This document shows positions 1 to 64,000 of a stretch of 64,000 nt of DNA, piece after piece. The notes under the pieces were generated by a model that saw only the letters and a list, made by a program, of their open reading frames with translations, was not told the DNA's origin and did not search any database. The DNA lies in assembly GCA_000310025.1 (NCBI GenBank), contig FN649735.1, positions 4,358,166-4,422,165 on the forward strand. The letters are read 5' to 3'. Within the stretch, counting starts at the first letter, position 1, and the number at the start of each line of letters is the position of its first letter. The position numbers and the translations under genes are program-made. This DNA comes from Ectocarpus siliculosus (taxonomy: Eukaryota; Sar; Phaeophyceae; Ectocarpales; Ectocarpaceae).

Positions 1-1936
1 GGGGGGGGTTGCTTCGTGGAATACGCAGCGTGTGTACCTGCCATGATGGTCGTTTTGGAGGGTTGGCTGGCTTGGTCGATCAGCTCAACCCTTGTGTCGG
101 AACGAGACACCGTTAACAAGAACATTTAATTTTCGTTGTGATACAACTCATCAGCTGCTGTGCGTAAAATAGGAAGAATTCATTTTCTCCATCTCAACTT
201 TTGAAGCCTGCGACGACGCTGAGTTGTGTCAAATGTCAACCGCGGCGTGTTTCTAGCTGGCGGCAGACTGTAAGCCGGCCTGGTGATACGATCGCCTACA
301 AGCAGTATGATGAGTGACCTTGTTTCTGCTTCGGGCACAAGGCCACCAACTGCACGTTCATATTGTGTTCGTTCGGTTACGAACAACGAACGCCTTTTGC
401 GTGCTCGGTGGCGGGGCGTGGGTGGCGTTTCGAAACGCAAATCCAATTTACTGGCTATTTTCGTTTTCACTTCCAGTAATACTCCCGGTTTAGCGCCGGT
501 CGAAGAATGCCGGTGAAATACTTTGGCAACCGATGGAATATTCAATTTTTTTTATACATACTCTGAATAGTGCCAGTGTAAGCACAACGTTCCGTACTCG
601 ATACGAAATTGTATGAAGAGTTAGCCGCTCGTTCGTTCCGAGTGAACTGCAGTTCCATTTTCATTTTCGCACCCACACCCCCAAGACTCTCATCTAGTGG
701 ATAAATGCGGCATCCCGGACAACTCCGATGTACGAAGAATAGCCTATTAACAGAACATCACCGGCGGCATAAAGCAGTCATGTAGTGTAGTGGGAGCGTT
801 GGTCACGTCCGTCCGCTCGTTCAAAAGAAGCGCGAAAAAACTGTAAGGTGCATTGTAGCTAGTGGGTGAACGTGGGCGCGTTGGTCGCTTCCGTCCGCCC
901 TTTCAAAAGAACCACGAAAAAACTTCGTCGTCGTTTGCTTTCAAGCGTGACCAGGCCGCCATTCGAGCAACAGTTGTTGATTCTGCTGTTGTTTTGGGAT
1001 GTCTTCATCACAAAACCCGTTCCGAGCTTTGTGCAGAACCTCCGAATACCCGTCTTGGTCCAACTGACGCGGACATCTTCCGTTGTCACCCGTGGAAAAA
1101 AATGGTATGGTACATACTTTTGAAAATCAAATGACCCACAAAAATCAAAGCGAAGGGCGCCATTCAAGCGACAGGTTGATCGCCGAAACAGCAACACGTG
1201 CCCCATTTATTGCTTATCCACAAGCTCTCTAGGCGTTGTGTTGTTTCTGCCGCCATCAACAAACAAATCGCAATATTTCCAACAGGCACAACTCGCTCAC
1301 ACCTCTAACTCAACTGCACACACCAATACCTCTACATTTGCATGCGCCACAACAATATGATATGTTGTAAAATTAGCTGAGGATCAGACAGGCATTGACA
1401 CCAAGAGACCAAGCGAAAACTAACCACTGTTGAGCAACCCTCCAACACCACATACGGTAGGTAGGTTCAGTCCCTCATCGTGCAGGATGGCAGGCCAATT
1501 TCGTCCTATCCACAACAGTATCTATATTTACCATGCTACCATGCTACCATGCTACCATGCTACCATGTTACCATGCTACCATGCTACCATGCTACCATGT
1601 TACCATGTTACCATGCTACCATGTTACCATGTTACCATGTTACCATGCTACTATGCTACCATGTTACCATGCTACCATGTTACCATGTTACCATGTTACC
1701 ATGTTACCATGTTACCATGTTACCATGTTACCATGTTACCATGTTACCATGTTACCATGTTACCATGCTACTATGCTACCCCCCGGAAAATGTCTGCCGT
1801 AAGCAGTGATTGATCGTCGCTTAACAACCAACCGTCGTCGGTCGCCACACGGTCATCAACCAACGGTGTTGCTGACAACGACCTCATCATAAACCACCAT
1901 TCGCGCTTTCTGTCGGAGAGACTAGCTATCGCCCAG
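1..1936. other. Region downstream of MSH2, no gene supported
   Basis: No open frame here has splice sites or family similarity. The stretch holds a diverged direct duplication at about 788-925 and an 8-bp minisatellite at about 1529-1781. A segment near 505-575 resembles the AATAATGCCGGT-type repeat at 5.9-6.1 kb. Part of the right end is probably the 3' untranslated region of the minus-strand MSH2 gene, whose stop codon is at 1937. Confidence 0.5.
1529..1781. repeat. 8-bp minisatellite (C/T)TACCATG
   Basis: About 31 tandem copies of an 8-bp unit alternating between CTACCATG and TTACCATG, with rare CTACTATG. Because 8 is not a multiple of 3, every plus frame reads the same cycling peptide (MLPCYHVT), so three overlapping ORFs stay open across it. 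It lies about 150 bp beyond the MSH2 stop codon. Confidence 0.95.
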
Positions 1937-2650
1937 TCACCCAGAGCCGACGTAGAGCTTGTCGACGAGCTGCCTGGTGGCAGCTAAGGCCTCGTTGGGG
2001 CTCATGACGTCGATTGGTAATCCCTAGGGAAAACGTAAACAAAGGGCGGGGAGGGGGGGGTGTACTCATGTAAGCGAATGCCGTACAGTAGTCGTTAGAC
2101 CATTGACCTCGCATCTCATTAATGCCGGGACGGAGCGATATGCCCTCCGGGTTGTCGCCGGCCCAGGGCGCGCGCGGGGGGGGGGGGATACACGGCAGCA
2201 ACAGCATATTTGAGGGGGAGGGGGTTCATAACATAACATGGCGGGATTGTGGAGGCGGGATAGTCCTTGATGAGTCCTTCGTGACCCTGGCTGAAGGGTC
2301 CAAGCACACACAACAGGGTGAAACGCGCGTCCAGCTTGTTGGAATTACGCCAGCATGCATGGGATGATGCCAGCATGTATGACATGACCAGGCAAATACT
2401 CGTAACACGTGGTGTGGGCACTACGATACCCCAATACTAGCTGGACCGCCTCGGCTACCGACGAGACGTTTCAAAATTCATCTGTAGGATTGTAGCAATG
2501 TACGGCGGGGCAGGGGGAACAACCTGCATATGCCCATGTCCATATTGACACGAAACGACAAGCAACTGTAACCGCCGGTCGAAAAAGGTTAATTGTTAAT
2601 TAAGAAAAGTACACCGACCACATACCTGTATCATGCGATCAACAACAACA

Positions 2651-2697
<47 letters not shown>

Positions 2698-5600
2698 GCG
2701 GCATCAACAGCGAACCGAGAATGACAAAGCTGACCTTGAACATGTCCAGCAGACGGTGCAACTTGGTGGTGTTGTGCCCTCCGCCGGACCCCTCCCCGTC
2801 CGTCTTGGTTTTCTTCCGCTGTTCCCCCGTTTCCCCCCCCGTCCTTTCCATGGCCTCCTCAAAGTTTTCCAACGTGGCCGCCTTGCGCTTCGCCTCTCGG
2901 ATGACGGCTCTATCATGTCATTATCATGTATCATGTCATGGCAGCACGTCAGTCACGGTACACCGCTATAATTAATTCCTGGTCTTGGTCGGTCATCAAC
3001 ACATCCAAGGTGATACGCCAAAACGTCGTTCCAAGTTACTCGTGTCCACCCTCACACATTGTCTAGTCGCAGACAAGATGCGCTCATACAAACACAGGGT
3101 TATGTTTTTATTGGGCAAGACTTTCTTCTTGCTTTCATTGGTGCCGCCGGGCAGGAGGAAGCTGAGCCGTTTGCCAACACGACTGTAGGCCATCATGAGT
3201 TCGGTGCAATCGCGAAACTGAGGCGGTTGATTCGTTATATCACGGCAACACGCGCGCTCGAGCTTGGTTAGACGAAACATGCATCCGTCAAGCTCACGAC
3301 ACGTTTGAAGGTACGTACCTAGTGACGACGTAATCTTGTGTTGAGCGACATGCCCCATCGACCTCGCTTTCGAGGAGGGCATATACGGCACGCAGACAAG
3401 ATCATGTTATTTACCATACTATTTTCAGAGGCCTCCTGACACTCTCCTACGCTTCAAAGAGACAACAGTAGTAGCTCGCGTGGATCATGGAGGAGGCGTA
3501 GATGCCGTTAATAGATAGATTTACCTGGGAAATCCGGCCATGGTGGCGACGTGAATGCCGAACGATTCCAGGCAAGGACCTTCCCGCACCTCGTAGAGCA
3601 TGGTGATCTTGTCCTCCTGATGGCAGTAAGGAAGGAATGAATGGAATAACGCGAGGAATACAAGGAATGTGCAAATAACAGTGAGAGCATAAATGTATCA
3701 CAAGGAATATATACAGTATAAGAAACAAGGAAAGCACTACACGAAATAAGGGCCGTGAAGACGAGGAATACGAGGAATGAATACCAGGAATGCATACAAG
3801 AAAAAGAATTGAACATATCGCGTGTACAAGTGCGGGGCATACGAGACAGATTGCAAGTCAGAGATATGTTTCGACGGTGACACGGCGTGTCAACAACTCT
3901 TCCCGTGGAGAACAACGTTCACATTGGCGATAACATTACATGTCCATTTTGTCCGATCCAGTGCACAGCATACAGCATAGAGCATACAGTATAGAGTATA
4001 GAGTATCAGACACAACAAGAAGAAGCACGACGGATGGCATATGGCACCGAGTATTTCGACAAGGCACGGAGCAAGCATGTGCAGGGGAAAACTGAGAGAA
4101 GGGTCAACGTAAGCCGCAGGCATAGCACTGGCTGAACGAACCCGTCGTGATGTAAAAGATCTATATAGGGACAACAAAAACAACCAATTAATACCAGGAT
4201 ACGTCAATCCTACTGTAACCCAATAATAGCCCTAAACAACCCAATAATAGCCCTACACAAAGAAGTGTGTGGGAAAAGAAAAGAGCGACCACCACCAACG
4301 GCAACAGAAAGACGGCAGAGCGTGTTCCATGAGCGGTACCAGCCCCAAAGCCCCCAGACACAAACAGCAGAGAGAGACGGCTTCTTGAGTGACGCGTGGG
4401 CTTGGCTTCGGGTAAAGGTCAATACACCCCCTTAGAGTAGTCTACCATGCTGGGACACGCGCGTGATGCTGGCTTAAGCTTAGGCTCAGGTTGTGTGTGT
4501 GTGGCGTGTTTTCATGTGTTGCATGCCCTGGCGGTAAGGCCATTGACCACGCGTCCTCGAGGGGACGGAGCTTTGTTCCCACAGGCCCGATCACCGATGG
4601 CCAATCGTTCCTTCTTCCTTCCTACTTTGCCAAAGGTGGGTCAGGTTGTGTGTGGGGTACACTGTATTACCTTAGCCTGTGCAGTGACGTGCATATTCTT
4701 GACGCGTTTGTCATGCTCCGCCATAGTGGTCATCTCGTGGAAGTGGGTAGCGAATAGGCACGGCGCCTGAGTGGTCTTGACGATGTGCTCCGAGATTGAC
4801 CATGCCAACCCGAAGCCGTCGAACGTCGACGTACCTGTTGTCGTTGACGTGTTGGTGTGGTTGTGTTGCCCAACAGGGGCAAGAGGAAGAGAAAGCAAGG
4901 AGCAGAGACATGGGCGATATTATAGGGGGGCCCGGCACATCGAAGCGACCGACGGTATCATCTAGAAGCTCCGCTCGGCTTTGCAATGCTTGTTGTATTT
5001 TCGCCATCCAGTAATCAGTCGCAAACTCGTCAGGGACTAGCCGGTGGTCGAACTACTATAATAGTACATGAAGGCAACCCCAACCCTGCCTGTCAGCAAT
5101 CAAAGTCCATTTCTCGTGACCAAAAACTCTCTCTCTCTCTCTCTCTCTCGCTGTCTCTCTCTCTCTGTCTGTCTCTCTCTGATCCATCGACAGAATACGT
5201 GTCAAACCCACGCACATGCATCATGCTCAAGTCAAGGCGAGAAAACAATACACACGACCATTGTAAAACCATCCAACAGGGCCAAAGAGACCAGGGAGTT
5301 CACCAAGACAGAACCGCTAAACAACAAAACACATGGTACTGTACAATGACACAGACCTCGCCCAAGCTCGTCGATGATGATGAGAGAGTCCTTCGACGCG
5401 GCGGAAATAATCGCTGACGCTTCCAACATCTCCGCCATGAAAGTCGAGACCCCTCGCTGCTGCGCATCGCCGGCTCCCACCCTCGCGAAGACCGCATCCC
5501 GGACGCTCATCTCGGCGCTCTCGCACGGGACAAAGCTGCCGACCTGTGACGGTGGGTTCGATCATCATCATACGCAACCAACGATGGAATGGCACCGACA

Positions 5601-8600
5601 ATGAGACACCACGGTTTGCAACAAGTTTGCAACGAGAGAAAACAAAACACAAACGTCCGTCAGGCGGCGGTCAAACACGGCCTCACAAGGAACTCAAAAG
5701 CTTAGGTCATCTCGGCGCTAGAAGGTCGTCGTGGTACGTTCAAGTCGAACCCGAGCGGCCGACGCACCGCCAACACCCTAACCCTAACCTCAGCCATTCC
5801 TATATACACACGTCGGTCTTGGGCTGTAGACCTTATGGTTAAAATTCTTCATTTTTCGGCGTTGCTTGATACAGCACTACTCCCAAGTACGATTTAGCAC
5901 TGCAGCAGCAGTCGTGGTCGAATAATGCCGGTTTCCCGGAATAATGCCGGTGATATCGTCCGGCACAGATGGAATTTCAAGTCGTCGCATACTCTGAATA
6001 ATGCCGATTGCTCGCTATAATGCCGGTGAATTCGGCTGGATCGCACCGGCATTATACCGGGACCACTACTGTACTAGCATTTCTGAGGGCGCAGTCCCGC
6101 AACGGCAAACGAAACCGCGTGGTTAATCATGTTCGCGTTCGAAGGGACGGCAAGCATACTTCGGGAAATTACGGAGATGATGCACCCCGCGAGATCGAAA
6201 ACACAAAGAGCACATCACGCCATGCATAGATGCCACCCTCCCCTCCCTCACGACGGCACACAGACGGCCAAGCAGCAAGCGATGACGGAAGGTCAGCTGA
6301 CAAAGATCCGGTTAACCCCTAACCCAAGCTCCCCTGGGCTTAACGGTTGGAGATATTGAAACGTTTCGTTTTAGCTGCTTACCTGGGCCATGACGGTCAC
6401 CGCCCCGAGCGTTCGAATGTAGGTACTTTTGCCACCCATGTTGGGTCCGGTTACCACGACAAAGCTCGCCCCATCGCTGGACATGTCGTAGCTGTCAAGA
6501 CGCAGAAGGGTGTGGACGGTAGACGGGGTGTGTCATTGTCACAAGGGTGGATGGCAGTGGGAGGTGCGTTCGTGAGTTGTCCGTGCGTCTTCATTATGGG
6601 ACTGCGTGTGCGTGAACCGGCTCATCCATCAAGGTACTTCGGTGCGACAGTAGCGGGTAAAATCAAGGTCGCCGGAGAAGCGGGGCGAAAGTTGGGAGAA
6701 TGGGCGTCGCCTAGAACGTCAAGATTCGTGCGAATGTTCGTGGGTAGGGCTATGGCATGGAACTACTACAAAGTGCGTGAGAATACCACGAAAAAAAACA
6801 AGAACGGCCAGTTTCTGGCACAGACAGTACAGTGCAGTAAAGATAGCACGGGCCTCAGGGAGGAGAGGGGTGACGAGTTGCAGCAAACTACGCGGGGCGG
6901 GGTAGGCTGGGAAAGATCATCGGAGGCGTGAAGGAGGCGGTCGGAGAAACTGCGCACCCGGCACACGACTTGAGTGCGATGATCCGACTACAGAATGGGA
7001 CGTTTCATGGGTACGCAAGGATATGCCTAGCAGTAGCCCCAACCGTGACCGTGACCTTGAATAGATGGGCGTCCACGCCTCATCGAGGTGTCATGGCAAA
7101 AACTCTACATCCCAACACTCCCACAAGTGGAGCCACCGAAGACACAAGCAACACAACACGACAGAAGACCAACCGCGTCCCTGTACACCGTCGCAGAGGT
7201 TCGCCGAGGCTTAGGCTTCAGTGTTGACTCAGACAGGGCCCGGAAATATCGTAAGTACCGCATGAGGCAGAACGCCTTCCGAACACCAACGATCGGGTAT
7301 TCTGGCAGTCCACAAGTTCTTTCTTTGTTTGATCATGATCATGATCATCATGATCATCATCTTCTTGAGCTAGCTTCGTTGCTGCCTCTCACTCATTCGG
7401 GATGAAGTTCATCTCGTCTTGCCACTCCAGGCAGGGGTGCCGACACCCCATCACTTTCAGTACTCCGGTGCCCTTGTCCTTCATGGTGGGCCTGACCAGC
7501 TCGGTCGGAGCGAGGGCCGCGACGTCGGCGAAGGACACCAGGATGTCCAGTTCGCTCACCTGCAGTGTCGGAATGAAGCATTCATGGCAGTGGCATCACG
7601 TCGTAGCGTCATTCAATAGCGAAGGCATTCAGTTCACTACCTTGGCGTCACAAAGGTCATTTGATGCCGAGAGCATTGACGACAGCGCAATGTCATGATG
7701 CCATTGCATTGCACGACGGTAGCAGCGTCGGCCGGCCCTACAGCGATACTTCATCATGACATCATCAGTCGATGTCGGCCCTAGTCTTGGACGACGACAG
7801 CAGTAGCGTTCGTTCTAGCGCTGTCGACGGAGGTGCCGTCCTACTCTTCTCTTCTCAAGGGACGGAAGGTGAAAGGGAACTACTGATACCTCGCCTGCCT
7901 ATCGTCCAAACGAAACGAAAAGCCTCCAACGCTCGTGTGGATTGGTTCGTCATGCGGCAACGTGAGAATGACTATGCATACAATGACAGAAAAGACTGAC
8001 TAGTCTACCCGTTCGAGATTCAACTAAATAGTCCAAGGGGAATGTGTTCCAAGCACGCACAGTGAGTGGGAGAAAAACAATGCACAACAAAAAAAGAAAA
8101 ACAACAAAGATGCTTACGAGACCTCTGGCAGACGCCACGAGCGGGAGGTATCAAGTCAACTAAGTAAGTTAGGGTTAGGGTTAGGCTAACCCCCCCCCAG
8201 GACAAAAAAGCAAAACAACACAGATGCTTACGAGAGCACTGGCGGACTCCACCAGCGGGAGGTAGGTCGCGGCCGTCTCCACGGCCTTCTCGACGAGACC
8301 GGACTGCTTCTCCTCGTACTCGAGGCGGCAGGACTTGTACCGAGAACCCAGCTTCTTCAGCTCTGAAGTGGTGAAGTGGACGCCGTTCTTCAGCACCGCC
8401 AAGGTTTCAACACCCTTTCTTCGCCGTTTTAGTTCCTACAAAATCGGTTTTCCATGTGAGTGGGAATGCGTTTTCATGTAAAAAGCATGCCGTTAGCGCT
8501 AGACCGTTGACTTCGCATCCCTACTTTGTCGGGACGGAGCGATATGCCTTCCGGGTTTTCGCCGACCCCGGCTACGTTTCACAAGGATTGACCAGAAGCT

Positions 8601-11600
8601 GGTCATAATCCTTGCGTTTGCTGTGCCAAACCAGATATGCCACGGGAGGGGGGGCTGCGGCGAGTGCCACGCGGAAGGTTGAAATGGTCAAGCTACGAAA
8701 GTTTCTGCGATGCTCGTTCGGGCATCAACAGACACACGAAGTGTTTGGCATTGCTCTTTCGGGTATCTCTTGCGTTCGATCTTCAATCTTCGGCAGCGCC
8801 ATGGTTATCACACACCGTCTGTTCGGCGATATAGTTCCCACGCAAGTGGAAGGGGTACGGGGGGAGAATCGTGCTCCGGGCGATGATCGGCCTCTCGTGC
8901 ATACTACTGGTACGTCAAGCCTTGGTTCGTTCGAGAAGAGAAATCAACACAGCACCTTCTGTACGACAACAATACGAGAAGACAACAGAGCAGCAAGGAC
9001 GAGGACGACAGGGATAGCGTTCACGACGACCAAACAACAAAAAAACTTGACCTTCGTTGCTCGTGGGTTCCGTCCCTTGACTTGGGTACACGGACCAAAA
9101 CGGCATGACTCTATACGTAGCACACGCGACCTCATGTACAGGCAGTGCGTGACGTCATCACCTGCTCTAGGTTGGCCTTGGTGAGGCGGAAGAAGAAGCC
9201 TCTCTGCTTGTCCTCGTCCAGGAGGCACTTGTCCTGATCAAGACGTGCATCAAGATGTGCACCAAATGTGCACCAAGATGCATCAAAATGCACCAGAGAC
9301 CAAGGTCGAAACACACAGACAACAGTACCAGCAGACGCAGCAGCAGCAGCAGCAGCAGCAGCAGTGGCAACAACGTCAGGGAGAAGAAAAATACGAGGGA
9401 TAGGGCGAGGAGTGATCGCTACCATCGATGGGATGAAGAAAAGGGGGACAACCGCAGGCATCGATCGCTTCAAACGGATGCGTCCTCAGAGAATAAACAA
9501 GATCTGAGGGGTATACACTATACCAGGTAGCTGTGGCAGCTGGTAGCTGTGGGCGTGGCGCAAGCCCGTGCATTTTCTCGCTTAGCTCTCCCGACGAATC
9601 CCCACCCGGTATTCTACAGCAGTACCGGTTTCATGTATGCGTCTGCCACCCCTTCGAACACACATCACATCACACTGCAACACATCCACACTGCACATTC
9701 CAGAGAGGCAAAGGCCGTAGGGTAGGAATAATCTGGGAGGCATCGTATGCCAACAAGTAAACGGGATGGAAAAAAACAAATGCACATGCTCGACAACAAC
9801 GCCCACAGGGTCCAGCTGGGCAACGAAATCAAACAAAAATAGGACAACAAGACTGACCGACAATGCTGAGCAGCTGTACAAGGTTGACTTATCACCGATG
9901 CTATCGTGCTACCATCATCAGATCAAAACAATAATAGGACGACAAGACCGACCGGCAAAGCTAAGCAGTTGCACGAGGTTGACTTATCACCGATGCTATC
10001 GTGCTATTACCATAATCATGACGGTGACACCGCCATCATGCCACCATCATCATGTCACCACCAACATGCTACCACTATCATAAATGGTGACAATCACAAT
10101 CACCTTCTCCCCGAAGTCGCACCATCCATCCCTCGCTTCCTGGTGTAGGTCCTCCACCTCCTCCTTGATCTGGTCCATCTCCTCCCTCAATTCCCCTAGC
10201 TCGGGGCTGTACGACGAGTTGACGACTAGGTCGGGCAAAGCGTCCATGTCCAGCACGTGCTCCACCAGCTGGACAAACAAGTACAAGTAACAACAGACAA
10301 CAGCAACATCAACAACAACAGCAACAACATGAGCCACATCAACATAACAAAAAACAGTAACAACCAACAGCGACAACAACATGAGCAACATCAACATAAA
10401 ACAACGTTGTAAACTTAAAACAGTAACGACCAAGACAACAACAGCAACAGCACATAATCAAAATACAACCACGACAAAAACAAGAACGACAACAACCGCG
10501 ATAACAACATCAACATCACCACCCAGAAGAAATTAGCAAGTGGGTGCCGCGCTACGTTTTTCGCGAAAGAAATGCTCACAACAGGCGTCGGTACAGAAGG
10601 AGCCAGCGCAGAAACAGCGACAAGGGCAAGAGAAGGACAGGGCAAGTGAAAGACGATATTGCGGACTCTGGTACATCTAGAGCACACTTGATAAATGGGT
10701 TGATTCTAGAGACAGCAGCCTGTGAATGGACAAGACACCCGGCGTTTTCTCAAACTGGGACAAGGCGAAAACGCTTTACTACATCTACGATACGATACTA
10801 CTATACTATCCTATCCCGTACGATAACTGCTGTATACTACACAATAATAACAATACTAAATAGCTATACGATTATAATACACTTTACTACACAATGCAAT
10901 ACCATACTATACTATACTATGCTATACTGTACACCGCTGTATCGGTCGCATGCTTGATCCCCCAACCCCCAGTCCATCCCGCCCGAGAATACCATCCCGG
11001 CACGGAAAGCCGTCATTCTTGTACAGTATCCCTCTCCAACAAGCGCCCCCCCGACCACAACCCCCCCGCTTCACCTGCAGGAAGCGCGAGAAACCATCAG
11101 CGAGCTTGGCGAACCCCTTGACAAACTTGTCGTTGATCAGCGTCTCTGTCTCTGTTTCCTCCTCCCCCTCGTCCTCACCAAAGTGCCCCGAAAGGACGTC
11201 TCCGAAGGTATGCACGGACCGTGAAAACACGTAGAGCTTGAACACCTGGGTGGTCCAGGAGACGGGAGGGGGGGGGGGGTACTCATATTCGTGCATGCCG
11301 TAGTCGTTAGACCATTGACCTCGCATCCCTACAAAGCCGGGACGGAGCACGCCGGGTTCTCCCCGGCCCAGGCCGGGAGGGGGGGGGGGGGGGCGTACTC
11401 TTATGTTTTGCCTGCCTTAGCGGATAGACCATTGACCACGCGTCCTCGAGAGGACGGAGCATTGTTCCCACAGGACCGATCACCGATGGCCAATCGTTCC
11501 TACCCAGGAGACGGGAGGGAGGTGTTTCTTGTACCGTACGAGCATGACGCCGGCCCCGATGCAAAGTCTTAAAGCGTCGTGGATAGGAGGATTTGAACCA

Positions 11601-14600
11601 TACTGGTTTGTGTTGTGAGGGCAGGAAAACAAAGCAAGTTCCGTTGGCCTCAAGTCTAGGCGTGGGTGCTCGTCAAGTAAAACAATAAACTTGATACAGG
11701 ACGTGAGAAGGATTTGGACTAAGCGTTAAAAGTCAAGCTGCGTGACCTCAGACATGAGGTAAGGGGAAAAACAAGCAACAACGGGATAAAAGGTGAACGT
11801 TCTACTACAATAAAATCACATCGTCATCAAACACCATGCATACGTCACTTCGTTTTCCGCTCGTGGTTTCTGTCTCTCCCCCATGCACCAACCCCCCACC
11901 ACACAGCGGTACACACCACACCATACCTCCATCAAGCCCGCCTTCTTCCTTTGCATCTTGGTCTTGAGGGTATCGAGGTCTGGGCACGCCTTGAGAGGAC
12001 CGTCTTGCAGGGAACCCCGCAGTCCAGCCTCGTCCTTCAACAGCCCAACCATGTCATGCCGCCGTTCGATCTCCTCCTGTAGCGTTGTGCAGCGGGAGCA
12101 GTGTTGTGCAGCGGGCAGGAGGCGCAACCAGTTGATGCGAGAAGAGATCGAGAAGAGATCGAGAAGAGACCGAAAAGAGAAGGGGTTGCCGGAGAGCAGC
12201 AAGGAGCTTCACGTCAGAGACCGGGGCGTGTAGCGTTCGATGCGACATGCCATGTCAAAAAATGTGGATGTCGGGTGCCCGACTTCAGGCAGTCGGGATG
12301 GGTTGAACGACAACCCGAGTATATACACCATATAGTCGTGTTTGATAATAGTTTAAAAGTGTCTCGCTTGACAGTATCTAGCTGAGAAAAGGCCAAGGAA
12401 ATAATTATTTCCTGGGTAAGACGGGTTGGTGCCTAAGGGCTATATACAGTTCCTTATCGGTGCGGGCAACGGTTGCAAGGTAAGGACACGAAGACTTGAG
12501 GCTACCTAAGACAGGGCTCATGGAACGAAGGAAGGGAAGGAGGGAGGGGAATAACATGTGCCGGGTAAACACAGCAGCAGTGATGCCCGCATAAGGCCGC
12601 ACAGCAATGCAAACGGATTGCGCCGACCTCAACTTTGGGTGGACTCACAACAGGCACCGGGCACTATTCAGAGTGTGAGACAAGTGGAATATCCCATCTG
12701 TTTGTTCCGCGATTTCATCGGCCTTGTTCAGGGCGACCGGCCTTACGGTTTTACCTACCAGAGGTCGTATGTGGGAAGAGCAAGGGATCCGGAGTTCGCC
12801 GGGCTGTCATGCCATCATGCCACCATATACCATACAGTATCAATATCATGTCACAGGTGCAAGGTTCATGGAGTCGTGGGATGTTGAGGCAAGGATATAT
12901 GTAAGGATATGTAAGGATATGTAAGGAAGGAAGGAAGGAAGGCAGGTGTCTTCCTCACCTTATCGGTGAGGGGCTGCCTCAACCACCGCTCCAGCAAACG
13001 GCTGCCCATCTTCGTCTTGCACCTTATCACCAAGAACAGCACACACCACACGACATACCCACAGCACACCCAGGACCACACCACACCACAGCAGTCAGCA
13101 CACGATCTGGCATGCAAGCTGGAAAATGAACCACGAAGAGGCATGACAGGCAGCACCCGCCCACCAAGCAGTGTTTCCTCTCATGTGTCAACAGCAGCGC
13201 GCCGTACGTATCGTGCATCAGTTGGAACGCTATCAGCAATTTGGATACTATTTACTATAGGTTGGATTCATTTCTCTGGGTCCATTCACTAAAAAAGTAC
13301 TGATATCAATAGCCCGTGACCAAGGAAGGCGTGCGTGCGGTCTGACCATAACCGACTTTAGAAGGTATTGACAGAGATCGGAACGGCTTTTAACGAGAAG
13401 AAAATAACAGCAGTAACAACAACAACAACACCAACAGGAACAACAACAGCGGACGAGGGGGGCTTCGCGACCGGGATTATTCAAACATTGGGGTGTGTAC
13501 TTCCAAAAATTGGGGTGATTGTCTTCACAGATCAACGCATGTTCGACTGCTGTGCCTCCTACAGTACTGGCCAATGCATGTCACTGCAACCGCAGCACCA
13601 ACACCACTGATAACTGTACATCACAACAACGGTAATCTCAAGGGACGACGGTAATCTCAAGGGACGGCGGTAACTTGTGTTGAGACTGTCGCGCAGTGCA
13701 GCCACCGGCGGGGCGTAGGGCAAATAACAAATGACCACCATACATTTGCTTGATCCTCGAAAGTGCGCAGCTGTGTTGAAAATTAGGACTACGGGTAGGA
13801 TATAGGATGGGATAGGGTTGGGACTAGGATTCAAGACAAACAACCAAGAGAACGCTCCTGCTCCTGCTGCTCCTGCTGCTCCTCCTCCTGCTGCTGCTGC
13901 CAACCAACAAGCAAAAAGCTCAGGGGAAAGAGACCCAAACACGAGAGAGCACAAGCCATCTCGCAGCAAGACATACACGGTATATGCACCTCCAACGACG
14001 CATGCACGTCGGAATGTGGTTCGCCAATCACCTGTTGAGCACGTCGAAAAGGCTGCCGTATTGGTGAGGGGCGGTGGGGTCCGGGAGAAGGGTCACCGCT
14101 GCCGCCGCTGCGCTGTCGAGCCGCAGGTGCTTCTGCAGCGTCCCCTGCACCAAAGCGTAGGACGGCATCTCGGGAGATTCTCCTTCTCCTTCCTCGTTCT
14201 CGTAGCCCTTGTCCTCGCGCTCGAGCCGGCCCATCAATGCCGCCTGACAAGGGGAGGGTAGGATCGAAAGAAGTAGTGTGGTGTTTCGTCTTTCGTTGCA
14301 TATTTGATTCATCAGCCGGGGTCAACAGGAGGACATATAAAGTTTGTTGTCCAACTTCCGCCTTCCACATGATGTGCTTGCCTTCGATTCAGAAAAATCA
14401 TCAACCGCAGCGGCAGGAGTGACACGCAAGACATCAAAACCAACAACGCAACAAAGGTTAGAGCACTCTAAGAAGATCTGGTTCTCACGGAGAGCAAGAG
14501 AACCAACGTTGCAGGACACGTACGTACCACGGTCGCTTGCATCCGGCCCGGTGTGGATTGGCTTGAAAACGCGCAGGCGCACTGGCGATGACGCCTGGCA

Positions 14601-17492
14601 ATCAACGACAACAAGACCGCCCAACAGCAACAACACTAACACCAACACCAACACAGCAACACCCCACCAACAAAAAGGGAAAAAAATCATCATCCTCTCC
14701 CTTCGGTCGCCTGTGCCAAGAGGTACTCGGCAGCAGACACATCGATCACGACTGCAGCGAAAAAAGGTGCGGGTACGCCAGCCACATACTCACGAGGCAA
14801 GCGCTTCCGAGGGGCTGTTCGTTGGCGAGGGAGTGCTGTGCTAGGGAGGCGTCCCCCAAGAGGGCCTTCATCCGCCCTGCGATGTCGTCGGTCTTGAACT
14901 GACCCCCCTTCACGTCTTCGACGGCCACGTCAAGCCGCTCCATTGCGGCGAGCACCTGCACACAGATAGACACGCACGTGAAACGGCGGAGGGCGGGGGG
15001 GAGGGGGTAGTCATGTAAACGGACGCCGTAGTTGTTAGACCTCGTATGCCGGCACGAAGCGATATGCCGGGTTCTCGCCGGCCCAGGCCAGATGACGTTT
15101 CACAAGGATTAACCAGAAGTTGGTTACAATCATCCTTGTGTTTGGTAAGACGGGGGCGGAAAGATATGGTACGTTACATCCTGTGGGAATACCCTATTAT
15201 CACGCGAGAACTGCAACCAGCTAGGGTACCTTCACCCATAGCATGTACCAGTAACCTCCTGAAAGGGGCGGGCAACCGCATACTGTAATGCTGTAATACT
15301 GTAGTCTGCCAGGGGGCACGGTATCCTGGGATCACTTTCAACTTTCATACCCTACAAGAAAACTAAATACCTTTTGTGGCATACGGCAGGTCTGGGTAAG
15401 AGGGAGAATGAAAGGTTCCAACACGGTCATACACACGGGAGGGAGAGGGAGGAGGCTTTCACTAAAAAGAGCAACCCTAAATCAACAGCAATCCACAAAA
15501 CCAGATCAAGTGGAGAAAGGTAGCGAAGAAATATTGTAAGAGATGGAATGCCGGAAAATGAAGCTGAACAAGAACTACAGTTGTCTGACTGACTGGCGAA
15601 ATAATGACCCCGCTCGAGCGTCCAAACACAATGCGCGCCTTCTCCGAGCTTTGCCGGGGCGTTGCCCCTGTGTGGGACTGTGATGCTGCGGACTCACACA
15701 CAGCGAAAGCAACAGGAGTTAGCTGTGTTTGTTGCACCATAAGACATCGCACCCTCCCTTTCAACGCTCGATTACTCCACTTGTGGCGAAGACTCCAAAA
15801 CCATCTGCTACGTTTAACGCTCTCGACGAGGCAGTTCCAAAGTGTTCCGCTTTTCTCGGCACCGCCACTGCTGTTGTGGCTGCTGTGTGTACATAGACTA
15901 CCGTAGGAGGCGGAGAGATGGCGGCCCCCCCTTTACCGATTTCCAAAACTCGATTGTTCCACAACCAAGTTTGTGCCAACACCTTAAAAGGGTGGTTTTG
16001 GAAACATCTGGTCGAGGGCTTTCCGTAGAATTGTCCGGCCCTTTCCGTACCCAATTGGCTACATATGGAGCAATCGAGCTTTGAGAATGGGTGCCATCTC
16101 TCCGCCTCTCGCGGTACGCGAGTTTTGAAACTCGATCCAGGGGTGTGGTATCCGACGTACCGTATATATAATATAGCGTGGTCAAACTTGATCCCGGTGC
16201 TTACCTTGGCCATGTCACCCCGCGGCTTTCCCTCGGCGGCGCCCGCATCCAGCGTCAGCAGGCATTGCCCCGGCGCGAGCTGCAGCATGAGGGTGTCGAG
16301 GTTGCTGAACTGGTCGTTGTCCAAGAACTCGTAGACCACAAGAGTCCATTGCACCTTCGCAGCAGCAGTAGAGCACAGAAGGGGGGGGTCAACAACGCCG
16401 GTGGATTAGCACCGGTGGCCCTATATTGCGTCGGTGGAATTGCTGGGCACAGACTGAAAGTACGAAAGTCAGTCACAGGTACAACTGAATAGCGCCGGTC
16501 GCTGCGCCGGGCGCGCATCGCCGTTTATTGAGGACGCTAATTTACACTACAAGTAGAGAACGAGAGAAAGCAGCAGCAACACTCAGCGCGTCAACCAGCA
16601 TGGCTGTCGCGAGGTTGCGGGTGTCCCTTGTCCCTGACTCTGCACTCTGAGCGAACAGGTCCTTGATCAACGCGTGAAGGTGTGGTTGCTGTCCAAGAGA
16701 CCTCGCCCTCGAGTGTGTGCAGACCAGGTCCGAAGGTGGTATTGGTAAAGAAATTCAAATTTCAAAGAGCTCGCATACTCCCGTCTTGTCATGTACCGCG
16801 AAGGCCCCCCGTCAGACCAGGTAGGAAGGTGGAAAAGAAATTCAAATTTCAAAGAGCTCGCATACTCCCGTCTTGTCATGTACCGCGAAGGCCCCCCGTA
16901 GACGCGTGCCCCATGTGCGACAGCGCGCAGCCCGCATGCTCGAGACAGTTAGGTAGACAAGCGGACTATTACACAGGAACATGGTCCACAACACGACCTG
17001 TCTGCACGAGCACGCGGAAGCTTCGCGCAATGGAGGCGGATACGTTTACTGCTGTACTTGTAGATGTTTTTCAAAATTTGACTTCCAATCGCGCGGTCCC
17101 TTTTCCATTCATGAGGTATGCATATTATAACTAACAGATCCGTGTCGCCATGGTTTCAACGATGCAACGGGCCGAACGACAGAAGCAACACACGGTACTA
17201 GTACACGTGCTGTCCCCGCCTGCCACCGCACCTTGTCGTCCATGCCTTCCCGCTGTCGAGGCATCCTCGCCGCGACGCCTACCGTTCTCTGGTGCCGTGA
17301 CACCTTGTACTTGACCGCACACAGCGGGCGGTCCACTTCATCCTTTCCTCCGGAAGAGGTCAAGCCGCTCTGCAGAGAGTCCGACATCCCTTCCCGCCCG
17401 CACTGCGAGGGAGAGCTGGCAAGTGAGCGATGCAGGCAGCAGCGAAGAGCTGGCTGGAAGCTGTTGGCGCACTGCGGCAGTGGCAGTGGCAT
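1937..17492 (-). CDS. MSH2: MSH2-type mismatch repair ATPase, 17 exons
   Basis: DNA mismatch repair MutS homologue of MSH2 type; in the nucleus it should pair with MSH6 or MSH3. Exons (minus strand, 5' to 3'): 17232-17492, 16205-16354, 14794-14955, 14032-14243, 12959-13022, 11927-12076, 11075-11245, 10104-10268, 9162-9233, 8232-8435, 7393-7559, 6383-6491, 5357-5543, 4671-4834, 3525-3616, 2735-2909, 1937-2023. All junctions are GT/AG and in phase, giving 863 aa. Visible motifs are [10 protein letters not shown] (connector), Walker [10 protein letters not shown] (~608-616), the MSH2 signature [11 protein letters not shown], Walker [15 protein letters not shown] (DE ~687-688), ATHFHE, and [10 protein letters not shown] with FGIHVA. 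Animal and plant MSH2 are about 930-940 aa; the missing part is the N-terminal domain I. Start ATG 17492 adds a basic, Ser-rich leader; ATG 17387 is the alternative. The 17232/16354 junction is the least certain. Confidence 0.9.
2045..2177 (+). repeat. Short interspersed element, family A
   Basis: G-rich head, then TACTCATG, then the family core TAGACCATTGACCTCGCATC and a GGGACGGAGCGATATGCC block ending in GCCGGCCCAGGG. The same order recurs at 8.5, 11.3, 15.0, 19.4 and 40.9 kb on plus and at 37.4 and 60.7 kb on minus. It sits in the last MSH2 intron. Confidence 0.8.
2639..2697. repeat. (CAA)n microsatellite
   Basis: Nearly perfect CAA/AAC trinucleotide run in an MSH2 intron, just downstream (in gene sense) of the exon ending at 2735. 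Confidence 0.95.
4492..4612 (+). repeat. Short interspersed element, subfamily B
   Basis: Shares the GACCATTGACC core with family A but continues ACGCGTCCTCGAGGGGACGG and then a GATCACCGATGGCCAATCG block. A close copy lies at 11.38-11.50 kb. GTCCTC-GA-GGGGAC can form a small stem. It lies in an MSH2 intron. Confidence 0.75.
5127..5182. repeat. (CT)n microsatellite
   Basis: CT dinucleotide tract with a few GT and GC interruptions, within an MSH2 intron. Confidence 0.95.
5920..6062. repeat. AATAATGCCGGT repeat cluster
   Basis: Four to five copies of AATAATGCCGGT or close variants (ATAATGCCGG, AATAATGCCG) in about 140 bp, ending with the reverse complement CCGGCATTATACCGG. A diverged relative, with the shared phrases ATGCCGGTGA, GATGGAAT and ATACTCTGAATA, is present near 509-575. 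It lies in an MSH2 intron. Confidence 0.7.
8486..8640 (+). repeat. Interspersed element family A with terminal hairpin
   Basis: Contains the core GCTAGACCGTTGACTTCGCA, the GGGACGGAGCGATATGCCTT block, and a 3' stem-loop at 8582-8614. In the stem-loop CAAGGATTGACCAG pairs with CTGGTC(AT)AATCCTTG around an AAG loop. The same tail is found at 15.1 kb with paired changes in the stem. Confidence 0.8.
9336..9363. repeat. (CAG)n microsatellite
   Basis: Short CAG tract within an MSH2 intron. Similar CAG/CTG tracts occur at 13.86-13.90, 19.95-19.98, 37.87-37.90 and 59.52-59.56 kb. Confidence 0.9.
9841..10008. repeat. ~95-bp imperfect tandem duplication
   Basis: The block at 9841-9913 (from AGGACAACAAGACTGACCG to TTATCACCGATGCTATCG) is repeated at 9936-10008 with about 10% changes. 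It lies in an MSH2 intron, with CAAC-rich simple sequence on the other side of the 10104-10268 exon. Confidence 0.85.
11266..11372 (+). repeat. Short interspersed element, family A
   Basis: G run, TACTCAT, GTGCATGCCGTAGTCGTTAG, then CCATTGACCTCGCATCCC and GCCGGGACGGAGC, ending at a GCCCAGG block. It begins about 20 bp upstream (gene sense) of an MSH2 exon and is followed directly by a subfamily B copy. Confidence 0.85.
11380..11503 (+). repeat. Short interspersed element, subfamily B
   Basis: A second G run, then the GACCATTGACCACGCG core, a perfect GTCCTC-GA-GAGGAC palindrome, and a GATCACCGATGGCCAATCG tail matching the copy at 4.5 kb. It is in tandem with the family A copy just before it. 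Confidence 0.85.
14990..15152 (+). repeat. Interspersed element family A with terminal hairpin
   Basis: G-rich head, GCCGTAGTTGTTAGACCTCG core, GAAGCGATATGCCGGGTTCTC block, then a 3' stem-loop at 15101-15140. In the stem-loop CACAAGGATTAACCA pairs with TGGTTA...ATCCTTGTG. Compared with the copy at 8.6 kb, a G:C stem pair has become A:T on both sides. Confidence 0.8.
16721..16900. repeat. ~93-bp direct tandem duplication
   Basis: Two adjacent copies start with AGACCAGGT at 16721 and 16814. They share a nearly identical 65-base stretch from AAGAAATTCAAATTTC through GCGAAGGCCCCCCGT. The duplication lies in the first MSH2 intron and so looks recent. Confidence 0.9.
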
Positions 17493-17723
17493 TTTTAAAT
17501 CTGCCTGAGAAAATGCCTGAGGAATTGATGGAGACCCTATTTGCGGGGCCCCTACCCCCTTGCCTTGCTGTGCGTTTTAAACTCACCACCCACACCACCC
17601 ACGCTGTCACGTGCTGGCGTATGGTGGACTACTACTGTGGGTTAGTTGGTGTACCTTCTCCACCGCGCATCGCCACACTTTGCGGCAGTTGTTTGGGTGG
17701 TCCGGTGAAGGCGTGACGCTATC
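17493..17723. promoter_or_regulatory. Candidate bidirectional promoter of MSH2 and F-box/RCC1 gene
   Basis: Only about 230 bp separate the proposed MSH2 start (minus strand, 17492) from the proposed start of the plus-strand F-box/RCC1 gene (17724). No core promoter element can be named with confidence. A TTTTAAA run lies next to the MSH2 ATG. The call rests on gene orientation and on both start choices being right. Confidence 0.4.
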
Positions 17724-20700
17724 ATGGTACGCGAGGTGAGAGAAATTGGTTACGCCGCAAAGTGTATCTGCGGAGACTGCCGCGCGGTACATTCTCTGCC
17801 CAACCGCGCTCCTGCTCGCTCTGCTCTGGATCTCTGGCTGCTCTGGCTGTGTTGCTGTGTTTAAAGACGAACGCCCGCAATCCGCGATCCATTTTCCGTC
17901 GTCGTTGTCCAACAAAACCGCCAATCTCGCGCAATACGTCTGGCGGGACTTGATTGTGTTTCCCGATGCGTGCATCTATGAGCTGCACTTCATATATGTA
18001 CAGTGTTTGTCTTGGATACTTCCTTGCCAGCTCTCTGGCCTGCCGCTGGAGGTCCTGCAAGGCTGCATCCTTGTCCCCTTCGGCACCCCGAGGGACGTGG
18101 CTCACCTCTTGGCTGCTTCGCGGTAAGTGTGTGTGTGTGCGTGATTGCGTGGGTTTCTGTGTTCATTTTTTTGTTCCGTTTATCAACCCTTTGCTCTCTG
18201 CGTCGTGGGAATTGTTTGCTGTCCTGCTCATGATGTTGAAAGTGAGCCCGCGCGTTGAATGCACGTCTGATGACATGATCTTTAGTCGACCGGTAGCGCG
18301 CGGTCCTCGGTCCCTCATTACTTTATGACTTTTATGTGATGGTGGGCACGCACACCTGGACTGCGTTCTTTAAAGTAGAGAGTTGCTAGGGGAAACGAGA
18401 CCTGCTGAACACAACCACGGGGCGCGTACATCCCCCGGTCGGTCTCACCTGGTTCTTAAGGGTTAGGGTTGGTTCTTGGCGAGTACACAGTACTGCTGTA
18501 CAGGAGCTCCTCGCGGGAAGTTCAGAATCATAAGAAAATAGAACAGGGAGGGGGTACGCAGACCCTATTCCCTAACCCTAACCCTGACCCAACTTCCCCG
18601 AATGCATGCTTTATCAAACATGTTTCCTTAATTTAATATGAAAACCCTGAGAAGGCTACTGGCTGTACAACACCCTCATGCCGTTAGGGCTTCACCCCGC
18701 GCTGGCCTCTTCGACGAAGCTCGATGCGCTGAATGCACCCACCGGGGAGTTAAAGGGATTTGATGTGTACTTCGACATATGCTTCTTGGATCACACCATA
18801 CGGAAACCGTTACGCATCCCAATCCGCCCATATTTGCATCACAGCGGCCATATCCTTGCGTAGACGAAGGCTCATCTTGTGCCCCCAACAACCCCCGTCT
18901 CTTTGCATCGCTGCGGCCGTACCTTTCCCGACCCTGCGTGTGTTTGGCATGACCTTACATGACATGACATGATGTTCCATGGCTTGACATGACTTGAGAT
19001 GGCTTGACATTGCATGACTTGACTTGAGATGGCATGACACGGCATGGCATGACGTGAGATGACATGAAATATCCCGACATGACTTGACATGCCATTACAG
19101 CGGTCTCCGCTCCCTTCGACGGGGGTACGTCTCCGGCGTCCTAGACCTCCTCTTCCAAGGCAAGCCCGGAGCAGGCAACGCCATCCCCTGGATACGCTCG
19201 CACCATGGGGGCAAGGACAAGGATAAGGATAAGGACAAGGACAACAAACTCAAGGGGAACGGCGGCAGCGTTGACGATGTTAGCGTGGTGGACTGGTTGT
19301 GCGGGTTGAGGGACACGAGCGCTACGGGGGCGTACAGCGCGTCGCTGGGGGAGACGCACTCCTTGCGTGAGTGGAGGGGGAGGGGGGCACTCATGCAAAC
19401 GTGCCATAGTCGTTAGACCATTGGCCTCGCATCTCTAGGACGGGGCGATATTCCTTCCGGGTTTTCGCCGGCCCAGGGTACGCTTCACCAGGATAAGGAT
19501 GAACCAGACGAAGGGGCACGGAGCGATTGTATGCGTGGGTTGTTCCGTGGGAGTTTGGTGGTACGGAATAGCGGTTTTCGAGGGTGCCCGGCGAACCCCC
19601 CCGGCGGGTGGGTGTTGGTTGTTGGTTGGCCCTTGTGTAGCAGGCGGCTCTATCGACAGAATGTGCGCCGATTCCGACGCTTTCATGGCTTCCGTGGCTT
19701 CTCCGACCCTAAGTTTGCCGAGTTACCAACCACCTCGTGTCACGTACAGCTATTATAAATACAGCCGTGTACTTGAGCACGGAGTCAAGAAGCCGTGTGT
19801 CCCACTGACATCTTACGTCAAAATCAAGATTTCACAACGAAGCGCCCAAACGTACCTAGTCTAATCATCATGTTGCAACCAGCGATTGCTCTCCCAACCG
19901 TTGTTGTTGTCTGAAGCCGAACGTATGCCGCGCTCCGCTCGTCGCTGCTCTGACTGCTGCTGCTGCTGCTGCTGCTGCCACCGCCTTTTCTCTTTGCTTC
20001 TGACGTTGATGCCATGCTGCACGTCGGTCGTTGCCGATGTTGCTGTCGATTTCTCTTGCCAGTTGTCACCCCCGGCGGACGCGCCCTCTCGGCCGGCAGC
20101 GGGAGGCACGGCGTCTTAGGATCGAGCGGTAGGATGAACCGCTTCCTTTTTACGGTAAGGGGTGATATCCTATCCCGCATGGCATTATAAGGTGCTCTGG
20201 CTGGCGAGATACGTAGCACGTTCGACGCAAGACGCTTCATTGATGAGACTTCCATTTTTCGGGTCCAAGTATGCTACTTTATTTCCTTGTTTGGATGATT
20301 TTTTCTGGGTCTGTGGAGGACATCCTTCGGCAATACAACCAACCATTTGTGCACATACTTATAGGAAATACGATCCATCGGAGCAACTTGCCATCGGGAG
20401 AGTGACAAGAAATGCACCTTTGAGATCTGTCTCTTCCGAAGTCCTTGGCCGCTTGCCGAGATCGGAGGCGGGGAGTCTTCGACTCTCCTTCCTCTGTCCT
20501 CTGGAGGCCACTCTCTCTTTTCTTTACATCTCTCCTCGTTTCATCTCACGAAAGGAAATATCCACCTTTGGCAGTAGGGGACCACTGCAACGGCACCGGC
20601 TTCTGTCTCTGACGGTGGCCTGTGTCCTCAGGCCCATTTTTTCGTTCTAGACTTCCAGACTTGTGCACCCCTTTCTTGCCTAGTCGGCTTGTGACCACGT

Positions 20701-23528
20701 TGCAAGGTACGGAGCGGAGACGCAAATTATTTTTATGTGAAGACAGCGACAGCAACAAGGGTGGATGACCTTTGCGTTCCGATCCTGCTGAGATTTCGCT
20801 GCATCCCGATGCTCCCTGAGCGGCTTCTCCCGTGTGTGCGCTCCCACCCGTTTCCTTGTGGGTCAAAGTATTTTCCTCCTCCTCCTCCTCCTCCTTCTCC
20901 TGCTTTGCGTGCTCCGGGTTGCACGGGCAATCTCATGTGGAGTAGCGGAAATGAAGGGGATAGAGGAGAGGGGAGACGGCCTTGCCTTGCCCTGCATTGC
21001 ATTGCATCCGTCTCGCAACCCTGACCCTCGCCCCTCAAATCGTTTCTGCCTTCATTTTCGTTGTTGCCGCAACTAGGAGGTGGACTTAGGGTGGGGTCGG
21101 TTTCCAGGGCGTATCCCTGTGGTGGCGGTGGCCTGCGGCCAGAGGCATACGCTCATCCTAACCGCCGTTGGCACCGTGCACTCATGCGGGTAAGGGCAAC
21201 GATGGGACGACACTGGCAGACCACCACAAGCAGAGCAACGCACAGAATATTCGGTAAAAAAACTCTCAGTGTGGATGAGCAGCCAGTTATGGGACGATGC
21301 TGGGAGGCACATTCTATAGGCGCTGTATGTGGCGTTATTAGGGTCTTGTCTTCCCTACATGAGCATGGGTGTTCCCGACCGCGTTGGGCGAGAACTCTGG
21401 GGGGCCTATGAGAAACATGTAACGATGTCGAGGTTGTCACCATCATGAGCGTTCCTCCGAGTACTGTAATCGCATGATACTTGGGGTTGTTCGTGCACAG
21501 GTAGTGCCGATTTGTGACCATTGCATCGCGATATACTCCGTCCGAGCTCTCGCAACAAGTTTTGTTTCCCGTTTTGCGGAATGCTCCGATCGAAAAACGG
21601 TTTATTTGACGGCCATCGTTCCCCCCGTCTCTACGGAGCAGGCTCGGCGACTACGGTCGCCTCGGGCATGGCAACGAGGCCAGCCTGTCCCGCCCCACCC
21701 TCATCGACTCCCTCGCAGGGGAGAGGATCACCCAGGTAGCCGCCGGTGCAGCCCACTCCGTGGCGGTTTCCTGGAGCGGGAAGGCTTTCACCTGGGGGTG
21801 GGGATACCAAGGCGTTCTCGGTCGGGGGGGCGACGACGACGTCTTGAAGCCGACCAGGGTGGCTATCCCTCTCATGGATGTTTCCGGCGGTTCAAACGGC
21901 GGTGGCGATGCGCGTGGCGGCGGTGTTGTTGCCGTCGAGGGCCATGTGACCTGCGCGACGGCCGGGCGATCGTGCACCGTACTCGGCACACGCCACGGTG
22001 TAGTCCTCTTCTCCGGGCTCATGTCGACCATGACAAGCAATCATTTTTGCGCGGTCTTCTCCGAGTTCGGCCGCTTGGGGGACGGGCTGCGGTGCTGGCG
22101 CGTTCAGTGCGAATGCTTGCCGGCCACGGGTACAACTCTGGTGATGGCGATCGATCCCGCCGGGCAAGTGTACGACGTGGAGCCCAGAAACGGGGTTGCT
22201 TTGGGTGGGAACAACAGCAGCAGGTACGGGAACCCGTCGAAACAAAGGGTACCGTTGTCGGCGGACTACGCCCCTTGCTCCTCAGTCATCCTTTCGCCCT
22301 CCGACAACGAACGTGGCCAGTGCTGGTTGGAGACCGGGGGCGAGGTCGAGGAGTCCGGGTGGGGGATGGACGTTTGTTTTGGCATGGTTGGAGTGTCAAG
22401 GGATGGGCGGCTGCTGTTTGACAGCGACGAGGACGATGCCGGCAAGGACAGAAGCGTCGGGGTGGTTCATGCGTCTGCCCGGATCGGTAACAGCTGTGAG
22501 GTCAGCCACGGGCTAAGGCTGGAGGACGGCGGCACGTCCGTGCTCACCTGGGGGGACGGCAGGACGGGACATGTGAGGGGTGGTGGGCGGTGAAAGTCGT
22601 CGATGATGGGAGATGCTAGACGATGTCTGGTGTTCTTTTGTGGGTAGCCTCCGTTAGATTGTCTGGAAAATGGCACCCTGTCTATGTAGGGTACAAAGAC
22701 GTCAGCACATCAGATAACACGAACCCGACCGTGTGTGTGTGTTTGATTTTCATTCGGAATTATGCGAACACATCATTCTCGAGTTGGAATGGACCGCGAA
22801 TCAATGGCCAAGACTTCACAATCGGCTTTGATTGAAGAAACAACAATGCCTCCTTCGCTTTGCCGTGGTCATACCCCCGATGTGTGCACCATTCGGAGAA
22901 AGCCGTCCTTCATTTTGGGGGGAGATATTCGCTACGCCCAATACTTTTTGGGAGAGACGAAAAGAATCGCTGCGCCACCCCTCCCGCCGCCGCCCCATCG
23001 ATTCATTCCACGGAGACCACAAGGCCCGCAGCATGCCCCTTGCTCTGACCTACGTGGCGATTACACGACCTAACCCTGTTAGCATACGTGCGCCATGGAG
23101 AGCGGATCGTCCTCTCTGATCGTGCAATAACCCTGACCCAAACCCTATCCCACTTCGACCCCCCGTACCCTCCCGCCGTTCCCTCGGACCACCCCCCCCC
23201 CCCTCGGCAGCTCGGTCACGGAACCCCCGCCTTCGAGCCGAAACCGAAGGGGGTCACCACGGCGGTGGTTCTGGGGAGCGCCGCAAGCGGGGTTCGCTCC
23301 GCAAGCGTGAATGTCTCCGTTGATGACTCGTTGGGGGGAAGCAGCAGGGAGGTTGGCGGCATGCATAGCAGCGGCGGTGGTGGTGGTGAAGCAGGGTTTA
23401 GGGGTGTTCTAGCACTCGTTGACGCTGCGGCGGATAGGCGGGATGCGGCAGACGATCGGGCCCTGGCCAAGGAGGAGGAGGAGGAGGAGGCGAAGAGGAG
23501 GAAGGTTAGCCACGCTGATGGAAGATGA
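17724..23528 (+). CDS. F-box and RCC1-repeat protein, 7 exons
   Basis: Probable substrate-recruiting F-box protein with an RCC1-like beta-propeller. Exons: 17724-17735 (tentative, MVRE), 18031-18122, 19101-19366, 20063-20154, 21077-21189, 21642-22572, 23211-23528. Phases join throughout, giving 607 aa. The F-box is LPLEVLQGCILVPFGTPRDV (~8-27) followed by AAS-R. RCC1-type blades are seen as ASLGETHSL, then VTPGGRALSAGSGRHGVLG (~125-143), VVAVACGQRHTLIL, GLGDYGRLGHG (~192-202), VAAGAAHSVAV with WGWGYQGVLGRG, and near the end WGDGRTGH-LGHG across the last junction. The central part of exon 6 is too divergent to assign to blades. The C-terminus has an acidic run followed by KRRK, a possible nuclear signal. 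F-box proteins bind SKP1/CUL1 ubiquitin ligases; that role here is inferred from family. The 12-bp first exon is the weakest part. Confidence 0.75.
18955..19092. repeat. Degenerate TGACATGA/TGAGATGG minisatellite
   Basis: A run of loosely repeated 5- and 10-bp units such as TGACATGACT and TGAGATGGCT immediately upstream of the splice acceptor at 19100 of the F-box/RCC1 gene. Confidence 0.8.
19370..19503 (+). repeat. Short interspersed element, family A
   Basis: Begins with the G-rich head right at the splice donor of the 19101-19366 exon. It continues CACTCATG, GTCGTTAGACCATTGGCCTC, GGACGGGGCGATATTCCTTC and GCCGGCCCAGGG, and its tail hairpin is degraded. The element therefore nearly touches a coding exon. 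Confidence 0.8.
19953..19979. repeat. (TGC)n microsatellite
   Basis: TGC trinucleotide run in the intron ahead of the exon at 20063 of the F-box/RCC1 gene. Confidence 0.9.
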
Positions 23529-26399
23529 ACGGAGGTTATGAGATAAGAGGGCGGTTCAACCCTCAACGCGCTGCCTCTGGGGGAAGCAGAGATAACACGG
23601 GCGGTATGATAAGAGTGAATAGGGAAGCGATGAACACGCCATAGAAGGAGGAATCAGAGACAGCAGGGACATCATAGAATAAGTGATTTCGGAAGAGGTG
23701 GTATTTCGACTGTGACCATAATACGAAGAAGGTAAACGGAGAGCGGAGGCTTGGGTGGATGGTGCACGGGGTCCGTGGTTCATGCGGAGCATGACGCCGA
23801 GCTTGCTTTGCCGCGTCATGAGGCCTTGGCTCGCCATTTACCTTCCTGAGATAGGCCGAATAAATAGTCATGCCCCAAACGAATCGTGTGATTGTAGTTT
23901 GGTGGACGACATGATGACCCTGGTGACGCACGACAGCCGCACACAAGCAACACGAGCTTTTGAAGCCGGACGCTTTTCTCAAAACAAGTACAGGTACTGA
24001 AGAAGAAAGCGGCTGGCACATAGTTGTTGGCACTCTTTTCCTTTTCCGTTTTTATCTTATCCGGCAACTTTCGTTCAGCATCAAAACCAAGGAACATCCC
24101 GAAGTGTAATCACTTTGTGAGGTGTTGGTCTTTTACCTCTACATAGGAGACCGATGCGGTCTCTAGAGGTTTGAGGTTTCACAGAACGGCAAATTTGTTT
24201 TGTCTGTCTGTCTGTCTGTCGCCGTTCACTCCGAAGCTCCGAACCACGCGCTGTTTTGACCCGAACACCCGAGGCACGAGAAATCAGACCATCGGCCGTC
24301 CTGCACTACTTGAGAAGCCCTCAGCAAGTTTCAGATTGATTGGCGCCCCCTGCGTTAACGTTTGGCTGTGTCGGTGAATGGCCTTTTCAGCACGAAACAC
24401 GAGCATGCGGCAGGTGCTTCTGGCATCAAATTGCTCCGATCTCGATTAATTTATGCCTTAATGTTGCCTATCCTCCACCAAATTGAAGCCCCGTCCAATC
24501 TACAGCTGGAATGACTGCAATAGCTGTAATTTTGCCTGCCAACGAGAGGGCACAGCTTTCGCCCAGTGTGTACTGCATTGGACAAGCTTTCCACCGTCCT
24601 CTTTAACGATGGCCAGCAATAGGACGTCCACAACCAACATGATTCATCTACGTTTTTCTTGTGCTTCAGCTTTTGCATTGGACGAGCGCCGAGCAGACTG
24701 AGCATTAGTGTTCAAGGCCGTTACAGTATTTCTTGTAGAAGCGGGCAAAGTTCAAAAGCCAAACAAATGCGCGAAAGCAAGGTACAAGAGTACTACAAGT
24801 AGGGGCGTCCCACAATAGACAGGAAAGCCTGAGACCCTTGCGAGTTGTTCGCTGCCTCATCAACAGCTAGTAGCTCCAAGTCGCCTCACGCCCCGAACAC
24901 AACCATGACATATTTTGGGATAGGCTTGGCCAGCCTTCTGTCCTTTTTTTACCTTGCAACCGCTTGCTGTTTTAAGCTTGCCGCACGGAAGACGACGACG
25001 ACCTACACATCAGTATCTTCCTAATTTTCGTCTTTGGTGCGTCTGTGTGTGTCTTCTTGCTATCGCTTGCGGTGGTAAGCCTTCCGGTGGGGCTATCTAC
25101 ACATTTTCAATGGTAGTATCGACGTCTTGACTGACGAGAGCTATCTCGACTGCAATTGACCAGAGACGCCGCTTGCCATATTCCAGTTCCAACATGTAAG
25201 TCATACGGTGTTCGGTTTCTGGGAATCGTGTCCCTAGCCCCAGCTAACTATTTACACGTGTGTGTGCACCACGACCTCAAATCCTGCAGGAAAGGCAGCA
25301 GCTGCTCTGACAGATCAGGCAGAAAAAACTCGTTTTTTCTCCCCTTTGTGCGAGAGCCAGGCAGGGTTAGGGTGCGCATTTGAATGACGCTTGCTCTCTC
25401 ACTATTTCATTATTTCTACTGTCTAAATCAAACCCATCTTTCCCCCCGAGAGTTTGTTCGACAATCGATAAGCGACATGTGACAACAAACATTTTCAGGA
25501 GAAAATAGCCAACCCATCGTGGACTATAGACACCTCTGCTACTGCTTTTGAGTCTGCGGGGAAGAGGCAATCATCATAGCATGCAGAATGAATGGAACCC
25601 ATTCCCGTCTCCATCTTTTCGCTTCGATTCAAACGAAGCACGTTCGGGAAAGGGGACGCACCGGACGGCGCACCATTACCATTGCGCGGCCTTGCCTCCA
25701 TTCTCTAACGTAATCAAGTCACACAGAAACAAACGAACCAGCCTACGCAACACCTGAATACACCGGAACCCCGCTTCCCCGCCCGCGCTCGACACTGCAC
25801 ACAGACCCCAGCCCCCCCGCACAACAACGCACGACAGCAGTTACGCACTCCGTGTCAGGATTGCACGCAAGGACTCTCAGCAGGTACCAGCGAAGCCACA
25901 TTTCCTCCGCCAGAAGACTAGGAGAGCGCAAAAAACGGCAACATCATTCTCTACAGTTTAGGCTAACGTAGTGGCGCATCTTGACCGTCGATCACTGTGC
26001 CCCTCCCCCCCACTCCCTTCCGTCCAAAAAAATGATCGTATTCTAGGTACGCTACGTTTTGAACAACACAAGAACATCGAAACAAAAATGGGCGCAACGC
26101 TTCCAATGATACAGGTTTGGCTGTCATGTGCGTACTTCGTGACTCAGCCAATCACATTCTCTCCTGGTGAGAGTAATAACACCAACATGAGACTGGCTCT
26201 CACCCAGCTGCTACAGCTATAATAGTGCGATCGTCACGGGGCGCTGTTTGCCTGCGCTCTCGCGTGGCCTCGTTCTTCAATCTTCCGAACAAAGAAAGGT
26301 TTGGAAATACATGGTACACCATGTACACGCCCAGCTCTTCTGTTCTATTTTCTTCTTTCGTGCTAGCATACAGCAGGAGGTAGGTAGGTTAGGTCCCGC
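23529..26399. other. Convergent intergenic region, no gene supported
   Basis: Lies between the stop codons of the plus-strand F-box/RCC1 gene and the minus-strand EF-hand fusion gene. The first kilobase is probably 3' untranslated sequence of the former. Open frames of 60-156 codons occur on both strands but none has recognisable domains or convincing splice borders. No structured repeat was noticed beyond short simple runs. Confidence 0.5.
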
Positions 26400-29300
26400 T
26401 TAGCCGAGCACGAGACTGCTGTTGCCGCCGGGCCCCTGGCGGATGGGGGCGCTGTACGTGGATCCCTCGTTGCTCTGCCCGCCCACGCTCATGGTCTCCG
26501 CCATGTCGACGGCGTTGGCCGCGGGGGGCTCCGTGGAATCGACGCTCCCGAAAAGTGCCACTGACGTCACGTTCAGCCCCTGCAAACGACAAGGAGAGCG
26601 AGCACGACGGGTCTCAGACGGCACCGACACAATTAGGCGAACAATTCAATTTGGAGCAGGGGTTGTCCTGCCCTCCGCTGATCGCGTGGTGGCAGTCGAT
26701 GTTGACAGCTTGCCGGGCGTGGAGCCGCACAGCAGTACTACCGAGAGGTGGAGGCGCAGCAGCCGGTTAGGTTTGGTCACAGGCAGCTTTCTGCGCGGTA
26801 CAGAACAGCAAAAAAAAACTCGAACGCTGAGTCCCATCAATGGTTTGTTGAGAAAATAATATCCGCCTTACAGTCGTCCTCGCTGTAAGGACACTCATCT
26901 TGAGCCCACTCCCCGCTTTAAGGACAAAGAAAACTCAGAAGCAGCCCCCCCCACAGATATACAATTATAGAAGATGTCCTTAAAAGCGGGGTGGACTGTT
27001 CCATCATAAAAAAAATCTGTGTTCTCGCTCAGGGACAATACCATAGCATAGTCATCCTGTCATCCTCGCATCTCCGACCTGTGAGCGAAGGCTGTTGAGC
27101 ATAGCCTTCTTGTCTGAGTTGCCCATGCCCGCGGCCCCCTTCACCTCCTCGATCGTCTGGCTGCCGTCCGCCCTCGTGGCTAGCACTCTCCTGCCTGTCG
27201 TGCTGGCCATCGCACCGACCCCCCCCGGCAGATGCCAGGCGTTTCTGACAGAAACAACAGAAAGAAAGGGTTAGGCCACGTGGCTATCCAGATTTCAATA
27301 CTTGCACCCGAAGAAGGTGCAACATCAACGCGATCAGGTCCTCGATCATTTCCACACGGTGTCATGGGCAGTCACTCAAACAATAACACCTCGTCGTCTG
27401 GTGCAGCAGTATCACATCAACGAGAACCTTTTCTTGAGAAACACGTCGTAAGTTAATAGAAAATTCCACGCGGCAGACGCAGCAGTAAAGTCGCAAGCAC
27501 TAACCAGCCACAACGAGGAACAGTATGGCAACGATACCACGCATGTTGTATACGTACCTCATCATGAGCTCGAAGTCGTCGTCGTTGGGCATGCCCGCTG
27601 ACAGCATGGAGTAGTAACGACACCACTCCTCCGGTGTGACCTATACAAGATGTGCAAGTAGGTACACACAAAATGCACAAAGCGTGGAAAAATGCGATGC
27701 GCGGGGTCAGGATTTCAACGACAGTAGGCCCGAAAAGCACAATAAATATGCTTCGTATTGAACATTTATAACAACATGGACTTCGTAGAACAGAACTTGC
27801 GACTTCTGCACGAAAACTGCGTTGGATGCACGACAGTAAGACGGCCCCAACATCATCTAAGACCATTTCAAATAACCTAAATACCCCGATGTAGCTGACT
27901 TCGTTATCAGGGTGCCGACAAGAGTACGTCGGCCGATGACCTCCTGTACAACCTCAATTCAACTTACCCAAATCTCTGGCACAGTTGTACACGGCCGCAA
28001 ATGACGCCGGGCTTGGTGTCTGCCATGCAGCTCACGCACTCTTGCTACACATGAAGATGTCCACAAACGACAACAAATCTTTAAGACGAACAAACGAATG
28101 TCTGCATGCTAATAAAATAACAGCTGTTTCAAGCCCTCGAGAGGGGTACAGCAACACGCAGGGTTCGGGGGGTAACCCGCCCGCTACAATAGCGACAGAA
28201 CAGCAGGCCGAGGCTGTTCGGCCACCTCACCTTGCCATCCTTGATCTCCCCCTCGAAGCTGGAGATGAACTCCTCCATGACCTCCTCCTCTGTACGCCTC
28301 TTGGCCACCACACCCGGGTGCTGGGAAGCATCGTACACGCCCTGCCACACCACGTTCAATGACAAAAGACATTGAAAAACACATCCAACACAGTTCTGGC
28401 CCTTCAGTGCTCCACGCCATGTGCACCACTTATAAGCTAGAAAAAACGAAATGAAAGCCTACCTCACGAAGCAGCACTACGGCATACTCTCGACAGCTTG
28501 TTGAGTTCCCGAGAAGTGGTGATCTTGCTCGCAACGTGAAAATTACTCCCCCCCCTCCCATTTTTTGTTGCCATCACTCGAAATCAGTACTCACCGCATT
28601 TCTGCCCCCGTACAAACAAAAACGCCGCGTATATTCATTCTACCAGAGAACGAAATGCAACGCATCAAACATCTACAGTACCACGCTGTGGGTGTTACCG
28701 TTAACGGCCTTCCTTGCCAACGGAAAAGTACGGTGCCGACATGAAAGTTGTAGCCAACACAGCAGTCGGGTGACTGCTTTGATGGGGCAGTCAGGTGGAA
28801 TCGCTTAGCCTACCCTAGATCCATATAAAAAATATCACAGGTCAAATTCATATTTTGCACTTTGAATTGGGCGGGTGCCTGCTACCTTGTACAGGGAGGG
28901 TGGATCGCCCGGCACATAACTCAAAGCCACACTATTGACGGACCCCGGCCACCGTGGAGACAATAACAACAGAAATACATGCACCGACAGTGGTTTGTTT
29001 TTTTGGATCGTGAAGGAAAATTTAGCAACATGACGCCATGGTCGTGTTCCTCTCCCTCCCTCGAGCAGCCGCAAAACACAACAGCAAGTGAAAACCACGA
29101 CAGTGACAATCACGATGCCACGGCAACACACCTTGAGGTCGCTGGCGTTAAGAGCCCCGTTCTTGTCCTTGTCCATCACCTCGAACGCCTCCAGGATAAC
29201 CTGGGCCCGCCGTTCGTTCAACTCTCCTCGCACGGCGAACAGGAACTCGTCGTAGCTGACAAAGTTACGCACAAGTGCAAAAGAAAAGAAACACATGTAC

Positions 29301-32300
29301 AAGAGTCAGGCATACGGACAAGATGATACCAAACGATCGTGTTATCGTAAAGATATGCTTGGTAATAATCGCATCGAACAAGGCTAGGTAGGTTGGTTGG
29401 AGGGACTTCGAAGGGGGGTCCGCGGAACGGAATCCTACAGCCGTACGGTGGGGGGTCCGTGGAATGGAAGAGAGGAACATCGCAGGTTTCTTCGCAACCA
29501 CAATGACGCCTGGCGGTGGGGGTATCGTGGGGAGTCGAAGCGCTACAAACACCTTAAGGCGTTCGCTAGGTCGTGGCTTGGGCAGCGCGTTACAAAGAAA
29601 CACGATCGATCATATGCATGCGCCTACCTGACTCACACACACAATCTTAATCTTTCGGTCGTACAGCAGAAGCGACCACGAAACGTCACGGGAAGGGGGG
29701 GAAAATAACGCAACTCCGACAGCATACGGCAAGGGCGGTACTTTCCTATTATGAGTATAGTTTTCAGGCCCGCCTACAAAATGGGAAAAAGAAAGGCGGG
29801 TCGGTGTAAACCAAACTTGTCATTTATCTACCAGACAAGACTCGTACAATGTATGTGGCGGTGGCACGCACGCATGTGAACGGCAAAGCCTCAAAGCACC
29901 AAGGGATTCAACACAAGTGGTGCGGACTTTCCAATCCCAATCGATGTTGCCGCAGGGATCGGTGGCAGAAACCACGGGATTCAGTTAACTCGAGGCCCAT
30001 CTATCCCGCGCCTACTTCTCTCCCTTCAAAGGTGCCAGGTCCACTATCATCGGATTTGTGAACACACGGAGTTGAGGCACCGCAAGACGAGCCCGTCTAT
30101 CGCACGCTTTACTTGTAGGAGTACGTCTCTCACCAGCATGCTCCTGGGGTATGCTGTTTCTCATATCTCAATCAATCCCATCATCGCACGCCTATGTGTG
30201 TACTTCCAAGTCCAAGAATCTCAAAAGCTCTGCGGTATCTACAAATCTCATACAAATACAAAAGTATCTCACTCGATGGTGTCGGAGCCGTCGGTATCGA
30301 AGTGCTCGAACACGTTCTTCAGCTCGTCCTCTGTCCAGCCCATGTGAGCATCGCGCATGCACACCTGGAAAAACCAAAACACAGCAAACAATGGGCCAAT
30401 CGGTTCCAAGAGCCCGCGGTGGTCTACCGATCTGACACCAGGTTGTCCGGCTAACCTAGAACATGCGTGGGGTTGTTGGTCTACCGTAGCTGAGTAGATC
30501 ATTTGGCAAGCTCTAGCTCTAGTGGAAACGTTCTTCACACATACGCTACACCTCGTGGGGAGCTGCATGGCTCACCTACTTGACGGATCTCAACACACAG
30601 AATAAACATACATACAAAATGTACCTGGAACTCGTGGAAGCTGATGGTGCCCGACTTGTCGTCGTCCGAAAGCCGGAACCGCCTCGCGAGCCCAAACATC
30701 CCGCTGGACCGAATTAACGCATGTACAATAGATGTGCGGGCAAGAGCGATGTCATGAACGGACACGGGAGGGAGCAAGCGGACGTCACGTCAGCCCGAGC
30801 ACATGCCACGAGTCTTGGTAGATTTCAATAGCGACTATCGTTGTACAGTAGTATCGTTGGCGCACTGTAGATTAATTGGTTGGTCGAGACGCGAGGCAAG
30901 CATCATGTCTTGGTGAAGTGTGGTCCTGTCATGGAGTCATGGAGAGCACGGCCTACAGCACTGACTCACACTTTTCCGTGGCCCATGCAGCGCAGGTCAA
31001 GTCAGACGAAACGTACAACAGCCACGCGTCCACGGAGCGGGCCACATCTCGCCACCGCCGACAAACAACAACCAACATAAGTCACTGACTTTTCTTACTC
31101 ACGTTGCGCCGTGGGCCTTGAGGGAGGTCTTGAGGCCTAGCAGTAGTGAGGTGAGGTCCGTGGGCACCGCGCGTGTCTGCCCGAACACGCTCGACCTCCG
31201 CTTGGGGCCGAGGGAGAGACCGCGGCTGTTGGACGCGAACAGGTCGCCGCTGTTGCCTACCGCGGGAATGGCACGCGAGACTGCAGGTAGGGGGGGGGAG
31301 GGGGGGGGGCGACGGAGGGGCTAAGCGCTAGGGTGGTTACTTAGGCCGGTGGTTTCAGGATACAGAACGAGGGTTGGTGAGGCACGGGGGCGGTCACAAT
31401 TCGCCATTCCTGGTGGTGGTGGTGCTACTTTTACCACGACAAGTACAATCTTCTTCTGTCTGCGTAGTTTTGCAAGACTGAGATCGCACGGTAACGGTCA
31501 CATATATAGGCGCCTGCAAGTCGTTCTGCCCTCGACGTCAACGTAAGCTCTCGCAAACACAAAGCAACTAGGCTTGGAAGATGGGAGACAAATGCCGATA
31601 CAAAGCACAACGCAGTGGTAGCTGTTGCGTCCCACCCAGACGAGGGCTCCTCCTCTTCCCCTTGGTCTAACAGGGACTAGGAGCCCACCGTGCCTGGAAA
31701 TGTCAACGCTAACGCTTAGGTCGCGTCTCCTACCGCACCTGTGTAGGTCTCCTGCTTGCCGTCGCGGACGGAGGACATGTGGATCGCTCCCTTGGCCAGC
31801 TTCCCGCTGAGCGCGGCCGCATCACCCTCCGACACAGCACGGAAGCAGAGGCCGTTCACCACGGGCACCTTCAGGCTCAGGGACAGCTCCAGCAACGTCT
31901 TCACCAAAGCTCCGCCAACCTTCAGCATCAGCATCAGCATCAGCACGGGACAAGGGGCAAAGCTTCGGTCATGGTATGCCGTTGCGTGTTTCTGTGGTGG
32001 AACTAACTGCCCACGAAGGCAGCCAAAATGTTGTGTCGTTCTGTCCATCAGCAGCAGTGGTACAGTGGAACACCTCTCTTTGCTCGGGCCAAAACCGATA
32101 AAAGCCTGCTTCGCTAGACGAGTCCACCGACCGGTAAGCATTCCCTCGAGATAGTCGGGTTTCCCCTTACTCCGAGTATAAAACATCCGGTGCAAAATTT
32201 ATGCTACGGTCTCTTGTCGGTGAATCCTTAGGGATAGGGTTAGGGTAGGTCGGGTTTCCCGAATTGAACATCCGGTGCAAAATGTATGCTACGGTCTCTT

Positions 32301-33190
32301 GTCGCTGAATCCTTAGGGCTAGGGTAGGTCGGGTTTCCCCGTATTGAACATCCGGCGCAATTTTTTTGGTACGGTCTCATGTCGCTGAATCAATCCTACC
32401 TCTTTCGAACACCAGTGGGCATCTGCAACCAGGAAACCGATGGCCACTACCACCGACACCCCGGTCTTCTGTACCATGCACTGGATGGCGAACGGGAGCT
32501 GGAGTGGGTCGGAAACCTCGTATATCGTGGTCTTGGCGCCTGTGGACAAGCGTCGAGGAGACGTGTTGGTTGACACGGCAGATGTAGGGAGGTTGCAGCG
32601 CGGCAGCACGCAACGAAAGGGTTTGGTACACCAGTAGCTGTGAGTCAAAACACTGCACTATATAAACACTGTACTACATAAGCACGGTTGCTGAGTCGAA
32701 TACGGTATACCAAACCGAGCGGGCTTTACAGCAGAGCGCATGTGGCGGTACGAGCCCTGCCTGGGCACGTAGGCACGAACACGCCCGGTCGACAACCACA
32801 CGAAATAACAACATACAGGCGGGACGACAACGAAACCGAAGCCAGCTCCCATTGGTTCTCACCGAGCTGCTGGAGTGCCGCCACAGTAGACGACTTGAGA
32901 GCCTCCGACTCGCACACCGCCACCCCGACGTGGAGCCCCGCAGCGGAAACGGCCAGTTCCGCCGGGGGGGAGGCCGTCGGCGTCGCCGACTTGGCACGGG
33001 TGGGTGTGGGTGCCCTCGGGGGCGACGCCATTTGCGCCTTCGCCTTGCTGGCGGCGCCGTTGGCGGCGGCCGGGGTTTCGGTGGCGTAGTCCCCTAGGGA
33101 GATGGACGTCTGCCCCCCCGGCGGCGCGTACCTGAGGGAGAGGGGGTTAAGCGTAGCAGCCGCGGTGGTTGGGGAAGAAGGGACTTTCAT
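26400..33190 (-). CDS. Lumazine-synthase-like / calcyphosin-like EF-hand fusion protein, 11 exons
   Basis: Exons (minus, 5' to 3'): 32863-33190, 32400-32539, 31739-31919, 31103-31280, 30625-30703, 30273-30364, 29132-29255, 28231-28341, 27558-27640, 27079-27244, 26400-26579; all GT/AG, in phase, 553 aa. Residues 20-33 carry RYAPPGGQTSISLG. Residues ~85-205 align with 6,7-dimethyl-8-ribityllumazine synthase: GLHVGVAVCE, then SDPLQLPFAIQ at the PGAxEIP position, VVVAIGFLVADAHWCSKEV at the GAVxRGxTxHxD position, and KVPVVNGL at the PVxxGVLT position. The Arg/Thr of the catalytic motif and the terminal RAGxKxGNKG are absent, so activity is doubtful. Residues ~277-490 are calcyphosin-like. EF1 is DDDKSGTISFHE, EF2 DTDGSDTIDYDE, EF3 DKDKNGALNASD; the fourth is degenerate, followed by VTPEEWCRYYSMLSAG and NAWHLPGG with RADGSQTIEEVK. 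Known calcyphosins are about 190-210 aa. Likely a calcium-responsive, non-catalytic protein; function unknown. Confidence 0.85.
26905..26995. repeat. Inverted repeat in intron of the EF-hand fusion gene
   Basis: Left arm CCACTCCCCGCTTTAAGGAC (about 26906-26925) is matched in inverted orientation by TGTCCTTAAAAGCGGGGTGG (about 26975-26994), allowing one insertion and one deletion. The loop is about 50 bp. It could be a small foldback element. Confidence 0.75.
32154..32392. repeat. Three-copy tandem repeat with telomere-like junctions
   Basis: Three consecutive copies, each opening with GTCGGGTTTCCC, then AACATCCGGYGCAA and ACGGTCTCWTGTCG. They begin near 32154, 32249 and 32328 and are joined by CCTTAGGGATAGGGTTAGGG-type sequence. 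The array sits just outside the exon that encodes the middle of the lumazine-synthase-like domain. Confidence 0.85.
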
Positions 33191-35625
33191 GTTACCGTAA
33201 AGGTGGCATGACGTAAGATATCGTACCCCCTGCACCGATTTTCGAAGCTCGACTACTTCTCAGCACCGAGAGTGGCGGTGCAGAAAAATGGCCGCGTTGG
33301 AACCGTCTACTCGATAGAGAGAGCTTTCGTGTTGGACGTATGATACGTATCGTTTGATTTGTACCTCCTGTTCGTCGTGGAGTATCCGAGCTTTGAAAAT
33401 CGGTCCGGGGTGTGTGGTATTTCCAGTCCCCTTACAGTATGAATGCTGCGCGGAGGCGAGCGGACCACAGCAACTCAGAACGACGGTGTTTTTGAACTAT
33501 GATGGGGTTGTACATACGCGGTATAGAAGTACGGCGGTTGGAACCGGCACCTGGTGTGCCAACAGCTCCTCCAGGAGGAACTATACTTGGCTCTTTCTAC
33601 ATGAGCGCAATGCGGACGTACTGTAGCGTGGTCTTAGGCTTGCCAAAGATGACAATGCTTCATGACGACCACCTTTCACGAGGAGATGAGGGTGGAAGGA
33701 ACCGTCTTGAACACCCCGGGCCAGATTCCTCCAACACCGCGGTACAAGATAGGTGGCACTGCTCCTCCTTCCCACTTGTACAGCCAAACCTTAACCTTGG
33801 GAAATGCTGGCATGTTAACTTTTTCTCACCTGCGCGTGGATGACTTCTCCCACACCAGATCTCCAGAAAGTTGCGTAGACATGGCGGCTGGCTGGTTCGC
33901 TGTTGGTGTTTCGCACTGCGTTCCGTGTGAATGGGAGGGGGGGAGGTTTGGCTACACAGCACTACAGCAGTAGTAGTCTATTGCATGTGCATTGTGTGCA
34001 GCAAGTAGTTACAGAGAAGCTGACAAAATGTACCATTATCAAACAACGCCGTTGTTAGATACATATGCTTAACCCCCGCCTGTGGCATCAACACGTCTGT
34101 GTGCGCCGCCGCCGCCGCCGCCCCAGCAGCAGCTACGACTGCTGTAGATACCGTCGTAGCTTGGAGGAAGGCGGATGTGTGTACGCGCGGGATGATGACA
34201 GCAGTGAAAATCCAACTTTGGGGACGACATCGTTGGATTGTGACGATTTAACGATTTTATGCATACAACGAAAACAAATCTCACGAGAGCTCCCTTAGTG
34301 CGTACCCCAACGTTTACGGCCCGACAAGCCCAGAGATCTCTGCCGTCATGAGAAAATCAGTGCTCGCACACACCACTACATCATCTGGGCGCATGAACAT
34401 TCAAATCTTGGGGTTTGCGTCATGAATCATCGTTGAAAAAGAGAGCCAAACGAACGACTCGCATTTCATTCTCTACTGCTGTTGCCGTGGAGCAACAACC
34501 GGTCAAAGATTGCCAACGAGCGTTTGTGCTTCAGCTGCCTTACCGCCCCCCCCACTGGATGCTTGGGGGCGGCGACACAGCGGCGCGCGCGCGTGATCTA
34601 CTGCTGGGTGGGACACAAACTAATAACGACGAACTACACAGCGACCCCTCGTGCAAACTTGGTGGGAGGCGGCACACTTTTTGAAGAACGGGTTGTTTCA
34701 ACGCCCCCCAAGAATCAAAACCGAGATGACGTGAGGAGCTGTAGCTCTCGGTGCATCCCGGGGTTGCAGAGTCACAGCGTACCGCCAACCTTGCTGTGCG
34801 GTTGTCCTTCGAAGCCATCGGCAGAACAACGAAATGGCCGTCGCTGGATCAGACCAACGGATTTTCGTGGAATGTTAAACACAACAACACAGCAGTCAGT
34901 CAGCAGCCCCCTCCCTCTCTCCACCTCCTTCGTTGCCTCACCTGTTGCAATACGCACTGCCTTTGCAACGACAAGCTTCGACCGTTGGGCGCAGGGGGGG
35001 TGGTTAATCCGGTTCTTGGCTCCAACAGCAGTTGTAGTTGGTTGCTCTCGTCATGTCCAACCTCTACCCCCCCCCCCGCCTATATTACATTTCCACATTT
35101 TAATCGACATATGTATATTTTTCGGTGTACTATTTGCGGTGCCCCTCAGGCACCGCAGATCGCTGCAGCGCGGTACGGAGAACGCAAGAGAGAGCTGTGT
35201 TGCCAAAGGGCGATCTGCGAGGTACCGTCCCTTCTTAGAGGTTGCGTTGGTAGTCTTTTGTCTTGGCCTTCCCTTTTTGAAAACACACTTTGGATAATTG
35301 GCGGGCAGGCAGTCTCTGTTTTCTCCTTCATCAAGAGGCAGCCAAGGAGGCAGGGAGATGCGAAAACGGAGGGAGGTTCGGACACAAGGCGGCCGCTCGC
35401 TCGCGTTTGGACGCAAGCGCGTGGAGTGAAGTGGAAGCGATGTGCTTTTTAACTTTGTTCGATGATTCTTGGCTTATCGCTGACGCTTCGTTTCCCTCGC
35501 GCGCTCTCCCTCTCTGCTCTCTTTCGTCTTCCTTCCACACAGGAGCACTTTTCATCGAAAACAACGGATCCAGTCCACACACAAGATAAGAAAGAGGGGG
35601 ATTCCTCCCAACAAGCGAACGAATC
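33191..35625. other. Divergent intergenic region between EF-hand fusion and RRM genes
   Basis: Should hold the promoters of both flanking genes. A 271-codon plus-strand frame at 34482-35297 shows no domain and is not called. The segment 33231-33445 partly resembles intron sequence near 16065-16165 (shared GAGCTTTGARAATSGG and GGGTGTGTGGTATYYC phrases), so it probably contains a diverged repeat. A CT-rich stretch lies just before the RRM gene start. Confidence 0.45.
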
Positions 35626-38600
35626 ATGGTGGGGTCATCGCCGGCGAAAGGATCGACGGTGAGAGAGAGAGAGAGAGAGAGAGAAGCAGGGAGGAGCTTA
35701 GTGCCGTATTGGATGCACACGAGAGGTTGAGAGCAGAAGAACCCCGAGTGTTTGTTAGGTACAGCCACTTTTTTCAGCAGAGAGGAAATCGTGTTTTCAT
35801 CTTTTGGCCAGCAGTGCAGCTGTCGTAGATGCTCAGCTGTGAAGGGAGACAAAGGACGATGTGCGAGCTGTTTTTTTTTTCCGGTGTACGGCTTTACTTG
35901 CCAACCGGATTAAGTTTTCATCCATGGTCGTTCTGGGTTGGATGCCTCCCCCTTGCCTTCACCCGGCGATGGTTGTTTCTGTTGGAGCGAAATTCTCGTT
36001 ACCGGTCACGGGTTCCGCATGCGCGAAAACCATTTGTAACAAAGATCATACCTATTTTGTACCAAAACGAAAATGGAAATCGAATACCAGGCTGTAGTCT
36101 ATGCATACAGCAGCGCAATCCATTATATTGTCACAGCAGTGACGACATGTATGTGCAATGGTGCTTTTGCTGCTGTGCAACGATTTGCTTTTGTAAGCCG
36201 AAGCTATTACCGTGCCAAAGGAGGATTGGTAAGTACTGCTGTACCGACACTCCCCCCAACCTTTGCGATTTCATACAATATACCCTCCCCATTGCCCCAG
36301 AAACGAGCCTTGAGCACTACTGCTGCTGTTGGGTCAGCAGAGAAGGACAAGAAGCACAAGCGGACCGGCAACACTCTCAGCAGGTATACATGCATACAAT
36401 AGGTGGCTTGCAAGTACATGTGTGTGTGTGTGCGTCAACTACAGGCAGTAACTACTTACGATTGAGAGTTCTATTATTAGTGATATGTCTGGTGAAGTGC
36501 TTTGTGAGGAGTTTTTGTCGGCGAGGATTCGAGCGAGCGGAGAACGCACCTGAAACGGAACGGCCCGCAAGATGAACTTGGGGGAGAGGGTACAGTATAT
36601 CTCGAATGGGTGTCTTTCTGTGTGTGTAATTATTTTTCCTTAATACTTCATATAGACATGTTGTGGCAGCGAGGTATGGGATCAGAACATCTCCTTGATT
36701 GAGTCTTGTATCTGTCCGCTGTTTGGCTGTTTTTGAAAAGTGCCGTCCCGTTGGTACTCTTGTACTCTTGGTTCTGGCAACCGGCCTTCCGTAGCATGCA
36801 GCTCTGTTCACATCACGTGTGCCTGCTGTTGTGGTCTTGGACCTCAAGACCTCGAGGTTGGTGTCCCAAGACACGGCACTTGCCAGGCAGATGCCATATG
36901 CATAGTACATGTATGTTGCATATCACGCCGACGTGGTACATTTACCCGACCGGCAAATTACCCAGATACCATCTGATTCTGATTGTGTGGAAGAGTGGCG
37001 CTGGTACGCACCAGTCCCTTTATCTCCGAGCACTCGCTGCTGTCACGCGCATGTATACATACATACCTCCAAAGCGCCCCGACCCTATGCACACATGTAT
37101 TGAGGGTGTGCTCTTGCGCTGGGAGTTTTTCCTTGACCCTTGACCCTTGACCTAATTGGTAGGTGAGGTGATGTGGTTTCTAATCAAGGTTTTTGGTAAA
37201 CCGTCTCGGGCAATCTCAAGCAGCCTCACGGGCGCGAAAGAGACAGGATGGGATATACATGGGATTAATGTGGTGCCAGCACCGCGGCACTACAATACTA
37301 TTCTTGCTATTGTTGTTCCATGACCCCTGAAAAACCGGTAACACCCCTTTCTAGGACCACCTTTAAACGTACATGTAGCCTGGGCCGGCGAAAGCCCGGC
37401 GTATCGCTCCGTGGCGGCGTTGTAGGGCTGCGAGGTCAATGGTCTAATGACCATGGCGTGCGTTTTCATGAGCAACTTCCCCCTCCCCGCCCTGGTATAC
37501 TGCTGTATCGCTCCGTGCCGGTTTTGTAGGGTGCGTATTCAATATGTCTATATGGTCCAACGACTATTTACGGCATTCGTTTACACGAGTACTGCTGTAC
37601 CCCCCCCCCCCCCGCCCTCCGTTGCCACAGCCCCCTGCACCGAGGGATCGATGGTCCCCCCCGGCCGGGCGAGGTGAAGCTTCTCATATCCAACCTGCAC
37701 TACGAGGTCAGCCTTGATCTGCTTGCCTCCGAGTTCAGCACGTGCGGCGCGGTGATGCGGTGCCGCATCATCAACGGTCCCGACGGCCGGTCTCGAGGAG
37801 TCGCTTTCGTGTCGTTCGGGGAAAAGTCTTCGGCTGACCGCGCTATCAGCAAGTACCACGACAGGTATGCTGCTGCTGCTGCTGCTGCTGCTGCTACTGC
37901 TGTGTCTTTCTTTTGTTGCGTGGGCACGTGTTTGTCGTTATTTGTTGGCATCGACGGAGCTAACCGGCTGTGTACGTGTGTTTATTATTTGCATCGACCG
38001 CGCTAAACGGCTGACCAATGAATTGTCGTAAGTTTCACTGCGGTAGAAAACACAAAAAAATGCTTCTAAAGGCCACAACCTGGGGGGGGGCCTTGACCGA
38101 GCGTCATTGGGGAGTCTACGCTACTCTCTGGATTAGAGACAGATGCCGTAGCAATGTAGCAATAACGGAAGAAAACTACGATGTACGTGTTTACGATGGC
38201 TGCTATGCCACTGCGTTGGACGCGCTGTGTGTGTGTGTGTGTGTGTGTTTATAGTCGGCATCACCCGAGCTGCAGTAACCGGCTGTCGGTGTGTGTTTTA
38301 ACTAATATTTGTAGGCACCGCGCTGCCCAATGAAACCAGGCCAGTCTTGTTTGAAAACACACTGAAGGCCATGATCTGGGACCTGTGTGCGTGTTTTGTG
38401 TGTCTTGTTTTTAACCCCCTTGCCACGTATGCTTTTAAAGGCCATGATCTGGGACCTGTGTGTGTTTTGTGTATTTTTTTCTTATAGCCCCCGTAGCATG
38501 TAGAGAAAATGCGTTGCCCTCGCGAAATATCCGCAATAAAAAAAAAGACATCGAGAGGCGTCTGCTGGTTGGATGGTGCGGACAGCGGTTGCAGCCCTGG

Positions 38601-41600
38601 GTGCACGTGCAAAGATTTCTCCCCGCTTGAACCGTCTCTTCTAAGTACCTATCAAATCGATTGCGCTATTATAGTATTTTACTATTGTACTATTTTACTG
38701 TTATACGTGCTGACCAATGAAAGCCGTTGTCTGAGTGCAATTGAAAACATAAAATGCCCCTAAAGGCCATCGTCCGGGACTTGTGTGTGTGTTGGTGTGT
38801 TTTTTTCTCCTCCCCCTTACAACGTAACCCATTCCCTTCCGGTCCCAGAACGATGACAATTTTGGATTTTCTGCCGTAGTGATGGGCCAATTGTCGTTGC
38901 TGCCCTCAAAAGCACGTAGAGAATATACAGCAGTAGTGCTAACGACTTGGTCAACGGCAACGGTTGACTGCGGTTGACGGTTAGGGTCAGGGTTAGGGTT
39001 GCTATTATCAACAAGAGTGTAAGAAGAAACAATAAAGAAGAGAGACGAAACACCTTCGTACCAGGGATCCCCCCTCGTAGGTGGCTCGTGAGAGCACGAT
39101 ATCATCAGTACCATTAAGCTGTATTGCATGGTGGATATATGCACGAAAGCTGGCTGCCAGCTGCCAGTCAGACGTTTCCAAAGCTCAACAAAATTCTCAC
39201 GCAGCTCACGTGTTCTTGGCTTGACGAGCCCAGCGGACGTTCAACGAACCAAAATGAAAAAAAGACAAATATTATAGCATACAACAGTCTAGTATCGTAC
39301 AACGATTCACGATGAAGACAGCGCTCCCCACATAACCCCCCCCCCCCCCCCCCTTCTTTTATTTTTTCTCTTGCTGTTTCCCTTCTGCAAACACTAGGCT
39401 CTTTCGGGGCCGCAAGCTGCAGGTGACCATCTCCTCCAAGAACGATGAGCGCCGAGAGCTGGCCATGTCGACCGTACATCCCAAGAACGGAGGGGGAGGC
39501 ATGATGGGCGGTCCCATGGGTCCCATGGGGATGGGCGGTCGTGGTCCTTTCGGCGGCAACTTCGGCCCCGGCGGCCGCGGCGGCGGTGGCCCCATGGGCG
39601 GACCTATCGCGGGCCGCGGGCCCATGGGCGGCATGATCGGTGGCCGCGGCGGGCCGATGGGAGGTCCGCTGCTTCCCGGCCCCGGGATAGTTGGAGGGAG
39701 GGGAGGCAGAGGTGGAAGGTGAGGACGCGGCTTTTTTTTTTTGTTCGTGTTTCGGGTTGCGTGGCTGGCTTGTTTGTCCGCTGGAGACTCTTTGTGAATG
39801 GTCGGTCTCGTCTGTTTTGCGTGGGCTGCCGTGGGGATGGTTAGTTGTGTTCGTTTCAGCCTAGTGTAGGACTGCCCTCACTTGGCCACCCTTCGCTAGG
39901 GTGTAGGGTTAGGGTTGGGGGTAGTGAACCATGGTTGCGCAACTCCCGAATTCGTTTGCCTGCCACGCGAGAAGTCAGTGTCATGCGTACCGTTGGGTGA
40001 CTGGGAGCTCGGGAGGATGGATCATGTTTTTTTTCTCTTTTGCGCTTATGGTTTGCAAGGCAAGTGTCAACAATGACGGGTTGCAAACACCTCGTAAGTC
40101 AACGTTAGCGTTGGCCCGTTGGCCTCATCCTTACCTTTCCACTGCTTGGCTTGTTTGTGGCAGGATGGGTATGGCCGGCGGTGGTCGAGGAGGGCGCGGC
40201 ATGGCCGGCGGACCGATGAACGGCCCTATGGGACCGAATGGCCCGGGTCCTATGGGGCCGGGTGGGCCAATGGGGCCAATGGGTCCGATGGGAGGGCCGA
40301 TGGGGCCTGGAGGACCTATGGGTGAGTGGCGGCGGCGTTCTTTGTAGTGGCATCGGGCGAGCGCGAATTGGCAGCACACATTTCCACGAACGTACGAATG
40401 CATCCCCCCTGCGAGCTTGGCTTTCAGTGCCCAGCAGGCGGTACTACTCTGCATCGAATTGTGCACGCGAGATGGAAGAATGCATTAGCGTACCGTAGCT
40501 TCGTACCTTCGCGCACACGAACGTGCGAACGCGCGATTGTGCAAGATTTTGTCCGTGGATGCACGCGTACCTGTCGTTGCGTAGAATGCAAACTATTTCT
40601 TCGAGTCCGTCTTGACGCATGGATGCAGAGCACACGCAATGGGGCAAAGTGACGGTTGTTCAACTTGCTTGTGGCACTCGTCCGCAGCGGGAAAGCCGAC
40701 TGCAGAAAACATTTGCACCAAGCTCTTGCGGACCCACCTCAACTATCGGCACGCCTTTACATTCGCAGCAGGCAGATGGAGTGTCTCCGGCTAGTGACAA
40801 GGCTGGCTTGAAGTTGCGCCAACGTGTAGCAGGACGTGCGCATATCCGATTCCCTCCGTGGAGGGGAGTGGGGGTTGAGGCACTCGTGTAGACACGTGCC
40901 ATAGACCGTTGACCTTGCATCCCTACAATTGCATGGTGCCGGGACGGAGCAAGATGCCAGATCGCCGGCTCAGGCTGTGTGTTTGCAAGGATGACCCAGA
41001 AGCCAAAACCATATGTGCCATAGGGCATGCCGGCTTACTAAACGTTTCACAATGGCTATTCCCAACCCGTTGGTGTCTGTCGCTGTAAACACACACGCAA
41101 TGCAGGACCTGACGGCATGGGGCCAGGCGGTATTGGGCCCATGGGTCCCGGTGGTATTGGACCGATGGGCGAAGGCGGCATTGTCCCCGGCGTGTTGGGT
41201 GCCGGGAGGGGTTCCTTGGGCCCTGGAAGGGGTTCGCTTGGCCCGGGGAGGGGGGGCGCGGGCCGGGGGCCAGGCGGGAGGGGCGGCGGGAGGTGAGTTG
41301 CGTTTCTGTTTCGTCGTTGTTGCTGGTGTTGTAATAGTGTGGCGTTGTTGGTGTTTCTGGTGTTGCTGGTGTGTTGGTGTGTTGTTGTTGCTGGTGTTGT
41401 GTGTTGCTGGGGTGTTGGTGTTGGTGTTGATGTTGGTGGTGCTGGGGTGTTGGTGTGGTGGTATTGTAGCTGATTCCAGAATACAGCATACAAACGGCAC
41501 ATCCATCGTGTCGCATGTTGCGTGTACGCTACGACTTGCCGTGCGTTGGCAATAGCATGCCAAACAAAATAGTAAGAATGGGAGGTTGCGTTCTCTAGCC

Positions 41601-44600
41601 GGGCGTGTAACCTAAGAGGACGGGCATGAGCGTACAATCGATAGGTCAAGAGAAGGCCAAGCAAGCCTCTGTGGAGTTCTCTAGTGGTGACGTCACGACG
41701 TTATGTCCGGTATCTCCCATCGTCCTCCTGGCTGCCGGAGTACCATGCTACTACTGCAGCCTCACTCAACGAAACGGTTCCTTATCCCACCGCAGTCACT
41801 TTTTTGCCGCAAGGAAGAACAAGAGGCTTGCACCCCCCATCACGGCGTCGCATGACTCAGAGCTAGCTGCGTTGTAGGCGATATAAATATCAAGTCCATG
41901 TCCACCTAAGAATCGCGAGCCGCGTGTAAATCTCCGGACGCCTTTTGTCCACATCAAGAGCCTCACGTATCATCGTCTCTTGTTGGTGCCTATCATGCGT
42001 GCACGCCATCTTTGCACCATTCCTGCTCCTCAGGATGGGCATGGCCGGCGGCGGCGGCGGCGGCCGGGGAGGACGCGGACCCCCCGGCGGAGACCCGATG
42101 ATGCCAGGAGGCGGCCGCGGGGGCCCCGGCGGCATGATGGGAGGGGGCCCCGGGCGCGGGCCGGGCGGCGGGCCTCCCCACATGGGCGGCGGCGGCGGCG
42201 GCGGCGGCGGAGGCCCCGGTCTCGGCAGTCTTGCTGCCGGCAGGGGTGGCGGCATGGGTCCCGCTGGCGGAGGCCCCGGCGGGATGGGCGGCAGGGGCGG
42301 CGGCCGTGATGGCCCCGGTGGTATGGGCCCGATGGGTCCCCGCGGGGGCGGCGGTCCTGGGCCCATGGACGGCGGGATGGATGGTCCGGCCGGTGGCGGC
42401 GGTGGGCGCGGCGGAGGTGGGCGCGGCGTCGGCGGCATGGGCGGGAGAGGCGCGGGTGGCGGCGCGGGTGGCTGGGACGAATATGGACGCGGTGCGTGCC
42501 GCGCACTGGTGTGCAAGCCAAGCAGCCAGTGATTGATTCATTGCTGAGAGGCAGACGATGAGGTCATCGGCAAAAGGTTTCCGGTTGTGTTGAGAATATT
42601 TTGTTCGAAAGAGATAGGAGTGCTCGCCACCCCTACAGCCAGTGTGTAGGTGCAATTCGCTTGTGTTTCGCGTTCGTCTGTCCACCTGCGCTCTCGCCCA
42701 CCCGGGCTTCAGCTGCTCTTTGCTTTTGTTGTGTGACGCCGTCGAGAGAATGAAGAACATCTGTAGGGTTCGGTTTGATGCACATGAAGGCGGCTTAGAT
42801 CGACGCGAACATGGTTTATTGAAGCCGGAAGATTTTTCACCAGACTACTCGATACATGATCGCGCGTCGCAGTACGCCCACACCATGAAGCAGCTTCTTT
42901 CCATCGACACCCCTTCTTGACTTGTTTTTTCCCACTAGTGTCATTCTAACATACCGTACCGTACCGTGCAGGAGGCGATCCTTACATGGAAAACCCCGAG
43001 CGTGCCGGCGGAGGGGGCGGCCGCGGGGGAATGGGCGGTGGCGGTGGCGGGCGTGGCATGATGGGCCAGGGTGGCATGGACCACCACGTCGATGGGCGCG
43101 GGATGGCCCCCGGAGGTGCAAGGTACGGCGGCCGCGATGTCGGCGTCGGCGGCGGCCGCGGGGACGGCATGAGCGGACGCGGGGGGGGCGCTGGTGACAT
43201 GAGCGGCAGGGGAGGCGGCGGTGGCATGGGAGACGGGGGCTACGCGGACCGCGGGGCTTGGGGAGGAGGAGAGGGCCAAGGCTCGGGCGGAGGTATGTCG
43301 GGGCTCGGGGTTATTAGATGTGTTGCAGTGTTGAGAGATTGGAGAGTGTGCGTTTGTTGTGTGGATGCAATGCCGCGGGTCGGTTTCTTGGGACGGCGAT
43401 TGATGTTTAATACAAGTATTATGGTGTTGGATATGGTGGCTAACGAAAAAAATAAGTTGTTACTGCTGCTGTTGTCGTCCATTGTGTTGTTTGTTTTTGG
43501 TAGATCTTCTCATGCTTGAGGTAGGCTCGGCTTGTTGCCATTTGCAGATTGCGCTGTGCGGTTCTGCGGGATGGTTGACTCTGACAGACAAGTTACGTTG
43601 CGGTGGGAATCAAGGTTGAGATTCACCCTTCGACGGGAGTGGGAGGAGTTGAATAATGTTCCATTCATCAGAGTAGACCCCCCCAAAACGTTCAAGCAGC
43701 CTTGGATCGGGGCGATGTTCCCTGTCCAGCGGACTAGCTACGATAGACGCTGCCGTATTTCCCGCTAGCCGCAAAGAGTGGATAAGTTTCCCCAGCTATG
43801 ATAGCTACCACACGGTTTTCGCCCATGGCGTACTGGTAAGTCGCAATCGGCAGTCAACGTACGGCAACCGCTGTGTTCATGTACCTGGTGAGTGTTGTTA
43901 TACCCGTTTTGGGCTGTGTCGGTCAGCTACGGCTGCACGTGTAGGGCTACTGTTCTTTTGTTCAACACCGCGCGGGCAGCTTTTCGAGAAAATCATTTAT
44001 TTTTTGTCACGTCAGTGTGGTGAGCATCCCCCCAGGATGCAGCCACTGTTGTCATCTGTGGTGTTTTGAATGTGCGTGTTTCGTGCTAGTTTGTTGAAGC
44101 CCAGCCGCTGCTTAGTCGTGCGTCGTTGGTTTTTGCATAGTATACGCTGAAAGAGGTAAGTGTGTTTACATTGATGCTATCCGTGGTACATGTAGGAACA
44201 TGAGCTGTGTTCGTGAAAAGGTTGTAGCGTTAGAAATCGTTCGCAGCATTTTGCTTGCTGTAAAGTGCAGAGACCTTTTTTTTTTATGTTTTTTTTTTTG
44301 TCGTTTTCGTGACGGTTGTTGCTTTTCTCCCTGCTCTCCCTGCTGTTGGTATCTGCTTGATTACTATAGGTGAGCTCTCTCATCCCGATCAAGCAGCCCA
44401 TGCTCGTCGTGCTTGTTGACTGTCTTTGTCGAACCCCGTCTTATCTCTTTCTGGCTGGCTTGCGGCCCTTCGTTACCTTTGTTTCGTGTTGCTGATTAGT
44501 TACGGGTGAGTCTTGACTTACTACGAACCGAACAAGGTAATGGCGATTCGACGGTGTTTCGGTGTGTTCTCTTTGTTCTGCAACTATCTCTGTGGGCCTT

Positions 44601-47262
44601 GCACTTGCATCGTATCAGATCGCAGTCTCACCGATGTAATGCTCCGTCGCATTGTTTGTTCTTGTGGGTTGTTCGCTAGATGATGCCGCAGCAGCAGTCT
44701 GACAATCGTCTTTTCATGCGTTCCATCCAGAGATTGCAGCCGTGCATTCGTGGGTCTGAGTCGTGTACAGTACGATGGTCGCGGCTGTTTGTCGAGTGGT
44801 ACGCGGGTGTTGAACAGGAGTTGTACCGCCATATGCTGCCGTTGACAATCAACTGTAACCCTTTGGTTGGCATCGTGTTCATTCGGTGGCCTGGCCGTCG
44901 TTGTACGAAGGTAACGCGGACTTACTTGTCAACGGCGGATTTTGTGGTGCAGCGAGAAAGTCTAGCTCTGTTGTCGTTCGTCGTTCGTGGCAGGGGAAGG
45001 CCCTGTTACCGTGTATCCCCATCTGTAGGGGTACAGTCACGGCCANNNNNNNNNNNNNNNNNNNNNNNNNNNNNNNNNNNNNNNNNNNNNNNNNNNNNNN
45101 NNNNNNNNNNNNNNNNNNNNNNNNNNNNNNNNNNNNNNNNNNNNNCCCTTTGGTTGGCTTTGGTTTCTTTTGGGGGCCCGCCCGTCTTTTTAAAAAGGTA
45201 ACGGGGATTTTTTTTTCAACGGGGGTTTTTTGGGGGCAGGGAAAAATTTTAGTTTTTTTTTTTTTTTTTTTTTGGGCCGGGGGAAGGCCCTTTTCCCGTT
45301 TTCCCCCCCCCCCCCCCCCCCCCCCTCCCCCTATGTCGTACCCTGGCGAGCCGCGGCTATTACACACTTGAAGTATCCGTAGCAACTTGCCCTCCCTCGA
45401 GCTGTGCAACTATCAAGACTTGTTCGTTCCTCAGTACTGCTGTTGCCAGGCGTTTCGCGTGTCGTACTGCACCGTGCTTGTGCTTGATCGTTGCTTCTGG
45501 TTGGCCTCACTTGCCGTATGCAGTACGCTAATGGGTGTTTTCACGCCGATGCTGTCTTCATGTTTGATCGCTGCTTGTACCCTTTCGCGATGAATATCGT
45601 CTGTGTGTACCGTAGACCTCGAGAGCTGGCACGTTCGTACATTAATTTACCTCAATGAAACACTTTGCTAGACTTGGCTGTACGCGTTTGATTTATTTCT
45701 TGTGTCGTCTTGTGCTGTTTTTTTTACTTGTTTTGTGTATAGGCGAGCGGCGCGGGCCTCCTGGCCCGTCCGAGTACAACACGCCTTCCATCCCGGCTGA
45801 TGGTTCCGGTGGTAACTATGGTGGTGATGCCTACGGTGGGGGCGGGGGCGGGGGGTACGACGATTACCCCGCGGAGAGGGCGGATGGGGCCGGAGGTTAC
45901 CGCGACAGTTATAACAACGGTGCCGCCGATAGCCGAGGGGGATACGCTCAGAACCGCGCCGCGAGCGGTGGCGGAGGGGGAGGAGAGTACAATGACGGGG
46001 GGGGTCAAGGTGGTGGGTACGGTGGAGCAGGGTCGGGGGCCGACCACGGCGGGTACGCGGCCAACGGTGCCGGTAGGGACGCCGCGTACGGCGCTGAGTA
46101 TGACGGTGCCGCCCGGGGTGGTAAGACCGGGGGTTACGATGACGGTTACGGCGGAGCTGCCGCTGACGGCGGGGACAGTTACCGCAACTCGGGAGGGGCT
46201 AACAGGGGTGGCAGACACAGCGGCGGCGGCGGCGGTGCTTCCTCAGGGAACAATGACCAGTACGCAGGGGGGGCGGACCAGGGCAGGTCGGGTGGCCAGG
46301 CCGCAACCGGCTACGGTGACAGCAGAACCGGCGACAATGGAGGATACCCCGCTGCCGTTGGAAACGGCTACCAGGGGGAAACGGAGGGCAGCAGGGGCGG
46401 GGGCGGCGGCGGCGGCGGCGGCTACGGTCAGCAGGGAGACGGGGGAAGCTACAGAGCGGAGGGCGCCGCATCTTCCGGGTATGACCAGGGCTACAGCGGC
46501 AACCCCAACAACGGCCGCACCGGACAACAGGCAGGAGGTCCGAGCCAGGCTGCCGACAGTGGCTACGGCACCGCCGCCGGCGCTTCGGGCAGCGGGTACG
46601 ATGCAGGACCGGTGGACAGTCGCTACGACAACGGCCGCAACGGCGCGAGTGGTGGCGACGGTTACGGCGCAACCGGCGGCGACGCCTACCAGACCGGCGG
46701 CACGTACGCGCAGGACGCGTCGTCGAGGACTCCCCAAGGCTCTCTCTACGGCTCGCAGCAGCATCAGCAGCAGCATCAGCAGCAGCAGCAACAGCGGCAA
46801 GGCTACGACGCGCACGGCAAGACCGGCGCCGGCGGCAGGCCTCAGAGCGGCGACGCCGGGACGAAGGGTAGCGGCGGGTACGCCGACAACAACGGCGGCG
46901 GGGACTACAACAGCTCCGCGGCAGCCGGGGGTCAGTACCGCGGCGGCTACGCGGACCAGCAGTCTTCGGGCGGCGCCGGCCAGCAGTCGTCGGGGTACGG
47001 CGGCGGCCAGGCTGACGGCGCGTACGACGCTCCCACCGCCGGCGGTGCCGCGGGAGGCTCTAGCGGCTACGCCGCCCAAGGCAGCTACGCCCAAGGCGGC
47101 GCCGAGGGTGACGCCGAGTTCTGGGCGCGCGGCGGCGGGGCGGGAGGATCAGGCGGCGGTTACACCGACGGTGGTTCTCATGCCGCCTCCGCCGGGCAGT
47201 ACGCGGCTCCCGAAACACCGGGAAGGGGAGGGGGCGGCGGGCAAGGATCGTACGCTTGGTAA
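35626..47262 (+). CDS. RRM protein with long Gly-rich prion-like region, 9 exons
   Basis: RNA-binding protein, 1104 aa. Exons: 35626-35658, 36301-36383, 37631-37864, 39398-39718, 40164-40321, 41106-41292, 42034-42491, 42972-43292, 45743-47262; all GT/AG, in phase. ATG 35626 has a good context (GAATCATGG). A basic segment, KDKKHKR, precedes one RRM (~55-130) with RNP2 LLISNL and RNP1 RGVAFVSF; its fold and KLLISNL start recall ALYREF/REF export adaptors. The rest is low complexity: MGGPMGPMG repeats (~145-215), RGG and GRGG segments, further PMGP repeats (exons 5-7), Gly-rich exon 8, and a final 505-residue exon of Gly, Tyr, Ser, Asp and Gln with GYG, SYR and a short His/Gln run. This composition resembles FUS/EWS/TAF15- or hnRNP-type prion-like domains. 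An mRNP scaffold or condensate role is inferred. One intron contains an assembly gap (45046-45145). Confidence 0.85.
35660..35683. repeat. (GA)n tract at splice donor
   Basis: Pure GAGA run directly following the GTGAGA donor of the first coding exon of the RRM gene. Confidence 0.9.
37375..37495 (-). repeat. Short interspersed element, family A (reverse)
   Basis: Reads in reverse: CCTGGGCCGGCGAAAGCCCG, ATCGCTCCGTGGCGGC, GCGAGGTCAATGGTCTAATG, CATGAG, then the C-rich (complement of G-rich) end. It lies in an RRM-gene intron and a partial second reverse copy follows. Confidence 0.85.
37500..37610 (-). repeat. Partial interspersed element, family A (reverse)
   Basis: Carries ATCGCTCCGTGCCGGTTTTG, a diverged ATATGGTCCAACGACT core, GGCATTCGTTTACACGAGT and a C run. 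It abuts the acceptor side of the RRM exon at 37631, so the C run lies about 20 bp before that acceptor. Confidence 0.7.
37935..38800. repeat. Degenerate tandem repeat in RRM-gene intron
   Basis: Four or more diverged copies share the phrases CGGCTGACCAATGAA, GAAAACACA, AAGGCCATGATCTGGGACCT and a GTGTGTGTTTTGTGTG run, roughly at 37938-38110, 38262-38395, 38425-38480 and 38705-38800. A related CATCGACCTCGCTAACCGGC phrase occurs near 63150. A TG microsatellite lies at about 38226-38248. Confidence 0.75.
40860..40990 (+). repeat. Short interspersed element, family A
   Basis: G-rich head, GGCACTCGTG, GTGCCATAGACCGTTGACCT, CATCCCTACAATTGCATGG and GCCGGGACGGAGCAAGATGC, then a degraded tail CAAGGATGACCCAGAAGCC in place of the hairpin seen at 8.6 and 15.1 kb. 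It is in an RRM-gene intron. Confidence 0.8.
41320..41465. repeat. GTTGCTGGTGTT-type simple repeat
   Basis: GT/GTT/GGT-rich degenerate run with recurring GTTGCTGGTGTT in the intron after the exon ending at 41292. Confidence 0.8.
45046..45145. other. Assembly gap (100 N)
   Basis: Exactly 100 unknown bases inside the last intron of the RRM gene. The sequence after it looks like a low-quality copy of the sequence before it, so the real gap size may be zero or negative. Confidence 0.99.
45146..45335. other. Probable sequencing artefact after gap
   Basis: Homopolymer-rich sequence follows, in order, the same landmarks as 44858-45030: CCCTTTGGTTGGC, AAGGTAACG, TCAACGG, GGCAGGG and GGGGAAGGCCC. 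Most other bases are replaced by runs of T, G or C. This pattern is typical of a failing read end, not of genome sequence. Confidence 0.8.
46741..46802 (+). repeat. Coding (CAG)n tract
   Basis: CAG-rich run in the last exon of the RRM gene, encoding a His/Gln-rich segment ([15 protein letters not shown]) within the prion-like region. Confidence 0.9.
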
Positions 47263-50200
47263 AAGGGTAAGGGTGATGAGCGGGCGAGAGGGGGAGGCAT
47301 TTTTTCAACGTTTTTTTTTTTTGTAGCAAGCAGTCTTTCAGGGTTGCGCCGGCAGTGAGCACGAGAGATGGCATGTACATTGTTTCGGCTGCGTTCGGCA
47401 CGGCTTTGAAAAGGATGTACGAGGGCTAATGAATGACGCCAAGTCCTTTCGCGAGTTTTCTGTTCTTGTCCTTTCCAGGGGAGAGACGACCCACTGAGGC
47501 ACGAGCGCGCTCAACAGTAGTGACTCGTTCGTTGAGTGGTTCGTTCACGGCAGTAGTTTGGTGAAGGGATAGTGTAGTGCAGTGCAGCGTCTAGGCCTTC
47601 TTTCTCGAGTGAGGCGTGGAGGGGGGCAACGCCGTTGTTGTACTCGGGGGGCACGTTGGACAGCAATACTAGCGCAGGAGGTCAACCCAATTTCGCCTGG
47701 CGCCGCCTGCTCGCGGGTGCAGATTCGTTTGTTTTTTGTTTTGTCACAGAAAAGGACTTACCTCCATGGCATCATCGCTCAATAAGGCTGGTTTGGCTAT
47801 GCGTCAGAGCACTCTGATTTTTCGGCCAATCCCAATCTTTGATGAGACGCTAGCGTTGAACCTAGGACACTTTTTGTGCACTGCTGTGGCCGGCAGCGCG
47901 AGATGGTAGCGACGGTTACAGGGTAGAGCGCTCCGATGAGTTTGTGACCGTCTTCAAAGTTGGTCCTGAGATATACGCCGTTGCACGTCTTGGTACGTTT
48001 TTTCGTTTTTTGGGTTGTCTGTCCAAATTCTATTCAGCGAATGTTTACGTTGTTGGGTCAACAAGTTGTGGCCGCTCTTTCTGTTGATTTGTGGTAGAGG
48101 GATGGAGGCGGGAGGGGGGGAGGGGAGGCGGGGGCAGTACCATCTTTATGCGCCCGGTTCCATGAGCGCTCATGGTTGGGCAAGTTGTTTTGCATGATGT
48201 ACTGTAGCCGTTTGGGCTCCCGTATGAACGCAGCATGAACTTCGTGCCGTATTGGGACGGCTTGCAACTTTCTCTTGTGCGAGCATCGCTGTGTATGCCG
48301 TCGAAGGGGGTTCCGGACGGCTAGATTTTCGAACAGTTTTTTTCGCTGGTCAACACGCTGTACGGGGGAGCTCAAGACACTGTACGAGGGAGCGGTGGCG
48401 GCGGCGGTATGTTTCTCGTGCAGCCAGCCATGAGATCCATTCTGATATCGGTCGCTAGCTTTACTCACCTTTCTGCTCTGTTCTATTGCAGCAAGGATTG
48501 CGTAGTCATGTGGCCAGGAAGGTAAGATAGGGTACTCGGTTGGGCAACAAAGTGACGAGGAGGGTTGTAGGTTGCGGTGTTGTTGCACGATATATATATA
48601 TTTATATAATACACGAGTGCATTTTCGAAGTCCACCAACAATAGCCTCATGTTCGTGCTTTGTGCGGATGGAGTTAAGTTTGGTTCACCAATCTCTCGTG
48701 GTTGTTGCCAGGCTCTCGTGATTGTGTGAGCAGCAGCTCAGGAGTACTTGGATCCGTTCTGGCGAGGAGTGTTGGCGATGCGGCCCGCAAGTGTTTTTTG
48801 TCAACCGCTGGTAACACTCTGGATGCGTTCTAGTGAAGGGTACGAAGGCAAGCCGATGCGGGCGGTGTGGAAGGTGTAAGCAGTCGCAGGCGATCTGGAC
48901 GGCGCGGGGGTTCGTGTTGAATGTGGAGGGTTTGGAATTGAGGGTAATCGTGCTGGTTAGGTGTCTCAACGGGCTTTGAGACACACCGGAGGGGCCATGC
49001 CGGCTTTGGTGGGGCGATCTGTTGGCAGTGTGATATTGCGCAGGGATACGATATGTGCCTCTTCTCTCCGGCAATGCGTACGTACGCCTGTCGAAGGGTG
49101 TGGCAAAGGGATTAAGGCTTTCGTCGAGAGATTTTGACGTCGCATTACGATGCCGTCAGAGGGTGGGGGGGTTATATGATACCACAAAAGTAGGAGTGCG
49201 GGATCGAGCGAGCGCATCCAAGTAGGGTATGTAGGCGGGTTGTTTGCTAACCATGTAGTCGTTTTGCATTCTGGAGTTTTTAGTCCTTTGGTGCGATTCG
49301 AGCCAAATCATTCGCAGTCCAACGGTTCACGTTGCAGGTAGTTATGCCACGCATCCAGTGGAAATCAACGACTTCATGCCCTTTACATCAAGGGCTTGTA
49401 GTACACAAAAAACTGATTGCTCTTGGCGGCCTTGAGTGTACGGAACTACCCGATGCCGTGTATCCTTGTACCCTTTTCGTGTATTCATCTCGGTGGGTAG
49501 TTTTCTTTCATGACGCGTGGGGGAAGAATCGTTCGCAGAGAAGACTGAAGTGAAGCGGGAAGACAAGCAAGAAAATGGATGCACGGTGCAATGAGATGCC
49601 TATGCATAAAATAGATGATCCTTTCGGAGCGGGAAGCCGGCAGTTTGTTGCACATACGAGTCCCACATTCTTTGTAAGAACAAGACACCGGTTGCAGATA
49701 CGAGTCTAAGAACATGACACCGGTTGGTTGGTTCGTAACTAGGTTGACTCGTGTGTCGCGGTGGAGATACCCGTCACAAGTCGTCTCTATGACGCCGTGC
49801 TACTCGCAAAAGCCGGCTTCAACGACGACCCGTCGAATTTTCAGATTCCAAGGACTGTCTCGACGATGCATTTTTTCTCTCAACGGCCCCATTCGATACT
49901 CATACCTTGCGAGAGTGGAAGGTACATGCATCATTTTTTTCGTTTGTCGGTGTTCTTTTCCCCGATATGGGCAACATTTGTGCTCGCTGAGGTAGTGTTG
50001 ATATACATCCACATCTACAGTCGGCGTTTTCATGTGTTTACTTGTCATTGTGGTGCCACTGATGTTTGATTTTCGCATCGATGTTGTGACTTCCCTGGTT
50101 GGGAGGGAGCGCTCTAAACCTTGCATTGTTTTTTCTTGTTGCTCTTGTGGAAACAAGTACGTCTGTAGGTCAGTGTTGCTCGCCAGAAATAGCCATTTTA

Positions 50201-53200
50201 TTTTTTGCTGGACCTGGCTGGCCGGTCGCCGACCCTGCAGGTGGATAGACATCAGTCCCTGACGCCCGTTTGTACATTTTTTTCGTGCTGATGGCGAAGA
50301 ATTTTTTCTTGGTGGTTGAGCTGCCCCGGCGATGTTCGCCTAGTAATGTTTCGGTTGCCGCAGCGGCGTCTTGCTCGCGAAAGACATCGTTAGCGCTTTC
50401 TCTATGCAACACCGCAGTTCTCGTGACACCTTTGACTCATCTTGGTGAACACTTCGGCAGGCGGCCTTCGCTTATTGTTGTAGGTGCTTGTGTATGATCT
50501 TTTCTATAATACCCACGCAGCACCGAATTGCTTGTTAAAAAAATACGCCGGGGCGATCGCGAGTCGGCCTTGTCAGGCTTTTGACCAAACTTGGTAAGTC
50601 CACCCAAGCGACAAACCCTCTCAAGTACTCCAAGCCATTGGAGCGCGGATTAGGGTTATAGGGTCGCGGTAGGGGACAAGCGGAGTGAAACATATTGGGT
50701 ACATTCATAAGCGTCCGCCGGGGACGTCAGTCAGGAACAGTCTGTGGTTGTGGTTCGTGGAAATGATGCTGGTCGGTGTAAATCACGTTTTGTGGATGTG
50801 GCGTGGGTTCCTCGAGGAGGGCTTCGACGCTATCAAGATGATCCTCAAATTGAACATTTATTTTACTTGAATTCTGCACAGGTGAGAAATGCAGCTTTTT
50901 CGTATGGGGGACGGGTTTTTCATCATATTCATTGAAGCGACCTTATCAATTGTGGCATGGTTCAAGTTGAAGGGTAGTCTGGCGTGGTTTCAGCCAGGAA
51001 GAAATAACGCGAAGAAACGGTGAACGCTGGGTGCTGTCGACGACACCCTTCGCCCGGATTTCTTTGGTCTTGAGAAGTAACGTCGTCAGGTAAGGCGTTG
51101 CATTTCGCAATGGGAACGGCCGGTTGAACAGAGAAAGAGGGTCCTCGTGCTGCCCGCCACAATATTTATATATATTTTATTTTTCTGTTTTGCTCTTCTT
51201 GCTGAGTGACCGTTTTTTACACAACATTCGGCTGCCGCTTACGCTCGGAATGTGCTGCGAAGCTACATCGTCTCTGGCGCTATTGCTCGCGTAGGTAGCG
51301 ATGCGCGTCGCCTACTCCTTTCATTGTGTCTTCATCCATGAACAGCAAGCAGCACTTGAAGAGGTAAACAACACGGACGGTCCGCCGCATACACACGAAA
51401 CTCACAGGTCTTGCTGCGTAATACTTGATTGACTTGAGATATTGTCAATGTCATGTACACACGCAGTAGGAGCTATGACATCGGTCGATGCTTTGCTCGT
51501 GTAGAAGTGCGCATCTAATACGGACGGCGTATTGAGGTAGCACGTACGTACATAGCTCGTCCTGTCGTGTAGCCAGACTATACTACAGTTATGTTCGTAT
51601 TGTTCGTTGTCACCATTGCACCATCAACAAATCTAGCGACGGTAGACTAGACTAGTTATTGTTGATTCTTGCTTGGTGAGACTACAGCATCAGTGCATCC
51701 GATATTACCGTTCGCTACGCTTGTTTACATGTCTGATATTCGGTGGGTCAGAGGGACGGTGTCAGAGGGACGGTCAGAGGGACGAGAGAGGGTGTGAGAG
51801 AGAGTGACTGCGTTGTCTTCTCTGCGCTCTCTTCTCTCGCGTTTCGACGGACGGTTGGGGTCCCCACAACAACGAGAACCGATTTGATTGTTTTCTTTCT
51901 TGCTGACTAAAGAGGCAACCCGTGCGTCCGGTCGCTGTATGCGGGACGATGGGCGCTGCCAGGAAATGGGCAATTGTTTCCTGCAATGCCTATGTGACAT
52001 CTTCCGGGAATTCAGAGCGGCGAGCGTACTTTTTCTGCGCTATCTTCCGCCTTTCTTACTGAAGCTTGTCGTTACTGGCTCGCTCTCCTGTTGTTCTCGC
52101 TCTTTCTTCCTGCTTGTTTTATTGATTTATTTTGTTCATGCTGTGTTTTTTGGGGTCCTCTCCACTCACCCATCGTGTAGCGGTGAACACGGACGGTAGG
52201 CGTGTTGAGGTAGTTTGTCCGTGGTGCTAATGTGTATTCTATATTTGCCAGCTAGTTGGTTTTTGGTTGTCATTTGGTTTTTGGTTGTCGCTAGCTTCCG
52301 CCTCCTGTGGCTACCGCCTGGCTGGTTCTGCAACGGCGAGCAGGATAGAGGACGTCAACGATGATGTTGCGTTGTTGTAGGTCAATGATGATGCCAGTTC
52401 GCCCGGGCGTTTTTTATTCTGCCGAGTGAGAGGGACTTAAGTACTGGTCCGCGTTGTGGTGGTCTCCTTCGTTCGGGTGAGATAGTGCGTACTCGACAGG
52501 TCATCAGCGAGCGTGAATAGCGAGATTTGACAGCATGGAGTCCCTCGCCACAAAACGTGCATGCATACGCATGGACGGGTGTAAGAAGTGCCCTCTCCTG
52601 TCTCTCTGCTCAGGGCCGGTCGCGACTGTTCTTCTGAGGTTGTGCGCGTGAGGTCGTGTCTTTGTTGTTCGGGCAATACAGACAGAAATAAATTCAGTCA
52701 GTCGTGGTGTCCAACAACAACATGAACGGTACCGGCACTGCTGGATTGTGCATGGATAGTTGTTGATATTTTTCTTTCGAAAAATGTCTGCATACTTTAG
52801 CCCGCCGACGATAATCGTCGGCTTGCTTTCAAAACAACGTAAGTAAGTAGAGACGACGGTTGATGTCTTAAAACAGATGTTGGTAGCGAAGCGTTATTTA
52901 CAAACCAGCACCTCGGATTTCGTGTTGTTGGAGCTGTCGCGACTGCCGCAGGGCGTTTCACGACGCTCCTCTGGTTGCCCCCAGCTAATGTCGGGAATGA
53001 TCAGTAACGGACAGGTCGAGACTGCTGTTCAAAGTATTGAAGTTATTGAGATGTTGAGCGGCTGCTTGATGGCGGGTAGCCATTACCATACTTGTATGTG
53101 ATTTGGTCGAGAACGCGTGGTGGCGAGCGATACAAGCACCCCGGTAAGAGCTCCGAATAGCTATCGTGTCTCCAACACGTGTGTGTGTATGGTCGCGGAT

Positions 53201-56200
53201 GCCTATCTACATATATCCTCCATAGAATACAAACCTACCCCTCACAAACGAACGGCGGATGACGAGGGAACGCTATGAACTTTTATGTTGGGTGTGTGAT
53301 GGACATGGTACGTGCGTGATGATGCATTCATTCCCAGCGCATCACCACCGAACGAAGGAGGAAGGTGGAAACAGACAATAGAGGGAACGCAAGCCGTTGT
53401 ACCTGCTGCTGTTTTGGTTTGTGTGGTCTCTGTTGTTTCTCTTGCTGTGAAAACGACTGTTTTCTTTTCAGCGGCGCTTGGTTGAGGTTCCTGTATCGTT
53501 CGATTCCACCGTCCACCAGCCATCATTCTGCAACCTTGAGATCGTGGTCAACGGCTTTATGTAGCTTCTTCGCTCCCTCTCGTGGATGCAGCATTTTTCC
53601 CCAACCGCCGCGCTAGTCCCACATCCGTCTCAGCAGCTCTCCACGAGTTTCTGGTGGGTGCGACCATCTCGCAGCACTAGACTAAAATGCCACCGTGCAC
53701 TACGAGTGGTTTAGCTGTCGAGGCTTCAGTTTGTAATCTTCATGTACATACCCACGAACGTTCGACTCTTCCGTATGCGCGACCGTCGGTTATCGTTCCG
53801 TGATCCAGCGTTTCTTTTTCATACAAGTAGCTTGTTGTATCGTTGTTGTTGCGTTCACCATCAGGTTCGTTCGCAATCAGTGTTGTTACCGGGAGTAGTG
53901 AATTTTGTTGATTTAGCTGTTCCGTAGTTGTACTCAGCAGTCATCGTTTTTTTTTTTTATTGTGTTTTCACAACCGGAGGCTGCTCCTGGCCTAGCTATA
54001 AACAAACAGATTCACTTAGGTCAATATGAGTGCAAGGTCAGCGCCAACGCCAGCTTCGACATTTTAACCCACGTGTCTCACGTGGTAGCTTGGTGAAAAT
54101 TTTCCCGAGGCCGGGGGCTTCCGCTGTTCTATCTGCAGTAGTAAAATGCGCTGCTGCCGGTGTCAAGTATGAGCATCATTTTCCAGTTTTAATTTTAGCA
54201 CATCTGTCCGTGGCAGTGTACTAATTAAAAAACCGAGCAGAGAATGACAAGTGTTGCACTACATGTTGTGGAGGCGAAATTTATTTTGCCGAAAGGGTAT
54301 GCGGTGTTCGTCCATCTCGAAAGTGCCTCATGAAGTATGAGATAGATAACGAACCGGTCATCAGTCCCCGCGATCATCGACGAGGCTCTTCATGTCCTTT
54401 GTAGACTACCGTACGTACTGAAGACAGCTCGAAGGAAAGTGAGAAGAACGTGACAGGTAACGCCCTCAAATGGTCCAATTACGCACGGGTCTAACCCTAC
54501 TGGGGTTGTGACACCCACAAGTCCAGAGAACTTCGCGCAGGCTATGCACTAAGCCACAAGATTGTTCACTACTGCAGTTGATTGATCTCGGCAGAAGACG
54601 TCACGGCTCAGTTGTTTGTCGCCACTACACTACAGCAGATCTGACTCGAGAGAGCGTCCGACTGAGATCGAATCAGTATTTGGAGTCGAAGCTTATATGT
54701 CCCCGTCATGTAACTCCTACCGGCAAGTGACGGACAGATGGATGTATTATAGGCAAAAAATCAGCGATAAATTGGACCCTGGTTTCATCCAGCTTGTCGA
54801 TTTGGTTACGATTTTCAAAAATATACCGCTAACTTCGCATACTTGGGTAGTAAAACAGGGGGCGTCCGCATCGATCAGTTGTGGACCGTCAGTCAGTCGT
54901 GGACCACTACGGGTGGGTGTTGGGGAAGACCATGATGAGCAGAGATCACAACGGGCTTTACTGTGACGACAACAAGAAGCAACAACAATCACGACGACGA
55001 CTATGACGTAAAAAGCATTTTTGGAGAAAAACGAAACACTCCATGTCTCAATAGCTGTCGTGCCCATGTGTAGTGCCGGTCAGTTGCGTGCGGTGTGTCG
55101 TTGAGCTGAGACCACGCGAACGGTTTTTGTCGTTGTTGTTGAGCAGCCGGACGAACCTCGCATGAAGTGTTGTGCAGTATTTCCACTTGTTCGCGAATGA
55201 GCCGCGTAGAAGACTAGGAGTACCGATAATAATCCTTTGTGAAGATTCAACAGGACTGTACGTAGTACCAGGAAGAAGGTCTTTCGTACAAACCTCCACT
55301 CCGCAGTTAAGTTTTTTTGCCGTTGAAGGGCGGGCAAGAGAAGGCGAAGATATAGTGACGCTTGCGCTAAGAGACGAATGAATATGTCTCGTTCGTCTGC
55401 GTGGTGTACACAGCAGGGACCCCGCACAGAAGCAGCTTCAATGAATAGTTCCCCGAGAAGGAGACGTATGAATGCCGGTGGTCCTTTGCGTTGTTGCCGC
55501 GTGCATCGTGTACGTTCGGGTGTAGTGTTCAAAGAGTGGGATCACAGGCTTACTCTCAGAACTTGCTTGGGTACACTCGACACGGTACAAGCACCGTCTA
55601 TATCGACGTATGCTACTGCTGTCGTCGGCAGAATACCGTTCTGGGGTTTGAGGCCAAGGTAGGTTCTTTCATGCCAGCTGACGTTAGTTTGCAAGCAAAA
55701 TGCGAACGAACGGCCTTCCTCGTGTGGGATGGTTGTATGACCAAAAGATATAACTGATAAGACTGTTGTAAGCAACACTCGAAAACCTTGTCGTCGGACG
55801 ACAACCGCTAACCTAACGCGGTGTCTGCAAATTTCCGTCGTAAATCAAGTGCTGCATGACGTACCAAGCGTCCCTCTTTTTGCAGCCGAGGGAACGGCCG
55901 TCATCATGTCGGTCGTGAAGGAAAATGCACCTCTGGGCTTCCAAGCAACACAGCGACTCTCGTCGATTTTTGTCTTATGCCGTCAGTGTTGTACGTAGAT
56001 GGTTGCAACACAAGTGGTTCCTTCTCATTTGAGTCCCATGCCTTGCGCTGTCATGATGCTGTATTTACCCGCTGGTAGGTGTGCATATGAATACGTGAAT
56101 GTTCCTCACCATACCGACGTACCGTGCTGATGAGCAAAAAACGCCTGCGGCTGGTCACACGGTGTGTTCGGTGTTCTTTCGTAAAACGCCTGCGTCGCGA

Positions 56201-57673
56201 CTTCCCCCCTATCTTTTGCATGAACTGGTGTGTCTTGCGTGTGGACAACGGCTCGAGTTCTCGCGGGAGTGATTGAACTCACACACCCTAAGGCCGCAAG
56301 GTTTCCCAGAAAAAGAGACCCAGAGCAACGTTCGCCACGGAACAAGTGGGCGAACGTATGCCGGGCGCGAGCACGGGCTACAGCTCATCAGCTCATCACT
56401 TTGTCAAATTTGATTACTCGAAGGGATTGGCAGAATAAGGACGGATGCTCCCCGTTTCCGATGTCCACGACCCCCCGACATCTATCCCCGAGATTCCACC
56501 CTACACCCAATCTCTGACTTTTCTGCACCCCTCCCTCTCATCTCTCATCCTCATTTGTACAGCCACCCAGGCAGGTTCTACGATGCACACCACGTCGCAG
56601 AACGCATTTAATCAACGAGAACAAAAACAAACCTGTACATCAAATCTTTCTTTCGCTCACGTCGTGTCGCAGGCGAAGATTCTACACGGTCCTCGCCACT
56701 GTGGGCGCTGTGGCGGATACACTCGCGACACCAAAGTCGACACGTCAGCAACCCATGCTCCGATCTGGCTACACACGCGCAACGTGCGCCCAAAAACGTG
56801 GAAACACAATCAATCCCGTTCGTCCATCACCCCCTGCACAGAAATCCAAGCATGGGTGGCTGTGTGCGTCTCCACCCCCTCCGCGTGTCGATCATTTTTG
56901 CTCTGCGACACCCTCCCGTGTACATGCAGCGGTGGTCAGAAACTCCCTCTTTCTTCTGCGGGTGGAATTTTCGACACAAATCTCGCACAATATTCTCCCA
57001 ACATCCTTTAACCAAAGTATTTCCTGCCGCGGATCCCAACTCTTTATCAGGGTATCCATCATACACCCCACCGCCCCCGCAAACCAAAAACAAGCAGTTC
57101 TACGCAACGGCCGCTGCATAGATCAACCACATTCCGTCCATTGTTCTCCTCCGACACAGCTGCAAAAGCGAAATGCCGCACGACTCGGATCGAAGGGCGC
57201 GGTATCGCCAACGACGCAACAAGGAAAAGGCCGTGCAAGAGCGCGTGCCACTAAGACTATCATATGACGCAACCCGACGCGAAGACGGCACTGCTGCACG
57301 AGCGGTCTACAGTCGCCTCAACAAACGCATGCTACAACGTACGGGGCGATAATCTAACCAACGCTTCTCGTAACGCCGGAACACGGGGCGTGTCAGCAAC
57401 AAGGGCGTGGATGCAACATAGCTTTTTGCCCAAATATCAGCCAGGCCGTTCTTACCCCCACGGCAACGTCGACGGACCCAAGAGAACGCGAGAGACAAGA
57501 AAAAAAAGATAAACACACGCTCGGGAGGGGAAAGGGGGGCGGCGAGATGCAGCTCCTCAACACATACTCGTTTGACGACAAATCACTCGAAGAGGGTATC
57601 GATTTACCGTTAACCGAAACCTAATACGTCAACCTGTCATCTTTCAGGAGGTCGACTCAAAAGCCCAGTCCTC
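47263..57673. other. 10.4-kb convergent region, no gene supported
   Basis: Lies between the RRM gene stop (plus) and the DUF1517-like gene stop (minus). Both ends are probably long 3' untranslated regions: the left is G/T-rich on plus, and 56.4-57.6 kb is C/A-rich on plus as expected for the non-template side of a minus-strand transcript. Open frames up to 188 codons occur without domains or splice support. No intact transposon, terminal repeats or tandem arrays were noticed. Confidence 0.45.
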
Positions 57674-60600
57674 TCAGAGGTCCATGAGCTCGGGGAAGTC
57701 GGCGATTGCGTCCTCCCTAGTTAGCACTTCCCACGGTTCCTCGGGCGTCCAGAGGACCTCCGCCGCCAGCACGTTGTCTCCTCCGTCCGACAGGGACCCG
57801 CTTGCGATCGTCTGCAGCGCCGTCTTGAGGCCTGCATGAAATTGCGAGTGTTGAGAGATAATGTCGCATTGATACAATGGTGGTCATCAACTAGAGTTGG
57901 GGGGATGGCGGGCCGGTCGACGTGCAGGTATTCGTCGTACGGTTGGATCAATGGCTGACCATCTGTGGGTACGAGAAAACGAAGATAGACGGACGGCACC
58001 GTCACCGGGAGGCGAACAGGCATTTTGGCAAAGGGTACGTATAACAAGTTAACGCTACCGCGGTGGCTGAATGGCAAAAGCCGTGGGGGGTCAGGCCAAG
58101 GAGGCCGAGGTAGCGGCTGAACGAGGTGGTGGCATCGTGTAGAATACGTGCAAGACGCGTGACTATCCACCGGACGGCAACAGGACAAACACTGGTTTGT
58201 AGAGAACGACCTACTTAAAGCCGGAAGCGTTCATTTTTGTTGCATGTAGCGCGTGTTTTTTTCCCTGTGTGCGTCAAAATGCAAGCGTGTTCTTGGTGTG
58301 TTTGAATTATCTCCGAGTCACTGTCCTGCAGGACATTGGGGTCAGCAAAGCGTGTCGGGCTTTGCGTTCTTGCTTGGACTCCCTGACGCGCGTTGGCGTC
58401 TTCTGGTCAACACAAAGTAGAGATGCTTGCCCTTCTTGGTTAAATGTCGGGGCAGGACGAGGGACAAATGACACTTGAACGTAAAACATCCGCATGTGAT
58501 GAGTCGTCTACTCCAAGAAAACGGGCCACATCTCTCCTCTCACCCGAGATGTTGCTGACGCTCCTGTCGAGCCCCAACCTCTTCATCGCATCCCCTCGGA
58601 GAGCGACGACCAGGCTCACCACCGCAACGGTGGGCCCGCCGGATCCGATCCCCCCTCCACCCGATCGTTCCGCGGAGATGTTCTTGCCCCCAATCACGGC
58701 GTTCGTCTCGCGCTCAATCTGTTGCCCAGAGAAAGCAAGTGGACAGGTAGACAGGCGGTGTGTGTTTCAGGAGAGCGGACTGAGTAACGATAAAAAGCAA
58801 GGCGAGTTCATGTAACAACCCAATTCTCCCCCGCGCACCCCTCCTGTCCCAGATTCCGCGGGATATAAATCGTGTTTGCTTTTTATCCCGCTTTTTGGCT
58901 GGCGCCTTTTGATCGATCCACCAGATAGTGCGGTCTAGCTACGACAGAACCACGCACACACGTCTTGTTCACTGTCTGCCGGTTAACGCGTTCAACCTCC
59001 GCTGTGGCCTACTGTCGGCAGGTGGGGTCCGCGGAATAGAAAATGTGTTCGCGTATGTTGTCACGCTCAAAGACTAACGTCTCTCCATCGAGCAGCAAAT
59101 TACTGTAGTTACTGTAGTGCGGTCGGTGCGAATTAGAGAACCACACACTTTACAACATGAGAATGACGACGTTTTCATGGCGCGGTCCAAGTCGATTAGC
59201 CCCAAGGGGACATGGTGGTGTGGTTACTGATTACCATCAAATTCATCACACTAAATGTTATTCTATATTGGTATTTCCAGTCTGCGCTCGTTGCCCTTGA
59301 AATTTTTCAGATTGTTTTTCCCGAACCCATCGAGCAAGGGATTGTGAAACAGCTGCATGAAAGATGGCATCGCACGTTCGACACCGAGCAACAGCTTGCA
59401 ACCACTACAGCTAACCCTAACCCAAATTTTGCATTGGTTCAGCGTAACTCACTTGAACTGCTCAAATTTACCGCTTTATGACACTAGCATATTGCTGGAA
59501 ATACTGAATATTGCTCGCACACACAGCAGCAGAAGCAGCAGCAGCAGCAGCAGCAGCACGGGCCTGATCACTGGTCAAGCCTGGGTATACGCGGTTGTTG
59601 CGCTTGTGTGAACAAACAGCAAAGGATGCTATTAATAGTGACCCCGAACGGCTGACACGCGAGGGGGGAAGAGGAGTACACAAGTGCATCTTGGTCTGAG
59701 GGGTTTCACCCTCCGTTGACTGACCAATGTTCACTGAAATAAACACAACTACCCGACACCTTTTTTCATTCTACAACCTTTCCAATACCGGTCCATTAAC
59801 GCCACCCCCCGAGGTGTGGAAAGCTCGAACGGCTGCTTCAAGTACCAAGTGTACTTCCATTTAAGGTACACTTTTTTCCCCCCCACCCCGTTTTTTGCCC
59901 CCCCCTCGGTGTTTGTCATCAGGGTTGGGTTTTCGTCGTTGGCAACGACGTGGTAAAATTAAGCCGATCACTTCGTGAGCTCGGCAACCAGGTTACCGCT
60001 TTTTTTTTTTGCCTCTGTTTTTTTTTTAGTTGGTAACCATAATGATGGTGGAGTAGATTATGTTGTGGGGGGTCGAGAACCCTCATTCCGCCCCCCCCCC
60101 CCGGTGTTTGTCATCGGGGTTGGGTTTTCGTCGCTTGGCAACGACTTTGTAAAACAAGCCGCCCCCCTCCGGTGTTTGCCATCGGGATTGGGTTTTCGCC
60201 GCTTGGCAACGACGTTGTAAAACAAGCCGCCCCCCCGATGGTTGCCATCGGGATTGGGTTTTCGTCGCTTGGCAACGACGTTGTAAAACAAGCCAATTCA
60301 CCTCGTGAACTCGGCAACCAGGTTACCGTTTTTTTTTTTTTACCTTTGGTTTTTGTTTTGGCGGTAACCATAATGGTGGTCGAGTAGATCATGTTGTGCG
60401 GGGTCGAGAACCCTCACTCCGCGCAAGGGGGATGATCGCACCACGTTGTGTTAAAATGGTCAAGCGTCCTCGAGGCAGTTACACAGTGCTTACAACTGTC
60501 TCTGGAAGTGAAAGCACCAGAAAATAAATTAAGTCATACGCAGCTGTCATCCGTACGCAAGGAAGTAAGCACAAGATGTCGAACACCCTTAGCAGGATGC

Positions 60601-63004
60601 AGCTCACCCTTCATGCGACTCGCCGAATACCTCACGGCGCTTCGCGCTTGGTGATGTGAGAGCCTGGTCCGGTGAGAACCCGGCGTGCTCCGTCCCGTCT
60701 TTGTAGGGATGCGAGGTCACTGGTCTAACGACTACGGCATGCACGACTATGAGTCCCCCCCCCCCCCCCCCCCCCCCANNNNNNNNNNNNNNNNNNNNNN
60801 NNNNNNNNNNNNNNNNNNNNNNNNNNNNNNNNNNNNNNNNNNNNNNNNNNNNNNNNNNNNNNNNNNNNNNNNNNNNNNCCCGTCTCTTCCCCTTTTGCTA
60901 CGGGGTGGGGTGGCCCGGCCCAAAAGCCGGCGTGTGCCGAACGCAATCCCCCCCCCCCCCCCCCCCCCCCCCCCCGTTTCCTCTCTTGCTCTGTCAAATA
61001 CGTCGTTTTAGTCGGTGACGTGTGGCACCGGAATGCTTTTCTGACAGTCACAGTGCCGAGGTGCGCGAGAGGTGTAGCGCAGACGGGTTGAAACACACAC
61101 AACACACAAACCAGCTCATTGCCTCGAAAGCCACTTCACCATTTTCGTCCGGCCGGAAGCAGAAGGCCGATGTATTTCCGTTGGCCAGTTGGTTCGCGCG
61201 GTCGATGCAAAAAAAAAAAACATAACACTCCTTGAGATTGTGCGACGGCAAGGCAGGAGTCGGCGTCTGCCTCTCTGCCCCGCGACAGAAAAAACACAGC
61301 GAAATATCTCTCGCTCGACTAGAAAGGCGACAGCATGTTGCACGAACCGCTCTCGTGAAGGTATGGGCGATCTGCCATACGTACGCGGGACAGGTCGTCA
61401 TGCGGATCGCATCGCTCGAAACAGCACACCATGCATCAAGTATGCACCACAGGGCGGCGCATCGACACATGCTCAGGCAGCAACCTACTATAATAGACCG
61501 CACCTTTGTCCTGAGCTGGATGCTGTACTGGCTGAAGGTCGCCTCCGCTCTCTCCACGTTGCGGTTGTTGAAGTGTTCCAGCTCGCTCGCAGACGCCACC
61601 CAGTCCAACGACCTCCGGGCCAGGGCAAGGCTGACCTCACTCACCACCTCGGCGAGCCCGCTCCGGGACTCGGTATCTCCCCGAGAAGAGACGTCCTCCA
61701 GAACGCCTTCGTCGGGGGGGGGGGGGCGTCAGTGAAACGAAGGGTGCGGCGGGGTGAAGGCTTGGAAAGGTGGGTGGGGGTACGTATGTATCGTCGAAAT
61801 AAAAACGGTACGCGATGACATCTGACATCTGATCCAAGCTGCTCGTACAGTCTCTAACCTTATGGTATGCGGGAAGCGACACGGGTGCTACTGGATCTCC
61901 GCCTTCAAGTAGCAGTGACATACGACAAGAAGATGACTGGCTTGTTGGCTCCGTGCTTTGTTTCGCGTTTCGAAAATATGTACAGATAAGATTTTGTCAC
62001 TCTTCTTTCTGCCGGAGGATACAGTCGAGAAGCAGGGAATAGACGCGCGTGTAACCGACACATGACACGCCTGAACGCTAGCCTGACAGATTGTGGTGTA
62101 CCCTACACTGTCAACCCCCGGAACCCGGCGGTGGCCACGCCATTGGCACACCATGGCGCCGGTGCAGAGCTTGCACTCGAGACCGCCGTGCCTCATCTAA
62201 GGCTGCGACGAAGTCGACGCGTGGATCTGTATCGAAACTTGGGCCGAACAAAAAAAACAAGCAACATTAGTGTACACAATACCCGCAGGGCCAACGCTCT
62301 CCACGTACTGACCTAGGATGGAGTTTGAGCTTCTGTCGCGGCAGTTAATCGCCACCTGAAGCTTCAGCACGTCCACACCCTCTCCGAGACTGGACGGGGG
62401 CGAGTCATCCAGGTTTCCGAAGCTCGTTCCTCCTCCCTGACGTCGCGGCCACCATCCCGGCGAGGCAAGGTTACATTATTAGTTTGCGCTTGCTGAAGTG
62501 CGACCGTCGACCAAAATGGTCGTGCGTGTGTGTATTCTGTAAGTACGCGGCTTTTGGCCAAGAGGCGAGGTACGAGACAAAGGGCATGACTTCCTCAAGA
62601 CCAGCGCGAAACGGCAGCAGTTTGACCCCTGGGTTATTCCGCCTCGACCATGACATGATGCAGATGCAGTGTCTGTGATGCCAAGACGAAGCTTTGACCA
62701 GGGGATCAACAAGTGTGTCCATGGCATGGGGTTACATGTCCAAAACTGTGGTGCATGTGCTGTAGGTCCTGTAGTTCAGCCTGTTGTCTGGAGTCAAGTG
62801 CCGAACGCGGCGAGGGAGTACGAAGAGGTCTATCGGAGTCGGTGGTCCCGCCAATCAACGAGCTCGTGGTCAAGCGAGTTTTGCTACCATGCGATATCTC
62901 GCGCGTCGTAGCAAAACACACGTGCCGAGGCCGCTGCTGCAAGCGGAATGTTGCCACCAACTACGATGTACGTTGTCAACCAACCTGAAGATCGTCGTCG
63001 ACAT
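57674..63004 (-). CDS. DUF1517-like protein, 5 exons
   Basis: Exons (minus, 5' to 3'): 62888-63004 (tentative), 62313-62436, 61504-61706, 58544-58718, 57674-57831; joined in phase, 258 aa. The match is to the DUF1517 family of cyanobacteria and plastids, function unknown. It has a Gly-rich GGGTSFGN near the start, LKLQVAIN, SGLAEVVSEVSLALARRSLD with W, RAEATFSQYSIQLRTK-IERE, VAVVSLVVALRG after a Gly-rich loop, LKTALQTIASG, and the conserved C-terminal pattern LAAEVLWTPEEPWEVLTRED with a DFPELMDL end. Family members usually have an N-terminal transit region and a membrane segment. The proposed first exon is basic with no clear signal or membrane helix, so the true 5' end may lie elsewhere or beyond the window. 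Introns are 477, 606, 2797 and 712 bp; the largest holds a nested tandem array and an assembly gap. Confidence 0.72.
59520..59560. repeat. (CAG)n microsatellite
   Basis: CAG run in the large intron of the DUF1517-like gene. Confidence 0.9.
59908..60425. repeat. Nested tandem array with foldback units
   Basis: Two levels of repetition. A ~65-bp unit (GTTTGTCATCGGGGTTGGG, TTTTCGTCGCTTGGCAACGA, CGTTGTAAAACAAGCC, C run) occurs four times, near 59908, 60104, 60171 and 60238. An outer ~120-bp block (GAGCTCGGCAACCAGGTTACC, T runs, GGTAACCATAATGRTGG, GTCGAGAACCCTCAYTCCGC) occurs near 59977 and 60307. The unit contains the foldback GTTTTCGTCG...ACGACGTTGTAAAAC, and the outer block contains GGTTACC/GGTAACC arms around the T run. 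Confidence 0.9.
60660..60778 (-). repeat. Short interspersed element, family A (reverse), at gap edge
   Basis: Reverse copy: GAGAACCCGGCGTGCTCCGT, TTTGTAGGGATGCGAGGTCA, GGTCTAACGACTACGGCATG, CGACTATGAGT and then a C run of about 24 that runs into the N gap. The C run (poly-G head of the element) probably stopped the assembly. Confidence 0.85.
60779..60878. other. Assembly gap (100 N)
   Basis: Exactly 100 unknown bases, directly after the C run of a reverse family A element. The sequence that follows (60879-60975) again has element-like pieces (GGCCCGGCCCAAAAGCCGGCG) and another long C run. Confidence 0.99.
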
Positions 63005-64000
63005 CGCCAAAGATATCAACCGGATAATCTGACTGATCATTGATTGATCTTTTCCAAAAGCTGGTGTGGTGGCAAGCCGTGGAGTTGCCGCCCTGTCGGC
63101 CTCCATGCCGGGTGTGGGGAAGTCGATAGGTGCGTGTTTATTGTTCACATCGACCTCGCTAACCGGCGCAGCACTGAAAAGACGTCAGTGCCACCGGGTA
63201 AAACGTAGGTCTAGGGAAGGGGGCCAAACATCGAAAAAAGCGCCATGTGCTAAAAGCGAATGCCAACTTGATCTCTCTACCTACTAATTCTCCGAGACGA
63301 ACATCACAGCACCACACATACCCTCGCCCGAACCTAGGCAGCCACTAATCCAAAAAGCGGACGACTGCCAAAGGGGTATGTGAAGGCCAGCTAAAGCCAG
63401 GATAGCGTGGTACGCTGCATCAATCGAGATAATCGTCCATTCCCAAGATCCAGCAGTCATCATGTCAGCAGCTACACTACAGCAGTGAACATGAGTCAAA
63501 CAAAGTAGCATAGACTACATGTACATACACATCATGGCTCCACGCCTGCCTTCCCCTGAACCTATGTAGGCGGCTAGGTAGGTGTGTGCTGCTGTGGTAC
63601 TTGTGTGACTGTGGGTAAACACAGAAGGTACAGGGAAGTGCAAATACCAGCTATGGGCCCACAAGCCCTCTGATAAAATCATTTCCACTGATCCTTTGAA
63701 AATACTGAAAATACAGTGGTTGAGGCAACTATACGACTGGTCATTTTAGGTCTATACAAGGCTAAATGCCGTACCGTCCGCAGCGCGACCACCCATCAAT
63801 CCTTCAATGACGCTCTACTTTGTCGCGGGCAGCCCGCAAGGCCGAAAGGTAGAGACAGCAGTCGTTGCGGCTACAGAAGTAGATTTCGTCTCTTTGGCTG
63901 CACTTCTGTCTCTTTTTTCTTTTGCGGTGGAAGCAAAAAAAAATTACTTCGAAACGGAACCAAGGCCCAAAAAGGGGTAACGGGGTGAACCACAACACCA
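63005..64000. other. Window end, upstream of the DUF1517-like gene
   Basis: Expected to contain the promoter or further 5' exons of the minus-strand DUF1517-like gene. Open frames up to 90 codons show no recognisable domain. A short stretch near 63125-63170 resembles the degenerate repeat in the RRM-gene intron at 37.9-38.0 kb. Confidence 0.4.

Follow-up and report, generated by a model that had tools for sequence, protein, structure and literature searches.

A predicted Ectocarpus siliculosus gene that likely joins a lumazine-synthase-like domain to a calcyphosin-type EF-hand unit

Introduction

Lumazine synthase (6,7-dimethyl-8-ribityllumazine synthase; Pfam family PF00885, RibH/RibE) is a stand-alone metabolic enzyme that is able to form cages, and its fold binds lumazines and riboflavin. 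Calcyphosins are often found in flagella, yet they are not necessarily ciliary proteins. The solved chains of calcyphosin (3e3r) and of a calcyphosin-like protein (11yj) comprise 204 and 208 amino acids, and similar units are present in RIB22, RIB57 and RIB35 (8g2z), which we take to be ciliate doublet proteins. For trypanosomatids, kinetoplastids or Discoba, 27 DMIPs are reported in the excerpted parts of one study (PMC7617938), which name DMIP21 as one of the 27 inner proteins of trypanosomatid doublet microtubules and assign EF-hands to 8 of the 27. The combination of EF-hands with another fold is a known theme in cilia, exemplified by the DM10 domain in CAPS2 (excerpts of PMC10973386) and by DMIP23, an EF-hand protein with a beta-trefoil (excerpts of PMC7617938).

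The locus described here appears to combine a domain related to lumazine synthase with a complete calcyphosin unit. The analysed stretch of DNA, termed the window, comprises 64,000 nucleotides of the E. siliculosus genome (contig FN649735.1, positions 4,358,166 to 4,422,165), and all coordinates refer to it unless another contig is named.

Results and discussion

Gene model

A 12-exon gene was modelled on the minus strand between positions 33882 and 26400 (Table 1). Its 1656 bases encode 551 amino acids followed by a stop codon, all 11 introns possess GT donors and AG acceptors, and the phases match at every junction. One continuous gene with matching split codons had been proposed in the initial annotation, and this in-phase continuity was upheld; the exon count of 11 was not, and the stretch 32400-33131, formerly taken as a single segment, consists of two exons separated by an intron (32862-32540). 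The alternative 11-exon version, which starts with the ATG at 33190, is in phase as well and has the length that had been claimed for it (553 amino acids, two residues longer), although its first exon is probably wrong. The one weak spot of the model is the acceptor of exon 4 (CTGATGCTGAAG), which lacks a pyrimidine tract. Intron 3 contains a tandem array (32182-32391) of 2.6 copies of an 80-85 base unit. Elsewhere in the window, one ORF encodes RCC1 repeats (21610-22593; PF00415, E 2.3e-20) and another one matches DUF1517 (61048-61728; PF07466, E 4.5e-13).

Table 1. Exons of the modelled gene and the neighbouring repeat, in window coordinates
Feature	Position	Strand	Residues and content	Remark
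Exon 1	33830..33882	minus	aa 1-18; start codon and first part of N-terminal PPGG motif (probable)	donor GTGAGA, phase fits exon 2
Dispersed repeat	33193..33423	minus	outside the protein	inside intron 1, ends beside ATG 33190
Exon 2	32863..33131	minus	aa 18-108; PPGG motif, low-complexity linker, start of lumazine-synthase-like domain	
Exon 3	32400..32539	minus	aa 108-154; core of lumazine-synthase-like domain with VSDPLQLP	
Exon 4	31739..31919	minus	aa 155-215; remainder of lumazine-synthase-like domain	raises PF00885 score when joined
Exon 5	31103..31280	minus	aa 215-274; linker and first calcyphosin helix	no in-frame ATG
Exon 6	30625..30703	minus	aa 274-300; EF-hand 1	loop DDDKSGTISFHE at aa 287-298
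Exon 7	30273..30364	minus	aa 301-331; most of EF-hand 2	loop aa 323-334 extends into exon 8
Exon 8	29132..29255	minus	aa 331-372; end of EF-hand 2 and EF-hand 3	loop DKDKNGALNASD at aa 359-370
Exon 9	28231..28341	minus	aa 373-409; calcyphosin-type helices, start of degenerate EF-hand 4	
Exon 10	27558..27640	minus	aa 410-437; remainder of degenerate EF-hand 4 and calcyphosin C-terminal helix	
Exon 11	27079..27244	minus	aa 437-492; NAWHLPGG and RRVLATRADGSQTIEEVK	tail common to DMIP21
Exon 12	26400..26579	minus	aa 493-551 and stop; end of tail	C-terminal GPGGNSSLVLG

The first exon was revised because the ATG at 33190, used as the start in the initial annotation, adjoins a dispersed repeat and because the alternative N-terminus aligns better; on this modest evidence, the start at 33190 is probably wrong and exon 1 is probably the upstream one. 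At least 51 genome match rows, including the window's own, were obtained for the repeat when 40 of the 1050 first-look candidates were scored. At several places in the genome the ends of this repeat also match in opposite orientation, resembling an inverted-end element. Translated from exons 1 and 2, the N-terminus aligns over 32 amino acids without gaps to an ORF on contig C2 (genome E 0.0078), with a score of 78 versus 64 for the start at 33190. Most of both scores is due to exon 2, which is common to both versions; each exceeded all 1000 shuffles, and this control alone cannot pick the start. Exon 1 by itself aligned weakly with the same ORF (45 of 2000 shuffles as good or better), as did the C-terminal motif (14 of 1000 shuffles as good).

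The C2 ORF (L006, about 1037-1894) contains two copies of the motif NQN(A/S)GNF.T..P.TR..APPGGASSI.FG, which is like the N-terminus described here and presumably recalls HN1/SPIRAL1 microtubule proteins. A likeness to HN1/Jupiter and SPIRAL1 is likewise assumed for the elements PPGG..S.S.G near the N-terminus and PGG.SSLVLG at the C-terminus of the predicted protein and is treated as a lead; N-terminal, C-terminal, joined and linker pieces did not match the HN1/Jupiter Pfam family at E up to 10. A third PPGG-like motif considered in the linker was rejected, as 745 of 1000 shuffles scored equally well.

A lumazine-synthase-like domain with an altered active site

Residues 94-192 match PF00885 with 35.7 bits in the context of the whole protein (cut-off 26.7), and the domain alone reaches 39.4 bits (E 6.9e-10), so that the profile check proposed in the initial annotation for residues 85-205 did return a lumazine synthase superfamily match. 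A reversed copy of the domain had no Pfam match. With a small home-made lumazine synthase profile, the domain obtained 21.3 bits and the best control 13.9 bits (2000 shuffles and one reversed copy, 1808 of these 2001 being reported). The match exceeds chance. The join of exons 3 and 4 is supported because addition of exon 4 lifts the PF00885 score by 15.7 bits from the 23.7 bits of the part before the junction, while exon 4 alone gave no match. An alternative in-frame acceptor for exon 4, which adds 24 residues, was set aside with 28.7 bits, a score still above the cut-off.

An alignment of six lumazine synthases (four copied from PDB alignments and two found among 80 fetched loci; the program used five) allowed the positions of the domain to be compared with those of the enzyme, and the profile comparison with it gave a probability of 88.8. 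Positions 7-117 of lumazine synthase align with the domain, interrupted by one deletion of five residues and one of three. Across the six enzymes 49 columns are invariant and 31 of them lie within the aligned stretch, where seven are kept (L30, G42, V53, P60, G79, P110 and G114) and 24 are changed or deleted, which bears out the earlier claim that catalytic motif residues were lost. In the numbering of the 1rvv chain, F22 is deleted and E58, H88 and F113 are replaced by Q, C and N, respectively; these four residues, together with R127 and K135, are taken by us to have active-site roles. The other 18 invariant columns, R127 and K135 among them, are located beyond position 117, where the alignment is unreliable. 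Exon 3 encodes VSDPLQLP where the compared enzymes have VPG(A/S)(F/Y/W)E(I/L)P, the RFN segment is changed and partly deleted, and the C-terminal part of the enzyme cannot be aligned. The NCBI equivalog cut-off was missed by far (TIGR00114, 23.9 bits versus 84.6 needed), as was that of PRK12419 (18.9 versus 160 bits), and the protein's top NCBIfam match, an EF-hand family, likewise stays under its threshold. With core fold positions kept and the active site apparently lost, the domain seems best named a lumazine-synthase-like pseudoenzyme, which further differs from the enzyme in being fused to other parts.

The calcyphosin unit and its tail

Residues 255-442 form a full calcyphosin unit, of which 188 query residues align to the calcyphosin-like chain 11yj (E 8e-38), and the likeness to this chain and to calcyphosin itself spans the unit as a whole, first helix and AW.L end included. 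Together with the PF00885 match above the cut-off, this result sustains the fusion proposed in the initial annotation. Unlike the solved calcyphosins, the unit is preceded by the lumazine-synthase-like domain and followed by a tail. Further matches of the calcyphosin half in the PDB include RIB22 (E 4.7e-36), RIB57 (7.2e-34), calcyphosin 3e3r (4e-32), DMIP20 (4.1e-21) and DMIP21 (4.1e-18); the RIB proteins were matched over their calcyphosin units only. At a threshold of E 0.001 the PDB yields 293 distinct sequences, and calmodulins make up most of the best 60 among them. The loops of EF-hands 1-3 contain the usual ligands, with D at positions 1 and 3, S or N at position 5 and E or D at position 12. 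In loop 2, position 6 is occupied by D rather than G, and loop 4 is degenerate and without the usual ligands.

The tail was searched as a query of 116 residues that included the last residues of the calcyphosin unit, and two PDB sequences were found at E up to 10. These matches are modest (9e2g_0T, E 0.00012; DMIP21, E 0.0011) and indicate a sequence kinship beyond the EF-hands, with the pattern WHL.GG....T..RR......G....E..K being common to DMIP21. Among the trypanosomatid proteins (9e78; excerpts of PMC7617938), DMIP20 and DMIP21 have similar calcyphosin units and DMIP21 additionally has the tail; the matches cover these parts.

A possible role in the flagellar axoneme

Calcyphosin unit and tail point to the flagellar axoneme, a suggestion that adds to the initial annotation. 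The best explanation, held with moderate confidence from sequence comparison, is that the gene encodes a calcium-binding protein of the axoneme in which an inactive lumazine synthase fold has a structural or docking function. As with other inner proteins of calcyphosin type, the protein would most likely be located on or inside the doublet microtubules, where the lumazine-synthase-like domain could provide a rigid element beside the calcyphosin unit, and calcium bound to EF-hands 1-3 may make the protein more stable or modulate its contacts. The ciliary families PACRG and DM10 were matched in the genome and neither was matched in 14 control genomes, as expected for an organism with motile flagella. 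Against the axonemal reading, EF-hand matches are widespread and those of the tail are modest. The kinship to DMIP21 does not provide a doublet position here, since EF-hand proteins probably joined the doublets independently in different lineages and the sites differ in algae (excerpts of PMC7617938). According to the same excerpts, cells lacking DMIP20 swam slightly faster, so such proteins can be dispensable.

Instead of a structural role, the domain could be a non-catalytic binder of flavin, lumazine or pterin that acts as a pigment or sensor module of the flagellum while the EF-hands read calcium. We regard this as unlikely: known lumazine synthase folds do hold lumazines and riboflavin, and the calcyphosin half and the tail are similar to flagellar proteins, but the positions that presumably hold the ligand in real lumazine synthases are changed or deleted here. 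Flavin-like and pterin-like pigments, tied to phototaxis, are described for the posterior cilia of heterokont algae, yet other carriers have been proposed for them, namely a relative of Old Yellow Enzyme (both in excerpts of PMC2781859) and helmchrome (excerpts of PMC5795050).

Assignment of the fold

It is quite unlikely that the match to PF00885 reflects another alpha/beta fold resembling that of lumazine synthase. Such a resemblance would be compatible with the low identity (22% over 103 columns in the profile comparison with the lumazine synthase alignment), with the weakness of the single-sequence PDB matches (best E 0.0081), with the 7 of 31 alignable invariant positions kept and with the unalignable region past position 117. 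However, a PDB search with the domain yielded 19 sequences up to E 10, every one of them a lumazine synthase, Pfam gave no family besides PF00885 for it up to E 1, and the stretch from VSDPLQLP to NGLC is gap-free in both alignments (home-made profile and profile comparison). Read by eye, the H88 loop had seemed to lack a few residues, a reading that was abandoned in view of these gap-free alignments.

One gene or two

That two adjacent genes, one lumazine-synthase-like and one of calcyphosin type, were falsely joined is very unlikely. The junction of exons 4 and 5 (31739/31280) is predicted from sequence, read-through beyond exon 4 meets a stop within a few codons, and a start could be supplied by a small coding exon that escaped notice in intron 4 or by an ATG present in exon 6. 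Nevertheless, the phases fit at this junction and the calcyphosin homology begins at residue 255, within exon 5, where the reading frame is devoid of ATG codons as far upstream as the nearest stop. To be a separate gene, the calcyphosin part would have to begin either in a further upstream exon that escaped notice or in exon 6, and the latter start would cost it the first helix. Because the homology starts in this ATG-less frame and the junction phases fit, a single gene spanning both halves is likely.

Related sequences in the genome

Genome searches were performed exon by exon with only the best candidates scored, and absence is not proved thereby. On this basis no paralogue of the lumazine-synthase-like domain was seen, all three matches at E up to 10 being this gene, and the single match of the tail is again this gene. 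A genome search with PF00885 yielded no match at E 0.001 and a single place when E was relaxed to 10, and it missed the exons of this gene too. Another exon, containing VPGAFELP, is present at C20:1408864-1408953 and was scored with 19 bits (PF00885, E 0.133), below the family cut-off. Read by eye, this exon belongs to a usual lumazine synthase, and the enzyme may therefore come from another gene; the remainder of that gene cannot be read because of N bases (L005, 7428 of 7501; L004, 1464 of 3090). Two EF-hand stretches at C27:465824-468196 are 38-39% identical to the calcyphosin half and perhaps mark a second calcyphosin gene. A scan of viral contigs with the whole protein gave three pattern matches and no relatives.

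An inactive domain that carries a flavin or pterin chromophore in the flagellum of a phototactic alga, with the EF-hands coupling light or redox state to calcium and beat, would be a speculative picture with a very slim chance of being correct. A working lumazine synthase under calcium control is extremely unlikely, for although the PF00885 score exceeds the curated cut-off, TIGR00114 stays at 23.9 of 84.6 bits, 24 of 31 alignable invariant positions are changed, and an exon of lumazine synthase type exists elsewhere in the genome.

Novelty and implications

We know of no described protein that combines a lumazine-synthase-like domain with a calcyphosin unit. No paper on such a combination with calcyphosin or EF-hands was found in the literature by queries whose broader forms were covered in part, and neither lumazine nor EF-hand occurs in the main text, as far as excerpted, of a paper on domain fusions in oomycetes (PMC2705460). 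The comparison with eukaryotic genomes comprised the window's own, and public databases may already contain the architecture without its having been noticed.

If the preferred reading is true, an inactive copy of lumazine synthase placed on a calcyphosin with ciliary kin would mean that this enzyme fold was recruited to another task, probably a flagellar one. The protein would then be a candidate to examine in algae with flavin-like and pterin-like flagellar pigments whose carrier is uncertain (excerpts of PMC2781859).
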